Positions 1 through 64,000 of a stretch of 64,000 bases of DNA are shown piece by piece. Both the position numbers and the translations under genes were made by a program. Origin of the DNA: Catalinimonas niigatensis (GTDB lineage: Bacteria > Bacteroidota > Bacteroidia > Cytophagales > Cyclobacteriaceae); assembly GCF_030506285.1 (NCBI RefSeq), contig NZ_CP119422.1, positions 6,373,501-6,437,500 of the forward strand, written 5' to 3'. Position 1 is the first letter of the stretch. Each line of letters starts with the position of its first letter. The notes beneath the pieces are model-generated. The model saw only the letters and a program-made list of their open reading frames with translations, was not told where the DNA came from and ran no database searches.

Positions 1-357
1 AAAATAATCGTCAAAAATTTAATGGGGCCAAAGTTTCACCAGCATCACGACCAATCTTACTACCTATGTCCTTCCTTTACTCCTTTGAGCAGTAAGTTTG
101 ATCCTAAAAAGTATTGGAGAGGTCCGGTTTGGATCAATATGAACTGGATGCTCTATCAGGGTCTAAAAAGATACGGCTTTCGGAACGAAGCTACCCATAT
201 CAAGGAAGATTCTTTGAAGTTATTGAGCTACTATGGCTTTTATGAATATTTTGATCCTCGTAAAAACCTGCCTCAAGAAAAGGCGCAAGGCTATGGTAGC
301 CCACAATTTAGCTGGTCAGCAGCCCTATGTCTTGATTGGTTAAGTAGCGATCTATAG
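1..357 (+). CDS. C-terminal end of a GH63/MGH1-like glycosidase (partial)
   Basis: The frame is open from the left edge, so the first ATG (22) is internal and only the last 118 codons are visible. The segment FDPKKYWRGPVW followed by N-W-x-L-Y-x-G-L-x-R-Y-G-F is the typical end of the (alpha/alpha)6 barrel of GH63/MGH1-like glycosidases (trehalase, glycogen-debranching and mannosylglycerate hydrolase relatives). In these enzymes the Trp-Arg-Gly-Pro-Val-Trp stretch lines the active site. The catalytic acids and any signal peptide lie outside the window, so substrate and location cannot be told. A hairpin terminator follows 24 bp after the stop. Family assignment is good; the exact enzyme is unknown. 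Confidence 0.8.
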   Translation, partial: KIIVKNLMGPKFHQHHDQSYYLCPSFTPLSSKFDPKKYWRGPVWINMNWMLYQGLKRYGFRNEATHIKEDSLKLLSYYGFYEYFDPRKNLPQEKAQGYGSPQFSWSAALCLDWLSSDL

Positions 358-380
358 GCTTTATTGAATATCAAATTAAG

Positions 381-410
381 AACACCTTCATGGATGGAGG
401 TGTTTTTTTA
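381..410 (+). terminator. Rho-independent terminator
   Basis: AACACCTTCA pairs with TGGAGGTGTT (10 pairs with one G-U) around a four-base loop and runs straight into seven T. It ends the glycosidase transcript. Confidence 0.8.
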
Positions 411-834
411 GGTTATACAATTCTTAAACCAGGGTAGGGAAGTGATGCTTATGCACAGATATTTCTAATCTCAGGGTATGCATTATACTTTAATTTAAAT
501 GCGCATATTTTCATAAAAATATTCACGAATTTTCGCTCAGATAATCATAAAATTGACAGGTATAAACGATGATAAATGGATAGAGAAATTCACATTATAA
601 AATATAATTTCATTTTTTTATAAGAATATTACATCAATTTACAATGCTTATTTTTTGAATCATAGAGCTTAAAATTTTGTTAAATTGATATTTAAGGTAT
701 AAATACTCATTTAATATAAGTCTATGTTACCAGAAACATTTCATTTATGAAGCTGGAAGATTTTTGTGCTTTCTGCAGGAAGCTTCTTTCGTAATTTGCT
801 GCTCAAATGTTAAACGACTAATTGAGTAAAAATC
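411..834. other. AT-rich spacer without a recognisable gene
   Basis: About 420 bases, strongly AT-rich, between the terminator and the next start codon. No long ORF, tRNA-like sequence or repeat array is seen. It presumably holds the promoter of the downstream small gene, but no convincing Bacteroidota TTTG/TAnnTTTG pair was picked out. Confidence 0.5.
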
Positions 835-1242
835 ATGGTTACAACAAGTAAAGCGCTTTTCACAGATAACTGTGCTGAAATCACTTATGATGATGCCAAT
901 GGCATTATTATAGCAAAATGGAGTGGTTTTTTGAAACTAGACAGCACAAAGAAAGGCTGTGAGAGTATGGTTGAATTTGTGAAAAAAAACAAAACCACTA
1001 AGCATTTAAGTGATCAAAGTACGCTTAAAGTCCTTTCTAAAGAAGTACAGGGTTATCTGGTCACAGAAGCTTTTCCTGCTCTAGACAAAGCTGGTCTGAG
1101 AAAGCTGGCAGTATTAGTTTCAGAAGATGTATTTGCTAAAGCTACTGTTGAAAATGTAAACACTAATGCTACGAAAATGGGTAACATTACTGTAAAAACA
1201 TTCAATACTCGCAGAGACTGTATTGATTGGTTAAATGAATAA
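835..1242 (+). CDS. Small STAS/SpoIIAA-like domain protein
   Basis: 135 residues, no signal peptide or membrane segment, so probably cytosolic. The pattern is an N-terminal strand (GIIIAKWSGF), a helix with a W-x-G-F-x-x-L-type turn, a central helical part (about residues 40-75) and a strand KLAVLVS near residue 90. This resembles the SpoIIAA/STAS-like families common in Cytophagales, where single-domain copies are thought to act in signalling. No Ser phosphorylation site could be assigned. It has its own strong terminator, so it is probably monocistronic and not part of the methyltransferase unit downstream. The fold assignment is tentative; otherwise it is a conserved hypothetical protein. 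Confidence 0.7.
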   Translation: MVTTSKALFTDNCAEITYDDANGIIIAKWSGFLKLDSTKKGCESMVEFVKKNKTTKHLSDQSTLKVLSKEVQGYLVTEAFPALDKAGLRKLAVLVSEDVFAKATVENVNTNATKMGNITVKTFNTRRDCIDWLNE

Positions 1243-1252
1243 TCCTTCTCTT

Positions 1253-1282
1253 AAACCGGAGTGTAAGCACTCCGGTTTTTTT
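1253..1282 (+). terminator. Strong rho-independent terminator
   Basis: A perfect 11-bp stem (AAACCGGAGTG with CACTCCGGTTT) closes a TAAG loop and leads into a run of seven T. It separates the small STAS-like gene from the methyltransferase gene. Confidence 0.9.
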
Positions 1283-1334
1283 ACTATTTATTGAGTATCC
1301 CCTCTTCATTATCTTTAAACACAATCCTAAAATT

Positions 1335-2378
1335 ATGTCAGTTACAGCCCCAGTACAAGTAGATCCTTTCAAAATCATTCAGGTAGGTTTAAGTTTTTGG
1401 TCTTCCAAAACACTACTTGCTGCTACCAAACTTGGTTTATTTACTTATTTAAGTGAACAGCCGCTTACTGCCGAGCAGGTAAAATCAAAGCTCGGACTTA
1501 ATAAGGAAGGCCTATATATCCGCGACTTCTTAGATGCCCTCTACTCCATGGGATTTTTAGAAAGAATTGGAGAGGGTACAGATGCGGTCTATCACAATAC
1601 TCCCGATACTGAGATGTTTCTAGACAAAAAAAATCCTGCTTATCTGGGAGGATTTCTGGAAATGGCCAATGATCGTGAATACAAATTCTGGGGGGACCTT
1701 GAGGAAGGTTTAAAAACTGGTCAGCCCCAAAACGAAGTTAAATATACTGGAAAATCATCTTTTGAAGCGATTTATGAAAATCCTGAATCTCTGTCGCAAT
1801 TTACTGAAGCGATGTCCGGTATTCAAAAACTGAGCTTTATGGCTTTCGCAGAGAAATTCAATTTTTCTGACCATTGTACATTGTTGGATGCTGGTGGTTC
1901 GGCAGGCTTGCTTTCTGCTTTAGTTGCCCAAAAGCATGCGCATATGCAATGCACCACTTTTGACCTTCCTCAGTTGGAGCCTTTCGCAAAAGCTACAGCT
2001 GAAAAGTTAGGTGTGGCAGATCGCGTAAAGGTGCTAAATGGTGATTTCTTCAATGAGTCTTTTCCAAAAGCAGATGTAGTAACTATGGGAAATATCCTGC
2101 ACAGCTTTGACCTGAAAGCAAAAAAAATGTTGATTAGTAAGGCATATGAAGCATTGCCAGCTGGTGGCTGTATGGTAATAATAGAGATGATACTGGATAA
2201 TGAAAGAAAAGAGAACACTTTTGGCCTCCTGATGTCACTTAATATGCTGATAGAATCTGATGGAGGATTCAACTATACGCAAAATCAATTCAGGCAGTGG
2301 ACTTCCGAAGCAGGATTTAAGTCAGTAGACTTTATTCCATTAGGAGGACCGATCAGTGCTGCTGTGGCTTACAAATAA
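1335..2378 (+). CDS. SAM-dependent O-methyltransferase (dimerisation domain plus methyltransferase)
   Basis: 347 residues with the layout of the class of acetylserotonin/hydroxyneurosporene O-methyltransferases. A winged-helix dimerisation domain covers about residues 10-95. The Rossmann methyltransferase domain runs from about 180 to 340 with SAM motif I LLDAGGSAGLLS (183-194), an acidic residue ending the second strand (D210), the G-D-F-F loop (236-239) and the catalytic-base region with His256 in NILHSFD. Such enzymes methylate hydroxyl groups on small aromatic or polyketide-like molecules. It lies 18 bp upstream of the PrnB-like gene on the same strand, so the two are probably cotranscribed and may act on one metabolite (inference). 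The substrate is unknown. Confidence 0.88.
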   Translation: MSVTAPVQVDPFKIIQVGLSFWSSKTLLAATKLGLFTYLSEQPLTAEQVKSKLGLNKEGLYIRDFLDALYSMGFLERIGEGTDAVYHNTPDTEMFLDKKNPAYLGGFLEMANDREYKFWGDLEEGLKTGQPQNEVKYTGKSSFEAIYENPESLSQFTEAMSGIQKLSFMAFAEKFNFSDHCTLLDAGGSAGLLSALVAQKHAHMQCTTFDLPQLEPFAKATAEKLGVADRVKVLNGDFFNESFPKADVVTMGNILHSFDLKAKKMLISKAYEALPAGGCMVIIEMILDNERKENTFGLLMSLNMLIESDGGFNYTQNQFRQWTSEAGFKSVDFIPLGGPISAAVAYK

Positions 2379-2396
2379 CTCAGAAATCTTTTTTAT

Positions 2397-3524
2397 ATGA
2401 AGATATCTACGATTGATCTTTTTAAAATCTCCTCCTTAGAGGAGCAAAAAAGAGAAGACCTCTATATTGGTAGCCTTGATCCTTTGCAGTCAGACGAACG
2501 GCTGAGGCTTGTACCAGCATTCAACCAGGAGAGAGATACTATTGCCCTTGTTTTGATGTTAGTAGACATGCTCCCTTCAGTGACGGAAGCCACAGACTTT
2601 GATTATTTTAATGCCTGTGCCGCGATGCGAGATATAGGAATCATGCTGGGGTCCTTGAAAAGACATGGAGTAGAACCAGTGCATGTTATCCCTGAACTGG
2701 AAGAAAAACTCAACATCATAGGGAATATCACAGATCTGCCCCCCCGGGATACATTGATCCATTATGTGCGTTGGAATCCTGAAGATGCACGGCTTCGTAC
2801 TTATACGGGTACCGAAGATGAGCGCCAACTTATTAAAAGTGTACAACTTTCTATCCATCCTTTATACGAGGCTATACTGTCACTCAATGACTTGTATAGT
2901 TTGCCCTTAAGTTCACCGGAATTTGCTCCATTATGTGATAAGGTAATTACAGAGTTTGATGGCATGGTGCAAGGAGTAGTCAATGCAAAGCGAAATGTAA
3001 GCCCTCAGTATTTTGCCGAAGAGTTAAGATTCTATTTTGATCCTATCATCCTGAATGATCGCGAATATCTTGGGCCAGGTGCGGTGGAGATGCCAGTCTT
3101 TGTGTTTGACCATATTCTTTGGAACTGTGATCTGGAAGATAAGATGTATACAGAATTCAAGAAAGCATACGTTCCTTATAACCAGGCAATGATGAGAGAT
3201 TTATACTCAGCTTATGAATATTCTCCCAGTCTGGTCAATAAAGTGATCAATGAACTCATTGGGGAATATCAAGTTTCTGATATTAAACTAAGAAGTGCTA
3301 AGACCTTAGTCAAACTCTTTAATCTGCTAAAAAGCTTCCGGGCTCCCCATAAAAAACTAGCTGATGAAGCTTATAAGCATGCTGAGAAAGCAGCATATCG
3401 TGAAAAAGGAAGTGGAGGATATGAACCGGGTGTATTACAATATATACTCCAGCTTAATCTCCAGGCTTTGGACAGGCTGAAGGAAAGTATTCAGCTTTAT
3501 GAAAACAAACAAATACCCTATTGA
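2397..3524 (+). CDS. PrnB-like haem enzyme (monodechloroaminopyrrolnitrin synthase family, DUF1864)
   Basis: 375 residues, close to PrnB's usual length of about 360. Remembered PrnB landmarks appear in order: AAAMRDIG (75-81 region) then LGSLKRHG (84-91), LPPR-TL (114-120), WNP-E-D-A (126-131), YTG-x-x-DE (136-142), SPEFA (173-177), SPQ-F (202-206), YLGPGAVEMP (224-233) and RAPH (315-318). His318 matches the PrnB haem-ligand histidine, and SGGY (339-342) follows as in PrnB. PrnB, in the indoleamine/tryptophan dioxygenase superfamily, rearranges the indole ring of 7-chlorotryptophan into a phenylpyrrole. No prnA, prnC or prnD homologue is visible, so the product here is probably not pyrrolnitrin. 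It is likely cotranscribed with the upstream O-methyltransferase and is followed by a terminator. Confidence 0.9.
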   Translation: MKISTIDLFKISSLEEQKREDLYIGSLDPLQSDERLRLVPAFNQERDTIALVLMLVDMLPSVTEATDFDYFNACAAMRDIGIMLGSLKRHGVEPVHVIPELEEKLNIIGNITDLPPRDTLIHYVRWNPEDARLRTYTGTEDERQLIKSVQLSIHPLYEAILSLNDLYSLPLSSPEFAPLCDKVITEFDGMVQGVVNAKRNVSPQYFAEELRFYFDPIILNDREYLGPGAVEMPVFVFDHILWNCDLEDKMYTEFKKAYVPYNQAMMRDLYSAYEYSPSLVNKVINELIGEYQVSDIKLRSAKTLVKLFNLLKSFRAPHKKLADEAYKHAEKAAYREKGSGGYEPGVLQYILQLNLQALDRLKESIQLYENKQIPY

Positions 3525-3543
3525 AGTTTTGCCCAATGAAAGA

Positions 3544-3578
3544 AAGCCTCTGAGTATCCATTTAGAGGCTTTTTTTTG
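3544..3578 (+). terminator. Rho-independent terminator after the PrnB-like gene
   Basis: AAGCCTCT pairs with AGAGGCTT across a 12-base loop and is followed by a T tract. It closes the two-gene methyltransferase/PrnB-like unit. Confidence 0.8.
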
Positions 3579-3725
3579 TGAAGCAAATTGCCACGCATTT
3601 GCAATCTTATATTTTTAGCTTTACCGCATCAGACAAGCTACTTTCCTTTTATTTATATCAGATTCAAATTATCCAACATACTTTTTCTTAAACCCGCTTT
3701 GGTTATATTCAAAGAAAAGTAGTGT

Positions 3726-4472
3726 ATGGCAGAACCGAAAAAGTTGAAATCTGAGGATAAACTTCATGGCAGTAGTTCAACCTGGGGAAAATTTCAGGAC
3801 TATATGGGTGAGTTTGTATATGGTGGCATAGATGGAAGCGTAACCACCTTTGCAGTGGTAGCTGGTGCTGCCGGTGCTGATCTCAGTGCTTCCATTGTAC
3901 TGATTCTGGGATTTGCCAACCTGATCGCTGACGGCTTTTCTATGTCAGTGGGAGCCTATCTTTCTACCAAAACAGAGCGGGATAATTATGAAAAGCACAA
4001 AAATATTGAATACTGGGAAGTAGAAAACCTGCCAGAGAGGGAAGTAGAAGAAGTGAGGGAAATCTACCAGGCCAAAGGTTTTGAAGGTGAGTTGCTGGAA
4101 CAGGTGGTAGCCAAAATTACAGAAAATAAAGATCGTTGGGTGGATGTAATGATGAAAGAAGAGCTGGAAATGACGCCTGAAAGTAAGTCTCCTCTGGCCA
4201 TAGGAATGGTTACTTTTCTGTCTTTTATTGCCATCGGGTTGATTCCTCTTTTGATCTATGTATATAGTTACATCGCAGGGATTGAAACAGAAAACACTTT
4301 TACCATTGCCAGTGTGTTGACTTCTTTGGCTTTTATAGGGATTGGATGGCTAAAAAGTTATGTTACTCAGACCAACCAGTTGCGTAGTATTTTAGAAACA
4401 CTTTCATTAGGAGCCTCTGCTGCTATATTAGCCTACTTTGTGGGAGATTTTCTGGAAAGTATTGTCCGTTGA
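3726..4472 (+). CDS. VIT1/CCC1-family metal ion transporter
   Basis: 248 residues. The N-terminal hallmark YGGIDGSVTTFAVVAGAAGA (32-51) and the following helix with N65, D69, G70, S72 and M73 are typical of VIT1/CCC1 transporters, which move Fe(II) or Mn(II) across membranes. Five hydrophobic segments are visible: two near residues 35-80 and three between about 155 and 245. The cytoplasmic loop between them (about 85-150) is rich in Glu, as expected for the metal-binding domain of plant VIT1. In bacteria the family is usually linked to iron or manganese homeostasis. It sits 46 bp upstream of the exported phosphodiesterase gene on the same strand; no functional link is evident. Confidence 0.9.
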   Translation: MAEPKKLKSEDKLHGSSSTWGKFQDYMGEFVYGGIDGSVTTFAVVAGAAGADLSASIVLILGFANLIADGFSMSVGAYLSTKTERDNYEKHKNIEYWEVENLPEREVEEVREIYQAKGFEGELLEQVVAKITENKDRWVDVMMKEELEMTPESKSPLAIGMVTFLSFIAIGLIPLLIYVYSYIAGIETENTFTIASVLTSLAFIGIGWLKSYVTQTNQLRSILETLSLGASAAILAYFVGDFLESIVR

Positions 4473-4518
4473 AGATAAAAGTTTACTTTGTAACACTTAT
4501 TCCCCAATTTGACAGATC

Positions 4519-5766
4519 GTGCTGAAAAGTATCTTTATTTTTATCCTCCTTGGCTGTTGTGTAGGTGACTTGCTGGCTCAAGTCTCACAGAAAAAAGCGC
4601 TGTTTATTATTGTAGATGGTATTTCAGCCGATGTGATAGAAAAAACAAATACTCCCAATTTAGATGAAATTGCTCAGAAGGGAGGTTATACCCATGCATA
4701 TGTAGGTGGCGAAAAAGGAAGTTATTCAGAAACCCCTACCATTTCTGCAGTAGGCTACAACAGTCTGCTGACGGGTACCTGGCTTAATAAACATAATGTA
4801 TGGGGAAACGATATCAAAGCACCCAATTACCAATACTGGACGCTTTTCCGTTTTCTGGAAGAGCAATATCCTGAAAAAGAAACAGCTGTCTTCTCTACAT
4901 GGTTGGATAATCGCACTAAACTGATAGGAGAGGGCTTGTCAGAAACCGCTACTCTCAAGCTGGATTATCATTTTGATGGTTTTGAACAGGATACTGTGCA
5001 ATTTCCCCATGACAAGGATAGAAAGTTTATCCGCCTGATTGACGAACATGTGACGAATGAAGCCGCTCGCTATGTTAGAGCCAATGGTCCGGACTTATCC
5101 TGGGTGTATCTGGAATATACCGATGATATGGGGCATATGTTTGGTGATAGCCAGCAGATGTACGAAGCTGTAGAGATAGCAGATGACCAGGTTGGTCGGA
5201 TTTGGGATGCCATCCAATACCGGGAAGTTAACCACAACGAAGACTGGTTAATCATCGTCACCACCGATCATGGGCGGGATGCGGAGACTGGGAAACATCA
5301 TGGAGGGCAGTCGGAAAGGGAACGCTCTACCTGGATTGTTACTAATGCTAAAAATCTGAATGCGTATTTTGAGAATGAGGTGCCAGGCTTGGTTTCTATT
5401 TTTCCAACCATTGCCCGTCATCTGGAACTGGATATTCCCAGAGAACAGGCAATGGAGATTGATGGAGTACCTATAATCGGAGAGGTGTCTTTGGCAAATC
5501 CAAATGCAAGCTATGAAAACGATCAGATTCAACTGAGCTGGAAAGCGATGGAGAAAAAAGGAAAGGTAAAAATCTGGTTAAGTACTGCCAATCATTTTAA
5601 GGATGGAGGAAAAGATAAATACCAAAAGGTAGGAGAGGTGCCTCTAAAAAAAGAAAAATATAGCTTTGATGTAGGCAAAACCCCTTCTTCTTTTTACAAA
5701 ATTGTATTAGAAGGTCCACATAATTTTGTGAACCAATGGGTAGTTTTAGGAGAAGAAAATAAATAG
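4519..5766 (+). CDS. Exported alkaline-phosphatase-superfamily phosphodiesterase/nucleotide pyrophosphatase
   Basis: 415 residues starting at GTG 4519, the only start that keeps the whole signal peptide (cleavage likely after L-L-A-Q, residue 21). The fold is type I phosphodiesterase/nucleotide pyrophosphatase. The first metal aspartate is D33 in IIVDG. A Ser/Thr nucleophile lies in SETPTISAVGYNSLLTG (Ser76 aligns best with the NPP threonine). Later come TDDMGH, TTDHGRD and KHHGG, supplying the remaining zinc ligands. It should hydrolyse phosphodiester or phosphomonoester substrates in the periplasm; the exact substrate is unknown. After residue 330 there is a short beta-rich tail. It converges on the GH3 gene without a clear terminator between. 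Confidence 0.85.
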   Translation: MLKSIFIFILLGCCVGDLLAQVSQKKALFIIVDGISADVIEKTNTPNLDEIAQKGGYTHAYVGGEKGSYSETPTISAVGYNSLLTGTWLNKHNVWGNDIKAPNYQYWTLFRFLEEQYPEKETAVFSTWLDNRTKLIGEGLSETATLKLDYHFDGFEQDTVQFPHDKDRKFIRLIDEHVTNEAARYVRANGPDLSWVYLEYTDDMGHMFGDSQQMYEAVEIADDQVGRIWDAIQYREVNHNEDWLIIVTTDHGRDAETGKHHGGQSERERSTWIVTNAKNLNAYFENEVPGLVSIFPTIARHLELDIPREQAMEIDGVPIIGEVSLANPNASYENDQIQLSWKAMEKKGKVKIWLSTANHFKDGGKDKYQKVGEVPLKKEKYSFDVGKTPSSFYKIVLEGPHNFVNQWVVLGEENK

Positions 5767-5848
5767 CCTTCTCCTTGATCCATTAGTATAGCTGGTTCCA
5801 AAGTCATTCATTGACAGTTTCACTAGAAAATCAGGCTCAGATCTGCTA

Positions 5849-7390
5849 TTACTTTGGTACCACAAAAGCTTCCCAGGACTCCAGGTGATGCCCTTTAAGC
5901 ACACGGGGAAACTTATGTTGACCACCGACTTTGCCTTGCATTTTCATCCAGTTAATAAACGCCTCATGCGGTAGAATTGTGACTTTTATTTCCTTCAGCG
6001 CGGCATTTCTTTCGGTACGATAATCATCATTAAGGTATTTTAGATATCCGTCCAGCTTTTGTCTGACTGTTTCTTCGCTCACCGCTTTGTCAATGGCTAA
6101 ATACCAATGATGCCCAAAGAGGTTGCCATGCTTTATGCCTGTCACAGTGTATTCGTTGATTTCCGCATTCAGCTCTTCAGAAAGCATTTGTGTGGCGCGG
6201 TTCATATTGTCAACTGATAAATGTTCACCGCAGAGACTCAGAAAATGTTTGGTGCGTCCGATGATGATAATTTGTGTGTCCTGCACATCGGTAAACTTGA
6301 TCACATCGCCAATCAAATAGCGCCAGGCTCCCGCACATGTGCTTAACAGAAGTGCATATTCCTTTCCTTCCTCTACCTGATGAATCATGAAGGTTTCAGG
6401 ATCTGCTACTAATTCGCCATCCGCTGTAAAATTACGCTCGTTGAAGGGAACAAACTCAAAGAAAATTCCGCTGTTGAGCACCATCTGCATAGACTTTACA
6501 TTAGGCTTGTTTTGGAAAGCAATAAATCCTTCAGAAGCCAGATAAGTTTCTATATAGGTGAGAGGCCTGGCAGTAAGGCGTTCAAAGCTCTTCAGATAAG
6601 GAGTAAGCGACACGCCCCCGTGAACGAAAATACTAAGATTAGGCCAGATATCGTGGATTGTTTTTACACCATAATGATCAATGATTTTCTCCAGTAGCAT
6701 CTGCAACCAGGCCGGTACTCCCACGATCACCCCGATATCCCATTTGTAAGCATTCAGCATAATTTCATCCAGCTTCTTTGCCCAGTCTTTTTCCCGGGAT
6801 ATTTTGTGGCCCGGTTTATAGAAACTATAAAACCAATAGGGTATACGCTTGCAGGTAATGCCGCTCAGGTCGCCTTCATAACCATATTTGTATCTATTCA
6901 GGGCAGTACTGCCGCCAAGCATCAGTATACCTTTTTGAAAGAGGCTTTCCGGTAAATCGTATTGGTTGAGGGAGAGCATCTGCCGTACACTCACCTTGTT
7001 GATGGCCTTCAACATATCTTTGGTTACGGGAATGTACTTGGAGGCAGCTTCTGAAGTACCTGAACTCAATGCGAAGTATTTTACCCTATCCGGCCAACTA
7101 ATATTCTTATATCCTTCATGACTTAGATGCCACCACTGAGTATGCATTTTATTGTAATCATGGATAGGTATATTTTGCTTATAGACCGTATAAAAAGCTT
7201 CCGTATCCAGTGAATGAAAGTGATCCAATAATCGCTTAAAATGGTAATGTTGGCCAAAATGAGTTTCACGGGCAGTAAAAAGCAACTGTCTTAGCTGCTC
7301 TTTCTGCACATCAAAAGGCTGTTTATGAGGATGCTCCACTGCTTGCCTAAGTTGGAGCCCTTTCTTCACGATCTTTCCTAAAATCGGCAT
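5849..7390 (-). CDS. GH3-family acyl-acid amido synthetase
   Basis: 513 residues, the usual length for bacterial GH3-auxin-responsive-promoter family proteins. The adenylation motif SSGTSEAASKYIPVT lies near residues 106-120, and the ATP/acyl site motif Y-x-x-S-E-G-F-I-A is near residue 285. The motif Y-L-I-G-D-V-I-K-F near 360 matches the third ANL-type signature of plant GH3 enzymes, which conjugate carboxylic acids such as jasmonate or indole-acetate to amino acids through an acyl-adenylate. Physiological substrates of bacterial homologues are largely unknown. No signal peptide, so cytosolic. It is transcribed alone, divergently from the metal-resistance operon. Confidence 0.88.
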   Translation of the reverse strand: MPILGKIVKKGLQLRQAVEHPHKQPFDVQKEQLRQLLFTARETHFGQHYHFKRLLDHFHSLDTEAFYTVYKQNIPIHDYNKMHTQWWHLSHEGYKNISWPDRVKYFALSSGTSEAASKYIPVTKDMLKAINKVSVRQMLSLNQYDLPESLFQKGILMLGGSTALNRYKYGYEGDLSGITCKRIPYWFYSFYKPGHKISREKDWAKKLDEIMLNAYKWDIGVIVGVPAWLQMLLEKIIDHYGVKTIHDIWPNLSIFVHGGVSLTPYLKSFERLTARPLTYIETYLASEGFIAFQNKPNVKSMQMVLNSGIFFEFVPFNERNFTADGELVADPETFMIHQVEEGKEYALLLSTCAGAWRYLIGDVIKFTDVQDTQIIIIGRTKHFLSLCGEHLSVDNMNRATQMLSEELNAEINEYTVTGIKHGNLFGHHWYLAIDKAVSEETVRQKLDGYLKYLNDDYRTERNAALKEIKVTILPHEAFINWMKMQGKVGGQHKFPRVLKGHHLESWEAFVVPK

Positions 7391-7651
7391 GGGTATTCAG
7401 TTGTTGCTCATTATTATTTACGCAATTTTGTAGACTGGGTGAATATTTCAGTATTAATTATTTATTAAAAGTTAAAGGTGGATTTTTTCAGATTTCACTT
7501 TTTTAGAGGATAGTCTTTTTTCAGGAAGTAAGCTATTGGGATATATCCAAAGAACTATAAAGTAAATGAAGTAGTATTTTATAGCACTCCGTAGCCTTTG
7601 ATCTGAAACCTAAATTATACAAATTGCGTTAGTGGGTATCAAAGTTTGTGC

Positions 7652-8035
7652 ATGATCAAAAAGTTTTTTCATATCACCCTTAGCATGGTTCTGCTGCTCT
7701 CTACTACAGGAGTAGCCATCAGCAAGCATTATTGTGGCGGTGAACTATCTACAGTGAAGGTAGGACATGAAAAAATCCATTGCTGCGATGAATCGGATGA
7801 TATGGCCGATGATTGTTGTCAGGATGAACAGCTTACCTTTTTACTCGAGCAGGAATTTCAACTTTCTGCTTTTCAATTTGACTGCCATGTGCTGGCAGTA
7901 ACTTCCCTTTTGCCTTTCCTGGATTTGTCTGCGCTTTTCGTAGCACAGGAAACCTATAAGACTGAATTTAAACCTTATCTTTCCCCTCCGATTGCACAAG
8001 ACCTGCCGGTGATGCTGCAATCTTTCCTTCTTTAG
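7652..8035 (+). CDS. HYC_CC_PP family protein, first gene of the metal operon
   Basis: The start was placed at ATG 7652 (127 residues), because an upstream TTG only adds two residues. A signal peptide (MIKKFFHITLSMVLLLSTTG) is followed by the family-defining motifs: HYCGG soon after cleavage, two CC pairs (HCC and DCC), and a Pro-Pro pair (L-S-P-P) near the C terminus. HYC_CC_PP proteins are small exported proteins of unknown function that accompany CusA-type efflux genes in Bacteroidota. The Cys/His motifs suggest metal binding (inference). It is followed by a 90-base gap with a long inverted repeat and then the RND pump gene. Confidence 0.87.
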   Translation: MIKKFFHITLSMVLLLSTTGVAISKHYCGGELSTVKVGHEKIHCCDESDDMADDCCQDEQLTFLLEQEFQLSAFQFDCHVLAVTSLLPFLDLSALFVAQETYKTEFKPYLSPPIAQDLPVMLQSFLL

Positions 8036-8123
8036 TTCATTTCCGAATTCCTATGGCTACAGAATGATGCTGTAAATGTATCATGGCCAGTTTATTTTCA
8101 AGGATTTATTGATCGGAAATGAA
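8036..8123 (+). promoter_or_regulatory. Long inverted repeat ahead of the RND pump gene
   Basis: TTCATTTCCGA (8036-8046) and TCGGAAATGAA (8113-8123) form a perfect 11-bp inverted repeat enclosing 66 bases. The interior carries a smaller hairpin (TACAG 8058-8062 with CTGTA 8070-8074). The right arm ends two bases before the ATG at 8126, so in mRNA it would cover the ribosome-binding region. A role in translational control or differential expression within the operon is inference. Confidence 0.5.
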
Positions 8124-8125
8124 AG

Positions 8126-11100
8126 ATGTTAAATCAACTGATTAAGTTTTTTTTATACAACCGTCTGGTGACGGTACTCATACTGCTGTTTCTGCTGGGC
8201 TGGGGTATTGTGACTTCACCCTTTAATCTGGGACTAAGTTTCCTCCCACAAGACCCCGTAGCTGTTGATGCTATCCCTGATATTGGCGAAAACCAGCAGA
8301 TTGTCTTTACCGAATGGAAAGGTCGTTCTCCGCAAGATGTAGAGGATCAGATTACTTATCCATTGACTACTGCTATGCTGGGCATGCCTGGCGTCAAAAC
8401 CATCCGTTCTTCTTCTGCTTTTGGCTTTTCCAGCATCTACATCATCTTTGATGAGAATATTGAGTTTTACTGGAGTCGTTCACGGATTCTGGAAAAAATC
8501 AATGCGCTGCCTTCTGGTACACTGCCCGAAGGGGTTCAGCCTTCATTAGGACCAGATGCTACCGCTCTGGGTCAGATTTTCTGGTATACGCTGGAGGGTA
8601 AAGATGAACAGGGCAATACTACCGGAGGTTGGGATTTGCAGGAGCTACGTTCAGTGCAGGATTATCTGGTACGCTACGCATTGACTTCGGCCGAAGGAGT
8701 ATCAGAAGTAGCCTCCATTGGTGGATTTGTAAAAGAATATCAGGTAGAGATTGATCCTGATGCATTAAAAGCACATGGAGTTACCTTGACACAGGTAGCC
8801 CAGAGCGTCCGTAACAGCAATCTGGACGTAGGGGCCGGAACGATGGAAATCAATAAAGCAGAGTATTTTGTGCGGGGTTTAGGCTACATCAAAAGTCTGG
8901 AGGACCTGGAGAATGCAGTGGTTAAGGTAGAAAATAATACTCCGCTACGGATCAAGGATGTGGCAAGAGTACAATTTGGGCCTGCTAACCGTAGGGGAAT
9001 TCTGGATAAAGCAGGGGCTGAGGCAGTAGGAGGAGTAGTGGTAGCTCGTTATGGTTCTAATCCTCTGGAAGTCATCAACAATGTAAAAGACAAGATTGAG
9101 GAAATAGGAGGAGGGCTTCCTAGCAAAACTTTAGAAGATGGTACAGTCTCCCGTGTGGAAATTGTGCCCTTTTATGATCGTACCCAGCTTATACAGGAAA
9201 CGCTGGGAACCCTGGAAGAAGCCCTCTCTTTGGAAATTCTGATCACCGTCATCGTGATCATTGTGATGGTGGTCAATTTGCGGGCTTCTCTGCTGATTTC
9301 AGCTTTGCTTCCATTAGCAGTACTTATGTGTTTCATCGCCATGCGCTATACCGGGGTAGTGGCAAATATTGTCTCTTTGTCAGGAATTGCCATCGCTATT
9401 GGTACAGTGGTGGATGTGGGGATTATTCTCTCTGAAAACATTCTCAAACATATAGAAGCCAATCGGAATACTGGTAAGTCTTATCTGGATATTGTATATG
9501 AAGGTACTGTAGAAGTCGCCTCAGCCATTGTAACAGCGGTGGCCACCACCATCATCAGCTTTATTCCGGTATTCAGTTTACAAGCTGCGGAAGGTAAATT
9601 GTTTACACCTCTGGCTTTCACCAAAAGTTTTGTGCTGGCGGCAGCGGTATTTATTACTCTGATCATCATGCCTACCTTTGCGTATTGGTTCTTTTCCATC
9701 AGAATCAACAAGAAGAAATTCAGCATGGCAATCAATCTGGCAATCGTAGGATTGGGAGTTGTGACGATGTTTTACGGCTGGCCATGGGTAGGTGTATTTC
9801 TGCTGCTGATTGGAATAGTTAATTTCCTTGCCTCCTGGGAACATCCTAAACTCTTATGGATCACATCTTATCGGCTTTGGATTAATATTGGCATTACGCT
9901 GGCTTTGATCACATTCTGGCTTACAGCTGAGTGGCTGCCCTTGGGTGCGGGAGTAAGCCTTTTACTCAACTTTATCTTTGTAGTGCTAGGCATAGGGATT
10001 ATCCTGGGAGGATTTCTTCTTTTTCATCATTACTATACACTTATTCTTCGTTGGTGCCTCCGATACAAAGCGATTTTTATCATCATTCCGATGAGTCTGG
10101 TGCTTTGGGGAGCAGTCATCTGGCAGGGATTTGAAGGGATTTTTGGTGGGTTTAGCCGAGTCCTTGAAAAGGTAAATGTAAACATGCGTGGCACTGATTT
10201 CTATTCTGATTTGCAGCATGCCTTTCCCGGAATAGGAGAGGAGTTTATGCCGGCACTGGATGAAGGCGCATTTCTCTTGATGCCTACTTCCATGCCGCAT
10301 GCCGGTATAGAGGAAAATAAAGCTACGCTACAAAAACTGGATATGCTGGTTACCGCTATCCCCGAAGTACAGTCGGTAGTAGGGAAACTGGGAAGGGCAG
10401 AATCTTCACTGGACCCTGCGCCTATTTCTATGTACGAAAATGTTATCAACTACAAAAGTGAGTACCTGACCGATGAAAATGGACGGCGTATGCGCTTCCG
10501 TACCGATGATGATGGCAATTTTTTGATGCAAAAGGAAAATACAGTAGTTATCCTTACTGCAGAAGAAACGCCTTATATAGATACAGATTTACTGATACCC
10601 GATGACGATGGGCAGTATTTCAGACAGTGGCGGAATGAGATTCAGTCTCCCGACGACATTTGGAGTGAAATTGTCAAGGCTACTCGTTTGCCGGGAGTAA
10701 CGTCTGCACCTAAACTACAGCCCATAGAAACAAGATTGGTGATGTTGCAGACCGGCATGCGTGCGCCTATGGGCATCAAGGTAAAAGGACCTGATCTGCA
10801 AACCATTGAAGCTTTCGGCCTGGAACTGGAACGTTATCTCAAAGAAGTACCTGCGGTTAAAAATGAAGCGGTCTTTGCCGAAAGAATCGTAGGCAAGCCC
10901 TATATGGAAATACAGATTGACCGTGAAAAGATTGCCCGCTATGGACTAGGCATCCAGGATGTACAGGATTATATTGAAGTGGCGGTTGGCGGAATCATGT
11001 TAAGCACCAGTGTAGAAGGCAGAGAACGCTATCCTATTCGGGTACGCTACCCTCGTGAGCTGAGAGATAACCCCGATCAGATACAACAAATATTGATCCC

Positions 11101-11950
11101 TACACCGTCCGGTACCCAGATACCTTTGGGCGAAGTGAGTAGTATAAAATATGTACAAGGGCCTCAGATGATCAAAAGCGAAGATACTTTTCTGGTTTCT
11201 TATGTACTGTTTGACAAAAGCCCCGGCTATTCGGAAGTGGAAACAGTAGAAGCAGCCCAGGCTTACCTGCAACAAAAAATTGACAGTGGTGAACTGGAAG
11301 TTCCTGCTGGTGTGAGCTACCGCTTTTCGGGCAGTTACGAAAATCAGCTCAGGGCGGCGCAGAGGCTGAGTATTGTGATTCCTGTCTGTCTGCTGGTCAT
11401 CTTTCTGATCCTTTACTTCCAGTTCCGTTCAGTAAGCACCTCGCTGATGGTATTCAGTGGAATTGCCGTGGCCTTTGCCGGAGGTTTTATCCTGATCTGG
11501 CTCTATGGACATGATTGGTTTTTCAACTTCTCTCTTTTAGGTACAGATATGCGGGATCTCTTCCAGGTCAAGACGGTCTACCTCAGCGTAGCCGTTTGGG
11601 TAGGATTTATCGCCCTCTTTGGCATTGCTACCGACGATGGCGTACTGATTGCTACTTATCTGGACCAGTCTTTTGACAGAAACAGAACCAAGACGATTCC
11701 TGAGATCAGAGCGGCGGTAGTGGAAGCAGGTCAAAAGAGAGTGCGTCCGGCGCTGATGACTTCTGCTACCACGTTGCTGGCCTTGCTACCGGTGCTCACC
11801 TCCTCAGGACGTGGTTCTGATATCATGATTCCAATGGCTATTCCGATTTTCGGAGGGATGTGTGTGGCGCTGATTACGCTTTTCGTCGTACCCACGCTTT
11901 ATTGTTGGAGAGAAGAGAAGCGAGTTCAAGGTTCAAAGTTGAAAGTTTGA
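8126..11950 (+). CDS. CusA/CzcA-type heavy-metal RND efflux pump
   Basis: 1274 residues, well above the roughly 1040 of E. coli CusA. The N-terminal transmembrane segment is followed by the DAIPDIGENQQIV and WKGRSPQDVEDQITYPL motifs of heavy-metal RND pumps. The transmembrane relay contains V-V-D-V-G-I near residue 430, whose Asp corresponds to the proton-relay acid. EEFMPALDEGAFLLMP and the Met-rich stretches after it match the CusA porter domain that handles Cu(I)/Ag(I). Two insertions explain the extra length: about 100 residues with several additional hydrophobic segments (near 535-640), and an Asp-rich loop near 785-835. It should act with the TolC and CusB-type proteins encoded downstream. 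The last eight codons run through a heptamer repeat. Confidence 0.93.
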   Translation: MLNQLIKFFLYNRLVTVLILLFLLGWGIVTSPFNLGLSFLPQDPVAVDAIPDIGENQQIVFTEWKGRSPQDVEDQITYPLTTAMLGMPGVKTIRSSSAFGFSSIYIIFDENIEFYWSRSRILEKINALPSGTLPEGVQPSLGPDATALGQIFWYTLEGKDEQGNTTGGWDLQELRSVQDYLVRYALTSAEGVSEVASIGGFVKEYQVEIDPDALKAHGVTLTQVAQSVRNSNLDVGAGTMEINKAEYFVRGLGYIKSLEDLENAVVKVENNTPLRIKDVARVQFGPANRRGILDKAGAEAVGGVVVARYGSNPLEVINNVKDKIEEIGGGLPSKTLEDGTVSRVEIVPFYDRTQLIQETLGTLEEALSLEILITVIVIIVMVVNLRASLLISALLPLAVLMCFIAMRYTGVVANIVSLSGIAIAIGTVVDVGIILSENILKHIEANRNTGKSYLDIVYEGTVEVASAIVTAVATTIISFIPVFSLQAAEGKLFTPLAFTKSFVLAAAVFITLIIMPTFAYWFFSIRINKKKFSMAINLAIVGLGVVTMFYGWPWVGVFLLLIGIVNFLASWEHPKLLWITSYRLWINIGITLALITFWLTAEWLPLGAGVSLLLNFIFVVLGIGIILGGFLLFHHYYTLILRWCLRYKAIFIIIPMSLVLWGAVIWQGFEGIFGGFSRVLEKVNVNMRGTDFYSDLQHAFPGIGEEFMPALDEGAFLLMPTSMPHAGIEENKATLQKLDMLVTAIPEVQSVVGKLGRAESSLDPAPISMYENVINYKSEYLTDENGRRMRFRTDDDGNFLMQKENTVVILTAEETPYIDTDLLIPDDDGQYFRQWRNEIQSPDDIWSEIVKATRLPGVTSAPKLQPIETRLVMLQTGMRAPMGIKVKGPDLQTIEAFGLELERYLKEVPAVKNEAVFAERIVGKPYMEIQIDREKIARYGLGIQDVQDYIEVAVGGIMLSTSVEGRERYPIRVRYPRELRDNPDQIQQILIPTPSGTQIPLGEVSSIKYVQGPQMIKSEDTFLVSYVLFDKSPGYSEVETVEAAQAYLQQKIDSGELEVPAGVSYRFSGSYENQLRAAQRLSIVIPVCLLVIFLILYFQFRSVSTSLMVFSGIAVAFAGGFILIWLYGHDWFFNFSLLGTDMRDLFQVKTVYLSVAVWVGFIALFGIATDDGVLIATYLDQSFDRNRTKTIPEIRAAVVEAGQKRVRPALMTSATTLLALLPVLTSSGRGSDIMIPMAIPIFGGMCVALITLFVVPTLYCWREEKRVQGSKLKV

Positions 11951-11958
11951 AGTTTAGA
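11924..11958 (+). repeat. Five degenerate heptamer repeats across the pump gene's stop codon
   Basis: Units GTTCAAG, GTTCAAA, GTTGAAA, GTTTGAA and GTTTAGA follow one another without gaps. They encode the last residues of the pump (VQGSKLKV) and include its stop codon, so the C terminus appears to be repeat-derived. Confidence 0.65.
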
Positions 11959-11968
11959 AAATTGAAAT

Positions 11969-12073
11969 ATGATAATGAATAAAGACTATAGGCAGATGAT
12001 GGAGTTATATCAGAGACTACAACTTGAGCTTAATAACTTCATCACAACCACCTCCAAAAGCGCAAGAAAATGA
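11969..12073 (+). CDS. Possible 34-residue peptide coupled to the TolC gene
   Basis: An ATG at 11969 (or 11975) opens a 34-codon frame encoding a polar, helix-prone, basic peptide (begins MIMNKDYRQMMELYQRL, ends in S-K-S-A-R-K). Its TGA overlaps the ATG of the TolC gene as ATGA (12070-12073), the arrangement used for translational coupling elsewhere in this operon. No signal peptide, membrane segment or known motif. It could be a true small gene, a leader peptide that only serves coupling, or chance. The exact overlap is the main argument for it. Confidence 0.4.
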   Translation: MIMNKDYRQMMELYQRLQLELNNFITTTSKSARK

Positions 12074-13341
12074 ACACTCTCAATACTATATATTTTTCTT
12101 TATTTCTCTTTATTTCCCTATTAGGAATAGAAGAGGCTTTTGCTCAGGACTTAAATAACTACCTTGAAGATGCTGCTGAAAATAATCCAGGATTGAAAGC
12201 AAAATATCAGGAGTATCTTTCTGCTTTGGAAAAAACACCACAAATGGGTGCATTGCCTGATCCCAGGCTAAGTTTTGGCTATTTTATCAATCCTGTGCAA
12301 ACCAGGGCAGGTGACCAGGTAGCTCGTATCTCTTTGGAACAAATGCTGCCTTGGTTTGGAACACTAAAAGCCCGGAAAGATGCAGCAACGCAGGAAGCCA
12401 AAGTACGTTTTGAAGCATTTATGCAGTTACGAAATGAGCTCTACTTTAATGTGAAAAAGGCTTATTTTCAGCTTTACAACATTCAGCAGAACATGAAGCT
12501 TAGTAAGGATAATCTTAAAATCCTTGAATCGTATGAGCGTGTTGCTACCCAGAAATATGAAAATGATCTTGCTTCAATGGTGGATATTCTGAGGGTACAA
12601 ATACAAATCAGAAATGAAAGGAACAAACTGCTTACGCTGGAAGAAAATCTCTCTGCCCAGTATGCTCAGCTAAATGCACTGCTCAACAGAGCGCCTGATG
12701 CTATGACGGAAATCCCTGAGGTTTTGCCTTCATCATTTAATTTAATGAATACCGATAGCTTAAGAACTCTGATACTGGAGAACCATCCTTCTTTAAGTAT
12801 TCTTAGAGAAGAAAGCAGATTGCTGGAAAGGGAAGCCCGTCTGGCAGATTTAAGTAGCAGACCGGAAATCGGCGTTGGAATTGACTATGGTTTTATGAGG
12901 GCACGTACGGATATGGAAGTACCTGACAACGGAATGGATATGATCATGCCTATGGTAAGCATGTCAATCCCTATATTTAATAAAAACAAGTATACGGCTG
13001 CCCGTCAGGAGGTAAAGTTCAGGCAGGAAAATAATGTGCTGGCCACTGAATCTCAGCAGAATGAACTGATGGCTATTCTGGAAACCGCACTTAGCGATTA
13101 TCAGATTACCCAAAACAAAGTTCAGTTGTACGAAGCACAGATTGAAAGCACTCAGCAGGCAATTAATATTCTCAATAATGCGTATGAAACTACCAGTCAG
13201 AGTTTTGAAGAGGTATTAGAATTTCAGATGCAAATTCTCGAATACAAAATCATGCTGAATGAAGCTTTGACAGCAGCAAGGATTGCCCGAGCCAGGTTAG
13301 ATGAACTGATTGCAGCGGAAGTTATAATGAATAATAAATGA
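12070..13341 (+). CDS. TolC-family outer-membrane efflux channel
   Basis: 423 residues with a signal peptide (cleavage near A-F-A-Q, residue 26). The body consists of two repeated coiled-coil halves typical of outer-membrane efflux proteins: long amphipathic helices around residues 120-200 and 320-415, with the N-P-x-L-K-A-like start and the G-A-L-P-D-P-R motif near residue 60 that recurs in metal-RND TolC proteins. It would form the trimeric outer-membrane duct for the pump and adaptor encoded on either side. It starts within the stop codon of the small upstream ORF and is followed after 13 bp by the TlpA-like gene. Confidence 0.9.
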   Translation: MNTLNTIYFSLFLFISLLGIEEAFAQDLNNYLEDAAENNPGLKAKYQEYLSALEKTPQMGALPDPRLSFGYFINPVQTRAGDQVARISLEQMLPWFGTLKARKDAATQEAKVRFEAFMQLRNELYFNVKKAYFQLYNIQQNMKLSKDNLKILESYERVATQKYENDLASMVDILRVQIQIRNERNKLLTLEENLSAQYAQLNALLNRAPDAMTEIPEVLPSSFNLMNTDSLRTLILENHPSLSILREESRLLEREARLADLSSRPEIGVGIDYGFMRARTDMEVPDNGMDMIMPMVSMSIPIFNKNKYTAARQEVKFRQENNVLATESQQNELMAILETALSDYQITQNKVQLYEAQIESTQQAINILNNAYETTSQSFEEVLEFQMQILEYKIMLNEALTAARIARARLDELIAAEVIMNNK

Positions 13342-13354
13342 TAAATAAATACCC

Positions 13355-13876
13355 ATGATAAAAAATACTTTATACCCAACCCTCATAGCCTTAATGTTGC
13401 TCGTAACAGCATGTAACTCTTCAGGTCAGCAGGACACGAGTCAAACTTCTGCTGAGGAGAATGAGCAGGCACAGGAGCAAACAGGGCCTCTAAGCAAGGT
13501 AGCAATAGCCGATCTGGAAGGAAAACCTATTCAACTGGAGGAGTATGCAGGAAAGACCATCGTGCTCAATTTTTGGGCTACCTGGTGTAAACCTTGTATT
13601 GTAGAAATGCCTTCTATGGTAGAAGCCAGAGCTTCTTTGGGAGATGAGTTTGTGTTCCTTCTGGCTTCTGATGAAAGTACGGAAAAGATCAGCAAGTTTG
13701 TAGAGAAGCAACAAATAGATTTGCCTTTTGTACAGCTCCAGAACGGAGTGCAAAACCTACAGATTACCGCGCTCCCTACCACCTGGATCATACGAGATGG
13801 GAAAATCCTGAAAGAGATCATTGGAGCTATGGAATGGAATACTGAGGAAAATATTGAGGAATTAAAAAATTTATGA
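13355..13876 (+). CDS. TlpA-like thioredoxin-fold lipoprotein
   Basis: 173 residues. The signal peptide ends in L-V-T-A-C (lipidation at Cys20). A Ser/Gln/Glu-rich linker follows (21-45), then a thioredoxin fold with the active site WCKPC (77-81, Cys78 and Cys81) after the N-F-W-A-T strand, and a cis-Pro region A-L-P-T-T near residue 147. Such TlpA/ResA-type proteins keep periplasmic cysteines reduced or deliver electrons to cuproproteins. Its place between TolC and a Cys-rich lipoprotein in a metal efflux operon suggests it maintains the Cys motifs of neighbouring proteins (inference). The stop overlaps the next ATG (ATGA). Confidence 0.9.
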   Translation: MIKNTLYPTLIALMLLVTACNSSGQQDTSQTSAEENEQAQEQTGPLSKVAIADLEGKPIQLEEYAGKTIVLNFWATWCKPCIVEMPSMVEARASLGDEFVFLLASDESTEKISKFVEKQQIDLPFVQLQNGVQNLQITALPTTWIIRDGKILKEIIGAMEWNTEENIEELKNL

Positions 13877-15117
13877 GAATCTGTTTATTATTTGTTCTGA
13901 ATATAAGCCTTCTGGCCTGTCAGCCTTCTTCCACCACTGAAACGGAGAAGGAGCAATGGAAACTGATGGCCTTACCCTCTCCGGCATCTTCACAGAGCGG
14001 TGAACCTAATCTGTTTGTTTCAGAAAAAGGTGAAATGTATCTGTCCTGGATAGATGGTCTGGAAAATGATACACATGCCCTCAGCTTTGCCAAGTGGGAA
14101 GGTGAGCAATGGTCAGTACCACAGACCATCGCTCAGGATAGCGGATGGTTTGTCAATTGGGCTGATTTCCCTTCGCTGGTTGTACACGAAAATTTTATGG
14201 CAGCCCACTGGCTGGCCAAAAGTGCCGGAGGTACCTATGATTACGATGTGAAGGTAGCAGTGTCTCAGGATCAGGGAAAAAGCTGGTCCGCCCCTTTTGT
14301 GCTCCATCAGGATGGGGTTCCGGCAGAACATGGATTTGTCAGCATGTTGCCCTATGATCGGGATAAAGTATTTGCCATTTGGCTGGATGGACGTTTTACC
14401 AAAAGTGCTACCCATGAAGCACATGGAGAGGAGCATGGAGGCGCCATGACTTTGCATGCTACTACCTTCGATTATTCTGGCAATATGGGCGAAGAGGCGG
14501 AACTGGATCACCGTATCTGTGACTGCTGCCAAACAGATGTTGTCAATACCGATCAAGGTTTAGTTGTGGTCTACCGCGATCGATCTGAAGAAGAAATCAG
14601 GGATATTTATATTACACGCCAAGTAAATGAGGAATGGACTGCACCCCAAGCGGTATATGCAGATCAATGGCAGCTCAAGGGCTGCCCTGTGAATGGCCCG
14701 GCCATCGCTGCGGAAGGTCAGCATGTCGCAGTAGCCTGGTTTACTGCTGCGGATAATACTCCTAAAGTACAGATGGCTTTTTCTGATGACTATGGGGCAA
14801 GCTTTTCCCAACCAGTACAAATAGACCACGGCAAGCCTTTGGGCAGGGTAGATGTTATTGTGTTGAATGATGAGCAGATGATGGTCAGCTGGATGGAAGC
14901 CAATAATGAGGGAGCGGAGATTCGTGCTGCTGTACTGAATACCAGCTTACAGTTGCTCACTGACAAACGTATTGCCCATACCGCCTCCTCCCGGTCCAGT
15001 GGTTTTCCCATAATGGAAAAGACAGATGAACAGGTGTACTTCGCCTGGACGAATGTAAAAGAAGAAAGCGCGCAGATTATGACTGCAATCTTAGATATGA
15101 AAGAAATACGCCCATGA
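13873..15117 (+). CDS. Lipoprotein with sialidase-like Asp boxes and a CDCC motif
   Basis: 414 residues. The lipobox is L-L-A-C (Cys16). The rest looks like a six-bladed sialidase-type beta-propeller: Asp-box-like repeats such as SQDQGKSW and SDDYGASF, with repeated W-x-D-G/W-L strands. The usual sialidase arginine triad could not be assigned, so glycosidase activity is doubtful. Distinctive are a His-rich loop near residues 180-195 (H-E-A-H-G-E-E-H-G-G) and Cys216-Asp-Cys218-Cys219 after H-R-I, both plausible metal sites. Its stop and start overlap those of its neighbours by ATGA, so it belongs firmly to the metal operon. A periplasmic metal-binding role is inference. Confidence 0.8.
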   Translation: MRICLLFVLNISLLACQPSSTTETEKEQWKLMALPSPASSQSGEPNLFVSEKGEMYLSWIDGLENDTHALSFAKWEGEQWSVPQTIAQDSGWFVNWADFPSLVVHENFMAAHWLAKSAGGTYDYDVKVAVSQDQGKSWSAPFVLHQDGVPAEHGFVSMLPYDRDKVFAIWLDGRFTKSATHEAHGEEHGGAMTLHATTFDYSGNMGEEAELDHRICDCCQTDVVNTDQGLVVVYRDRSEEEIRDIYITRQVNEEWTAPQAVYADQWQLKGCPVNGPAIAAEGQHVAVAWFTAADNTPKVQMAFSDDYGASFSQPVQIDHGKPLGRVDVIVLNDEQMMVSWMEANNEGAEIRAAVLNTSLQLLTDKRIAHTASSRSSGFPIMEKTDEQVYFAWTNVKEESAQIMTAILDMKEIRP

Positions 15118-16913
15118 CACTTAAATCAAAAACGCTACTCAGATATATACTGATGCTTGCCTTAGGCATGTTGCTTGGCTGGATGTTTTTTGTTCCACCC
15201 CATGTAGAACCTGAAGAGCATGAGCATGAATTTGTGCCTACAGAAACAGCCGAGGGTACCATCTGGACTTGCGCTATGCATCCTCAAATCCGTCAGAATG
15301 AACCCGGCGACTGTCCTATTTGCGGAATGGATCTTATCCCTCTGGAAGCCCATGAAGAAGAGGCAGGCGAAGCTAATCCCTATCAACTTACCATGAGTGC
15401 TGAGGCGGTGAAACTGGCGAATGTGCAGACCACTAAAATTGGTACAGTGGGGACTTATTCAGAAAATGCCAAAGAACTTTTGCTCAACGGAAAAATTGAA
15501 GTCAACGAAAGGAACAAGCTGTCTCAGACGGTTTTTTTTCCGGGGAGGATTGAAAAATTGTATGTGAACTATGAAGGTGAAATGGTACAGAAAGGACAAA
15601 CTGTAGCGCTGATGTATGCTCCCAAATTGCTTACAGCCCAACAGGAATTACTAGAGGCTTTGAAGTTTCAAGATACCAATCCTTCGTTGCTGCAAGCAGC
15701 CAAGCGTAAATTAAAACTGTGGAAACTGTCGGATCAGCAAATTGAGCAAGTGATGGAAAGTGGCGAAGTGATTACTTACTGGCCCCTCCGCGCAAATGTG
15801 TCAGGCGTGATTACCAACATCAATCTGGAAGCCGGAGAATACGTGAATGAAGGAGAGATGCTTTTTGAAGTGGCAGACCTGAGCAAATTATGGGCAGTAT
15901 TTGATGCTTACGAAAGTAACCTGAACTGGATCAAAGAAGGTGATGTCATCAAATTTAGTGTAGCGGCCTATCCGGATAAAGATTTTAGTGGTAAAGTAAA
16001 TTTCATAGATCCTTTCATAGATCCTCAAAGCCGGGTGGCCAGGATAAGAACCGAAGTGACGAATGATGAAGGCTTATTGAAACCTGCCATGTTTGCCCGT
16101 GGACGGCTAAGCAGTGGGCAGCAAAAGATGTCAATAACAGGTCAGGAAGATGCGCTGCTGATTCCCAAGTCTGCCGTGATGTGGACCGGCAAACGTTCGG
16201 TCGTATACGTAAAAGTGCAGCAAACCAATGTGCCTACCTATGAGATGCGCGAAGTCTCATTAGGAGCAAGCTTGAGCGATGCTTATCTGGTAGAAGAAGG
16301 TTTGTCTTCAGGAGAAGAGGTGGTAACCAACGGAACCTTTACAGTGGATGCGGCGGCCCAACTCAACAACAAAGCCAGCATGATGAACCGCAATATTCAG
16401 GTGAAATCAGCAGAGAAAGACCCCGGAGAACTAAAACTGGATGCCCCTGATTTTATAACTGCCACACCCGATGCATTTAGAACACAGTTACAGAGAATGT
16501 TGGAAGAATACCTGGAGATGAAAGATGCGTTTGTGAATTCTGAAGAAGACGGAGTACAGCAAAAAGCCAATAATATTTTGGCTTCGCTGGAAAGCATAGA
16601 CATGGGGCTTCTACCTCATGAACCTCATAAGTACTGGATGGAAAGACTGGAAGAAATTAAAGCGTCTGCTGAGGCTATAGCAGAAACGGAAAATATTGAT
16701 ACCCAGAGAAAACATTTCAAGATATTGTCCAAAAGTGTCATTCAGGCGGCAAGGGCATTCGGAACGGCAGAAAAATTGTATGTACAATACTGTCCTATGG
16801 CTGATAATGATGAAGGTGCGAATTGGCTCAGCCTGTCCGAGGAAATCCGCAATCCCTATTATGGGGATATGATGCTGACCTGCGGTAATGTAGAAAATAT
16901 TATTAACCCATAA
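15114..16913 (+). CDS. CusB-type RND adaptor with metal-binding head and DUF3347 tail
   Basis: 599 residues. After an N-terminal membrane anchor (about 8-27) comes a heavy-metal-binding domain: W-T-C-A-M-H-P near 51-57 and CPICGMDL (67-74), with Cys53, Met55, His56, Cys67, Cys70 and Met72 as likely ligands. The periplasmic adaptor core (lipoyl-like, alpha-hairpin, beta-barrel) runs from about 100 to 420. The C-terminal 145 residues form a DUF3347 domain ending in QYCPMADNDEGANWLS and I-R-N-P-Y-Y-G-D. Such adaptors bind Cu(I)/Ag(I) and hand it to the pump. The tail is paralogous to the next gene. Confidence 0.92.
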   Translation: MTLKSKTLLRYILMLALGMLLGWMFFVPPHVEPEEHEHEFVPTETAEGTIWTCAMHPQIRQNEPGDCPICGMDLIPLEAHEEEAGEANPYQLTMSAEAVKLANVQTTKIGTVGTYSENAKELLLNGKIEVNERNKLSQTVFFPGRIEKLYVNYEGEMVQKGQTVALMYAPKLLTAQQELLEALKFQDTNPSLLQAAKRKLKLWKLSDQQIEQVMESGEVITYWPLRANVSGVITNINLEAGEYVNEGEMLFEVADLSKLWAVFDAYESNLNWIKEGDVIKFSVAAYPDKDFSGKVNFIDPFIDPQSRVARIRTEVTNDEGLLKPAMFARGRLSSGQQKMSITGQEDALLIPKSAVMWTGKRSVVYVKVQQTNVPTYEMREVSLGASLSDAYLVEEGLSSGEEVVTNGTFTVDAAAQLNNKASMMNRNIQVKSAEKDPGELKLDAPDFITATPDAFRTQLQRMLEEYLEMKDAFVNSEEDGVQQKANNILASLESIDMGLLPHEPHKYWMERLEEIKASAEAIAETENIDTQRKHFKILSKSVIQAARAFGTAEKLYVQYCPMADNDEGANWLSLSEEIRNPYYGDMMLTCGNVENIINP

Positions 16914-16922
16914 AATTGTATC

Positions 16923-17459
16923 ATGAAGTCAATTATCTTAAATCTAAAGCTGATTTTTCTGAGCTTTTCTCTCCTATGGTTTAGTGCTTGCTCAGGCACT
17001 CAGGAAACAGAATCAAACCCATCTTCTACTGAACAGGCAACAAGCGAAGTAGGAGGCGTAAAAAAAGTAGGCAGTGTAGTTGATGGTTACCTCAAGCTAA
17101 AAGATGCTTTAGTCGCGTCTAATGGGGAAGAAGCTAAAGAATATGCGATTGCTATGATGGAAGTAGTGGATGCTGTGGCTATGTCTGACATACAGCAGTC
17201 TATCAAAGAAATTGCCGCTACCGCCGAAATTGAAGAGCAGCGTAAAGCCTTTGAAACGCTTTCTATTGACCTGTACAGAAATTTAAAGGCTTCCAATGCA
17301 GTAGAGCAAACACTGTACAAACAATATTGTCCTATGGCATTTGATGATCAGGGTGCTTTCTGGCTGAGTGCCCAGAAAGAAATTCGTAATCCTTACTTTG
17401 GCGATCGCATGCTAAAATGCGGAAGTGTAGAGGAAACAATGGAAGCTAGTGTCGAGTAA
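16923..17459 (+). CDS. DUF3347 lipoprotein, last gene of the metal operon
   Basis: 178 residues. A signal peptide with lipobox F-S-A-C (Cys23) leads into a short Ser/Thr/Glu linker and a helical DUF3347 domain. The end has the same signature as the adaptor's tail: Q-Y-C-P-M-A, then W-L-S, then I-R-N-P-Y-F-G-D-R-M-L-K-C-G. The spaced Cys and Met residues (Y-C-P-M and L-K-C-G) look like a Cu(I) site. It could be a free metal chaperone that docks where the adaptor's own domain sits (inference). It is 9 bp after the adaptor gene and followed by a terminator. Confidence 0.88.
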   Translation: MKSIILNLKLIFLSFSLLWFSACSGTQETESNPSSTEQATSEVGGVKKVGSVVDGYLKLKDALVASNGEEAKEYAIAMMEVVDAVAMSDIQQSIKEIAATAEIEEQRKAFETLSIDLYRNLKASNAVEQTLYKQYCPMAFDDQGAFWLSAQKEIRNPYFGDRMLKCGSVEETMEASVE

Positions 17460-17501
17460 GAATATATCTATTACTATGGATGTTCAAATCAATAGATATT
17501 C
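17460..17501 (+). repeat. Inverted repeat immediately after the metal operon's last stop codon
   Basis: GAATATATCTATT (17460-17472) and AATAGATATTC (17491-17501) pair with a two-base bulge. No T tract follows, so it may stabilise the 3' end rather than terminate. Confidence 0.4.
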
Positions 17502-17504
17502 ATT

Positions 17505-17534
17505 ATCCTGCTTAGTGCATGAGCGGGATTTTTC
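17505..17534 (+). terminator. Probable terminator of the metal operon
   Basis: ATCCTGCT pairs with AGCGGGAT (one G-U) across a nine-base loop and is followed by TTTTTC. It is the first hairpin-plus-T signal seen after the HYC_CC_PP gene, consistent with one long transcript of about 10 kb. Confidence 0.6.
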
Positions 17535-17747
17535 TTTAACTCCTTGCCGTCAAACCTGATCAGGGTGGCGAATGGATGCAAATTTTTAATGGTTTCTATT
17601 AAAATAGTGATCTTTTTCTCCCGAGAAACAGGCTGTCTTCAGAGCACTTAGAACATACGATTTTCAGGCACAAGCAGGGCTGCCAAAGAGTAAATAGAAT
17701 GAGTTTTTCTTTTTTGACAATGACTGATCATGGGTTAAAGTTTCTCT

Positions 17748-18932
17748 TCAAAGCCTGAAGAGAAGTCCCCACTCTACATGTTCAGCTTTGCCTAAGTAAG
17801 TTTTTAAGCTTCCGCTTACTGCAATATGAGGGTGCAAATGAATGCGCAGACCATAGCGTTGGTAAAAATCCGAATATAAGCCTGTATAGGGACGATAAAC
17901 ATGATAGCCCAATTGGGTTAAAAAAGAAATTTTGCCGATCATCAGTTGATGCCCTAGCGTAATTGCCGCACTCTTAAAGTCTGTTGTATTTCCTGGAGTG
18001 TCTTCTTCTATCCACTTTTTGAGGGCAATGTCATAAAACCCATCTACGCCAAAATTAATAGTGTGAAACCATGAAAGCGGATGATTGATACTGACATTTA
18101 GATTGTAAGAAGGATGGATTACACCACCACCTCGACCTACTTCCTTGAAGCTAATGCTGGGCAAGAGAGTAAGATAAAATTTTTTATTCGTTAAGGTCTT
18201 TTTGGGCCATTTCTGAAACTGATGCCCTTGTTTCTGAAAATTAAAGCTGAAAGATGCGCCTGTTTGGATCAAATTGATACCTGAGTTTGGCTTTCGGATA
18301 GCACCGTTGGAATAATGATCCATATGTACAAACATACCAGCAGATAAATCATTTGTAATGCTTACTTGATACTTTAGTGCAATGTATAAAGCAGCAGAAA
18401 AGGATGATCCCAGTGCCAGATTGCTATTGTTATTTTTTTGGTCATGAGGATTGGTATGATAAGCCAGGCCCGTGCCCAGGCTCCCGGAAAGGCTGCTGAT
18501 TTTTCCACGGTACAAGTACAGGTTCAAAAAGGGAACGATGGCCAGAGATTTGCCCAGGATTGGGTTCAGATAATTTTGATAGCTGAAGCTGATACCCAGA
18601 TCAGGATATCCATAGGCCTGTTCCCAGTATTTTGCGCCATAAGTATTACGTATGTAGCTGATTCTAAATCCCTGCGGATGACTTTTGATCAGGTGCCCGA
18701 TCTTCTCATCATGCATCATGATGAACCCTTTGTACAATGACCCTTCTATTTGAGAAGTATAGGCTGAAGCTGGAAATGATTCATGATCAGTGGACTGTGC
18801 TAATAAAGATGACTGTAACAATACAATCAAACAGAACATTGGGAAGCAAAGCTGTTTGATTATATGTAATTGTATGAAGTGATATCTTGTAAATTGGGCC
18901 AATAAACTTCTAAGCTTTCCCGGAAGATGCAT
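17748..18932 (-). CDS. Acyloxyacyl hydrolase-like outer-membrane protein (PagL-type)
   Basis: 394 residues; alternating strands and a C-terminal aromatic residue before the last Arg-Leu indicate an outer-membrane beta-barrel. The terminal signature H-L-H-P-H-I-A-V-S-G-S-L-K-T-Y-L-G-K-A-E followed by H-V-E-W-G-L is typical of Bacteroidota proteins named acyloxyacyl hydrolase, relatives of the lipid A 3-O-deacylase PagL. Catalytic residues could not be proven here. The annotated start gives an unusual leader; an internal ATG near 18839 would give a more normal signal peptide (MFCLIVLLQSSLLAQS), so the true start is uncertain. It lies 33 bp downstream of another outer-membrane protein gene. Confidence 0.75.
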   Translation of the reverse strand: MHLPGKLRSLLAQFTRYHFIQLHIIKQLCFPMFCLIVLLQSSLLAQSTDHESFPASAYTSQIEGSLYKGFIMMHDEKIGHLIKSHPQGFRISYIRNTYGAKYWEQAYGYPDLGISFSYQNYLNPILGKSLAIVPFLNLYLYRGKISSLSGSLGTGLAYHTNPHDQKNNNSNLALGSSFSAALYIALKYQVSITNDLSAGMFVHMDHYSNGAIRKPNSGINLIQTGASFSFNFQKQGHQFQKWPKKTLTNKKFYLTLLPSISFKEVGRGGGVIHPSYNLNVSINHPLSWFHTINFGVDGFYDIALKKWIEEDTPGNTTDFKSAAITLGHQLMIGKISFLTQLGYHVYRPYTGLYSDFYQRYGLRIHLHPHIAVSGSLKTYLGKAEHVEWGLLFRL

Positions 18933-18965
18933 GAGTTATTTCAGGAATTTATACAAGATATGAAC

Positions 18966-19529
18966 TCATAGCTTTTTTCCAAACTTAAGCATTAAACTGA
19001 TATTAATGTCTCCATTGAGATAGGGCTGGAGCATAGCTTTCAACCCCAACAAGTATTTTTGCCCGATACTTATTTCATTTTCAATAATCGCACTCATTCC
19101 CATAGATATTCTTTGGTCAGTTTCATCACTCCTTTCAATATCATCATATACATACATGACAGAAATACCAGTACCTATCTTCAAATTGTTGATCTTATCG
19201 TTACCAAAGGGTGAGGTAAACAAATTAGCATCCAGATGGGTGACAAAAGAGGGACTAAATTCTCTTTTTCTGTAAAATATATTATTGGGGTCATTTGTGG
19301 GCTGAGGAATCTTTCTGGAATAGAAATCGCCGTAGCCTACTCCCAGTAAGAAGGAATTGCTGAGAATCCTGTTCCACTTTTTCGTAACTTCTCCTTCCAA
19401 TTTACCAATCAGTTTGTCACCTGTGCCTAAGTTGGAAACACCGATACCTAACTTTACATCCATTTTGGATTGACTATATGCCAATAGGGATGAAAAAAAG
19501 AGGGATATTAATAGTAGAATTCTGCGCAT
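18966..19529 (-). CDS. Small outer-membrane beta-barrel protein of unknown function
   Basis: 187 residues. The signal peptide (MRRILLLISLFFSSLLAYSQ) would be cut after residue 20. The mature protein has alternating amphipathic strands (VKLGIGVSN, SFLLGVGYGDF, KYLLGLKAML, INISLMLKFG) and ends in K-K-L, like small OmpW/OmpX-type barrels. No specific family was recognised. It is probably cotranscribed with the acyloxyacyl hydrolase-like gene 33 bp downstream; a shared role in envelope maintenance is only inference. Confidence 0.75.
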   Translation of the reverse strand: MRRILLLISLFFSSLLAYSQSKMDVKLGIGVSNLGTGDKLIGKLEGEVTKKWNRILSNSFLLGVGYGDFYSRKIPQPTNDPNNIFYRKREFSPSFVTHLDANLFTSPFGNDKINNLKIGTGISVMYVYDDIERSDETDQRISMGMSAIIENEISIGQKYLLGLKAMLQPYLNGDINISLMLKFGKKL

Positions 19530-19749
19530 AAACCACGAATTTTACCTATAGTATACAGCATAAATCCCATGAAGGAAAATACATGTAAGAAATATCAGTT
19601 TTGTTGACATTAGAGGAATAGATTTGAAAATGAATTTACGGATGTCATCTCTCTGACAACACATTCTTATTTAAGAGGATAGTATCATATGTTATAAAAC
19701 CACTTTGCGCCAGAAGTCGTAGATTAGATAGATTAAAGCCCATCGCATA

Positions 19750-20412
19750 ATGAAAAAAAATCTGATATACGGAATTTCAATAGCGTTAAGTCTGATTATC
19801 TATACTCAATCAAAACTTGCTGCATCAACTAACAATGACTCTTTGAATGCGTTAGATACAAAAAATAGTATAATGGAAATAGCAACATTTGGTAACGGAT
19901 GCTTTTGGTGTACAGAAGCAATATTTCAAAATTTACAAGGTGTAGAAAAAGTTGTCTCCGGCTATTCCGGAGGGCATGTGGAAAATCCAACCTACAAGCA
20001 GGTATGTGCGGGTACTACCGGCCATGCCGAAGTCATACAAATCTCTTATGATCCTGCCGTCATCAGTTATGACGAACTGCTGGAAGTATTCTGGAAAACC
20101 CATGATCCTACTACCCCTAATCGGCAGGGAAATGATGTAGGCCCTCAGTATCGTTCAGCGGTTTTTTATCATAATGAAGCGCAGAAAGAGAAAGCAGAAA
20201 AGTACAAAAAAGAACTCAATGCTGCCGGTGCTTATGATAAGCCTATCGTAACAGAAATCACGGCTTTTGAGAAGTTCTATCCGGCAGAGGATTATCATCA
20301 GAATTACTTCAACCTGAATGGCAGCCAGCCTTACTGCTCTTTTGTCATTCGGCCTAAGGTAGAGAAATTTGAGAAAGTATTTAAAGACAAACTCAAGAAG
20401 GTAGAAAACTAA
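19750..20412 (+). CDS. msrA: Exported peptide-methionine (S)-S-oxide reductase
   Basis: 220 residues. The MsrA active-site motif GCFWC lies at 50-54, with Cys51 as the catalytic nucleophile. It is followed by GYSGGH, the G-T-T-G-H-A-E motif and the D-P-T-T-P-N-R-Q-G-N-D-V-G-P-Q-Y-R-S stretch of class A reductases. It reduces the S-epimer of methionine sulfoxide in proteins. The N terminus (about 26 residues) is a signal peptide rather than part of the enzyme, so this copy should work in the periplasm, repairing exported proteins. No msrB is adjacent. A shared hairpin terminator separates it from the ferredoxin gene on the other strand. Confidence 0.95.
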   Translation: MKKNLIYGISIALSLIIYTQSKLAASTNNDSLNALDTKNSIMEIATFGNGCFWCTEAIFQNLQGVEKVVSGYSGGHVENPTYKQVCAGTTGHAEVIQISYDPAVISYDELLEVFWKTHDPTTPNRQGNDVGPQYRSAVFYHNEAQKEKAEKYKKELNAAGAYDKPIVTEITAFEKFYPAEDYHQNYFNLNGSQPYCSFVIRPKVEKFEKVFKDKLKKVEN

Positions 20413-20434
20413 ATCAATGGTTTTTTTAAAATGA

Positions 20435-20466
20435 AAAAGCCACTGTCTAAATCAGGCAGTGGCTTT
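20435..20466. terminator. Bidirectional terminator between msrA and the ferredoxin gene
   Basis: AAAAGCCACTGTCT pairs with AGGCAGTGGCTTTT (one G-U), closing a short loop. T runs follow on both strands, so it can end the convergent transcripts of msrA (+) and the ferredoxin gene (-). Confidence 0.85.
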
Positions 20467-20506
20467 TGTTTGTCTATAAATCTATTTAATAACGAATTTA
20501 TAAATG

Positions 20507-20833
20507 CTATTCCATAGTGGCTTCCGCCATCAGGCGAATACGGATACCATCCATTTCCTCTGTGATGGGCATCTGGCAGGCCAGACGGCTGCTTTGGCTC
20601 ACTACCGGAAGAGTATCCAACATATCCATTTCCGCATCATTGGGTTCTTCTGCATAGGTATTGTCAAGCACTTCTACATGGCAGGAGGCACATAGTGCCA
20701 TTCCACCACAAGTAGCTGCTATCGGATAGTCCGAAGCTTTTAGAATTTCCATAAGACTCAATGCCATATCGGTAGGAGCCTCAATGGTATTAAGATTACC
20801 GTTAGCCTCTTCAACGTGTATCTTGATGTCCAT
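20507..20833 (-). CDS. Adrenodoxin-type [2Fe-2S] ferredoxin
   Basis: 108 residues. The cluster ligands are Cys42, Cys48, Cys51 and Cys86 in C-G-G-M-A-L-C-A-S-C and R-L-A-C-Q, the spacing of vertebrate-/Isc-type [2Fe-2S] ferredoxins. The C-terminal helix has the D-M-L-D-T acidic surface used for partner docking. It carries electrons in the cytosol. Its start lies only 3 bp after the stop of the reductase gene upstream on the same strand, so the two form an operon and very likely a redox pair. The electron acceptor is not encoded nearby. Confidence 0.93.
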   Translation of the reverse strand: MDIKIHVEEANGNLNTIEAPTDMALSLMEILKASDYPIAATCGGMALCASCHVEVLDNTYAEEPNDAEMDMLDTLPVVSQSSRLACQMPITEEMDGIRIRLMAEATME

Positions 20834-20836
20834 CTG

Positions 20837-21841
20837 CTAAAAACTTTGTATTCCGTTAACTGTCGTATATTTTAAACTTGCCTTCTTTCCTCCATTCACT
20901 ACACGGTAAGCACTTTGTGCCATCAGTGCTGCTTCGTGGAAACCACTCAAGATCAATTTTAACTTACCAGGATACTGATTGATGTCGCCTATGGCATATA
21001 CGCCTTCCACATTAGTAGCATAGTCTTCTACATTTACCGTAATGGCATTGCGATCCAGATTAAGTTTCCAGTCGGCAATAGGACCTAATTTAGGGCTGAG
21101 TCCGAAAAGAGGAATAAAATAATCACTGGCTACCAGCTCTATTTTCCCTTCTTTATTGGTAATAAGGCATTCCTTGAGTACACCATTACCATTAAGCGCA
21201 GTGACTTCACTGTTTAGTTTAAGATTGAGTTTTCCTTCTTCAGCAAGTTTCATCACTTTATCTGCTGAATCGGGAGCACCTCTGAAACTACTGCCACGGT
21301 GAACCAAAGTAAGCTCTTCTGTTAGTTCAGCCAGATAGATTACCCAGTCCAGGGCCGAGTCGCCACCTCCAGCCACTACTACTTTTTTGCCCGTATACTT
21401 TTCAGGGTTACGTACCATATAGTCAATGCCCTTACCTTCATAAGTATCCAGATTTTCAAGTGCAGGCTTACGGGGTTCAAAACAACCTAATCCTCCGGCA
21501 ATCACTACCGCTTTTGCATGACACTGCGTACCTTCATTGGTCTCAAGAATAAAAGCCCCATCTTCCTGTCTTTCAATTTTTTCTACTCGCTCACCCAGCG
21601 TAAACGTAGGATTGAAAGGTGCTATTTGTTTGGCCAGGTTATCCACAAGTTCCTGCGCCAGCACTACCGGATAACCGGGGATGTCATATATAGGTTTTTT
21701 GGGGTAAATTTCAGACAACTGTCCGCCTATCTGAGGCAAAACATCCATCACATGACATCGCATTTTGAGTAGTCCTGCTTCAAAAACAGCAAATAAACCC
21801 ACCGGTCCGGCTCCAATAATGCAAAGGTCTGTGTATATCAT
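20837..21841 (-). CDS. Thioredoxin-reductase-like ferredoxin-NAD(P)+ reductase
   Basis: 334 residues. FAD-binding G-A-G-P-V-G lies at the N terminus (residues 9-14), and the NAD(P)-binding GGGDSALDW is near 157-165. The C-terminal A-I-G-D-I-N-Q-Y-P-G-K motif contacts FAD. The redox CxxC of true thioredoxin reductases is absent, which marks it as the TrxR-like ferredoxin-NAD(P)+ oxidoreductase class (as in Bacillus YumC and green sulfur bacteria). It would pass electrons between NAD(P)H and the [2Fe-2S] ferredoxin encoded 3 bp downstream. A MarR-type regulator gene lies 190 bp upstream on the same strand. Confidence 0.92.
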   Translation of the reverse strand: MIYTDLCIIGAGPVGLFAVFEAGLLKMRCHVMDVLPQIGGQLSEIYPKKPIYDIPGYPVVLAQELVDNLAKQIAPFNPTFTLGERVEKIERQEDGAFILETNEGTQCHAKAVVIAGGLGCFEPRKPALENLDTYEGKGIDYMVRNPEKYTGKKVVVAGGGDSALDWVIYLAELTEELTLVHRGSSFRGAPDSADKVMKLAEEGKLNLKLNSEVTALNGNGVLKECLITNKEGKIELVASDYFIPLFGLSPKLGPIADWKLNLDRNAITVNVEDYATNVEGVYAIGDINQYPGKLKLILSGFHEAALMAQSAYRVVNGGKKASLKYTTVNGIQSF

Positions 21842-22031
21842 AATTTTTCCATTTTTTTCTGGTCAACGATTTGAATAACGAAATAAATAATAAAATGGTT
21901 GTTATACTAATTATTTGTATGCGACTTAATTTTTTCTTGTTGAATGAGAAAATGCCTGATTGGTGGGAACAAATCAAATTCCACTTCAGGCTTGGAGGGT
22001 TTGCCCAAAGTGTATTTACTTACATAAAAAT

Positions 22032-22475
22032 TTATGGCTCCAAATTATCGTAAATGGTATTCAAAATCCTTACAAACTGTTGAAAATCATCTTCTGTAAG
22101 ATGTTTCCAGGCATGCATGCGGATTTTCCTTACTTCAGGCAGCATTTTCGTTACGGTATTTTTTCCTGCTTCAGTTAAACATACACGTACCCGTCGGCGA
22201 TCCTGAGCATCATGCTGACGTTTGATAAGCTCTTTCTGACTGAGCAGGTCAAGGATTCTGGTAACGGTGGGTGTATCTTTATGGGTAAATTCTGCCAATG
22301 CTACCTGACTGAGTTCCTGGTTTTCAAATAATATCTTCAGGACTGCCCACTGATCTACCGTAACATCAAAGCCTAGTGCCCGAAATTGCTGCTTAGCATA
22401 TTGCTTAATCTTTTTGTGTGTTTTCTCCAGCAGGAAAGAGTAGTTGCTGTAAACTTCATTTGATTGAGAATCCAT
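22032..22475 (-). CDS. MarR-family transcriptional regulator
   Basis: 147 residues. A winged helix-turn-helix spans about 55-115: the recognition region T-P-T-V-T-R-I-L-D-L-L, followed by the wing with D-A-Q-D-R-R-R-V-R-V, the invariant Asp-x-Arg signature of MarR proteins. Long N- and C-terminal helices give the dimer interface. MarR proteins usually repress their own and a neighbouring gene and release DNA on binding a phenolic ligand or on oxidation. The most likely target is the ferredoxin reductase operon downstream or its own promoter (inference). The upstream gap holds overlapping inverted repeats that may be operators. Confidence 0.93.
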   Translation of the reverse strand: MDSQSNEVYSNYSFLLEKTHKKIKQYAKQQFRALGFDVTVDQWAVLKILFENQELSQVALAEFTHKDTPTVTRILDLLSQKELIKRQHDAQDRRRVRVCLTEAGKNTVTKMLPEVRKIRMHAWKHLTEDDFQQFVRILNTIYDNLEP

Positions 22476-22512
22476 GGCGGCTAAATTAGACTTTTGCCAC
22501 GATTAATTAAAA

Positions 22513-22565
22513 TATGGGGAAATATTGAGTATATGAGGCATATCTTCCCCATAGTACGGGGAAGA
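22513..22565. repeat. Overlapping alternative hairpins upstream of marR
   Basis: TATGGGGA (22513-22520) pairs with TCCCCATA (22546-22553), and TCTTCCCC (22543-22550) pairs with GGGGAAGA (22558-22565). Both are perfect 8-bp matches, and they share bases 22546-22550, so only one can form at a time. They could be operators for the MarR protein or alternative RNA structures. Confidence 0.5.
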
Positions 22566-22713
22566 AGTTAGACAAGACATTTGCATAACTTGTATATGGG
22601 GGCATTTGTTTCAACTGGCATGGTATTCTCATGATATTATGTGTATTCGATTATTTTTTAAGCTAAGAATGATATAGATTTTTTAAACTTTACGTGGGGT
22701 TACATAAGCGTGG

Positions 22714-22741
22714 GGGCTGTACTGCAGCCCTTTTGCTTTTT
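22714..22741 (+). terminator. Orphan plus-strand terminator-like hairpin
   Basis: GGGCTG and CAGCCC pair across a five-base loop and lead into TTTTGCTTTTT on the plus strand. Both neighbouring genes are on the minus strand, so it has no protein gene to terminate. Confidence 0.55.
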
Positions 22742-22781
22742 GTATAGGTTAAGTAAATTTTTTATACCTGTTCAGACTCCA

Positions 22782-23852
22782 TTATTCTTTTGTCATCCCT
22801 TTCCTGATTTTCTTTTCAACGGTATCTTCTTCTTTGGGAGTAGTGGGTTCTAATGGTTCCTGCTCATCTGTTTCAGTTGGTTGGTAACTTAATGAAAAAT
22901 AAATTGGAAAATGGTCTGAACCTATATAAGGCAGCACTTCTATACGGTTTAACTGAAAATCTTCGGTATGAAAAACATGATCCAGGGGCCAACGCATTAA
23001 AGGCACTTCCGCGCTAAATGTATTGTAAAATCCTCTGCCAATGCGAGGGTCAAGCATCTGGCTGGACTTGAGAAACAGCCGGGTGGTATAAGACCAGGCT
23101 ACATCATTTAAATCGCCCATCAATATTGCAGGTTCCTCTGTCTTTTTAACCATTCGTCCGGCAAGTAAGAGTTCCGCATCCCTTTCAACACTACTTTCAC
23201 TTTCGGGGGGTACCGGAGGTTTGGGATGCAGACAATATAACCTGACTTTTTGGTCCGAAGGAAGATGCACATAAGCATGTATAGAGGGCACGCTATCTTC
23301 CATCATATACCTTACCTCAGCATCTTCAAGCTTGAGCTTTGAGTATAATACCATCCCATAAGTATTATCAAGAGGCTCACTTACTGTGTAGGGATAATCA
23401 GCTTGAAGTGTATCCATCTTATCGGCCCACCATTCGTCAGCTTCCAGAAGCAATACCAAATCAGGGTTTTTTTGATATATAAGCTTGAGTAGGCTCTGAT
23501 AATCATGATTTTTCATATATACATTGGACGAAACTGCACTAAGAGTAGTAAGACTGTCCTGCATTTCCACAATGTCCGTCTGTGTACGCGAAAATGGAGT
23601 ATATGGATAGATACGAAATCCTTGATAAAACAAAGCTATCCCCAGAAGGGCTATTACGATGATGTTTATTTTATCCCTAAAACGGAAAAAGATAAACCAA
23701 GAGATAATGAGCAAAGTCAGTAAAATTGAAATCTGAATACGGGGAAAAGTGAATATCTGAACCCACCAGATATCTAGCTGCAATACAGGAAGAAAAGTGC
23801 CAATAATAAAAAATATACTTAGGATAATCAGAATCGTTTTGAAGATTCGCAT
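22782..23852 (-). CDS. Membrane-anchored endonuclease/exonuclease/phosphatase-family protein
   Basis: 356 residues. Three hydrophobic segments (about 5-25, 38-57 and 63-82) anchor a C-terminal EEP domain. Its catalytic signatures are visible: N-P-D-L-V-L-L-L-E-A-D-E near 130-140 (metal-binding Glu), H-P-K-P in the middle, G-D-L-N-D near 246-250, and the final G-S-D-H-F-P with the catalytic His. Enzymes of this layout act on phosphoester bonds in nucleic acids or phospholipids; the topology places the domain outside the cytoplasmic membrane. The substrate is unknown. The C-terminal tail is rich in Glu, Thr and Lys. Monocistronic as far as can be seen. Confidence 0.85.
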   Translation of the reverse strand: MRIFKTILIILSIFFIIGTFLPVLQLDIWWVQIFTFPRIQISILLTLLIISWFIFFRFRDKINIIVIALLGIALFYQGFRIYPYTPFSRTQTDIVEMQDSLTTLSAVSSNVYMKNHDYQSLLKLIYQKNPDLVLLLEADEWWADKMDTLQADYPYTVSEPLDNTYGMVLYSKLKLEDAEVRYMMEDSVPSIHAYVHLPSDQKVRLYCLHPKPPVPPESESSVERDAELLLAGRMVKKTEEPAILMGDLNDVAWSYTTRLFLKSSQMLDPRIGRGFYNTFSAEVPLMRWPLDHVFHTEDFQLNRIEVLPYIGSDHFPIYFSLSYQPTETDEQEPLEPTTPKEEDTVEKKIRKGMTKE

Positions 23853-24178
23853 AATTAAAAAAGACTACTCACTTAGCGTAAAAAATAGGAGAATTTGGAT
23901 AATTAAAACAAATAGGCACACAAATGTTTAGGAAAAATCTTCAGTATGATAAAATTTCGGGAAATTTTTACTTTTAGCATAGCTTTTTGATGAAGGATTT
24001 CAACGTATCACTTACTGATCAATTGTTGCCTCCTGTTAAGAAGCCCTCTGGCTTACTTGAAAATGGATACCAAAATCCTGGACAAACCAACCTAATCAGC
24101 TTTTGCAATGCAATAGTATGTGGAATTGATTTACCCAGGAAAATTCGGCAATAAACTATTAGTCTTATGTCAAATACC
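23853..24178. other. Spacer between the EEP and dehydratase genes
   Basis: 326 bases. It contains only a 54-codon plus-strand ORF of doubtful status (listed separately). No terminator or repeat was seen. Confidence 0.4.
23990..24154 (+). CDS. Doubtful 54-residue ORF
   Basis: ATG 23990 to TAA 24152-24154 encodes a 54-residue peptide (starts MKDFNVSLTDQLLPP) with two Cys but no recognised motif, signal peptide or membrane segment. It sits alone on the plus strand between two minus-strand genes, with no clear ribosome-binding site or terminator. It may be chance. Confidence 0.2.
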   Translation: MKDFNVSLTDQLLPPVKKPSGLLENGYQNPGQTNLISFCNAIVCGIDLPRKIRQ

Positions 24179-25549
24179 TTATGGGCGTACCGGTGTACCA
24201 TCTGGCTTACGAAGCTGCGTCCAGTTGTAATCAAATTTTTCAGGAAAGGGATATTTCAGAGCCAACTTTTCATTGACATCTACCCCCAGTCCCGGAACCT
24301 CATTGATATGCATATAGCCGTTTTTCATTTCAGGGCTACCCGGAAAGATTTCTCTAAGCAGGTCTGAAAAGTGTACGGACTCCTGTATACCAAAATTCCA
24401 GACCGCCAGGTCTATATGTGCATTGGCGGAATGTCCCACCGGAGATACGTCGCCCGGGCCATGCCAGGCAGTTTTGACGTTAAACCATTCTCCCAGTCTC
24501 GCTACTTTCATCGCAGGCGTAATTCCTCCGATTTGTGAAATATGAATCCGGATATAATCTATCAGGCGGTCTTTCATGATATCCAGCCATTCATTTTGAT
24601 TGTTAAACAGCTCGCCCATCGCAATAGGCACAGTGGTATGTTCGCGCAGGAGTTTAAAATAACCGACATTTTCCGGAGAGAAGGGGTCTTCTATGAAGAA
24701 AGGACGATATTCTTCCAATTGCTGCATCATTCTTATAGCTTCCATAGGCTGCACCCGCTCATGGATATCGTGTAGTAGCTCCACCCGCTCCCCGCAGCTT
24801 TTGCGCACCTGGGCAAACATGTCTACTACACTTTTGGTGTAAGCTACAGTATCCATCACATTATCATTGGGGGTGCCAAAGCCAGCGGCTTTAAAATCAG
24901 GTTGCTGCTTCTGACCGGCTCCCTCGCCATAACCACCCAGCAGTTGAGAAGCGCCATATCCTCCCATCTGTATCCTGACATGGCGAAAGCCCTGATCTAT
25001 ATACCCTTGTACACTTTCAGCCACTTCCTGAGGAGTGCTGCCGCTGGCATGCGCATAGCAATCTACGGCGAAGCGTAACTTGCCTCCCAGAAGTTGATAC
25101 ACCGGCATACCCGCTCGCTTTCCTTTGATGTCCCAGAGGGCCTGATCCAGTCCGCTGAGTGCATTGTTAAGTACCGGACCATTACGCCAGTATGAGCTTA
25201 CATAGGTGGTTTGCCAGATATCTTCAATATTGTCAACGTCTTTGCCCCGGCAGAAGTCGTCCAGATAATCGTTGATGGCAGAAACTACTGCGTGTCCTCG
25301 CTGCCGGAAGGTAGCACAGCCCAATCCATAGAGACCAGGTTCAGAGGTTTCTACTTTGACTACGATCAGTTCGATACCGTGAGGACAGGTAGGGATCGCC
25401 TTCACTTTGGTAATTTTCACCGGGGGTGTCCCATTTTTGTAGTTTGGGACAGAGGGAGATTGAGCATTGGAGGAGGAGGGAATGCCAGCTCCTATCATGC
25501 CAGCGGAAAGTCCCAGGCCCATGTTTTTGAGCAGATTTCTTCGGTTCAT
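24179..25549 (-). CDS. Exported enolase-superfamily dehydratase (RspA/mannonate dehydratase-like)
   Basis: 456 residues. The N terminus MNRRNLLKNMG with the following Gly/Ala-rich stretch is a Tat-like or Sec export signal, cut near S-N-A-Q (residue 30). The body matches the mandelate racemase/muconate-lactonizing fold in its RspA/D-mannonate dehydratase branch: A-L-W-D-I-K-G-K in the capping part, H-D-I-H-E-R and F-I-E-D-P-F giving metal ligands, and W-H-G-P-G-D near the C terminus with the catalytic His. It would dehydrate a sugar acid such as mannonate or gluconate. An exported member is unusual but common in Bacteroidota gene sets. Exact substrate unknown. Confidence 0.88.
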   Translation of the reverse strand: MNRRNLLKNMGLGLSAGMIGAGIPSSSNAQSPSVPNYKNGTPPVKITKVKAIPTCPHGIELIVVKVETSEPGLYGLGCATFRQRGHAVVSAINDYLDDFCRGKDVDNIEDIWQTTYVSSYWRNGPVLNNALSGLDQALWDIKGKRAGMPVYQLLGGKLRFAVDCYAHASGSTPQEVAESVQGYIDQGFRHVRIQMGGYGASQLLGGYGEGAGQKQQPDFKAAGFGTPNDNVMDTVAYTKSVVDMFAQVRKSCGERVELLHDIHERVQPMEAIRMMQQLEEYRPFFIEDPFSPENVGYFKLLREHTTVPIAMGELFNNQNEWLDIMKDRLIDYIRIHISQIGGITPAMKVARLGEWFNVKTAWHGPGDVSPVGHSANAHIDLAVWNFGIQESVHFSDLLREIFPGSPEMKNGYMHINEVPGLGVDVNEKLALKYPFPEKFDYNWTQLRKPDGTPVRP

Positions 25550-25893
25550 GTAGTTTAGGTTATTGTCAGAAAATGCTTTCTCCGTAATTTAAAGAAAAAA
25601 ATAAGAATTCGCGGATGTTGATATAGGAGTACTTGAGAGCAGTTTTCTCTACGATGTAGAAAGATTATTATGGAGAAGCAATACAACTGATTAAGAGGTC
25701 GGCAATAAGAATTAACAGTAAATTTTTCAGTTAAAAAGATTTATCTAATTAAATGCAACATTGTTGCAAAAATGCATATCTTTACTTCACGAACTGAAAG
25801 TAATCAACGCGAAGAACGATTAATAGACAGGCTATCATTGGCCAGCAACTGGCTATAACGCTTCCGTTGACAGCTTTCCCAAACTTTAACCCT
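25550..25893. other. Regulatory spacer with palindrome and inverted repeats
   Basis: 344 AT-rich bases between divergent genes. It holds a 15-base palindrome (25754-25768), then CAACGCGAAG (25804-25813) facing CGCTTCCGTTG (25859-25869) as an imperfect inverted repeat around a small hairpin GCCAG-CAA-CTGGC (25841-25853). Confidence 0.5.
25754..25768. promoter_or_regulatory. Candidate operator palindrome upstream of the flavoprotein gene
   Basis: TGCAACA-T-TGTTGCA is a perfect 7+1+7 palindrome set in AT-rich DNA about 126 bp ahead of the flavoprotein ATG. Its size and symmetry fit a dimeric repressor such as a Fur-family protein; the regulator is not identified. Confidence 0.5.
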
Positions 25894-26802
25894 ATGACTG
25901 CAAATAGAAATTTTGAAGTAATTATCGTTGGAGGAAGCTATGCCGGGCTTTCGGCCGCCATGGCATTAGGCCGGTCTATGAGAAAAGTATTGATCATTGA
26001 CAGTGGTAAGCCTTGCAACCGACAGACACCTCATGCTCATAATTTTATTACGCAAGATGGCCATACACCGAGACAAATTGCAGAAACAGCAAAGGAGCAG
26101 GTATTAAAATACGACACCATTCAATTTTACACTGGACTTGCCATCAATGGAGTAAAAACAGCGCATGGATTTGAAATCAAAACACAATCTGGAGAGGTGT
26201 TTTATGCCAAAAAATTATTGTTCACTACAGGAGTAACCGATCAGATGCCAGACATCATGGGGTTTTCAGACTGTTGGGGAATTTCAATTTTGCATTGTCC
26301 CTATTGCCACGGTTATGAGGTAAAGGGAGAGATTATTGGTTTGATAGGCAATGGAGAGCTGGGCTTTGAATTTTGCAGAATGTTAAGCAACTGGAGTAAT
26401 AAGCTTGTATTATTTACCAATGGAAAATCAACGCTGACTCCTGAGCAGACAGAAAAGATAAACAGCCATGATATTCAAATCATTGAAAATGAAATTTTAG
26501 CGTTTGAACATCAAAAAGGTCACATTCAAAATATTAAGCTAAAGGATGCTGAAAAAAAGCAGGTTTCAGCAGTTTTTGCCAAAGTTGGTTTTGAGCAGCA
26601 TTGTGAAATCCCGGAACAATTAGATTGCGAAATAACGGAACAAGGTTTTATCAAAGTAGATGATTTTTATAAAACCACGATTCCGGGAGTTTATGCAGCT
26701 GGTGATAACACAAGCATGTTTAGGGCGCTTTCGCTGGCAACTGCTGCAGGTACAAAAGCTGGTGCTTTTATCAATAGAGAGCTTATTGAGGAGGCATTTT
26801 GA
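25894..26802 (+). CDS. Thioredoxin-reductase-like NAD(P)/FAD oxidoreductase
   Basis: 302 residues from ATG 25894, preferred over an upstream TTG because the next residues lead directly into the first strand. FAD motif G-G-S-Y-A-G-L-S-A-A near 14-23, C-P-Y-C-H-G-Y-E near 137-144 as the redox CxxC, NAD(P) motif G-N-G-E-L-G near 156-161, and A-A-G-D-N near the C terminus. This is the bacillithiol/thioredoxin-reductase-like class whose physiological partner is usually unknown. Codon use is more AT-rich than in its neighbours, and it is bracketed by repeat-rich spacers, so recent acquisition is possible (inference). Confidence 0.88.
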   Translation: MTANRNFEVIIVGGSYAGLSAAMALGRSMRKVLIIDSGKPCNRQTPHAHNFITQDGHTPRQIAETAKEQVLKYDTIQFYTGLAINGVKTAHGFEIKTQSGEVFYAKKLLFTTGVTDQMPDIMGFSDCWGISILHCPYCHGYEVKGEIIGLIGNGELGFEFCRMLSNWSNKLVLFTNGKSTLTPEQTEKINSHDIQIIENEILAFEHQKGHIQNIKLKDAEKKQVSAVFAKVGFEQHCEIPEQLDCEITEQGFIKVDDFYKTTIPGVYAAGDNTSMFRALSLATAAGTKAGAFINRELIEEAF

Positions 26803-26831
26803 AAAGCTCCATTCTGCTTTTTATCACGCGT

Positions 26832-26855
26832 AGTTGTTGGCGCCTGACAACAACT
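26832..26855 (+). repeat. Hairpin downstream of the flavoprotein gene
   Basis: AGTTGTTG pairs perfectly with CAACAACT across an eight-base loop, 30 bp after the stop codon. Only a short TCGTTTG follows, so it is a weak terminator at best. Confidence 0.45.
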
Positions 26856-27120
26856 CGTTTGAAATGAAGTCCTCGGGTGAGCATGTGATGAATGAATAAA
26901 TCCAGCTATAGCCCAAAATCAAGCAATAACCATTTTGTAAGAAAACATTATACATACGGTTGCTAGAAGGAATGTTATGATAAAAAGCTTAATGCTACGT
27001 TGAGCTAGGGTCTCGCCTGTTAAGTAACTGAGCATACATAACAAGGTGTTTTTTTTGCTATAAAAAGCTTAATAGCTAGTATTTTAGGCCACCCTGACAG
27101 AGGTTGGTAAATAAAAGTAC

Positions 27121-27180
27121 CCGGCGTGGCGACGCCCGGCGTGGCGACACCCGGAATGGCGGTTTCCGGCATGAGTCGCT
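27121..27180. repeat. Four imperfect 15-bp GC-rich tandem repeats
   Basis: Four adjacent units start CCGGCGTGGCGACGC, CCGGCGTGGCGACAC, CCGGAATGGCGGTTT and CCGGCATGAGTCGCT. Units 1 and 2 are nearly identical; 3 and 4 are decayed. Unit 1 can fold (GGCGT-GGCG-ACGCC), and CCGGAA at 27151 can pair with TTCCGG at 27164-27169. The array is strikingly GC-rich compared with the surrounding spacer. Confidence 0.75.
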
Positions 27181-27226
27181 GGTACTTAACTTACATTAAC
27201 TGTAAAATAGATTGAGCAATTACCTT

Positions 27227-28108
27227 CTAGAGAGCTGCTTTTGCCTCTTCAAATAAAGCTTTCACTTTCAGTCTGGGATCTCCTTCCCCCAGCGTTTCCA
27301 GCGGAAAATATCCCCGGTAATTGGCTTCTTTGGCAATGGAAACGATGCGGCTGATGTCAGTCTTTTCGGGTTCACCGTTTACATAAACTTCCTCTTTGAC
27401 CTGCCAGCTGCGGGCATAAGGGGCCAGTTGCCGGATTTCTTCGTATGGATTATTTCTCAGGCTGCCGATGTCCAGCATTAGTCCCAGCCAGGGATGATTA
27501 ACCTCCTGCATTACTTCCTCTACTTCATCGGCGGTTTTCAGGAATTCATAATGATTTTGCAGGTTAATCATGATCCCATGTTTACCTCCTATATCCGCAC
27601 TCTGACGGAGTCCGTCAATCACTCGCTGCCGGGCTTTCTTCCAATCATTACGATCGCTTACTATTTTGCCTGCAAAAACCCGAAGCGAAGGGGCTCCTAT
27701 TTTGACGGCTGCTATTATCCAATCTTCAATAAGTTGCAAATCCGCTTTACGCTTTTCAGGATCAGCCTGCGTAAAGTCATTTCTTACACCCGTGCCACTG
27801 ACCGCAAGCCCTCGCTCGTAGGCTTTTCTTTTGAAGTCAAACAGAAAAGAATCTTTCGGTACTTTTGGATAACCGGGAAAGTAGTAAGCAGTAGGGTCTA
27901 CTGCATCAAAAGCTAATTCGGCACAGAAATCCAACAGATGATCCAGTGTCATACTGCCCTCTTGCAGTGCCTGGTTAAACGAATAGGCATTGAGGGCAAG
28001 CTTGAGGTGAGGAGGATAAGGAGGTGTATAATTTACTGACTGATGAAAAAATGAGGGAATAGCCAAAGCTACCATTCCTGATTGCTGTAAAAAATATCTG
28101 CGGTTCAT
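27227..28108 (-). CDS. Exported TIM-barrel sugar phosphate isomerase/epimerase-like protein
   Basis: 293 residues from the ATG at 28108, chosen because it opens a clear export signal (MNRRYFLQQSGMVALAIPSF); an upstream ATG adds 17 unlikely residues. The body is a xylose isomerase-like TIM barrel (AP endonuclease family 2): D-A-V-D-P-T near 85, V-S-G-T-G-V-R-N in the middle, N-L-Q-N-H and D-I-G-S-L-R as metal-ligand strands, and P-L-E-T-L-G at the end. Such exported proteins in Bacteroidota usually act on sugars or inositols; the substrate is not predictable. Confidence 0.85.
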   Translation of the reverse strand: MNRRYFLQQSGMVALAIPSFFHQSVNYTPPYPPHLKLALNAYSFNQALQEGSMTLDHLLDFCAELAFDAVDPTAYYFPGYPKVPKDSFLFDFKRKAYERGLAVSGTGVRNDFTQADPEKRKADLQLIEDWIIAAVKIGAPSLRVFAGKIVSDRNDWKKARQRVIDGLRQSADIGGKHGIMINLQNHYEFLKTADEVEEVMQEVNHPWLGLMLDIGSLRNNPYEEIRQLAPYARSWQVKEEVYVNGEPEKTDISRIVSIAKEANYRGYFPLETLGEGDPRLKVKALFEEAKAAL

Positions 28109-28268
28109 AGGTCGTTGTGTTTGGCAAAATATACACAAAAAATTAAGATAGATGCGCAATGGGTTCCACGGTGTTCAAACTTGGAGAGGCCCGCACCATC
28201 TATTATGCTTTAAATCAACAGCGCATCACATGAGATTGGCTGGCACAGTCTTCTCTCAATTTAGGTCT

Positions 28269-28970
28269 ATGGATTGGAATTTGATACTTAATTTTACAGC
28301 CGCCATGCTGGCTATCGTAAATCCTATTGGCATAGTACCCATTTGGACAGAACTTACCGCAGATGCAAAAAATAAGATAAGAACTGATATTGCAGGTCTG
28401 GCTGTAGGGACAGCTGTTTTTGTATGGCTTGTTTTTCTTGTAGGAAGTCAGTATTTACTACAGTTCTTTAGTATTGATATACCTGTTTTCAAAGTGGCAG
28501 GTGGCATCCTTTTGTTTTATACAGCCTTGTCTATGATTGGTGGAAAAGCCACTCAACTTGAGGAGAGGAGTGAGCAGGGTGATAATACCTTTCAATTGGC
28601 CAAAGCGCGTTTTCGTAAGGTCATCGTACCTTTGGTAGTGCCTATGCTGGCTGGCCCGGGTTCTATTACTACAGTCATTTTATATGGTTCACGTGCCCAG
28701 GGCATCATGGATTATATGAGCCTTTCGGTAGTGGCTTTAGCATCAGGTTTTTTGCTTTTTTTTACTTTTGCTTATTCACACTACCTGGAAAAAAGGATGG
28801 ATAGCCTCATTTTCACAGTATTTACCCGCATCTTCGGAATCATTGTGGCAGCTATTGCCATGCAGTTTGTTCTGGAAGGTTTGGGAGAAGTATTTCCTAA
28901 CTGGCTGGAAGGACAATCCACCTTTGATAATCCTGATTCCAATGGGGCATCGGGAAACACACAAAAATAA
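28269..28970 (+). CDS. MarC-family integral membrane protein
   Basis: 233 residues from ATG 28269. An upstream frame extends to 28152, but its 39 residues are His/Arg-rich and unlike the family, whose members start directly with a helix containing the N-P-I-G motif seen here (A-I-V-N-P-I-G-I-V-P). Six membrane segments are visible, with A-G-P-G-S-I-T-T in the fourth as a second signature. MarC/NAAT proteins were once linked to multiple antibiotic resistance and to amino-acid transport, but their role is not established. The C-terminal tail after residue 205 is polar. It converges on the HTH gene, leaving only 6 bases between them. Confidence 0.9.
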   Translation: MDWNLILNFTAAMLAIVNPIGIVPIWTELTADAKNKIRTDIAGLAVGTAVFVWLVFLVGSQYLLQFFSIDIPVFKVAGGILLFYTALSMIGGKATQLEERSEQGDNTFQLAKARFRKVIVPLVVPMLAGPGSITTVILYGSRAQGIMDYMSLSVVALASGFLLFFTFAYSHYLEKRMDSLIFTVFTRIFGIIVAAIAMQFVLEGLGEVFPNWLEGQSTFDNPDSNGASGNTQK

Positions 28971-28976
28971 ATGTTT

Positions 28977-29189
28977 CTAAAGGGTTTTTAATATAAAAAG
29001 CTCTTCAACGGTAATGTTAAATACTTTAGCGATTCTCAGGGCAGTAATGGTGCTGGGTACAAATTTTCCGGTTTCAATGGTATTGATGGTTTTTCTTGAA
29101 ACACCTACATTAAAAGCAAGGTCAGCTTGTGTCATATCGCGTTTAGCTCTTTCTACTTTGATGGTATTGATCAGTTCAAATTCCGCCAT
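28977..29189 (-). CDS. Small Cro/CI-type helix-turn-helix regulator
   Basis: 70 residues, almost entirely one HTH_3 domain: M-T-Q-A-D-L-A-F-N-V-G-V-S-R-K-T-I-N-T-I-E form helices 2 and 3 (about 18-38), and A-L-R-I-A-K-V-F-N-I-T-V-E-E-L-F closes the fold. It resembles the YozG/Bacteroidota family of short regulators encoded beside a small membrane protein. It starts 4 bp after the stop of the membrane-protein gene upstream on the same strand, so the two are an operon. It probably controls its own promoter; an inverted repeat at 29658-29673 is a candidate site. Confidence 0.9.
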   Translation of the reverse strand: MAEFELINTIKVERAKRDMTQADLAFNVGVSRKTINTIETGKFVPSTITALRIAKVFNITVEELFILKTL

Positions 29190-29193
29190 TTTC

Positions 29194-29628
29194 TTAGCTT
29201 AAACGCATAAATGCCGCAATAGATGAAACCACTCCTAAGAAGATAGTAACTTCAGCCCCTAATGCAGCCGAAAAAGGATAAAACAAATGAACCAGTAAAA
29301 GAATTATCTGCGTGCTTAATACTACGATAAAACCTGTTTTCCAGGCTTGCATGCGATTTAGTCTTACCAGCTCGTCATTAAGAATGTCCTGTAGCAAAGG
29401 GTTTGCTTTAATATTTTTTCCAAGTCTGAGAATCTGAATAAGGCTGATAGCCCATAGTAGCCATCCGAGAAGTTCCAATGGAGTGAAGATAAGGCTAAAT
29501 TCTGTTTTTAATATATACCCTTGGAGAATCCTGATACCGTCCCAAAGGATAAAACCCAGCAGATTTATCAGAAGCCATTTGCTTCTTTTTTGCTCTAGCT
29601 GCTCGGCATGCATTTGTTGTTCTATCAT
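29194..29628 (-). CDS. Four-helix membrane protein paired with an HTH regulator
   Basis: 144 residues with hydrophobic segments near 16-34, 46-66, 95-115 and 120-140, separated by a polar, Asn/Leu/Arg-rich loop (68-92). No family could be named. The arrangement of small membrane protein followed by a 70-residue Cro-like regulator recurs in Bacteroidota and Firmicutes, where the membrane partner is suspected to sense a signal and modulate the regulator (inference). The upstream region contains a near-palindrome that may be the operator. Confidence 0.75.
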   Translation of the reverse strand: MIEQQMHAEQLEQKRSKWLLINLLGFILWDGIRILQGYILKTEFSLIFTPLELLGWLLWAISLIQILRLGKNIKANPLLQDILNDELVRLNRMQAWKTGFIVVLSTQIILLLVHLFYPFSAALGAEVTIFLGVVSSIAAFMRLS

Positions 29629-29657
29629 CTTATTTAGTTACTTGTAAGTTTCTTAAT

Positions 29658-29673
29658 GTTACCTATAGGTTAC
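29658..29673. promoter_or_regulatory. Candidate operator of the HTH/membrane-protein operon
   Basis: GTTACCTATAGGTTAC contains the perfect 10-base palindrome ACCTATAGGT, flanked by one mismatched pair and then matching GT/AC ends. It lies 30-45 bp upstream of the operon's first ATG, where a self-regulating HTH dimer would bind. Confidence 0.4.
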
Positions 29674-29959
29674 TAATTTAAGAAACAACGTTGATTTTTC
29701 CAAAGCTTGTTATGAAGATTGAGACTAGACGTAGAGTGTAATAAGAAATAGCATTAGATTGAATGATACCTTATAGCAAAGAGGAAGTGAAAAAGCTATA
29801 AAAGTAACAGCGTTGGATGATAGAGAATGGAATATTTGTTGTCAAGTAAGGTATAAAAGTTTCAAGGTATAACAAGTTTTTTTATTGCAAGCTTATAGAT
29901 TGGTCATATCTAAGCAAAGCTTATTTCATGGAAAATGGCTGTTTTTGCATGATCAAAAA

Positions 29960-30101
29960 AGCCAACATCAGGTCAATTGGAAGCATTGATAGCAAACCCT
30001 CAGGAATATAAATCTACCCTATCTTAGTAGTTAACACCAGTAATAAAGCTTATTACTATGATTCAGCCACAGGATTTAAGCTATCAGAAAAGAAAGGACT
30101 G
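29960..30101 (+). pseudogene. Possible remnant of an exported-protein gene
   Basis: Translation near 30027-30098 gives V-V-N-T-S-N-K-A-Y-Y-Y-D-S-A-T-G-F-K-L-S, which resembles the end-domain pattern (Y-Y-D-x-x-T-G-x-K-L) of lipoprotein-sorting-like or M16-associated proteins. An in-frame stop and a likely frameshift precede it, and no start codon remains. The reading is tentative and rests on this short pattern only. Confidence 0.25.
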
Positions 30102-30119
30102 TTTCAGGACCTTCCGCAT

Positions 30120-31067
30120 CTATTCATTTTCTTTTGCTTTCTCTGTAGGTTCGGAATTACCATCCATATTGAGTTTAAGCGGATTGATCTCATCTCCCCA
30201 ATAGATGGTACGGTGGGGGAAAGGAATTTCTATGCGTTCGCGGTCAAAAGCTTTTTTGAGACGACCCAGATATTCTCTTTTGATTGTCCATTGCTGGCCA
30301 GGCTTGGTTTTGAAGCGTGCCCTGATTACTACCGCACTGTCTCCCCAGGCATCTACGCCAAAGATCTCCAGTGGTTCATTGATTTTATCTTTAAACTCAG
30401 GATCATTCATCAATTCCTCACCTACATCCTTGATGACATTTCTGGCTTTATCGGTATTTTCTTTATAGGCAATGCCTATATCAAATACTGCCCCCGACCA
30501 TTCTTTGGTCATATTGGCCAGGGTATTGATCTTACCGTTCTGGAAGATGTGTACTGTGCCCGAAAAATCCCTCAGGGTAATGGTACGCAAAGCGATTTCC
30601 TCCACCAGACCTCCGGTACCATTGATGACTGCTACATCACCGGCACGCACCTGGTTTTCCAGCAGCATAAAAAAACCTGAGATAAAGTCTCTTACCAGTT
30701 CCTGTGCGCCAAAACCTACAGCCAGACCCACAATTCCTGCACTGGCCAGGATGGGACCAATGTCCAGGTTGACCTCCCGCAGCATGATTAGTATGAAGAT
30801 AATCCATAGCACGATGCCGCCTGCTTGTCGCAGTATGTTGATCAGGGTGTTGACCCGCTTTTCTTTTTCCTCTTTGCTTTCATGATGACTGGCTTGCGTA
30901 CGCTTAAGAATAATGTTTTTGAGTTTACCTACCAGGAAACGGTACAGCGCCAAGGCAATGAATAGTAAAAAGAAGATAAAGAGTAGTGCCGGTACCGTTT
31001 CAATAATCCAGGTGATCGTTCTTTCATAAAACTTCTGCCAGAACTCGTCTGTAAAAAGCTGCTGCAT
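30120..31067 (-). CDS. MscS-family mechanosensitive channel
   Basis: 315 residues. Three membrane helices: about 18-45, 80-98 and the pore helix with the G-L-A-V-G-F-G-A-Q-E-L-V-R-D signature near 115-130. The beta domain follows with Q-V-R-A-G-D-V-A-V-I-N-G and the motif L-R-D-F-S-G-T-V-H-I-F-Q-N-G, and a mixed C-terminal domain runs to about 290. The last 25 residues are charged. These channels release solutes under hypo-osmotic stress. Transcribed alone. Confidence 0.93.
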   Translation of the reverse strand: MQQLFTDEFWQKFYERTITWIIETVPALLFIFFLLFIALALYRFLVGKLKNIILKRTQASHHESKEEKEKRVNTLINILRQAGGIVLWIIFILIMLREVNLDIGPILASAGIVGLAVGFGAQELVRDFISGFFMLLENQVRAGDVAVINGTGGLVEEIALRTITLRDFSGTVHIFQNGKINTLANMTKEWSGAVFDIGIAYKENTDKARNVIKDVGEELMNDPEFKDKINEPLEIFGVDAWGDSAVVIRARFKTKPGQQWTIKREYLGRLKKAFDRERIEIPFPHRTIYWGDEINPLKLNMDGNSEPTEKAKENE

Positions 31068-31232
31068 GATGTAAAAAATTAGTGATCGCTCAAAGTGATC
31101 ATGTAAAAAGTGGACAAAACCGATATCGTGCTGCTAACTTAAAAACTTTGCTGCCTTATATGCAAATCCCCCGAGACTAAAAATAGCATACAAATTACCA
31201 GATGACAAGTATAGGGGCAAGAACGTATTTTG

Positions 31233-32210
31233 TTACTTATTTTTTGAGGTAATGGTATTCAGCATCTTCATCACCAGTAGTCCTTCCTCAGCAGTACAGG
31301 GATTTTCTCCTTCCCCTCTGAAGTACTGATTGACTTTTTCTATCATGGGCAACTGGATATTCTCAGGATTTTTGAAGGTAAAGGTTTCTTTCTTGTCCCG
31401 GATGAGATGAATTTCTTCTCCGTAGAAGGAGAATGAAACGCTTCCCTCTGATCCTACAATCTCGCAGCCTTCGCGGGTAGCACTTTCGGGGGCGGCAAAA
31501 GACCATAAACCTTTGAAAATGATATCTTTGTCAAAGTGCATCTCTGCCGATACGATATCGTCCGCCGGATAGAGTCCTGCCTGATTGGTGGAGTATCCGC
31601 TGATGTGCAGAGGTTCGCCAAAATAATAGTACATCAGGTCCATCTGATGAGGCGCAATGTCATGAAAGAGTCCTCCGCCGGAGACTTCGGGCTGTACTCG
31701 CCAGTTGGTTTCGGTCTGGACTATGAGTTTACTTTTGGCAGGCTGGAATATCTGGATCTGGGCGAAGCGTACCTCACCTATGGCTCCGGCCTCCAGCAGT
31801 TCTTTGACCTTGATAAAGGCTGGCAAAGCCCGGCGGTAATGCGCTACACAGAGTTTACATCCACTTTGCTTTACTGCTTCAATGATTCTATCGCAGGCTT
31901 CCAGGCTGAGCGCCATAGGCTTTTCCAGATACACATCTTTACCGGCTTGTAATGCCTTGATCGCGTATTCTTCATGTGAAGCAGGTGGCGTAGCAATATA
32001 GATGGCATTGATCTCTGGGTGGGCGATGAGTGCATCAGCATCATCATACCAATGCGGTACCTTGTGGCGTCGGGCAAAGTCTTTCGCTTTGTCGGCATTT
32101 CTGCGCATGACAGCGATCAGCCTTGAGTCTGCTGCCTTCTGAAAGGCGGGGCCGCTCTTCACTTCGGCCACATCGCCAACGCCTATGATTCCCCAGTTGA
32201 TTTGTTTCAT
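31233..32210 (-). CDS. Gfo/Idh/MocA-family oxidoreductase
   Basis: 325 residues. The N-terminal Rossmann fold has G-V-G-D-V-A near residues 10-15 and the family signature E-K-P-M-A near 95-99, whose Lys is the usual catalytic residue. The C-terminal half is the substrate domain, with G-G-G-L-F-H-D-I-A-P-H carrying the family's Asp and His. Such NAD(P)-dependent enzymes oxidise or reduce sugars and cyclitols. There is no signal peptide. It follows the purine operon on the same strand but is separated by a 116-base gap filled by a long inverted repeat, so it may be expressed separately. Confidence 0.9.
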   Translation of the reverse strand: MKQINWGIIGVGDVAEVKSGPAFQKAADSRLIAVMRRNADKAKDFARRHKVPHWYDDADALIAHPEINAIYIATPPASHEEYAIKALQAGKDVYLEKPMALSLEACDRIIEAVKQSGCKLCVAHYRRALPAFIKVKELLEAGAIGEVRFAQIQIFQPAKSKLIVQTETNWRVQPEVSGGGLFHDIAPHQMDLMYYYFGEPLHISGYSTNQAGLYPADDIVSAEMHFDKDIIFKGLWSFAAPESATREGCEIVGSEGSVSFSFYGEEIHLIRDKKETFTFKNPENIQLPMIEKVNQYFRGEGENPCTAEEGLLVMKMLNTITSKNK

Positions 32211-32226
32211 GTTGTATAGTGTTAAG

Positions 32227-32320
32227 GTTCTATGTGTTATGGTGTTATTGTTTGAGTGTGTTATAGTTTTAACATGACCTTAACAGAACTATAACACTCT
32301 AACACCATAACACCAAGAAC
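32227..32320. repeat. Long imperfect inverted repeat between the NUP-family and oxidoreductase genes
   Basis: GTTATGGTGTTA (32236-32247) pairs perfectly with TAACACCATAAC (32300-32311). Inside it, GAGTGTGTTATAGTT (32254-32268) pairs with AACTATAACACTC (32287-32299) with a two-base bulge, and outside it GTTCT (32227-32231) pairs with AGAAC (32316-32320). Together about 30 base pairs around an 18-base loop. It could be a processing or attenuation element, or a mobile spacer repeat. Confidence 0.7.
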
Positions 32321-32326
32321 TATATA

Positions 32327-33415
32327 CTATTTCGCCGGAATCTCTGACTGATACTGCTCCCAGTTATTCGTTAGCTCATTGACTACGGTGCTTCCCACTT
32401 TGTAGGCAGCTTCCAGGGAAGGGAGGAAAGCAGTATAGCCTTTGCCTTTGAGCTTTTCGCCACTCAGACTTTCGGCAGCGGTGATGCCTTCATACTGCAT
32501 GGTATAGTTGCTGGCAGTACGCAGGACCATTACCCGGTCAAGATCTACTTTATCAGCCTGTGCAAGAAAGGTAAGGGCCTGCAAAGTACCGGTATCTTCC
32601 ATGGCGGAAGTCACGAAGTTGCCTTCACCTTCTGTCCAGTATTGGGTCCACTCATTAGCCCACTCATTCATCAGCTTACCGTGCCAGTAGGTCATGGCCG
32701 CCAGTTGGTCTCCTTTAAGGACAAAAGGAGGCTTCTGGGCATTGGGATAGCCTTGGTACAGCTTGCGCAGGTTGGTAATATCTTCATTATCCTCCAGCGA
32801 AATGTCTTTGGTAAGCTGATAAGCCCACTCCACCAGCGCAGGATTCAGCTGATATACTGCGCCCTCATTGTCTTCGGGTAGCGGTTGTTCATAAGGCGTG
32901 GCAGAACGCAGGGGGACATACCCCGTTTGCCAGTCGGCAGGGACTTCACGGGTATCTATTTCATGGGCAAGGTCGCCATCTACTACCCATTCGGCCCAGG
33001 CCGCGGACCCTGCAGACGCATCTTCGGGGTCTACTCCGGCGATACCGGCTACCAGCCAGTAGGCATTGCTGAGGTCAAAGCGCTCGTCCAGGCCTAAAGC
33101 CATCACCGAAGCTGCTGCTCTAGCTGTGCCTATGCCGGTGACCATGCCCAGCACCCCTTTTTCGGCATTGTAACGCAGGTCGCGAAAGCCCTGAGGAAAG
33201 GCAATGACACTATCCAGGGGCAGACGTTCGGCCCAGTACTGAAATTCACCGGGCCTGTCGCCGGTAGCTTCGCCCAGTTCAAACATGGCCAGCACCACTA
33301 CTTTGACAGGTATCTTTTCAGGGGCAGGAGCTTGGGCTGTTTCAGTAGAGTTACAGCTCCAGCATATCAATGCGAACAGGAATAGTGTAGTATATTTCAT
33401 GCTTTGTCTCATCAT
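32327..33415 (-). CDS. Exported purine nucleoside permease/phosphorylase-like (NUP family) protein
   Basis: 362 residues. After a signal peptide ending in I-C-W-S-C (an atypical lipobox, Cys21), the sequence follows the NUP family described from yeast: V-L-A-M-F-E-L-G-E-A-T near 41-51, G-I-G-T-A-R-A-A-A near 101-109, W-L-V-A-G-I-A-G-V near 128-136, and A-M-E-D-T-G-T-L-Q-A-L near 272-282. NUP proteins have a nucleoside-phosphorylase-like fold and were named as nucleoside permeases, yet this one has no membrane helices beyond the leader, so it is more likely a periplasmic nucleoside-binding or cleaving protein. Its ATG overlaps the stop of the adenosine deaminase gene by one base. Confidence 0.88.
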   Translation of the reverse strand: MMRQSMKYTTLFLFALICWSCNSTETAQAPAPEKIPVKVVVLAMFELGEATGDRPGEFQYWAERLPLDSVIAFPQGFRDLRYNAEKGVLGMVTGIGTARAAASVMALGLDERFDLSNAYWLVAGIAGVDPEDASAGSAAWAEWVVDGDLAHEIDTREVPADWQTGYVPLRSATPYEQPLPEDNEGAVYQLNPALVEWAYQLTKDISLEDNEDITNLRKLYQGYPNAQKPPFVLKGDQLAAMTYWHGKLMNEWANEWTQYWTEGEGNFVTSAMEDTGTLQALTFLAQADKVDLDRVMVLRTASNYTMQYEGITAAESLSGEKLKGKGYTAFLPSLEAAYKVGSTVVNELTNNWEQYQSEIPAK

Positions 33416-34947
33416 TATTGTAGAAATTCGTCTGCATAGTTGATAAATTCATTCCATTGGGCTTCCCAATGCGCCATGGCCTTTTCTTTTTCATTTTCCG
33501 GCAGGCTGCTATAGATCAGCGAGTTCATCGCCAGCTTCTTGATGGCTTGCAGGTCCAGTTGCCAGGCCAACAGGATAGACCAGTAGTCGTATGAAAGGCC
33601 ATTATAGCCGAAGATGGCCGGATCATCGGTGCTGATGGTACACTGCACACCGCGGCGCAGTAGGTAGTTGGCCGGATGTACACGCAAGTCACCTACATAA
33701 CCCAGAATCTGGTTGCTGAGCGGACATACTTCCAGGCAGATGTCTTTGGCTTTGATCTGCTCCTGTAGGGTAGGGAAGTGATTGAGGTTGAAACCATGTC
33801 CTATTCTCTCACTGTTGAGCAAGACAGCATCATAGAGGTTGCGTACCGTATGCCAGTCGCTTTCGCCATCGTGCAGGTAGAGCGGCATGTCAATGCCATA
33901 CACTTTTTCCAGAGAATCCATCTTCAGCCAGTTGTTCAGGAAGAAGAGCGTTGTGTGCCCATCATCTTCATTAGCCACCAGATCAAAACCCCGGATAAAG
34001 TTGGGATAACGCTGACGGTAGCGATAAGCATCTTCCAGATGTTGTAAAATAGTTTCCTCTGGAAAGAAGCGGAGCGAAGTGTATATGAGTTTGAGCGAGA
34101 ATTGGGGATGTCGTCTTTGTATATCTGTTTCTACCTGTTTGAGAAGCTGTATGGCTGAGTCGGGTGGGTAATAATCTGAGTTAGGCGCATGCTCCAGGTC
34201 ATACAACCCACCGGGGAAGTTCCGTACTTCCACATGCTGTACTCCATCCGCCAGCAGAGAATCAAATACTACCTCATGATACTCAGCGTAGATGGGTTGG
34301 TAATTGAAGAAGCCGCCTATTCTCTGGAAGATCAGCTCAAACTCTTCCCAGATGTCAAAGGTATCCTGCAATACTTCCTGATCCAGCACCAGCAGATCGT
34401 ACATTTCCTGCTCAAAATGAGCAACCTCCTTCGTAGGATAAAAGCCTTGCGGTGCTTCATTTTGCTGGTAAAAGTGAAGTTGTCCTTTGGTATAATTTTC
34501 ATCATCTTCTTCCCAGTACACATAGCAGTTGGGCATTTCCACAGCCTTTTTCACCAGCCACTTAAAATCAATACCCGCGGAGGGATGCAGGTGCATCATG
34601 CCGCCTTTGGGCATCTGCTGAAACAACTGATAAAGATCTGTACTTTCAATGTGTGCCTTGGACTTCAAAAACTGATGGGCGGGTGGAAAGAAGTTAGCTT
34701 CCTTATAATCTGCAATCATCTGATCTCTCAAAGTAAGGAGCTTGCGGTTGACAGCCAGTTCTTTGGGAGACAACTGTAAATCTGCATCAAAAGCCATAAG
34801 GCTATCCTGCCGGATGAGTTGGTTTCGGTCCTCCAGATATTCGCTTCGCTGCGTATAGCTTTTTTCTAATGCTGACTTTTGGCTTGCGCATCCCAGTACA
34901 AAAGACAGCAGGCACAGCCATAGCAGGCTGTAAGGCGGTGTTTTCAT
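33415..34947 (-). CDS. Lipoprotein adenosine deaminase (ADGF-like)
   Basis: 510 residues from ATG 34947; eight further upstream codons exist but precede a clean signal peptide whose lipobox is V-L-G-C. The deaminase fold shows H-L-H-P-S-A-G (metal-binding His pair), L-H-D-G-E-S with the next metal His, E-R-I-G-H-G-F, V-C-P-L-S-N and S-T-D-D-P with the catalytic Asp pair. An N-terminal extension of about 100 residues resembles the ADGF/CECR1 type of secreted adenosine deaminases. It should convert adenosine to inosine outside the cytoplasmic membrane. It sits between the NCS2 permease gene and the NUP gene, with one-base overlap to the latter. Confidence 0.9.
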   Translation of the reverse strand: MKTPPYSLLWLCLLSFVLGCASQKSALEKSYTQRSEYLEDRNQLIRQDSLMAFDADLQLSPKELAVNRKLLTLRDQMIADYKEANFFPPAHQFLKSKAHIESTDLYQLFQQMPKGGMMHLHPSAGIDFKWLVKKAVEMPNCYVYWEEDDENYTKGQLHFYQQNEAPQGFYPTKEVAHFEQEMYDLLVLDQEVLQDTFDIWEEFELIFQRIGGFFNYQPIYAEYHEVVFDSLLADGVQHVEVRNFPGGLYDLEHAPNSDYYPPDSAIQLLKQVETDIQRRHPQFSLKLIYTSLRFFPEETILQHLEDAYRYRQRYPNFIRGFDLVANEDDGHTTLFFLNNWLKMDSLEKVYGIDMPLYLHDGESDWHTVRNLYDAVLLNSERIGHGFNLNHFPTLQEQIKAKDICLEVCPLSNQILGYVGDLRVHPANYLLRRGVQCTISTDDPAIFGYNGLSYDYWSILLAWQLDLQAIKKLAMNSLIYSSLPENEKEKAMAHWEAQWNEFINYADEFLQ

Positions 34948-34979
34948 AGTTTTTCTATAAACAATTTCCAAGGTACTGA

Positions 34980-36374
34980 TCAGGTTAGAATAAACTTAAG
35001 GATAAATAGCAGCGAGATAATCACAATGACCGGGTTCAGGCTTTTAAAATCTCCTTTGGCTACTTTGATGAGGGTATAAATCACCAATCCACCGCCAATA
35101 CCATTGGCAATGCTGTAGGTAAATGGCATCAGTACAATGACTAAGAAAGCTGGTACCGCTTCTTCCAGATCGTTGAAATTGATTTTCTTCACCGATCCCA
35201 GCATCAGCACACCTACCATAATCAGTGCCGGAGAGGTAGCTGATGCGGGAATCAATCCTGCCAGCGGAGACAAAAAGATGCAAAGCAAAAATAGCACAGC
35301 CACGACAACAGCTGTCAAACCAGTGCGTCCGCCAGCGGCGATGCCGGTACCGCTTTCTATATAAGTGGTAGTAGTAGAAGTGCCCAGCAGTGAGCCAAAG
35401 GTAGTGGCAATGGCATCGGCCATCAGTGCCCGGTTCATGCGAGGCAGTTTGCCTTCTTTGTCCAGAAAGCCTCCTTTTTCGGCAGTACCATAAAGCGTAC
35501 CCAGCGTATCAAATAAATCAACCATGGTAAAGGCAACGATAATAATCAGAATATCCATGACCCGGCTGAAGAAAGATGCATCACTACTGCCCACCAGTTC
35601 GCTGAAATCCAGTTGAAGGAAAGTAGGGGAGAGATCCAGATTTAGGGTGAGCGGACTGTCGGGAAGTTGAGTAACGCCCAGGACCATGCTCAATATGGTT
35701 ATAGAAGCAATACTAATGAGGATAGCTCCCTTAAGTCCGCGGATCATCAGAATGGACATCAGTAGAAAACCGGCGACTGCTAACATCACCGAGGGACTGC
35801 GCAGATCGCCGAACTGTAAGATCTGCGGTGGTGCTTGGTTGATTTGTTCTATCAGTGTATCCTTATTACTTAAGCTGTCTCCCAGGATGATGTCAATAAT
35901 AGGTCCCTGATTGATGTCAATGATCTGGGCGTTGTTCAAACCAATCAGTGTGATAAACAGGCCTATTCCCGCCGGGATGGCATGCAAAATACAGCCGGGT
36001 AGGGCATGGGCAATGGCAGACCGAAGTCCGGTAGCGGTGAGCAGAATAAACACCACCCCTGAAATGAAGACAATGGCCAGTGCGCCCTGCCAGCTATAGC
36101 CCGACTGAAAGACTACGGTATAGACAAAAAAAGCGTTCAGTCCCATACCGGGAGCCTGGGCGAAAGGATAGTTGGATAGCAGTCCGGTCAGCAGCGTACC
36201 GGTAGCTCCGGCCAGGCAGGTAGCAATCATTACACTTTGGAAATCCATGCCTGCCTCAGCCAGAATGGCTGGATTGACAAAGATAATATAGGCCATGGTG
36301 GAGAAAGTCGTCAGACCGGCGATGGCTTCCTGTTTGAAACTGCTTTGATTTTCACGCAAACGAAAAAAACTCAT
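34980..36374 (-). CDS. NCS2-family purine base permease (AzgA-like)
   Basis: 464 residues with about 12 membrane segments. The AzgA-branch signatures are visible: A-G-L-T-T-F-S-T-M-A-Y-I-I-F-V-N-P near 19-35, the P-G-M-G-L-N-A-F-F motif near 75-83, F-T-M-V-D-L-F-D-T-L-G-T-L in the second half, and E-S-G-T-G-I-A-A-G-G-R-T-G-L-T. Members import adenine, guanine or hypoxanthine with protons. It is the first gene of a three-gene unit with the lipoprotein adenosine deaminase and the NUP-family protein, so it probably imports the base released by them. Confidence 0.93.
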   Translation of the reverse strand: MSFFRLRENQSSFKQEAIAGLTTFSTMAYIIFVNPAILAEAGMDFQSVMIATCLAGATGTLLTGLLSNYPFAQAPGMGLNAFFVYTVVFQSGYSWQGALAIVFISGVVFILLTATGLRSAIAHALPGCILHAIPAGIGLFITLIGLNNAQIIDINQGPIIDIILGDSLSNKDTLIEQINQAPPQILQFGDLRSPSVMLAVAGFLLMSILMIRGLKGAILISIASITILSMVLGVTQLPDSPLTLNLDLSPTFLQLDFSELVGSSDASFFSRVMDILIIIVAFTMVDLFDTLGTLYGTAEKGGFLDKEGKLPRMNRALMADAIATTFGSLLGTSTTTTYIESGTGIAAGGRTGLTAVVVAVLFLLCIFLSPLAGLIPASATSPALIMVGVLMLGSVKKINFNDLEEAVPAFLVIVLMPFTYSIANGIGGGLVIYTLIKVAKGDFKSLNPVIVIISLLFILKFILT

Positions 36375-36817
36375 GCGGGATGTTCATTAATTAGCGCTGA
36401 AAAAGATTGGCAAATGCTGAGTAAACAGCCTTTTATGAATAACCAATGGTCATTTGAGCGGGCAAGTTAATACTTTTATCCTTTAACAATAAGGGGAGTG
36501 GAATTAAAAATATATACTCAAAGAGGAAAGCTGAAATTGAATAAACCTGAAAGAATGAATATTTCATAAATTCATATTTTCTCAGTTGAAAATATAGGTG
36601 ATACTGGTATTTTTTCAACGATTACTTCTGAATAAAATTGATATTGTAAAAAAATATTTTGCGCTTTGTTATCTGTGTAATAACTTATTATTTAGCCCCT
36701 TGTTTCAGTCATTATCAATCATAATTGCACTACAATTTGGCTGATATCATTTCTACAAACCCAAGAACAAGCGATCATAAGCTTTGACTTTCATTGACAC
36801 ACTTAACCTTCGTCTCT
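36375..36817. other. Divergent promoter region
   Basis: 443 AT-rich bases between the purine permease gene (-) and the TonB-dependent receptor gene (+). Promoters for both must lie here, but no clear consensus, operator or repeat was picked out. Confidence 0.4.
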
Positions 36818-39800
36818 ATGCGTAGAACTTTACTGTTTTTCGGCCTCACGGCTGTACTTTATCTTTGTAATATATTGCAGCTACATGCCCAGGGCTCCAC
36901 TTCTTCCCGTATTACCGGACTTGTAACTTCAGAAGGAGATGCGCTTCCCGGAGCCACCATCGTAGCCATTCATGAGCCTACCGGTGCTGAATATGGTACA
37001 GTCACCAATGTAGAAGGGCGCTTTACGCTCAATAATCTCAATGTCGGCGGCCCTTATCAGATCACGACCAATTATGTAGGTTATAGACCGGCGATCACCG
37101 AAAATGTTTACCTAACCCTCGGGCAGACGCTCAACCTGGAAATATCCCTGGAAGAGGCTTCTACCGAACTGGAAGAAGTGATTGTCAGTGCCAACGGGAT
37201 ATTTGATGGCAATCGCACGGGAAGTGAAACCAATATTGACGAAGAAGCAATTTCTAACATGCCTACCGTAGAGCGTGGGCTAAATGACTATACCCGACTT
37301 ACTCCCCAGGCTTTGGTGGGAAATTCAGCTGCGGTAAACAGTGGTGGAATTTCTTTTGCCGGTATCAACAATCGCTTTAATGCCATCTTCATTGATGGTG
37401 CAGTCAACAATGATGTGTTTGGACTGGCCAATTCCGGTACCAATGGCGGGCAGGCGGGTATCTCTCCCATCAGCCCCGATGCGCTGGAGCAGATACAGGT
37501 GGTTTTGGCTCCCTATGATGTAACTTTGGGAGGCTTTGCCGGTGGCGGTATCAATGCCGTGACCCGCAGTGGTACTAATGAGTTTGAAGGCTCTGCCTAT
37601 TACTTTCTCAGAAATGAAAACCTGACCGGAAAGACTCCTACGGATAATTCTGAGATTGAAAGAGTAAAACTGGCACCTTTCAAGGTGCAGACGTATGGCG
37701 CACGCCTGGGCGGACCCATCATCAAAAACAAGCTTTTTTTCTTTGCCAATGTGGAAATTGAAAGAAGAGAAGAACCTCGTCCGTTTATCCCCGAAGATTA
37801 TCTGGGCAATGCCTCCATAGCCGATCTGGAAGCTATTCAAAATCGTCTTATCAATGACTTTGGCTATAATCCGGGAGGATTTCTGAACAATGCCCAGACC
37901 ACCGACGGTGAAAAGGTACTGGTAAAACTGGACTGGAACGTCAACCGTGCCCATAAACTTTCGGTACGCCATTCCTATGTCAAGGCACTGACCAATATCT
38001 TTCCCCGTCCGAGCAATACCAGTTTGCCATTTGCCAACCGGGGGTACGTGTTTCCTTCTACCACCAATTCCTTTGCGGCCGAACTTAAAAGCAATCTGGG
38101 GCAAACCGCTTCCAATAACCTGATCTTTGGGTATACCCGGGTTAGAGATGACAGGGATGTAGCCGGAGCGCCTTTTCCCAGCATCCTCATGCAGGATGGT
38201 CCGGCCCAGATTGCGGTAGGCACGGATAACTTTTCTTATTCCAATATTGTCTTCCAGGATGTATTCACGCTTACCGATAACTTCAACCTTTACAAAGGCA
38301 AGCATACGTTTACCTTCGGCACGCACAATGAGTTTTTTCAGGTGCAGAACCTCTTTAGTATTTTCTCTACACCACAATACAATTACTTTACCCAAGGGGG
38401 AATATCAGGTTATCAGCGTTTTCTGAACGGTGAGAATGCCGATCAGGTACTCTTCGGTCATGAGCAACTGGCTGCCGGACAATCTGAAATTCGCTTAGGT
38501 GATGAAGCGACTAACCTAGGACCTACTTTCAATGCGCTGCAAATGGCTTTTTATGCTCAGGATGAATACCAGGCCACCCCTGACTTGAAACTTACCATCG
38601 GTCTGAGGGCTGATATCCCGATCTTCTTGGAGAATCCTCCATTGGAAAACACCGATTTCAATGACATTACCGTTCCACTTGTTGAAGAATACTATGACCT
38701 GCAAGGGGCACGAGCCAGCAATACACCCAATACCCAGGTCTTGTGGAGCCCCAGGGTGGGGGTCAACTGGGATGTGAACGGAGATAAAAAGACACAAATC
38801 AGAGGAGGTATCGGCGTCTTTACCAGCCGGGTACCCTGGGTATGGCCGGGAGGTATGTACATCCGCAATGGCCTGAACAGTAGCGTTTATTTTAATGCCC
38901 GGTTTATTACTCCTGAGGGTATCCCTGTCTATGGTGATCCTGATGACTGGCGTACGGAGTTATTCAATGCTACCAGTCCTTCCGGTGATGTAGATTTGTT
39001 CGTTGAGGACTTTAAATATCCTCAGGTGTTCCGAACCAGTGCGGCAATAGACCAGCAGTTGCCCTGGGGCTTGGTGGGTACTTTGGAATTTTTGTATACC
39101 AAAACCCTCAACAACTATAATGTCACCAGCGTCAACCTTAAGCCTTCTGAAGCCAATCTGGAAGGTGCCGATAATCGTCCGATATTCAACAAAGATGATC
39201 TGATTGATCCTACTTATACCAACATCACCCTGGTAGACAACACCAACCAGGGATATAGCTGGAACATCACCGGACAGTTGAATAAAACTTTTGCCTATGG
39301 GTTTAGCGGAGGTGTATCTTATTCCTATACCAAAGCGGAGTCTATTCAGGATGGTACCGGCTTTATCAATTATAACAACTGGGACAATATTGTCAGTGTA
39401 AACGGAAAAAACAATCCTCCTCTTTCCCTCTCTACCTACGGGGCCGGTTCCAGAATCACCACTTTTTTGAATTACCGCAAAGAGTATCTGGAGCATTTTG
39501 CTACTTCTCTCTCACTATTCTACAACGGGCAGTCAGGTCAGCCCTATTCTTATGTGTACAATGACAATGACAACCTTACGTATCAGTCAACCAATAGTAC
39601 TAATAATATTCCGATTTATGTACCGGCCAATGAAAATGAGATACTGCTGGCCAATCAGATAGATGGCGATGGTAACCTCATCAAATCCGCGGCACAGCAG
39701 TGGGAGGAACTGGATGCCTTCATTGAAAATGACGAATACCTGAGTACCCGGCGAGGACAATATGCCGAAAGAAATGCTTCACGCACCCCTTTTGAAAATA

Positions 39801-40108
39801 TCATAGACCTCAAGATTGCTCAGGACTTTTTCATCAGAACGGCCAGTGGGCAAAAGCATACTCTCCAAGTTTCATTGGATGTTTTCAACTTTACCAATAT
39901 GCTGAACAAAAACTGGGGCAGACGCTATTTTGTAACAGATGCTTACTTCCCTTTGATTCAGCACGTAGGCTTTCTTGCAGAGAATGGCAATCCTACCAAT
40001 CAACCGGTATTTATATTTGATGATCCGGGCGAGCCCTACAGTGTGGTGCAGTCTGGCATTTACAGTGCGCGATGGAGCGCACAGCTCGGTTTACGGTACA
40101 CCTTCTAA
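36818..40108 (+). CDS. Oar-like TonB-dependent outer-membrane receptor
   Basis: 1096 residues from ATG 36818; an upstream TTG frame would add only eight residues before the signal peptide (MRRTLLFFGLTAVLYLCN). Domains in order: a carboxypeptidase-regulatory-like beta-sandwich (about 30-105, with G-A-T-I-V-A and G-x-F-T-L), a plug (about 125-235) with the A-P-Y-D-V-T-L-G-G-F-A-G-G-G-I-N-A-V-T-R-S-G signature near 232-253, and a large 22-stranded barrel ending in L-R-Y-T-F. The closest remembered type is the Oar/OmpA-related receptors of Bacteroidota and myxobacteria rather than SusC, and no susD gene follows. The ligand is unknown. Confidence 0.93.
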   Translation: MRRTLLFFGLTAVLYLCNILQLHAQGSTSSRITGLVTSEGDALPGATIVAIHEPTGAEYGTVTNVEGRFTLNNLNVGGPYQITTNYVGYRPAITENVYLTLGQTLNLEISLEEASTELEEVIVSANGIFDGNRTGSETNIDEEAISNMPTVERGLNDYTRLTPQALVGNSAAVNSGGISFAGINNRFNAIFIDGAVNNDVFGLANSGTNGGQAGISPISPDALEQIQVVLAPYDVTLGGFAGGGINAVTRSGTNEFEGSAYYFLRNENLTGKTPTDNSEIERVKLAPFKVQTYGARLGGPIIKNKLFFFANVEIERREEPRPFIPEDYLGNASIADLEAIQNRLINDFGYNPGGFLNNAQTTDGEKVLVKLDWNVNRAHKLSVRHSYVKALTNIFPRPSNTSLPFANRGYVFPSTTNSFAAELKSNLGQTASNNLIFGYTRVRDDRDVAGAPFPSILMQDGPAQIAVGTDNFSYSNIVFQDVFTLTDNFNLYKGKHTFTFGTHNEFFQVQNLFSIFSTPQYNYFTQGGISGYQRFLNGENADQVLFGHEQLAAGQSEIRLGDEATNLGPTFNALQMAFYAQDEYQATPDLKLTIGLRADIPIFLENPPLENTDFNDITVPLVEEYYDLQGARASNTPNTQVLWSPRVGVNWDVNGDKKTQIRGGIGVFTSRVPWVWPGGMYIRNGLNSSVYFNARFITPEGIPVYGDPDDWRTELFNATSPSGDVDLFVEDFKYPQVFRTSAAIDQQLPWGLVGTLEFLYTKTLNNYNVTSVNLKPSEANLEGADNRPIFNKDDLIDPTYTNITLVDNTNQGYSWNITGQLNKTFAYGFSGGVSYSYTKAESIQDGTGFINYNNWDNIVSVNGKNNPPLSLSTYGAGSRITTFLNYRKEYLEHFATSLSLFYNGQSGQPYSYVYNDNDNLTYQSTNSTNNIPIYVPANENEILLANQIDGDGNLIKSAAQQWEELDAFIENDEYLSTRRGQYAERNASRTPFENIIDLKIAQDFFIRTASGQKHTLQVSLDVFNFTNMLNKNWGRRYFVTDAYFPLIQHVGFLAENGNPTNQPVFIFDDPGEPYSVVQSGIYSARWSAQLGLRYTF

Positions 40109-40365
40109 AACTACTCCCGTTTGCCGAGAGAGCTATGCATCTGGTACGCAAGTACTGGGGCATAGCCTTTCTTTTTTATATTACCCCTGTTTTAGATTCT
40201 CCATATAGCTATTATGCAGGTCATCGTAAATGCCCCAACCAATTCCAGAAACGCTATCCATCAGGTCTTTTCAGTAAGACTGGTATTCTTATTATAAGCT
40301 TTTCTTTCTGAATCAACTGACATGCTTCATCGTATGACCTGGACAGTGAAGGAAAAAAGAGTGGT

Positions 40366-41322
40366 TTAAAAAACTACTCCTTCAATGGCTGGTGGCTTTT
40401 GAGGAAGTTCAATCTCACCAAACATCTCCTTTAAGTTTTCTTCTATGGTTACACTGATAGAGGTAAGAGGCGTATCGTCCATCCGGTTTTCAAATGGATC
40501 TTCGGTTCTTTCTCCAATCTGATCCAGGGCAAGAAATATGAAATTGATCACCAGAGATAGGGGGATATTAAACCATCCCAGATCTTCTACGAAAGCAAGC
40601 GGAACCAGCGTACCATGTAAATACACAAAGAGACGGGAATAAAAGCTATACGCACGGGGGAGAGGAGTATTTTTTATCCTTTCGCTCATTCCCTGATGAT
40701 TGTTAAATTCAGTCAGGGTTTCATCCAAACGTACATACCGATAATCAGAGAGCCAGCCTTTTTTATAAGCCAGTTTGATATCTTCTCCCTGTAACTGCAA
40801 AAGGTAGTTGGGTGGGTTTCTTTTGCTCAATGTCTGTGCATAATCTTCTTTGGAAAGAAAGTTCTTCAGGTCTTCATACCGGTTGCTTTCCTCAATCAGT
40901 TCTACCACGCCATTGTCATTGTAATCATGTTTTTTGCGCAGAAAGACCCTCAGTGCATGTACAAAAGCAATGTGCCGGTAGATGACTCTTTCCTGCCAGG
41001 TTCTTAGCTCCAGATCAACTTCGTCTTTAGACAAGGTCAGGGTAAGCACCTCGCGCCCCCACGCTCTACTGTAATTGACCAGCATGCCCCAGATTTTGCG
41101 TGCCTCCCACCAGCGGTCGTAGGCATGGTTATTTTTAAAACCCAGATAGATCGCCAGAGCGGTGCTTAAAGTAGCTATGGCATTGAAGGGAATGGAGAGC
41201 TTATAGACATCAAATTCTTTATGAAGGATATAAATCCCCAGTGAGAGTATAAAAAAGTAAAGCATACTTTTCCAGGTATAATGGAAAATATGCTTCCATT
41301 TTAAATTACGTGAAATGATCAT
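40366..41322 (-). CDS. Bestrophin-family anion channel
   Basis: 318 residues. Membrane segments lie near 15-32, 40-58, 225-248 and 250-268. Family signatures are N-N-H-A-Y-D-R-W-W-E-A-R near 64-75, W-G-M-L-V-N-Y-S-R near 78-86, and D-P-F-E-N-R-M-D-D-T-P-L near 285-296, the bestrophin segment near the cytosolic gate. Bacterial bestrophins form pentameric channels conducting anions or sodium. Transcribed alone, divergent from the next small gene. Confidence 0.92.
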   Translation of the reverse strand: MIISRNLKWKHIFHYTWKSMLYFFILSLGIYILHKEFDVYKLSIPFNAIATLSTALAIYLGFKNNHAYDRWWEARKIWGMLVNYSRAWGREVLTLTLSKDEVDLELRTWQERVIYRHIAFVHALRVFLRKKHDYNDNGVVELIEESNRYEDLKNFLSKEDYAQTLSKRNPPNYLLQLQGEDIKLAYKKGWLSDYRYVRLDETLTEFNNHQGMSERIKNTPLPRAYSFYSRLFVYLHGTLVPLAFVEDLGWFNIPLSLVINFIFLALDQIGERTEDPFENRMDDTPLTSISVTIEENLKEMFGEIELPQKPPAIEGVVF

Positions 41323-41836
41323 GTTTTTAAAAAATAATAGAGTTCCAAAGCATAACCAGTAAATGTAATTTGGGTTTAAATTTTTTTACACTTTAAGCTT
41401 TGACCAGCTCCTTTTACCATTTGACTGCATCACTTTCTACATGATAAGTAGTAACTTTAACCTTTTACTTCATTTCATTATCCTGTACTGCTAAGAAGAG
41501 GTCTGCTACCAGTGTGGGTATACGTTCTCAGCCCTATCAGGCTTCAGGACAAAGTGCAAACGTTATCCCTATACCATAAGCGCATCTTTACTCCAGTTTC
41601 AGATTATTGAGTCAAGGTCTTATACACCTTGGTTAAAAATACCGTGCATATTCACTATGCAGGTTTTATATCCAAAGGCCTATCTTACATAAGCTACCTA
41701 ACCCTACTCATCCTTTGGTGCGTTTTTCGTTCTCTTATACTACACAAACAAGCCAGTAGTAAGTATGAGTAACTCAGAACTAACTAAGTTCTGAAACAGG
41801 CTTATACATGATTCATTCATCATCAAAGATATTAAA
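41323..41836. other. Spacer with two small hairpins
   Basis: 514 bases with no recognised gene. CAAGGT (41613-41618) pairs with ACCTTG (41626-41631), and CAGAACT (41775-41781) with AGTTCTG (41787-41793), the latter 43 bases ahead of the small gene's ATG. No T tract follows either. Confidence 0.45.
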
Positions 41837-42157
41837 ATGGCACGCGTAAAAAAGAACATCATCACCGAAGGGTTGGCTGGCAACCTGTACAAGCAGATTG
41901 TATTTCGTCAGCGAGGAGGCAAAACTTTTGCGTCTACTTATCCCGATATGCCGGAGCAGAAAAGTAAGGCACAGCAGCAACAGATTTCAAAGTTTCGCGA
42001 AGCAGCACTTTTTGCTAAAAAAGCTATACAGGACCCTGAGCAAAAAGCCTACTATACTGCCCTTGCCAAAGCCGGGCAGAGTGCATATAATGCAGCAGTA
42101 TCGGATTACCTACATCAAATAAAAATCAAACAACAAGCAGAAAACCAGCCTGCTTAG
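41837..42157 (+). CDS. Conserved Bacteroidota hypothetical protein (MARVKK type)
   Basis: 106 residues, rich in Lys, Gln and Ala. The opening MARVKKNIITEGLAG with I-V-F-R-Q-R-G-G-K-T-F-A-S belongs to a small uncharacterised family common in Bacteroidota, whose members share a Lys-rich N terminus, a central G-K-T-x-x-S turn and a helical A-Y-N-A-A-V-S-D-Y end (similar to A-Y-N-V-A-V-A-D-W/F in relatives). The basic charge and length would suit a nucleic-acid-binding or structural protein, but this is inference. No signal peptide. No neighbour suggests a role. Confidence 0.75.
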   Translation: MARVKKNIITEGLAGNLYKQIVFRQRGGKTFASTYPDMPEQKSKAQQQQISKFREAALFAKKAIQDPEQKAYYTALAKAGQSAYNAAVSDYLHQIKIKQQAENQPA

Positions 42158-42437
42158 GAAGGCCTATATTCTAAGCCTGAAGCTTCCACCCAGCGCCTGG
42201 ATCTGCAAAAAGTACAATATTGCTAAGCTATAGCCTAAGCCAAGGATATGCGGAAGATAAGCGAAGGATAAGCGAAAGATCACCGAAAGTGTTTTACAGG
42301 AAAAGTACTATTTCACCGCATCAAGCAATGCAGGATATTAGTCTCATTACAAAGCCACAAAACATCATCCTGTTTTCAAAGGGTAATGCAGGATACTGGC
42401 AATGATAGGGCTGGTCAGGTCTAGAGGTTTTGGATGT
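42158..42437. other. Spacer with short direct repeats
   Basis: No gene recognised. AGATAAGCGAAGGATAAGCG (42255-42274) and the following AAAGATCACCGAAAG form degenerate 11-base repeats, and AATGCAGGATA occurs at 42327-42337 and 42385-42395. A TTG-start frame through this region is not convincing. Confidence 0.4.
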
Positions 42438-42468
42438 AAAAAAAAGGCACTCGTTTGTAACGAGTGCC
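42438..42468 (-). terminator. Terminator of the ThuA gene
   Basis: GGCACTCGTT and AACGAGTGCC form a perfect 10-bp stem with a three-base loop. On the minus strand it runs into eight T, downstream of the ThuA-domain gene. Confidence 0.9.
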
Positions 42469-42517
42469 AGATGTGTTTTAGCAAGCAATAGATATTTTTT
42501 ACAACGGGTGAGTTTGC

Positions 42518-43315
42518 CTACAAGTCGCTATTACCCATCGCATAGTTGAGACCACCCATCAGGTGCTGTAGAAACATGGAATCGGTAAATGATTCATCGG
42601 TATGGCCTGAGCCAGTGTAGAATGCCCGTCCTCCATCAAAGTCTTTGTACCAGGAGATAGGGTGGTAATCGCCATTGGTACCCCCTTCATAAGTAGTCTC
42701 ATCCAGCATAATCAGGTCTTTGTTCTGCTCCGTGTTGATATCTTTGTAGTTGTACCATTCATCAGAGTGGACCCAATCCTTAGGAAGAGGTTTGGTAGAA
42801 GGGTGGTTAGCATCCACCACATGCAAAGTTGCTTCCCGTACATTCGGATTGCCAGGGTGACCGTCAAAATAAGCCCCTACCAGTTTACCATACCAGGGCC
42901 ATTCGTATTCGGTATCAGCCGCCGAATGTATGCCTACATAACCACCACCATTCTGGATATACTGTTCCATCGCCGACTGTTGCTCTTCGTTGAGGATATC
43001 GCCGGTAGTATTCAGAAAAACAACCGCAGCATAATCGCTAAGGTTATCTTGTGTAAAGACAGTAGAATCCTCGCTGGTATCTACTGAAAAATTGTTTTCC
43101 TGCCCCAGCTTTTGGATGGCTTCAATACCCGGTTCAATAGACTCATGTCTGAAACCATTGGTTTTAGAAAATACCAGTACCTTAGGTTCATCTTGTGCCA
43201 TACTGGCTCCCTGGCTGTCAGCAGCAGGCTCTTCAGTAGAGGAAGCCGAAGAGCAGGCTACCACAAAAGAGGTAAACAAAGCGAAAAGAACAAGATTAAG
43301 GAGTTTATGCTTCAT
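42518..43315 (-). CDS. ThuA-domain lipoprotein
   Basis: 265 residues. The signal peptide ends in V-V-A-C (Cys21), followed by a Ser/Glu linker. The ThuA (class I amidotransferase-like) domain begins with V-L-V-F-S-K-T-N-G-F-R-H-E-S-I near 46-60 and continues with V-F-L-N-T-T-G-D, G-G-Y-V-G-I-H-S-A-A-D-T-E-Y, W-P-W-Y-G-K-L-V-G-A-Y-F-D-G-H-P and D-E-W-Y-N-Y. ThuA domains were named from trehalose utilisation, and exported members are linked to sugar processing. This one would sit in the periplasm or outer membrane. Monocistronic with its own terminator. Confidence 0.9.
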   Translation of the reverse strand: MKHKLLNLVLFALFTSFVVACSSASSTEEPAADSQGASMAQDEPKVLVFSKTNGFRHESIEPGIEAIQKLGQENNFSVDTSEDSTVFTQDNLSDYAAVVFLNTTGDILNEEQQSAMEQYIQNGGGYVGIHSAADTEYEWPWYGKLVGAYFDGHPGNPNVREATLHVVDANHPSTKPLPKDWVHSDEWYNYKDINTEQNKDLIMLDETTYEGGTNGDYHPISWYKDFDGGRAFYTGSGHTDESFTDSMFLQHLMGGLNYAMGNSDL

Positions 43316-43542
43316 GATGAGGTTGTTTTATTAGTTTTTTAATGATTCCTATGAATATGACTTCCAATATAGGATTAGAAATGAAAATAGAAAAGCACTA
43401 CAGCTTTATTAGCCGCTTTGTTTTTCTTTCCCTGCAAAATACTGTCACTTGGCTGCAAAAAGCTTGGGAATCCTTGAAGATGGGTGAACATTGAAGAGTA
43501 AGGAGCAGAGAACCAAGCTTTTCTCATTAATCATTACTCATT

Positions 43543-45930
43543 ATGTTTAAGAATTACTTGCTCATCGCTTTGCGTAATTTACTTCGCAACAGAACCTATA
43601 CGTTAATCAACCTGCTGGGATTAGCGATAGGTATTTCAGCGAGCCTGCTGATGCTGATGCATATCCGGCAGGAACTTTCTTTTGAGAACAGTTTTCCCAA
43701 ACACAAACGTATCAGCCGAGCCTCCCTGCACGAATGGGCCAAATCCTCCCTGCCGCTAGCGGCTGAACTGGAGAAAAACTTTCCGACCATTGAACAGACA
43801 GCCCGTCTGGGTCAGCACAGAACTTTTGATGTAGCCATGTTTGAGGAAAAACACATCCCGGTAGGCAAAGGGTATATGGCTGATCAGGAGGTCATTCCCA
43901 TGTTTGATTTGGAATTTGTATATGGTTCTAAAAATGACGCCCTTACCCGTCCCTATACCATCGTATTGACTAAAAGTGTAGCTGAAAAGCTTTTTGGTGA
44001 AGAAAATCCAATCGGCAAATCCATACAGTTTGGCGGAATGGATGATCTGGAAGTAACCGGAGTGATAGAAAATCTGCCTGCCAATACTCATCTCAATTTT
44101 GAGTATCTGATCTCCATGCCCACGCAGTATGATTGGCTGGATGAAGATTCAGAGGAATCCCGGGGCTGGATGTCGGTTTATACCTATGTGCTTTTCAGAG
44201 ATGCACAGGCAATGCAGGAAGCTGAGAAAGAAATGCAGGAGTTTACCTATCAGTTTTTTAAAGATAGAGGTGCTACCAGAGAAGAGCTTGCAAGTGAACA
44301 GGCTTACTACGAACTGCATCCCATCAGTAGTATTCATCTGGATGGCAACCGTGAGCAGGAGATGGGCAAAAACAGTGATAAGGTCTATGTCTACATCTTC
44401 AGTGCCCTGGCTTTGCTGATCATCCTGATTGCCAGTGTGAATTTTGTCAATTTGTTTTCTACCCAGGTGATCAAACGGAGCAAAGAGATAGGGTTGAGGA
44501 AAGTGATCGGAGCACGCAGAGCACACATTTTCTGGCAGTTTCTGGGCGAAGGGCTGGTTGTCACTTTGCTTGCTGCTGCACTTTCCTTACTGCTCTGTAT
44601 GCTGCTGGTACCTATTTATAATGATCTTGCCGAGCTTTCCATACAGCCGCTTGATCTATTGCGCCTGGATAATCTGATCTTACTTTTTGTTATCGTAATA
44701 GTCATTGTGTTGATGTCCAGCGGTGCGCCTTCTTTTGCCATTTCAGGCTTCTCGGTGATGAAGGCGATCAAAGGCAATCAGTTACCCTCCTCCTGGCTGA
44801 TGAAATCCAGAAAAAAGCTGGTGGTCTTTCAGTTTGCCATCTCCATTTTTATTGTCATCAGTGCGCTGGTCATCAACGGGCAGATGGAATATCTGCAAAA
44901 CAAAGAGCTGGGTTTTGACAAAGAGCAACTCATCTCTGTCCGTTTGTATGGCTCGCTTTGGGACGAAGCCGTAAATCAGCGGGAGGTTTTCAGAAATGAA
45001 CTAAACAGGATTCCGGGTGTCGTCAGTATTGCCAATACTTCCGGATTTTTGGGAAATGGACTGAGTGTGGAAGGTATACGATTGGTAGAAGAAAAGGATG
45101 AAGGTCATGAGTACTCTATGCGTTGCATACGGGCAGATGAAGGTCTGATACCCACATTAGAATTACAACTGTTACAAGGAAGAAACTTCCAGCCCAAAGC
45201 AGATACTTCGGTAGTTTTTATCATAAATGAAAATGCAGCGGATGCGCTCAATATAGAAGATCCGGTAGGAAAAATGGCTGAAAGTTCCACAAACGGTGAC
45301 AAAGGGGAAATCATCGGAGTGGTGAAGAATTTCAATTATGCCTCACTGCACTATGAGGTAGACCCAATGTTTATTGAATACCGCCCCACCTGGGTAGGAA
45401 CCATGCTGATCAAAATGGAAGGCAGTGATCCACAGCAAACCGTAGCCCAGATTGAAGATAAGCTCAATACGATGCTACCCGGTACACAGATGCTGTATAG
45501 TTTTATAGACGAAGAGATGCAGGAAATGTATCTGGCAGAAAACAATATGAAAAAGATGTTACTCATGTTTTCCGTACTGGCCATCATCATTGCCTGCCTT
45601 GGTTTGTTTGGTCTTACGGCTTATACGGTGGCACAGCGTTCCAAAGAAATTGGTATTCGGAAAGTACTGGGTGCTTCTCTGGGTAGCATTGTCTTCTTGC
45701 TCTCCAAAGATTATCTTAAACTGATTACCCTGGCTTTTGTGGTAGCAGTGCCGGTCGCCAATTATTTTCTGAGAGAATGGTTGCAGAGTTTTGCTTACCA
45801 TATTCCCATGATCTGGTGGATGTATACCCTGCCCGGTGTTCTGGTATTGATCATAGCCCTGCTGGCCGTGAGCGGACAAAGTCTGAAAGCGGCTTCGGCC
45901 AATCCGGTAGAATCTCTGAAGGATGAATAA
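43543..45930 (+). CDS. MacB/FtsX-type ABC permease, first of four
   Basis: 795 residues. An N-terminal helix (about 18-40) leads into a MacB-like periplasmic core, then three helices (about 285-400). A further helix near 425 opens the second half, which repeats periplasmic core and three helices (about 675-785). The FtsX cytoplasmic signature occurs twice: S-K-E-I-G-L-R-K-V-I-G-A and S-K-E-I-G-I-R-K-V-L-G-A. It ends in N-P-V-E-S-L, typical of the Bacteroidota family. No ATPase domain is present or encoded nearby. Followed after 12 bp by the second paralogue. Confidence 0.92.
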   Translation: MFKNYLLIALRNLLRNRTYTLINLLGLAIGISASLLMLMHIRQELSFENSFPKHKRISRASLHEWAKSSLPLAAELEKNFPTIEQTARLGQHRTFDVAMFEEKHIPVGKGYMADQEVIPMFDLEFVYGSKNDALTRPYTIVLTKSVAEKLFGEENPIGKSIQFGGMDDLEVTGVIENLPANTHLNFEYLISMPTQYDWLDEDSEESRGWMSVYTYVLFRDAQAMQEAEKEMQEFTYQFFKDRGATREELASEQAYYELHPISSIHLDGNREQEMGKNSDKVYVYIFSALALLIILIASVNFVNLFSTQVIKRSKEIGLRKVIGARRAHIFWQFLGEGLVVTLLAAALSLLLCMLLVPIYNDLAELSIQPLDLLRLDNLILLFVIVIVIVLMSSGAPSFAISGFSVMKAIKGNQLPSSWLMKSRKKLVVFQFAISIFIVISALVINGQMEYLQNKELGFDKEQLISVRLYGSLWDEAVNQREVFRNELNRIPGVVSIANTSGFLGNGLSVEGIRLVEEKDEGHEYSMRCIRADEGLIPTLELQLLQGRNFQPKADTSVVFIINENAADALNIEDPVGKMAESSTNGDKGEIIGVVKNFNYASLHYEVDPMFIEYRPTWVGTMLIKMEGSDPQQTVAQIEDKLNTMLPGTQMLYSFIDEEMQEMYLAENNMKKMLLMFSVLAIIIACLGLFGLTAYTVAQRSKEIGIRKVLGASLGSIVFLLSKDYLKLITLAFVVAVPVANYFLREWLQSFAYHIPMIWWMYTLPGVLVLIIALLAVSGQSLKAASANPVESLKDE

Positions 45931-45942
45931 CTAAAAAATGCT

Positions 45943-48360
45943 ATGATAAGAAACTACCTGCTCATCGCGCTCAGAAATTTTAGGAAGTACAAAGCTTTTA
46001 CGCTGATCAACCTGTTGGGGCTTTCCATTGCGCTGGCTTGTACCATGCTTATTTATTTGTTTGTAGCCCATGAGTTCAGCTATGACGACTTTCATACCCA
46101 CAAGGACCGAATTTATCTGATCGTTTCTTATGAACAACATCTGGATAGCAGTGCTGTGGACTATACCATTGCCCAACCCTATCCTTTAGGTCCAGCCTTA
46201 CTGGAAGATATGCCCGAAGTAGAGCGCTTTGTTAGGATTACTTATGGTAGAAAAAGGTTTGTACAAAAAGATGATGAGGTATTTGAAGAAGAAATTGCCT
46301 ATGCAGATTCCAGCCTGTTTACAGTCTTTAGCTTACCCATGCGTTATGGTAATGCTGACTATGCCCTGACAAAACCCAATGCCATAGCCATCAGTGAGAA
46401 GGCGGCAAAAAAGTATTTTGGAGAAGCCAATCCTTTAGGGCAAACGCTGAGCATCAGGATAGGAAGTGAATTTGAAGACTATGAGGTGACCGTAGTTTTT
46501 GAGGATATTCCTTCCAATTCCATCCTGCGTTCGGATTTCTTTTTGCCCATGATGAAGGAAACACTGGGAAAAAGTGCTTCCTATATCAATGATCCCGACC
46601 AGGATGCATGGGGTGTATCAGCCTATATGACTTACCTGCTGTTACAGGAAAACGCATCGGCTAGTGCTTTGGAGGATAAGCTCCTGGTTCTGAGAAACAA
46701 ATACTATCCTACGGAAGCTGATTACCTAACAAAAAGAGAGGAAGAATTTGGCGAAAAAATCAAACGTAATTTCCATTTGCAAAAACTAACGGGTATTCAC
46801 CTAGATGCAGAGATTATCAGTAGCACCAGCAGTAAACCCATATATTCTTATATTCTCTCAGGTATTGCCGGATGTATTTTGCTGCTGGCTTCCATTAATT
46901 TTACCTTGCTGGCGATCAGCCGTTCCAACAGCAGGGCCAAGGAAGTGGGTATCCGGAAAGTAGTAGGCGCAAGAAGAAGCCAGTTGATCGTACAGTTCTG
47001 GGGAGAAGCTATCCTGACAAGCATATTGGCGTTGCTCCTTGCTTTCCTGATCAGTGGGTTGGCTCTGCCGATGTTTAACGAAATGTCTCAAAAAGACTTA
47101 TCTTTCGCCACTTTATTCCAGCCTCTTTCTTTCACTGTTTTATTGGGCCTCACTCTATTTACGGGGATCATTGCTGGTGCTTATCCTTCTTTATTATTAG
47201 CAGGTTTAAACACACTTTCGGTTTTTAAAAACAAAATCAGTACAAGAAAGTCAGGTGCGCTTCCTCAGGTATTGATGGCCACACAGTTTGTGCTGCCAGT
47301 AATCTTTCTGACCATCACCACCGTCATGATTGAACAACTGAATTACATGCGACACAAAGACCTGGGTTTCCAGACAGCACAAATACTGGTGATCAATAAC
47401 AATACGACAGCACAAGCACAGACATTTGTAAGATTCAGCCAACTGGCAAACCAACAGAAGGAAGTGCGCCAAATCACGGCTACCGATGCAGCATTTACCA
47501 AATCGGGTATCGCCTATTACATGAGAAAAAGTGAGGAAGAGCAATTGCAATTTGTCTGGGCCTATCATGTCAAGCCTAACTTTTTCAATATGCTGGACAT
47601 TCAGATCGTACAAGGAAGAGCGTTTGATGAAAATATAGCCTCTGATTCTACGGATGCCATGATCGTCAACGGGGCTTTTGTAAAAGCGCTGGACTTAGCT
47701 GATCCGATTGGAGAAGAAGTAGAAGGGAGCACCATTATTGGCATAGTGGAGGATTTTCACTTTCAGTCACTGGAAGGGGAAATAGAGCCTGTAGCTTTCT
47801 ATCTGCCAAAACAAAGGCACACGCTTGACTATATGCTGGTGCAGTTGCAAAGTAATAATCTTCCTGAGAGTGTCTCAGCCCTTTCAGGTATCTGGAAGGA
47901 GATAGCCCCCGACCTGCCTTTTCAGTACAGCTTTATGGACGAAGATATGCAGGCTTTGTATGAGGATGATGCCCGCTGGACCAGCATACTGCAATGGATT
48001 TCCGGCCTGTCGGTGTTTATTGCCTGTATGGGCTTGATCGGCGTGATGGGACTCACGGTAGCCAAACGTACCAAAGAAATCGGCATACGCAAGGTATTGG
48101 GTGCTTCGGTGAGCAGTCTGTTGTTACTGCTGTCCAGAGATTATATCAAACTTATCCTGATTGCTTTTGGAGTGGCCATACCCATTGCCAATTACTGTAT
48201 CACCGAATGGTTACAGAATTTCGCCTATAGGATTGAGGTACAGTGGTGGCTTTTTGCCATTCCCGGAATCGTTATCTTACTTATCGCTGCCATCTCAGTG
48301 AGCAGTCAGACCTTTAAAGCTGCGAAAAGAAACCCGGTGGATAGCCTTAGATATGAGTAG
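45943..48360 (+). CDS. MacB/FtsX-type ABC permease, second of four
   Basis: 805 residues with the same duplicated layout as its neighbours. N terminus M-I-R-N-Y-L-L-I-A-L-R-N-F opens the first helix; the FtsX signatures A-K-E-V-G-I-R-K-V-V-G-A and T-K-E-I-G-I-R-K-V-L-G-A mark the two halves. It ends in N-P-V-D-S-L-R-Y-E. The periplasmic parts differ clearly from the first copy, so the pair is an old duplication. The spacing of 12 bp to the first copy and 53 bp to the third fits one transcript. Confidence 0.92.
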   Translation: MIRNYLLIALRNFRKYKAFTLINLLGLSIALACTMLIYLFVAHEFSYDDFHTHKDRIYLIVSYEQHLDSSAVDYTIAQPYPLGPALLEDMPEVERFVRITYGRKRFVQKDDEVFEEEIAYADSSLFTVFSLPMRYGNADYALTKPNAIAISEKAAKKYFGEANPLGQTLSIRIGSEFEDYEVTVVFEDIPSNSILRSDFFLPMMKETLGKSASYINDPDQDAWGVSAYMTYLLLQENASASALEDKLLVLRNKYYPTEADYLTKREEEFGEKIKRNFHLQKLTGIHLDAEIISSTSSKPIYSYILSGIAGCILLLASINFTLLAISRSNSRAKEVGIRKVVGARRSQLIVQFWGEAILTSILALLLAFLISGLALPMFNEMSQKDLSFATLFQPLSFTVLLGLTLFTGIIAGAYPSLLLAGLNTLSVFKNKISTRKSGALPQVLMATQFVLPVIFLTITTVMIEQLNYMRHKDLGFQTAQILVINNNTTAQAQTFVRFSQLANQQKEVRQITATDAAFTKSGIAYYMRKSEEEQLQFVWAYHVKPNFFNMLDIQIVQGRAFDENIASDSTDAMIVNGAFVKALDLADPIGEEVEGSTIIGIVEDFHFQSLEGEIEPVAFYLPKQRHTLDYMLVQLQSNNLPESVSALSGIWKEIAPDLPFQYSFMDEDMQALYEDDARWTSILQWISGLSVFIACMGLIGVMGLTVAKRTKEIGIRKVLGASVSSLLLLLSRDYIKLILIAFGVAIPIANYCITEWLQNFAYRIEVQWWLFAIPGIVILLIAAISVSSQTFKAAKRNPVDSLRYE

Positions 48361-48413
48361 TCATTGAGTAGAGAAGCTATGCTCATTTTTCATTTTCACT
48401 AATCTTTAAAACT

Positions 48414-50819
48414 ATGTTTAGAAATTACTGGAAAACAGCCTTGCGCAAATTGATCAGAGACAAGCGGCTGGCGCTGATCAAAATCTTAGGGCTGAGCATC
48501 GGGATGACCTGCTGCATGGTGATGTATGTCTTTGTGAAATATGAACTCAGCTTTGATAGTTTTCATGGGAAAGCGGATCAGATTTACCGTGTGGTGCAGC
48601 ATACCAGTTTTGCGGAGGAAACGTATCACTGGAGTTCTACCGCTTATCCTCTGGCAGAAGCTTTGCGCAATGATTTCTCCGAATTAGCCCTGGTCACCCA
48701 AACGGCAGGGCCGGTTGGCAGAAATTTCAGCATCCGCGATACGGACAGTGAGTTAAGCAAATTTGAGGAAGATCAGGTGCTTTTTACCGACCCTTATTTC
48801 TGGCAGATTTTTGATGTACAATGGCTGCAGGGCAATCCTGAAACCGCTTTTCCCAATCCCAATACAGCCGTGCTGACCCGGACCCTGGCAGTCAAACTGT
48901 TTGGCGAAGAGTGGGAAACTCTTGAAGTGTTGGGAAAAATCATTCAACTGAACAGCAAAGATGCTTTGCAGATTACCGGAGTAGTAGAAGACCCACCCGC
49001 TACTTCTTCCATTCTGTATCGTATGCTGGTGCCTTATGCATTCTATAAGATGCATAACCCTTATTTTGCGGGCAACTGGTCGGGCAATTATCAGGGAACC
49101 ACTTATATTATTCCTCATAACAATGAAGATATCCAGGCACTGGAGCAGCAAATCAATGTCTGGAAAAGCAAATATCTGAATGAGCATGACAATCAAACCA
49201 TCAGTTATGCACTACAGCTACTTACGGAAATCCATACCGAGTCTTTGTACAGCACCAGCATCCAAAGCTATACCATGCCCCTGAAAACCATACGGGCTGC
49301 GATCTGGATCGGTATTTTTATACTATTAATTGCCTGTATCAACTTCATCAATCTGGCTACCGCTCAGGCGGCCGGGCAGGCCAAAGAGGTAGGCGTGAGG
49401 AAAGTGTTGGGAGGCAGCCGATTTCAGCTCTTTGTACAATATCTGGGTGAAAACAGCTTTATCATTTTAATAGTTGTGCTGCTGTCGCTTTTCCTGGCGC
49501 ACCTTTCTCTCGGTCAGCTTAATGACTTGTTCGCTTTCTTTCACCTGCAGCTTTCACTCAGCAGCGACATGATAGCTTTTACGATCGTGCTTGCTTTACT
49601 GGTGAGTGCACTGGCTACGGTCTATCCGGCTTTGGTGCTCTCCGCCTTTGAACCAGTAAAAGCTTTGAAAAATAAAATCAAGACTGCCCACAGCCGGGGT
49701 TTTGGTTTGCGCAAAGCACTTATAGTTGTACAGTTTGCCATCGTACTGATGTTGGGCATAGGCGCTTTGGTGGTATACCAGCAATTGCAGTTTTTCCAAA
49801 ATCTTGACCTGGGTTTTGTCAAGGAAGCCGTTGTGACTACACCTGTTCCCAATGAACAAAAAGCTGAAGCACTACGACAATATTTGATGAGTCAGCCGGG
49901 AATAGAAGCCGTGACGATGGCTACCGGGGCCCCAACTTCTGTGGACATCCGGAATGGTACCAGTTTTCGTCTTCCTCATCAGTCTGAGACAGAAGGTCAG
50001 GAAGCTGAAATGAAGAGCATAGACCTGAACTATCTGGATTTCTACCAGCTCCAATTGATTGCCGGGAGAAATTTTACCCGTACATCCGAGCAGTTTGATG
50101 AATTTATCGTCAACGAAAAGCTGGTGAAAGCTCTGGGTATGACACCGGAAGAAGCACTGGGACAGGAACTGCAAATCAATGAGGGCAAAGCCACCATCAT
50201 TGGCGTAGTAAAAGATTACTATAACAATTCTCTACAGGAGGATATCAGCCCTTGTGTGCTGATTAACTGGGACTATGGCATCTTTGAAGCCGCGGTAAAA
50301 GTGAAGGGACAGCCCAATATGCAGGCTTCTCTGGCGCAACTCAAAGACAGTTGGGAAGCGGTTTTTCCCAACGGTATTTATCAATATCATTTTCTGGACG
50401 AGCAATTGGAAAGTAGTTACCAGATGGAGCAATTGATTCTGAAGGGCTTTAACACTTTTGCAGTCCTGGCTATGCTGATTGCCTGTCTGGGTCTGATTGG
50501 TCTGACTACCTTTAGCTTGCAGCAAAGAACCAAAGAAATTGGCGTACGCAAGGTGCTGGGAGCTACCGTACAAAGCATTTTCATCATTCTTACCCAACAA
50601 TATCTAAAACTGATTTTACTTGCTTTGCTCATCGCTATTCCGGTCGCCAATTATTTTCTGGATGAGTGGCTGGCGGGTTTTGCCCATCGCATTCCGATAG
50701 TATGGTGGCTTTATGCTTTGCCCGCTGTTGCCATTCTGCTGATAGCGTTTTTGGCCATCGGCAGTCAAACGCTCAAAGCAGCAAAACAGAATCCGGTAGA
50801 TAGCCTGAAGTATGAGTAA
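48414..50819 (+). CDS. MacB/FtsX-type ABC permease, third of four
   Basis: 801 residues, starting M-F-R-N-Y-W-K-T-A-L-R-K-L. Signatures are A-K-E-V-G-V-R-K-V-L-G-G (with Gly in place of the usual Ala) and T-K-E-I-G-V-R-K-V-L-G-A. The C terminus N-P-V-D-S-L-K-Y-E is the same as in the fourth copy. The N-terminal half carries an unusually acidic periplasmic loop. Separated from the fourth copy by 86 bases that include degenerate octamer repeats. Confidence 0.92.
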   Translation: MFRNYWKTALRKLIRDKRLALIKILGLSIGMTCCMVMYVFVKYELSFDSFHGKADQIYRVVQHTSFAEETYHWSSTAYPLAEALRNDFSELALVTQTAGPVGRNFSIRDTDSELSKFEEDQVLFTDPYFWQIFDVQWLQGNPETAFPNPNTAVLTRTLAVKLFGEEWETLEVLGKIIQLNSKDALQITGVVEDPPATSSILYRMLVPYAFYKMHNPYFAGNWSGNYQGTTYIIPHNNEDIQALEQQINVWKSKYLNEHDNQTISYALQLLTEIHTESLYSTSIQSYTMPLKTIRAAIWIGIFILLIACINFINLATAQAAGQAKEVGVRKVLGGSRFQLFVQYLGENSFIILIVVLLSLFLAHLSLGQLNDLFAFFHLQLSLSSDMIAFTIVLALLVSALATVYPALVLSAFEPVKALKNKIKTAHSRGFGLRKALIVVQFAIVLMLGIGALVVYQQLQFFQNLDLGFVKEAVVTTPVPNEQKAEALRQYLMSQPGIEAVTMATGAPTSVDIRNGTSFRLPHQSETEGQEAEMKSIDLNYLDFYQLQLIAGRNFTRTSEQFDEFIVNEKLVKALGMTPEEALGQELQINEGKATIIGVVKDYYNNSLQEDISPCVLINWDYGIFEAAVKVKGQPNMQASLAQLKDSWEAVFPNGIYQYHFLDEQLESSYQMEQLILKGFNTFAVLAMLIACLGLIGLTTFSLQQRTKEIGVRKVLGATVQSIFIILTQQYLKLILLALLIAIPVANYFLDEWLAGFAHRIPIVWWLYALPAVAILLIAFLAIGSQTLKAAKQNPVDSLKYE

Positions 50820-50850
50820 TGAGGAATGAAAAATGAAAAATGATTAATCA
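50817..50850 (+). repeat. Degenerate octamer repeat between permeases three and four
   Basis: Beginning at the stop codon, AATGAGG, AATGAAAA, AATGAAAA and AATGATTA follow each other. Similar ATGA-rich text occurs before the first permease (about 43519-43542) and before the third (about 48380-48410), suggesting these spacers share decayed repeats. Confidence 0.5.
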
Positions 50851-50905
50851 ATAAGAATCATCGCTCATCATTGATCAGTACCTTGGTCAATAATCATGAA
50901 ATCCA

Positions 50906-53302
50906 ATGTATAAGAATTACTTCAAGAATGCGTATCGCTATCTGGGCAAGCATCCCCTGGCGACGGCGATCAATCTCTTTGGGCTAGCTTCCGGCATTTG
51001 TGTCTGTTTTTTTGCCCTGCTGTATGTTCGTTTTGAGTTGAGTTATGACCGCCATCATGCGCAGGCAGACCGGATTTACCGTTTGGTAACGGATGTAAAC
51101 ACTGCCAGCGGAATCACTTATGAAAGTACTTCTGCTCCTATGGCTCCATCCATTCAGGCAAATTTTCCCGAAGTAGAAGCCTTCACACGCATTATGCCTG
51201 ATTATCTGATGGTGCAGAAAGAAGACAGGTCTTATTTCAAGGAAGAAAATATTGCCTATGCTGATCCTTCTTTGTTTAGGGTATTCACTTTGCCATTGAT
51301 CAGTGGCGATTCAGCGACTGCTTTGGAAGCTCCTTTTCAGATGGTTTTGTCAGAGACGGCTGCCCTTCATTATTTCGGAACTACCGATTGCCTGGGGAAA
51401 ATCCTGCTGCTGGATGAATCGCCTGCCGTAGTGAGTGCGGTGATGAGAGATATGCCGTATAATGCTCATTACAGAATTGACATACTGGTTTCCTTGTCTA
51501 CCCTGCTGGATGAGTGGAATCCGTCCATGAAGAGCCAGTGGAAACGCTTTGGTTTTTACAGCTATCTCTTACTCCATCAGGATAAGCAGGTGGAAGCATT
51601 GGAGGTTAAAATAAGCGCTCATCTTCAGGAGCATATTGCTCAGCAAGAATCCGAGTACAAACTTTCGCTTGAACCACTCACTGATTTATATTTACATGCC
51701 AAAGCCAGGGGGAGCCGCTACGGAAGTTCGGTAAGTGGCGACATCAGCAATATCTACATTTTTTCGGTAGTGGCAGTCTTCGTGCTCTTTATTGCCTGCT
51801 TCAATTTTATCAACCTTACCACCGTTCTTTCCCTGCAACGTGCCAAAGAGATAGGTGTACGAAAGTCCTTAGGTGCTACCAGAGCGCAGTTGATTGGTCA
51901 GTTCCTATTTGATGCCCTCCATCTCAGCTTTCTGGCTTTGGGGATGGCTACGGTATTGTGTGTCCTGCTGATTCCTGCTTTTCAGCAGTTGTCTGGCAAA
52001 ATCATCCGACTGCATTTCCCTGAGCATGCCTTAGAGTTTCTCTGGTTAATTGCAGGTACGCTACTTGTTGGCTTGCTTTCGGGAATCTATCCGGCTCTTT
52101 TTCTTTCCAGGTTATCACCTTTTCAAGGGCTGATAGGCAGTGTGAAAGCGGGAAGAAATCATGGTTTGCTTCGCAAAAGTCTGATCATTAGCCAATTTGC
52201 CATTTCCATCATACTGATCAGTGCTACAGGGATAGTCTACCAACAGCTGCACTACATGCAAAACCATGCGCTGGGTTTTGACAAAAACCATAAGCTGGTG
52301 ATGGATTTTTATTTTGATTCAAAAGTCGTAGAACATCAGGAATCAGTGAAGCAGCAACTGGCGGAGATTCCTGGAATTCAGCAAATTTCATTTTCTTCCG
52401 CCGTTCCTGCCAAAGCCAATAGAAAATATACCACTGAGATAGAGAATGCAAACCAGCAGAAGCAGGAAATGATGTCAGACGCCTATTTTGTGGACGATGA
52501 TTTTCTGAAGCAGTATGGTATAGCACTCGTTGCAGGCAGGGCTTTCTCAGCAGATATTGCATCGGACTCTACTGAGGCTATGCTCATCAACGAGGCTGCC
52601 CTAAGAAGCCTGGGCTATCATGATCCTGAAGAAGTGATCGGTAAACCTTTTGTGCAGCAGGGGAGAAGCGGAGAGATCATTGGTGTGGTAAAAGATTTTC
52701 ATTACCACTCTTTCAGGGAAGAGGTACGTCCCCTGACACTTAGGGTTTCTGCGGGAGGGAATCCCTATACATACCTTACTTTAGATATTACTTCTTCTGA
52801 TTTACGCGCGACGATCAAACAAGTAGAGGAAGTCTGGTCAGCATCGGTGTCGGAAAAACCCTTTGGCTATTTCTTTTTGGATGAAGCTTTTCAGGCGCAG
52901 TATCTGGCAGAAGAAAGATTTGGAAAGCTGTTTACCTGTTTTGCCTTGCTGGCAGTCCTTCTTTCATGCCTGGGGCTGCTGGGATTATCCGCTTTCAGTA
53001 TCAAAGGGCGGGTAAAAGAGATTGGCATACGCAAGGTATTGGGAGCGTCAGTAGGCAATATTCTGTTACTGCTTTCCAAAGACTTTATCAAACTGATTTT
53101 GATAGCGTTTTTTGTTGCCATACCTGTAGCCAACTACCTGCTTACGGAGTGGCTTCATGCTTACGCCTATCGCATGGCTCTGTCGTGGTGGTTTTTTGTA
53201 GTGCCCGGTAGTCTGGTGTTGTTGCTGGCCCTGCTCACCATCAGTTTGCAGACCATCAAAGCTGCTCGCCAGAATCCGGTGGATAGCCTGAAGTATGAGT
53301 GA
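50906..53302 (+). CDS. MacB/FtsX-type ABC permease, fourth of four
   Basis: 798 residues, starting M-Y-K-N-Y-F-K-N-A-Y-R-Y-L. The first helix (about 18-42) is Cys/Phe-rich. Signatures are A-K-E-I-G-V-R-K-S-L-G-A (Ser where the others have Val) and V-K-E-I-G-I-R-K-V-L-G-A. Ends N-P-V-D-S-L-K-Y-E. Its sequence is the most divergent of the four in the first half. With the others it would form part of an exporter or mechanotransmission complex driven by an ATPase encoded elsewhere (inference). Confidence 0.92.
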   Translation: MYKNYFKNAYRYLGKHPLATAINLFGLASGICVCFFALLYVRFELSYDRHHAQADRIYRLVTDVNTASGITYESTSAPMAPSIQANFPEVEAFTRIMPDYLMVQKEDRSYFKEENIAYADPSLFRVFTLPLISGDSATALEAPFQMVLSETAALHYFGTTDCLGKILLLDESPAVVSAVMRDMPYNAHYRIDILVSLSTLLDEWNPSMKSQWKRFGFYSYLLLHQDKQVEALEVKISAHLQEHIAQQESEYKLSLEPLTDLYLHAKARGSRYGSSVSGDISNIYIFSVVAVFVLFIACFNFINLTTVLSLQRAKEIGVRKSLGATRAQLIGQFLFDALHLSFLALGMATVLCVLLIPAFQQLSGKIIRLHFPEHALEFLWLIAGTLLVGLLSGIYPALFLSRLSPFQGLIGSVKAGRNHGLLRKSLIISQFAISIILISATGIVYQQLHYMQNHALGFDKNHKLVMDFYFDSKVVEHQESVKQQLAEIPGIQQISFSSAVPAKANRKYTTEIENANQQKQEMMSDAYFVDDDFLKQYGIALVAGRAFSADIASDSTEAMLINEAALRSLGYHDPEEVIGKPFVQQGRSGEIIGVVKDFHYHSFREEVRPLTLRVSAGGNPYTYLTLDITSSDLRATIKQVEEVWSASVSEKPFGYFFLDEAFQAQYLAEERFGKLFTCFALLAVLLSCLGLLGLSAFSIKGRVKEIGIRKVLGASVGNILLLLSKDFIKLILIAFFVAIPVANYLLTEWLHAYAYRMALSWWFFVVPGSLVLLLALLTISLQTIKAARQNPVDSLKYE

Positions 53303-53785
53303 TGATGATGATCACAATGTAGGTTGAGGGTTATTTTTAAACCTCTTCACATTATATTTATATGTTACGAGACTTATCGTATTTCCCGGAAATCCAATGT
53401 TTTGGGAAATTTATCAACGATTACTAGGTGATGAATTGAAAAGAATTACAAGTTTCTTCATTGCTCCATGCCTCAAAATATGCGTATAGATTAAATTTGT
53501 GCATAAGATAAAGACTACTTCATTAGTAGAAGGATATCCAAATCTTACGTTATGAAAAATTTACCAATTTGACTGGTATATTCTGCCTAAATTTGAACAT
53601 ACTTTTTTCTTTATAGCATTTACAGCGCAATTCCCATAAAAATTTCTAAACTTTTTGCAGGTTTTTGTAGTCAAATATACAGCCGAAAGTGACTTTTTCA
53701 GCCGAACTATTCATCTGTTTAACTTCCTTGAATTGTTAAAAGGGAGAGTTTGATTACATTTTTTTAACTACATTTTTTTAGACTT
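53303..53785. other. AT-rich spacer after the permease array
   Basis: 483 bases. The only structure seen is ATTTCCC (53381-53387) facing GGGAAAT (53404-53410). No terminator with T tract, no RNA gene and no ORF of note. Confidence 0.4.
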
Positions 53786-54418
53786 ATGAAGAAGCTACAC
53801 TTATTTTATGCACTGTTTTTTTGCTTGTGGACTAGTCTGGAAGCGGGAGATTTACCTAAAGATGACTGGAATGTAGGTGAAATCATGCTCAATAATGGTG
53901 AAATTCTGAAAGGTGAAATTCAATATGATCTTAAGCAAAATGTAGCAATGATTAAAAAGAAGGGGTTGGTCAAAGCTTTTGGTGCCTATAATATTGATTA
54001 TTTCAGATTCATGGACAGTGCGAGGAGCATGATCCGCAGTTTTTACAGTATGCCTTACTCACAGAAAAATGGACAGGAACGATTGATGTTTTTTGAATTG
54101 GTTTTTGAGGATGGATTTGCTTTGTTCAACCGTGAGCTTAGTGTACCACAAAAACATGCAGTTTTGGCAGAACGTCCATATATACAAAGGGAAGACAAGG
54201 GGGTGGTAAGCATTTCCAGCTATTATATTTTTACTCTGGATGGAAATTTTCAAAAGATAGAAACTGAGGCAAGCGATCTTGCGGATAAGTTATCCTTAGA
54301 CAGGAAGGAAAAGAAAGAAATGGAGAAATTTATTATTGAAAATCAATTAGACCTGAATTATGCTTCTGATTTTATCAAAGTTATCTATGAAGTGGTGCAG
54401 AATGATATTCAAAGCTAA
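53786..54418 (+). CDS. Secreted protein of unknown function
   Basis: 210 residues with a signal peptide (M-K-K-L-H-L-F-Y-A-L-F-F-C-L-W-T-S-L-E-A, cut near residue 20). The mature part opens with a short beta-rich segment (V-G-E-I-M-L-N-N-G-E-I-L-K-G-E-I-Q-Y-D) resembling the start of many Bacteroidota exported proteins in which a gene product is described by a 'new statement' of what it adds, then becomes helical and acidic. No family could be named. It is followed by a hairpin terminator shared with the UspA gene. Confidence 0.7.
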   Translation: MKKLHLFYALFFCLWTSLEAGDLPKDDWNVGEIMLNNGEILKGEIQYDLKQNVAMIKKKGLVKAFGAYNIDYFRFMDSARSMIRSFYSMPYSQKNGQERLMFFELVFEDGFALFNRELSVPQKHAVLAERPYIQREDKGVVSISSYYIFTLDGNFQKIETEASDLADKLSLDRKEKKEMEKFIIENQLDLNYASDFIKVIYEVVQNDIQS

Positions 54419-54426
54419 TAGGAGAT

Positions 54427-54460
54427 AAAAGGTAGATTTTTATTGATGCATCTACCTTTT
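54427..54460. terminator. Hairpin between the secreted-protein and UspA genes
   Basis: AAAAGGTAGAT (54427-54437) and ATCTACCTTTT (54450-54460) form a perfect 11-bp stem between convergent genes. The A/T-rich stem ends mean it can act in either direction, although no long T tract follows. Confidence 0.65.
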
Positions 54461-54472
54461 AATGAAAGTTTT

Positions 54473-55246
54473 TCAAAAATATATGTAAACTGGTATTTTG
54501 ATTTCCAGAGAAAGTTTACGAGAGAAATTACCTACAAAAATCTTTTCAAAGATAGCTTGCGAACTAGGCAGGAAAATCATGTTAATGTTATGCTTATTTA
54601 CATACCCCTTTATTTTGCTGATAAAATCCTGGTAAGTATCAAAACTAATCTTTTCATTTTGCTCAGCTTTTACCTCGCCCATAACGGAAGAGATGTCCTC
54701 AGCGGATTTAGCCTTGTTATCTTGAGCAGTTGCCTGTAGTACAAGTGTTTTCGCGCCGATTTTTTGTATCAGAGTATTTAAATGTTTGAAAGCAGGCTCA
54801 TCAGTACGGGCATCCGTAAAGTCATTGACCACCAGGATATTCTCTATTTTTTTGTAGGTATTATTCTCCGGAACAAGTAGAGAAGGCGCTTTTCCTTTTT
54901 GTACAATCTTACTAGAGATACTGCCAATAGTACTGTCTACATCATCATGCGTGACCATACTGATCAGGTCATATTTATCTTCTTTAAGCATCTTATTAAT
55001 CCCTTCCAGTACAGAGCCTTTGTCTGATTTATGTTCAATGTTAAGCTCTGCACCCTGACTATGCTGTGTTTTGATTTCACTGATCTCTTTCTGTAGTCCA
55101 TCATTGGCTTGATCTAACTCTTCTTCTTTGAGTACTTCATTGAACAAGATGATCTGCGCTTTATCTTTTAGCCCTAAATCAATAGCATACATAAGGGCTA
55201 GCTCTGAGTGGTCCGATAGGTCGGTGGGCACTAAAATCTTTTCCAT
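54473..55246 (-). CDS. Universal stress protein with two UspA domains
   Basis: 257 residues forming two tandem Usp folds (about 1-125 and 130-257). The first opens M-E-K-I-L-V-P-T-D-L-S-D-H-S-E-L-A with the usual Asp13-like ATP contact; the second opens N-I-L-V-V-N-D-F-T-D. The G-x2-G-x9-G-(S/T) ATP loop is not intact, so it may be of the non-ATP-binding type. Tandem-domain Usps are common in Bacteroidota and respond to starvation and stress. It belongs to a stress-gene group with the CbpA-like and Hsp20 genes downstream in coordinate order. Confidence 0.88.
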   Translation of the reverse strand: MEKILVPTDLSDHSELALMYAIDLGLKDKAQIILFNEVLKEEELDQANDGLQKEISEIKTQHSQGAELNIEHKSDKGSVLEGINKMLKEDKYDLISMVTHDDVDSTIGSISSKIVQKGKAPSLLVPENNTYKKIENILVVNDFTDARTDEPAFKHLNTLIQKIGAKTLVLQATAQDNKAKSAEDISSVMGEVKAEQNEKISFDTYQDFISKIKGYVNKHNINMIFLPSSQAIFEKIFVGNFSRKLSLEIKIPVYIYF

Positions 55247-55369
55247 AGTATGTTTTTGTCGTTATTGTTCATAGTCTCAAATATACTAGCAGAAGGCCTT
55301 ATTGTAAATGCATATGGCTATTCTGTTCTAAACCATGAGGATAAAAAACATAAAAAGCCAGATCAGTAA

Positions 55370-56311
55370 TCAGGCATATTTTACTGAATTTTCTCTGGCT
55401 TCTCTCAATTTCTGAAAAAGCATTTTTTCTTCAGCGCTCAGGTTTTTAGGAAGTTCTACCTGTACCTTTGCATAGAGGTTGCCCTGTTTATCAGTTTGTT
55501 CATAGGATGGCATGCCCAGCCCTTTGAGTCTCAGTACTTTTCCATTTTCAGTACCTGCTTCAATATTGACATTAATTTTGCCCTTAAGCGTTTCAACTTG
55601 AACTTTACCTCCCAAAATGGCAGTGTACAAATCTACTTTCAGGTCTGCATACAAGTCATCTCCTTTGCGGTCAAACTGTAGGCTGGGGTTGACATTTACC
55701 TGCAAATAAAGATCTCCTGCAACTCCTCCATACACACCTGGAGTTCCTTTGCCCTTAATCCTAAGCGTTTTACCATCCTCTAAGCCAGGTTTAAGTTTGA
55801 TGCGAATTTTTTGCCCATTGACGTTGATCAAATGCGTTACTCCTTGGTAGGCTTCTTCCAGAGAGATGCTGATTTTCGCTTCCAGATCCTGCCCTCTTAG
55901 CTTTTCATTTACGGATTGATGTCTACCTTGCCCTTGCCGCCCTCCGTGACCTCCGAAAAAGCTTTCAAAGAAATCTGAAAAACCACTATTGCCAAACAAA
56001 TCATTGAAATCTCCTTCAAACTCTACCCGGGACCCATTCTGTCTGCCCCCAAAATTGGACCATCCGGCATTTGACCCCTGGTGTTGGTATTGTTTCCAGT
56101 TGGCTCCCAGTTCATCATATCGCTTACGCTTTTTAGGGTCTTTAAGTACTTCATAAGCTTCAGCGATATCTTTGAATTTCTCTTCCGCCGATTTATCGGA
56201 GTTTTTGTCGGGGTGGTATTTTACTGCCAGTTTACGATACGCTTTTTTAATAGCCTCCTGTGTGGCATGCTTATCAACCCCCAAAATTTTATAATAATCT
56301 TTGTAGTCCAT
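55370..56311 (-). CDS. CbpA/DnaJ-like co-chaperone without zinc finger
   Basis: 313 residues. The J domain (about 1-70) has the His-Pro-Asp motif at 33-35 in K-Y-H-P-D-K-N, required to stimulate DnaK. A Gly/Phe/Ser-rich linker (about 75-135, with [10 protein letters not shown]) leads into two C-terminal substrate-binding domains. The Cys-rich zinc finger of DnaJ is missing, which places it with CbpA-type class B co-chaperones. It would deliver misfolded clients to DnaK. The neighbouring Hsp20 and UspA genes suggest shared stress control. Confidence 0.93.
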
Positions 56312-56450
56312 ATTCAGCGATTAAGTAGATACACACAATAAAGTAATTCTTGCTAAAAAAGACTTACATTATGCATATCGGGTTTAGAAAAAAAAGCACA
56401 CGGTATTTAAATTTATTCAAAAAGCGTTACGATCCTATTTTTGCTATCAC

Positions 56451-56477
56451 AAAAAAAGGCGGGATTATTTCCCGCCT
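56451..56477 (-). terminator. Terminator of the Hsp20 gene
   Basis: AGGCGGGA and TCCCGCCT form an 8-bp stem with a five-base loop. On the minus strand it leads into seven T just after the Hsp20 stop codon. Confidence 0.88.
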
Positions 56478-56486
56478 CCCTGATGT

Positions 56487-56930
56487 TTAAGCAATTTCAA
56501 TCAATCGGGCTGGTTTTTCTTTAGCCTCTTCCCGTTTGGGTACATTTAAGTAAAGTACACCATGCTCATACTTTGCAGCAATATTGTCACCATCTACCTG
56601 ATTTTTAGGTAAGCGGAAGCTGCGTTGGAAAGAGTGGTAGTGAAACTCTCTACGAGTGTATTTGCCATTATCATCTTTCTCTTCTTTTTTGTCTTCTTGC
56701 TTAGCAGCGATGGTTAGTACATCATTATTGATTTCTACTTTGAAATCATCTTTCTTCATCCCAGGAACTGCGACTTCAAGCTCAAAAGCATTTTTAGTCT
56801 CTTTTACATTCACTGCGGGAATGCTACTTTTTGAACCATAGCTATTATGGTCAAACCTATGTTCCAGTTCTTTGGTGAAATTGTCGTCAAAAAACTTTGG
56901 AAGCCAATTGTTATATCTTACAAGTGTCAT
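56487..56930 (-). CDS. Hsp20/alpha-crystallin small heat-shock protein
   Basis: 147 residues. The alpha-crystallin domain covers about 40-135 and ends with the G-V-L-Y-L-N-V-P signature; A-V-P-G-M-K-K-D-D-F-K-V near 53-64 is the standard early strand. A short N-terminal arm carries W-L-P-K-F-F-D-D, and the C-terminal tail R-L-I-E-I-A holds the I-x-I-like motif that links dimers into oligomers. These chaperones hold unfolding proteins without ATP. It lies upstream of the CbpA-like gene on the same strand but with its own terminator. Confidence 0.95.
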   Translation of the reverse strand: MTLVRYNNWLPKFFDDNFTKELEHRFDHNSYGSKSSIPAVNVKETKNAFELEVAVPGMKKDDFKVEINNDVLTIAAKQEDKKEEKDDNGKYTRREFHYHSFQRSFRLPKNQVDGDNIAAKYEHGVLYLNVPKREEAKEKPARLIEIA

Positions 56931-57466
56931 AGTTATACTATTTTGTGTGTTAGCTTAATGTTTACATCGGTTAGAATACAAACTAAATACCAACGCGATA
57001 ATTCTGGTTTTTTCAGATAAAAATACGCCAAAATGTCTTATTCTAATCGAATTTGCTTAAAAATAGCGACATAATGTCTTGTTTATATGATAAACTCATG
57101 ACAGCTAGAAGTTTTTTTGAAAAATGAAGGTTTGACTTATTTTCAAAAAGTGCGATGGCAAGAGGATAAGCGTACAATATTATGACCTGGCAAGTTTTAA
57201 AAAAAATAAAGAGTAGAAACGCCTTTTGACATTAGAAGCAAGGCATTAAATACGCTATCCTGAAGTTTTATCATGAAACGATGAGCATATCTTCAAAAGA
57301 TAGAATGACTGTCGGATAAGAATAAATTTTTAAACTTTTTTCTTCTTATGAATTGTCCGCTTAAGCACAACTATGTAGGTAAAAATTGAGATTTTTACCA
57401 ATATAAAGTAAGAATAACGAATGGAAGGTATGATCTGAAAGAGAGTTGTAATCACCATAGGCCACT
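56931..57466. other. AT-rich spacer upstream of hsp20
   Basis: 536 bases between two minus-strand genes. The palindrome GACATAATGTC (57068-57078) is the only symmetric element noticed; the hsp20 promoter must be near 56940-57000. No RNA gene or ORF was recognised. Confidence 0.4.
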
Positions 57467-57715
57467 TTAGTATAAGCTTTCCAAATGGATAAAATCAGAG
57501 TAATTTGTAAATAGCTCTTTTTCTTCATGTGTAATTACTTCACAAATCCGATTGATCCGTACATCGTACCACACTTCAGCATAAAACTTTTCCAACTGAA
57601 ATAAGCCTACCAGATAAGGATACGCCTGCCTACGCATGATCAGATGACCATGCTCCATAGCAAACTTTTCTTTGTAATGGAGTGCAAGTAGGTTAAATTC
57701 CTGAATGGTTAACAT
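57467..57715 (-). CDS. Small conserved-looking hypothetical protein
   Basis: 82 residues, no signal peptide or membrane segment. It is aromatic- and Glu-rich (E-K-F-Y-A-E-V-W-Y-D-V-R-I-N-R-I) with a predicted helix, strand, strand, helix order. No family recognised. A start at ATG 57715 is followed by good coding bias, and an imperfect hairpin lies just upstream. It may be a small cytosolic regulator, but nothing in the sequence decides this. Confidence 0.6.
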   Translation of the reverse strand: MLTIQEFNLLALHYKEKFAMEHGHLIMRRQAYPYLVGLFQLEKFYAEVWYDVRINRICEVITHEEKELFTNYSDFIHLESLY

Positions 57716-57717
57716 AT

Positions 57718-57769
57718 AACAGTTAAGCTATTTGTATTAGTAGGTTACAAATAAATAGCTAAAGCTGTT
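57718..57769. repeat. Imperfect inverted repeat upstream of the 82-residue gene
   Basis: AACAGTTAAGCTATTTGTA (57718-57736) faces TACAAATAAATAGCTAAAGC-TGTT (57746-57769) with small bulges. It occupies the position of a 5' leader or operator of the minus-strand gene starting at 57715, or lies after the nadE-strand promoter region. Confidence 0.45.
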
Positions 57770-57855
57770 GATTAATTATTGTTTTAGAACACAAATGTGC
57801 CTGGAGTAATAAAATCTAAAAATTAATCATTATCGCTGCAGTGGGGATAACAGGT

Positions 57856-59739
57856 TTAAGACTTATCCAGCAACTTTAACTCTTCCTCAAAGCCACCGGA
57901 TAGGATAGGAAACCTGCACCAACTGCGGGGATCAACATTAAAATCATCCATATGAAATGATGGAGCCACACGTTCCCGTTTCCATTGATTGCGAGACCAC
58001 AGCCTGAAAAACTTTTTGATATGAGTTTTAAGCAGTTCATTCTCTTCTAATTGCTGCAATTTCAGGTTTTGATAAATTTCAATAGGAGGAAGCCAGTGAC
58101 GGATAGCCAGACGTTCAATCTCTACCAAAATAGCATAAGGCATGAGGTCATCTTCATCGGTTTGCGTTTTTTCCAAGGGCCGGAGTTCTGCCGTAGGATT
58201 TAAATGATTTACAGAGGAGAGGCCATGATAATCAAGGTTTTCTTCTGCCCATCTTAACCAGTGAAGAAGGAAATGTTTGTCTACTGCTGCAATAGGGGCA
58301 ATACTTCCGCTGGTGTCACCATCCATGGTAGTATAGCCTACATCTGCTTCACTACGGTTATTCGTAGCTATCAGCAGTGCGCCTTTGATATTGGCAAGCA
58401 TCCATATACCCGGTACTCTTACCCTGGCCTGTATGTTTTGCATCGCTATATCATCTTTCTCCCAGTTCATTGATCTGGATAGGCATTTTTCAATGGTCTG
58501 GGTATAGGAGGCTACATCTTCATCCACTTTCCATTGATAAAAAGTAGCTCCAATGGACTCTGCTAAAGTTTTTGCAGCATTTAAAGTTTCGTCTGAAGAG
58601 TTTTGAGTACCCTGATAAGCAGTATAAAGGAGTTTTTTTGTAATGCTTTTGCAGATACTTTGTTCATCTCTGACACTGGAAAGCGCAAGTTCTTTAATCA
58701 GTTGGGGCATTCCGGCTTTATGTAAAAATGATGAATACCCCAGCTCTCTTACACCTCGGCGAATCATTTCGGCCACTAATACTGAACAACTTGAGGAATC
58801 TGCACCTCCACTCAAGGAGATCACAAAGCCTTTGGAATGGCTTTTCCGCATATAGTCAAACAAAGCCAGCGTTTCTGCTCTGACAAATTCTATCTCTTTT
58901 TCTTTGCTATCAGTAGTAGGATTTGACTCAGAGTTTTCAGGCTGTTCAAAATCAATCAGACTTGACAATAAATTGACATTCTCATAAGAGAAACGCTGAT
59001 TTTTCTTTAGTAATTTCCCTTCTTGGGCAATGATGATCTCTCCGTCAAAAACCAAGCGTCCGGCTTCATTGCCCAGCATATTGGTAAATACATAAGCGCA
59101 ATGAAAATCTTTGGAAGCAGGTACAATGAGCGTTTCGCGGAATGAAGATTTGCCGAATGCAAAATGACTGGCACTGGTATTGAGCATCAGTTGTACCCCT
59201 TTTGCTGCATGTCGGTATCCAGGCCGATCCTGATTGCGCCAGGCATCCTCACAAATCTCAAAAGCTATTTTTACCCCCTGTACCTGATAAATAATATCCC
59301 CAATCTCATAGTCTTTTCCCAGCACATGCACTTTTTCAATGCGATGAGCAGGCCAGGGGGTAAACCACCGATGCTCATAATGAACCCCATCGTTGGCCAG
59401 AAACTGTTTGGCAGTAAAGCCTAAAATCTGCTGGTTATGAATAAGGCAGGCGGTATCATAGTTCTTACCCTCAAACTTTATGGGTAAGCCCACCGCGACA
59501 GTAATATTGGTGCAGAGCTTCCTTACTTCTTCTACCTGCTGCAATGACTTTTCATAAATCCATTCACTCAGAAACATGTCTTCACAGCCATAGCCGCAGA
59601 CTGTCAGTTCAGGAAGACATAGAACATCAACCTGCTGTGCTTTTGCCATTTCTATGGCAGTGGCAATATTTTCCAGATTGGTTTTCCAGTCGATAGGAAT
59701 CTGGTTTAAGGTGGCTCCGGCTACTCTGAGTTTTGTCAT
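57856..59739 (-). CDS. nadE: Glutamine-dependent NAD+ synthetase
   Basis: 627 residues with two domains. The N-terminal nitrilase-fold glutaminase (about 1-265) has the triad Glu44 (L-P-E-L-T), Lys111 (F-T-A-K-Q-F) and Cys163 (F-E-I-C-E-D). The C-terminal synthetase carries the ATP-pyrophosphatase loop S-G-G-A-D-S-S at 310-316 and the G-T-x-N-x-S-E-like motif A-T-N-N-R-S-E-A-D-V-G-Y. It converts nicotinate adenine dinucleotide, ATP and glutamine-derived ammonia into NAD+. The neighbours downstream in reading order are not cofactor genes. Confidence 0.96.
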   Translation of the reverse strand: MTKLRVAGATLNQIPIDWKTNLENIATAIEMAKAQQVDVLCLPELTVCGYGCEDMFLSEWIYEKSLQQVEEVRKLCTNITVAVGLPIKFEGKNYDTACLIHNQQILGFTAKQFLANDGVHYEHRWFTPWPAHRIEKVHVLGKDYEIGDIIYQVQGVKIAFEICEDAWRNQDRPGYRHAAKGVQLMLNTSASHFAFGKSSFRETLIVPASKDFHCAYVFTNMLGNEAGRLVFDGEIIIAQEGKLLKKNQRFSYENVNLLSSLIDFEQPENSESNPTTDSKEKEIEFVRAETLALFDYMRKSHSKGFVISLSGGADSSSCSVLVAEMIRRGVRELGYSSFLHKAGMPQLIKELALSSVRDEQSICKSITKKLLYTAYQGTQNSSDETLNAAKTLAESIGATFYQWKVDEDVASYTQTIEKCLSRSMNWEKDDIAMQNIQARVRVPGIWMLANIKGALLIATNNRSEADVGYTTMDGDTSGSIAPIAAVDKHFLLHWLRWAEENLDYHGLSSVNHLNPTAELRPLEKTQTDEDDLMPYAILVEIERLAIRHWLPPIEIYQNLKLQQLEENELLKTHIKKFFRLWSRNQWKRERVAPSFHMDDFNVDPRSWCRFPILSGGFEEELKLLDKS

Positions 59740-59777
59740 TGGGAAGAATTAGGAAATAAAGCTTTGGAATAGGCAAA

Positions 59778-60596
59778 CTAATCCTCTTCAGTATCAGTAT
59801 CAAGAATTTCAAGCGCTTTTTGCGAGGCATTTTGCTCGGCTTTCTTTTTACTGTAACCACTACCGGTGCAGATAGGTACTCCATCGATAAAAATTTGAGC
59901 AATAAATTCCTTGAACTGAGTATCACCTTTGGTGTCAATTATTTCAAAACGAATCTCCCTATTGGTTTTTTGAGCCCATTCTATGACAGTACTTTTATAA
60001 TTTGGATTGGTATTAATGATGCTGTCCAAATCAAAATGAGGAAGAAGAAGGCGTTTTAAGATAAATTTTTTACAATTAGAAAAACCTTTGTCCAGATAAA
60101 CTGCACCTACCAAAGCTTCTAATGTATCTCCATCAATAGATTTGTGAGAGAGTTTTCCTTTCCCGTTGCCAAGTATATGGGATTGGTCGTAAACAATAAT
60201 ATTACTGACACCAATTTTCTTGGCTACTGTGTTTAAAGACTCACGGTTGACAATCCGTGACCGGATATCTGTCAAAAAGCCTTCATCTTTGTAGGGATAT
60301 TTCTTAAAAAGGTACTCAGCTACCACTGTACTTAGAACGGCATCTCCCAGATATTCCAAGCGTTCGTTAGACTCTTTGAGACCAAACATATTCTTTTTGG
60401 CTACAGAAATATGTTTGGTTGCCAGACGATACAACTCCAGATTAAGCGGAGGACTTCCAACAATCTGTTTAATCGAATCGACCAATTTCTTGTCCTGTTC
60501 GGGATAGACCCGAAAGGATTTGAGCATCCAAGTGGGTAACGCACGTATGAACAAAGTAACACTAATGCTTTTAATCCTGCGCAGGACAAGGGACAC
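59778..60596 (-). CDS. rnc: Ribonuclease III
   Basis: 272 residues. The RNase III signature N-E-R-L-E-Y-L-G-D-A-V-L is at 78-89, with the catalytic Glu/Asp residues, and a second metal-binding D-x-x-E (G-D-T-L-E-A-L-V-G-A) follows. The double-stranded RNA-binding domain is at about 185-260 with G-S-G-Y-S-K-K-K-A-E-Q-N-A-S. It processes rRNA precursors and dsRNA. The start is GTG at 60596, overlapping the last base of the fabF stop codon, so the two are coupled. The first 25 residues are hydrophobic/basic and could be a family extension or an over-long start. Confidence 0.95.
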   Translation of the reverse strand: MSLVLRRIKSISVTLFIRALPTWMLKSFRVYPEQDKKLVDSIKQIVGSPPLNLELYRLATKHISVAKKNMFGLKESNERLEYLGDAVLSTVVAEYLFKKYPYKDEGFLTDIRSRIVNRESLNTVAKKIGVSNIIVYDQSHILGNGKGKLSHKSIDGDTLEALVGAVYLDKGFSNCKKFILKRLLLPHFDLDSIINTNPNYKSTVIEWAQKTNREIRFEIIDTKGDTQFKEFIAQIFIDGVPICTGSGYSKKKAEQNASQKALEILDTDTEED

Positions 60597-61849
60597 TAAG
60601 CCTCAAATTTTCTAAATACTACTGATGTGTTGTGTCCCCCAAAACCGAATGTATTACTGATCGCAGTATTTACAGTCTTTTCCTGGGCTTTATTGAACGT
60701 AAGATTCAAATTCTGATCAATATTTTCATCATCCGTAAAGTGGTTGATGGTAGGAGGGACCAGATTATTTTGAATTGCCATAATAGTAGCCACAGCTTCA
60801 ATAGCACCTGCAGCACCCAACAAATGGCCGGTCATAGATTTGGTAGAACTAATATTTAGCTTGTAAGCATGTTCTCCAAACACATCTTTGATCGCATTTA
60901 CTTCACTGATATCTCCCAGAGAGGTAGAAGTACCGTGTACATTGATATAGTCTACTTCTTGTGCGTTGATCCCTGCATCTTTCAGCGCAAGCAGCATAAC
61001 CTGCTTTACACCAATGCCTTCAGGGTGAGGAGCTGTAATGTGATAAGCATCGCCTGTCATAGCGTTACCAATAATTTCAGCATAAATTTTTGCACCCCGT
61101 GCTTTGGCATGTTCATAATCTTCCAGAATAAGAGATCCTGCACCTTCACCGAGTACAAAGCCATCCCGATCTTTGTCAAAAGGTCGCGATGCAGATTCGG
61201 GTGAGTCGTTTCTTTCCGAGAGTGCTTTCATCGCTCCAAAACCACCTACTCCAGCTTCACAGATTGCAGCTTCAGAACCACCGGTAACAATCATATCCGC
61301 TTTTCCTAATTTGATATAGGTATAAGAGTCAATGATGGCATGAGTAGCAGAGGCACAAGCAGAAACAGTAGCGAAATTAGGGCCACGAAAGCCATACTTG
61401 ATAGAAATATGACCGGGAGTGATATCCACAATCATCTTTGGAATAAAGAAAGGATTAAAACGAGGAGTACCATCCCCTTGGGCAAAATAGGACACTTCTT
61501 CCTGAAATGTTTTGAGCCCACCAATGCCAGAACCCCAAATCACGCCTACCCGATCAGGATCAACCTTATCCAAGGAGATACCAGAGTCTAGAATCGCTTC
61601 ATCTGCGGCAACCATTGCAAACTGAGTGCAAGGGTCCATTTTACGGGCTTCTTTTCTATCAAAAAAATCAATAGGGTCAAAACCTTTGAGTTCACAGGCA
61701 AATCTGGTTCTGAATTTCTCCGCATCAAATCTGGTAATAGGAACAGACCCACTTACTCCGTTGGAAAGGCCTTGCCAATATTCTTGGACGGTATTTCCTA
61801 CTGGTGTGAGTGCGCCTAATCCTGTAACTACAACTCTCCTTGAATTCAT
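60596..61849 (-). CDS. fabF: Beta-ketoacyl-ACP synthase II
   Basis: 417 residues with the condensing-enzyme triad Cys165 (V-S-A-C-A-S-A), His305 (N-V-H-G-T-S-T) and His342 (M-T-G-H-L-L-G). The N-terminal V-V-V-T-G-L-G-A-L-T-P-V-G and the C-terminal N-T-F-G-F-G-G-H-N-T motif are those of FabF. It elongates acyl chains on ACP in fatty acid synthesis. It follows acpP after 23 bp and overlaps rnc, giving the acpP-fabF-rnc order that is widely conserved in Bacteroidota. Confidence 0.97.
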   Translation of the reverse strand: MNSRRVVVTGLGALTPVGNTVQEYWQGLSNGVSGSVPITRFDAEKFRTRFACELKGFDPIDFFDRKEARKMDPCTQFAMVAADEAILDSGISLDKVDPDRVGVIWGSGIGGLKTFQEEVSYFAQGDGTPRFNPFFIPKMIVDITPGHISIKYGFRGPNFATVSACASATHAIIDSYTYIKLGKADMIVTGGSEAAICEAGVGGFGAMKALSERNDSPESASRPFDKDRDGFVLGEGAGSLILEDYEHAKARGAKIYAEIIGNAMTGDAYHITAPHPEGIGVKQVMLLALKDAGINAQEVDYINVHGTSTSLGDISEVNAIKDVFGEHAYKLNISSTKSMTGHLLGAAGAIEAVATIMAIQNNLVPPTINHFTDDENIDQNLNLTFNKAQEKTVNTAISNTFGFGGHNTSVVFRKFEA

Positions 61850-61872
61850 AAAAAGGGGATAGCTTCTATAAA

Positions 61873-62112
61873 TTATTTCTTAACGTTTTCTTCCAGATAA
61901 GATATGGCCTGGCCTACTGTAGAAATGTTTTCAGCTTGGTCATCGGGAATAGAAATGTTGAATTCTTTTTCAAATTCCATGATTAATTCAACGGTATCCA
62001 GGGAGTCAGCACCCAGGTCGTTGGTGAAGCTTGCTTCGGGAGTCACCTCTGACTCTTCTACTCCAAGTTTGTCAATAATGATACCTTTTACTTTTTGCGC
62101 TATTTCAGACAT
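61873..62112 (-). CDS. acpP: Acyl carrier protein
   Basis: 79 residues, highly acidic. The phosphopantetheine attachment serine is Ser37 in [11 protein letters not shown]. It carries growing acyl chains for FabF, encoded 23 bp downstream. First gene of the acpP-fabF-rnc unit, with a possible promoter about 30-60 bp upstream. Confidence 0.97.
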
Positions 62113-62139
62113 TTTTTTAGGATTTTTGAGTTAACGGCG

Positions 62140-62172
62140 CAAAGTAAAGAAATTTAGGTTAATAAAGTCAAA
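62140..62172 (-). promoter_or_regulatory. Possible acpP promoter
   Basis: On the minus strand, TTTG (62172-62169) is followed after 21 bases by TTACTTTG (62147-62140), near the Bacteroidota consensus TTTG-N19-20-TAnnTTTG, and 28 bases before the acpP ATG. One base of the -7 box and the spacer length deviate. Confidence 0.35.
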
Positions 62173-62267
62173 CTTATTTTTTTGATTCTTTATTTATCCC
62201 AAGCGCCAAAAATATTTAAATTGCCCTGAGTTTTTTAGAATTTTGTAAGATACCTTGAATTTGAAAC

Positions 62268-62693
62268 ATGTCAACAAGACGCGAACTACAATTAGCCATT
62301 CAATATAATCTTGACCTACTTGGTTTAGTTTCGTCTGCTAAAGAATATAAACTCGCATGGTCACTTAACCAGATTCTTGGGCTCAAGTTAGCAAAATCTG
62401 AGGATTTAGCCATTAATTTTATAGAAGGTCGCAGTATAATAATTTCAAACTTTACTTTCACTACAAGTCATTGTACTTTTAGATTATTGAAAAATCGTGC
62501 ATTTTCTGATCATTCTAACGCATTTCTTTTGCCTGAATTAAAGAATATAGACTATTTTCTCCTGATTAAAAATGAAAGTGATACCTTTGAGCTCAATACT
62601 TACGTAGATCGTTTGCCGCAAATAGATATTGTGCAATCATTTACCTCTATTAATGTTGAAAACCTTGAAAATAAAGAAAACCTGATTTTTTAG
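62268..62693 (+). CDS. IPExxxVDY family protein
   Basis: 141 residues. The family motif appears as L-P-E-L-K-N-I-D-Y in the middle, flanked by the usual F-x-L strand and F-L-L-I-K-N-E. Members are short Bacteroidota-specific proteins of unknown function that commonly sit directly before the pyruvate kinase gene, as here: the stop codon is one base before the pyk ATG. A regulatory or assembly role for pyruvate kinase is plausible from this conserved pairing but unproven. No signal peptide. Confidence 0.9.
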   Translation: MSTRRELQLAIQYNLDLLGLVSSAKEYKLAWSLNQILGLKLAKSEDLAINFIEGRSIIISNFTFTTSHCTFRLLKNRAFSDHSNAFLLPELKNIDYFLLIKNESDTFELNTYVDRLPQIDIVQSFTSINVENLENKENLIF

Positions 62694-62694
62694 T

Positions 62695-64000
62695 ATGGAA
62701 AGTAATATCGTATTCAATAAAACCAAGATTGTAGCCACAGTTGGCCCTGCTTGCAATACCAAAGAAATGCTTATTGAACTGGTGAAGTCTGGAGTAGATG
62801 TGTTTAGGCTCAACTTCTCTCATGGCACCCATGAAGGGCATAAAAAGGTGATTCATTTCATTCGTGAAATTAATGAGGAACTGGGCACCAATATATGCAT
62901 CTTACAAGATTTACAGGGCCCAAAAATCCGTGTCAATAAAATAGAAAATGATGAGGTAAATATTGATGCGGGACAAAACCTGATCATTACTTGTAAGGAA
63001 GATATGATAGGTACTAAGGAAAGGGTAAGTACTTCCTACGAAAATCTGGCAACCGATGTGAGCATAGGCGATACCATATTGATTGATGATGGTAAGATAG
63101 AACTTAGAGTGAACAAAGTTGATGGTAATCATGTGCATACCACAGTAATTTATGGTGGGCCACTTAAATCCAGAAAAGGAATTAACCTGCCTGATACTCA
63201 GGTCTCCGCTCCTTCTCTTACTGAAAAAGATAGAGAAGATCTGGAGTTTGGTCTTGAAAATAATGTTGATTGGATAGCCCTTTCTTTTGTTAGAAAAGCA
63301 GATGATATCTATAACCTAAAAAATCTTATTCAGGAAAAAGGCAAGACCATCAAAGTGATTTCTAAAATTGAAAAACCCGAAGCCATTCGGAATATTGATG
63401 AAATCATTGCTGCCACTGATGGGTTGATGGTTGCGCGTGGTGATTTGGGTGTGGAAATCGCCATGGAAGATGTGCCTATGGTGCAGAAAATGCTGGTGCA
63501 TAAATGTAATATGGCATCCAAGCCGGTCATCATTGCTACACAGATGATGGAAAGTATGATAGAAAACCCTCGTCCTACCCGTGCAGAGACCAATGATGTA
63601 GCCAATGGTGTGATGGATGGTGCTGATGCCATTATGCTTTCTGCTGAAACTGCTTCAGGCAAGTATCCGGTACAAGCAGTAAAAAGCATGGTCAAGACCA
63701 TTCTGGCGGTTGAAAAAAGCTCTGACTTGGTCTATGATAAACTCTCGCACATAGATACCAGCTCGCCTACGTTTTATAATGATCATCTGGTTCTGACTGC
63801 CTGTAAGCTCAGTAAGCAGGTAGACGCCAGGGCAATCATTGGAATGACAAAGTCAGGATACACAAGTTTCCGCCTCTCTGGTCATCGTCCCAAAGCAGAT
63901 ATCTTTATTTTCACTGCTGATCGCGAACTTTTGAATGAAATTAATCTTTATTGGGGACTGAGAGGGTTTTATTATGATAAAATGGGTTCTACCGATGAAA
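62695..64000 (+). CDS. pyk: Pyruvate kinase (5' part, cut by the window edge)
   Basis: 435 codons are visible; the frame is open at the right edge. The start ATG 62695 directly follows the IPExxxVDY stop. Motifs: T-K-I-V-A-T-V-G-P-A near 10-19, R-L-N-F-S-H-G near 38-44, D-L-Q-G-P-K-I-R near 67-74, the catalytic I-S-K-I-E-K-P-E near 220-227, the Mg-binding M-V-A-R-G-D-L-G-V-E near 243-252, and the A-E-T-A-S-G-K-Y-P stretch. It transfers phosphate from phosphoenolpyruvate to ADP, the last step of glycolysis. The effector-binding C-terminal domain is only partly seen. Confidence 0.96.
   Translation, partial: MESNIVFNKTKIVATVGPACNTKEMLIELVKSGVDVFRLNFSHGTHEGHKKVIHFIREINEELGTNICILQDLQGPKIRVNKIENDEVNIDAGQNLIITCKEDMIGTKERVSTSYENLATDVSIGDTILIDDGKIELRVNKVDGNHVHTTVIYGGPLKSRKGINLPDTQVSAPSLTEKDREDLEFGLENNVDWIALSFVRKADDIYNLKNLIQEKGKTIKVISKIEKPEAIRNIDEIIAATDGLMVARGDLGVEIAMEDVPMVQKMLVHKCNMASKPVIIATQMMESMIENPRPTRAETNDVANGVMDGADAIMLSAETASGKYPVQAVKSMVKTILAVEKSSDLVYDKLSHIDTSSPTFYNDHLVLTACKLSKQVDARAIIGMTKSGYTSFRLSGHRPKADIFIFTADRELLNEINLYWGLRGFYYDKMGSTDE

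Follow-up and report, generated by a model that had tools for sequence, protein, structure and literature searches.

Does a PrnB-like enzyme in a Bacteroidota genome work as part of a pyrrolnitrin pathway, or does it belong to a different gene set with partners of its own? The question is raised by a locus near the start of the window, a 64,000-nucleotide stretch of the Catalinimonas niigatensis genome (contig NZ_CP119422.1, positions 6,373,501 to 6,437,500). The initial annotation, made from the sequence alone, described a methyltransferase gene and a PrnB-like gene as a clean two-gene unit with an 18-bp spacing and a closing terminator. Both open reading frames and their spacing are present as described. 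The closing terminator, a hairpin followed by a T run, can be read from the sequence by eye and is missing from our hairpin scan, which was confined to loops of 3 to 8 bases. The pair is real, but a conserved gene, c0, was overlooked beyond a further hairpin terminator upstream, and the earlier interpretation of the locus is partly supported. The features are as follows.

835..1242, + strand: c0, encoding a 135-aa protein predicted to be SpoIIAA/STAS-like; accompanies prnB in every intact Bacteroidota locus examined
1253..1278, + strand: hairpin terminator between c0 and the methyltransferase gene (11-bp stem and T run)
1335..2378, + strand: COMT-type SAM methyltransferase, 347 aa, with Methyltransf_2 and dimerisation domains (PF00891, PF08100)
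2379..2396, + strand: 18-bp spacer from the methyltransferase gene to prnB, seen in the sequence
2397..3524, + strand: PrnB-like histidine-ligated heme enzyme, 375 aa, of the IDO/TDO-type superfamily (PF08933, 2v7i, 9dfg)
3348..3350, + strand: codon for His318, predicted to be the proximal heme ligand; invariant and placed by alignment to H313 of P. fluorescens PrnB
about 3543..3577, + strand: closing hairpin and T run, 3′ of the prnB stop codon

The PrnB-like enzyme and its genome

The PrnB-like protein matches the Pfam PrnB family (PF08933) at 169.3 bits (E = 1.5e-49; gathering cut-off 27) and is the single PF08933 match in its genome. Among known structures, PrnB from Pseudomonas fluorescens (PfPrnB; 2v7i) is matched at 258.9 bits over residues 24 to 364 of the window protein, and FbPrnB (9dfg), a Bacteroidota PrnB from a Flavobacteriales bacterium that has been crystallised (PMC11791213), at 163.4 bits. 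In the alignment, R315, H318, Y326, and S339 are invariant in all 30 PrnB family members. Counted along the 2v7i alignment, H318 falls on H313 of PfPrnB, which we take to be the heme ligand of that enzyme. The initial annotation had recognized PrnB landmarks along the protein, among them a RAPH segment carrying His318, and this assignment holds: the profile match is significant and the heme histidine is retained. Ser339 aligns with S332 of PfPrnB and with Ser319 of FbPrnB, the closing-loop serine that holds the substrate carboxylate according to passages of the FbPrnB report (PMC11791213). Judged by these alignments, the protein is a genuine, full-length member of the PrnB family with its predicted heme histidine and substrate loop intact. 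A search of 50,697 phage records returned no relative of prnB.

The window protein resembles the PrnB enzymes of Pseudomonas, Burkholderia, and Azotobacter (2v7i and the plasmid loci L041 and L044) in its Pfam family, full length, heme histidine, GSGG loop, and GPGAVEMP segment. It differs from these pyrrolnitrin enzymes in its 38 to 40% identity to L041 and L044, in having Tyr123 where PfPrnB has Val117, in its linkage to c0, and in a genome lacking a PrnA or PrnD match. With FbPrnB it shares a Bacteroidota origin, the same pocket tyrosine (Tyr104 in FbPrnB), and the same closing-loop serine, and it scores lower against FbPrnB (163 bits) than against PfPrnB (259 bits). Tyrosine occupies this position in 26 of 26 Bacteroidota rows and in both Streptomyces rows, whereas neither of the two prnACD-type rows has it, both carrying valine. 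In FbPrnB the tyrosine narrows the pocket, as described in the same partial source (PMC11791213).

The absence of pyrrolnitrin partners, noted earlier for the window, extends to the whole genome for PrnA and PrnD at E ≤ 1e-5. A PrnA query taken from the Azotobacter cluster (L041) matched none of the 27 PrnB-bearing Bacteroidota genomes at this threshold, the window genome included, in a search run without an in-run positive control; searched locally, that query does pick up the PrnA of Burkholderia at 95%. A PrnD query, whose control plasmid record was found at 95%, likewise gave no match in the window genome, and weak partial matches with 28 to 31% identity occur in 7 of the 26 Bacteroidota genomes searched. 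Three places in the window genome exceed the Trp_halogenase cut-off of 21 bits (PF04820), all of them partial (40.4, 34.6, and 24.4 bits), but these matches say little because 5 of 14 control genomes, including that of E. coli, exceed the cut-off as well. On the PrnA and PrnD queries and PF04820, no pyrrolnitrin pathway was found.

A constant neighbor of prnB

PF08933 matches above the cut-off are present in all three genomes of the genus, in 15 of the 196 genomes of the GTDB family to which the window belongs, in 14 of 390 in its order, in 2 of 87 in a further family (f43), and in 3 of 395 class-wide, its own genome included. These genome sets overlap and together yield 27 distinct PrnB-bearing Bacteroidota genomes. 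In the first round, the sole neighbor common to all 17 loci was not the methyltransferase gene but c0, which is about 130 codons long and lies on the upstream side of prnB. A profile was built from these 17 copies and then tried on the loci from the order-wide search, where all nine later-found intact prnB loci, from five genera, carry c0 upstream and on the same strand. Taken together, each of the 26 intact prnB loci in Bacteroidota has c0 upstream; they come from 16 genera and do not amount to 26 independent events. When an interrupted prnB that scores over the cut-off is counted as well (G922, locus L115), 26 of the 27 over-cut-off genomes have c0 upstream; no c0 lies within the 16 kb read around that gene. 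Two loci (L039 and L040, in G028 and G100) were excluded as below the Pfam cut-off, with 18 to 19% identity and no c0 in the stretch read, as was a 224-aa partial below the cut-off, also without c0 (L116, in G831). A Hymenobacter locus (L024) was dropped from the count as a chance fragment.

In the 21 loci without an intervening methyltransferase gene, c0 and prnB are separated by at most 36 bp in 18 cases and by 77, 84, and 532 bp in the others, sizes that hinge on the start codon and are given here for the longest open reading frame. Pairwise distances between c0 proteins correlate with those between their PrnB partners (r = 0.815 over 26 loci; none of 5000 permutations as high), a correlation accounted for in part by the species history that the two share. 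The genes flanking c0 and prnB form several unrelated sets, with like flanks in related genomes. A nos (N2O reductase) cluster around the pair in four loci (L032, L034, L035, and L038) had been guessed from protein lengths and was ruled out by Pfam on L032, which identified uvrB, a shikimate dehydrogenase N-terminal domain, and capsule-type genes. No c0 hit was obtained at two prnACD-type plasmid loci or at two Streptomyces plasmid loci. Given the FbPrnB crystal structure, the presence of PrnB in Bacteroidota was already known; we did not find its linkage to c0 described in the open-access literature searched.

The c0 protein of the window exceeds no Pfam cut-off, its matches being DUF7793 (15.1 bits, E = 0.024), DUF1508 (13.5 bits, E = 0.071), and the SpoIIAA-like family PF11964 (14.2 bits against a gathering score of 25, E = 0.074). 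Across the c0 set, Pfam and NCBIfam scans give solely sub-cut-off or scattered weak matches with a best E of about 0.009; the commonest is SpoIIAA-like, found in 7 of 19 members at E ≤ 1 (best 0.0092). A PDB sequence search with the set returned no match at E ≤ 1. The AlphaFold model of c0 has a mean pLDDT of 87.3, and its best Foldseek match is 2q3l (E = 9.2e-6, TM 0.61/0.64, 16% identity), followed by anti-sigma antagonists. From this model, c0 is predicted to have a SpoIIAA/STAS fold. It would thus resemble 2q3l and 2ook (SpoIIAA-like/DUF3478) and the STAS anti-sigma antagonists in fold; unlike 2q3l and 2ook, to which it has 12 to 16% identity, it stays below the PF11964 gathering score and its gene is linked to that of a heme enzyme. 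Both Shewanella proteins have been proposed, in excerpts of their report, to be carriers of nonpolar molecules or interfacially activated enzymes (PMC2954212).

The predicted fold also allows a regulatory reading, in which the PrnB heme would bind tryptophan, O2, or NO and the STAS-fold protein would relay the signal to an anti-sigma or stressosome-like network. O2-sensing stressosomes have a heme-globin/STAS make-up. Stressosomes that sense O2 have been described (PMC4976288, PMC9237108), and a serine lies just before helix 2 in 24 of the 26 linked c0 copies, close to the start of helix 2 where the corresponding parts of PMC2954212 place the phosphorylated serine of SpoIIAA. However, the other two linked copies have alanine at this place, the 40 neighboring proteins scanned with Pfam include no anti-sigma factor or serine kinase family, and a methyltransferase of tailoring type travels with the cassette. 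We consider a sensor improbable. One capsule-type tyrosine-kinase-like protein (at L032) is present among the 40 scanned.

Linked copies of c0 carry a signature, with H57, S59, L64, K65, L67, and Q72 common to all 26. At the same place, 15 of 25 unlinked family members read N-D-N followed by G-P-W, and the histidine and serine of the signature are kept by two unlinked copies, that of G138 and the second copy in G159. The family as a whole is broad: some member is found (E ≤ 0.001) in 101 of the 196 genomes of the window's family, and the window genome has one copy at E ≤ 0.01. At the 15 first-round family loci, the prnB-adjacent c0 scores at least 184 bits, compared with 175, 170, 163, and 158 bits for the best others, on a profile built mostly from linked copies and so favoring their scores. 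The 170-bit protein is encoded next to prnB in G101, as a second copy there. Those at 175 and 163 bits (G138 and G030) are encoded between aroE-like and uvrB genes, where the genus mate G101 has c0 and prnB; whether remnants or independent genes, they speak against a strictly exclusive association of c0 with prnB.

The methyltransferase and apparent movement of the trio

The methyltransferase matches PF00891 at 129.4 bits and PF08100 at 52.4 bits, and its best PDB chain is RedM of the reductasporine pathway (8tji, 270.2 bits). Its gene adjoins prnB or c0 in 7 of the 26 intact prnB loci, spread over three GTDB families. The order c0–methyltransferase–prnB is found in the three genus members, G715 (f86), and G737 (f82), while in G675 and G688 (f82) the gene is divergent and lies beside c0. 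As a conserved neighbor in relatives the methyltransferase is thus recurrent, but the constant one is c0, with 26 of 26 loci.

Methyltransferase homologs with 50 to 59% identity occur at 19 further places in the window's family, bringing the total to 22 places in 20 genomes. Reading 12 of the 19 revealed no prnB in their vicinity; the other seven are in genomes without prnB. Our tree of 19 rows comprises the 12 unlinked copies, the three of the window's genus, and four further linked copies from the order search; G042, G052, G083, G085, G111, G115, and G188, none of them a prnB genome, were left out. All seven prnB-linked methyltransferases fall within one nine-row clade (support 100/99), whose two unlinked members both come from G013, a genome with prnB elsewhere. 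On this tree the linked state requires two label changes, leaving a strictly single origin no more than possible. The clade reads ILHSF, as against ILHDW in the 10 sister rows, and one G013 copy lacks the histidine; MSLNM is kept in all 19 rows.

The window methyltransferase has the same substrate-side motifs, FxxxM and MxxxM, as RedM, which places two methyl groups on the pyrrolinium nitrogen of a bisindole, carries Ser253, and loses activity upon an S253H mutation; a histidine there is typical of O-methylation (all from partial text of PMC10784701). Unlike RedM, an N-methylating enzyme, the window protein has a histidine at this position, and, counted along the RedM alignment, the catalytic-type histidine of ILHSFD is present in all seven linked copies. 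With a histidine where RedM has a serine, and S253H being inactive, the window enzyme is no simple equivalent of RedM. From these residues, O-methylation is a fair default for its probable activity, and N-methylation is also possible.

The same histidine, absent from RedM, favors an alternative in which the PrnB-like enzyme would act as a MarE-like monooxygenase, hydroxylating tryptophan or indole so that the methyltransferase could cap the new hydroxyl. Monooxygenation is known elsewhere in the superfamily, for MarE and IDO (PMC12921851, in part), and the pocket-narrowing Tyr123 of the Bacteroidota rows, in place of the valine of the prnACD type, would fit as well. Yet the PrnB landmark residues tested are all kept, 19 of the 26 loci have no linked methyltransferase, and FbPrnB, with the same tyrosine, still binds tryptophan through the amine as PfPrnB does, according to passages of PMC11791213. 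We regard hydroxylation as a doubtful account, if a less remote one than the sensor.

The strong hairpin between c0 and the methyltransferase gene is present in all three genus members. Since it splits c0 from the rest in this genus, co-transcription is not obligatory, and c0 need not be expressed from the same transcript as the two enzymes. It may be transcribed in excess, with the enzymes reached by read-through or from a promoter of their own. Sigma-70 sites numbered 6, against 10.3 expected, in a scan whose model does not cover Bacteroidota promoters.

One locus lies in another GTDB family (G715); its identity to the window is 76% for c0, 83% for the methyltransferase, and 74% for PrnB. 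In the PrnB tree this locus falls within the genus, together with the window (97/92), as it does in the methyltransferase tree (83/87); the c0 tree places it just outside the genus. The GC contents in G715 are 46.6% for the methyltransferase gene, 47.9% for prnB, and 42.2% for c0, in a locus of 54.7%; the corresponding values in the window are 40.6, 40.8, and 35.3%, in a locus of 42.3%. c0 is GC-poor in the window too, as in G715. From identities, trees, and composition, the trio seems to have been transferred as one cassette into another family.

This apparent move bears on whether the three genes are mere neighbors with no common function. The terminator between c0 and the methyltransferase gene would suit such a view, as would the c0-like and methyltransferase genes that also occur alone. 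It is strongly disfavored, and the least probable of the readings considered here, by the linkage in 26 of 26 loci across several unrelated flanking sets, by the co-divergence of c0 and PrnB, and by the apparent joint transfer.

A proposed halogen-free cassette

We favor, with a probability of about 0.55, a three-gene cassette for halogen-free, PrnB-like oxidation of tryptophan, with c0 as a dedicated partner and the methyltransferase as an optional member. Within this explanation, the protein families and key residues, the order and linkage of the genes, the co-divergence, and the lack of a PrnA or PrnD match are observed, and we infer the substrate, the reaction, the role of c0, and the methylated product. 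His318 would bind the heme of the PrnB-like enzyme, its substrate would most likely be L-tryptophan itself, held at the carboxylate by the GSGG loop, and the enzyme would oxidatively rearrange or oxygenate the indole, as a member of a Bacteroidota PrnB lineage working without chlorination. c0 would most likely be a carrier of the nonpolar substrate or product, or else a protein that switches PrnB on, and the methyltransferase would tailor the product where it is present. As the genome gave no PrnA match, L-tryptophan is the likely substrate, and its conversion would probably yield an aminophenylpyrrole or an oxygenated indole. PrnB binds tryptophan with its amine on the heme iron, unchlorinated tryptophan is an alternative substrate, and the known product is non-oxygenated, as stated in the sections of PMC11791213 cited here, while the window methyltransferase has the histidine characteristic of O-methylation. 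The methylated indole or phenylpyrrole suggested in the initial annotation would be a hypothetical product.

Against the cassette we counted the plasmid loci without c0, the c0-less G922, the hairpin, the genomes with c0 but no prnB, and the G138 and G159 copies. The shared species history within the co-divergence and the partial PF04820 places were counted on the same side.

A bolder form of the cassette proposal would make c0 an activating or substrate-handling partner that supplies the function missing from isolated PrnB and, together with the methyltransferase, part of a halogen-free pathway that has spread through Bacteroidota as a mobile cassette. We put this forward tentatively, as a possibility that we would not yet bet on. 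We know of no accessory protein for any PrnB, and c0 would be the first, if this is true. As of December 2024, activity in vitro had been obtained with fresh crude extract only and not with the isolated enzyme, and partner proteins are listed by the authors among the possible missing components, according to the relevant passages of PMC11791213. The chief argument against an obligatory activator comes from heterologous hosts: prnA-D alone are reported in the same passages to be sufficient in E. coli (PMC11791213), and a putative product was obtained in Corynebacterium glutamicum from prnB beside prnA and a flavin reductase (PMC11112847, in part). Proteobacterial PrnB therefore needs no c0, and a need for it, if there is one, would be limited to the Bacteroidota lineage.

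PrnB catalyzes an unusual heme reaction, and c0, a neighbor of prnB in every one of the 26 intact Bacteroidota loci examined, is a concrete and testable candidate for a partner that may be missing. For the Bacteroidota that carry it, the cassette suggests that tryptophan-derived products may be made without any halogenase; searches that look for halogenases first would overlook them.

Genes downstream of prnB in the window

Two genes were noted downstream of the PrnB-like heme enzyme gene (prnB):
3726-4472 (+), VIT-family gene
5849-7390 (-), GH3-family protein, its end 2.3 kb downstream of prnB

A homologue of the VIT-family gene is also close to prnB in locus L030. Plant enzymes that conjugate auxin and jasmonate belong to the GH3 family; within the stretches read, the GH3-family gene was not a common neighbor in the other two loci of the genus.

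Divergent and interrupted PrnB-family or PrnB-like genes

The following loci with PrnB-family or PrnB-like genes were recorded:
L042 9959-14114, divergent gene with neighbors, Streptomyces plasmid
L043 9965-11958, divergent gene with neighbor, Streptomyces plasmid
L039 6973-8193, highly divergent PrnB-like protein, scoring under the Pfam cut-off
L040 5514-6638, highly divergent PrnB-like protein, scoring under the Pfam cut-off
L115 7459-8636 (-), prnB of G922, broken by a frame break

In L042 the plasmid gene adjoins a flavin-dependent oxidoreductase and a ketosynthase-like gene, in L043 a GNAT gene; neither locus has annotated prnACD neighbors or c0, the predicted SpoIIAA/STAS-like gene. L039 and L040, from two genomes of one genus, encode proteins retaining FRxxH and GTGG-like motifs, in a shared neighborhood that differs from the other loci. 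The G922 gene, around which c0 was not found in the 16 kb read, may be degenerating, or the break may stem from faulty assembly.

c0-like genes without prnB or in second copy

c0-family genes also occur as follows:
L091 6970-7392, G138, between aroE-like and uvrB genes
L092 7311-7724, G030, between aroE-like and uvrB genes
L034 6926-7378 and 8815-9225, G101, prnB between them
L035 9608-9991 and 17088-17483, G019, one contig

The second copies of G101 and G019 are missing H57 and S59, residues common to all 26 prnB-linked copies. The aroE-like/uvrB interval holds c0 and prnB in G101 and a c0-like gene in its genus mates G138 and G030.
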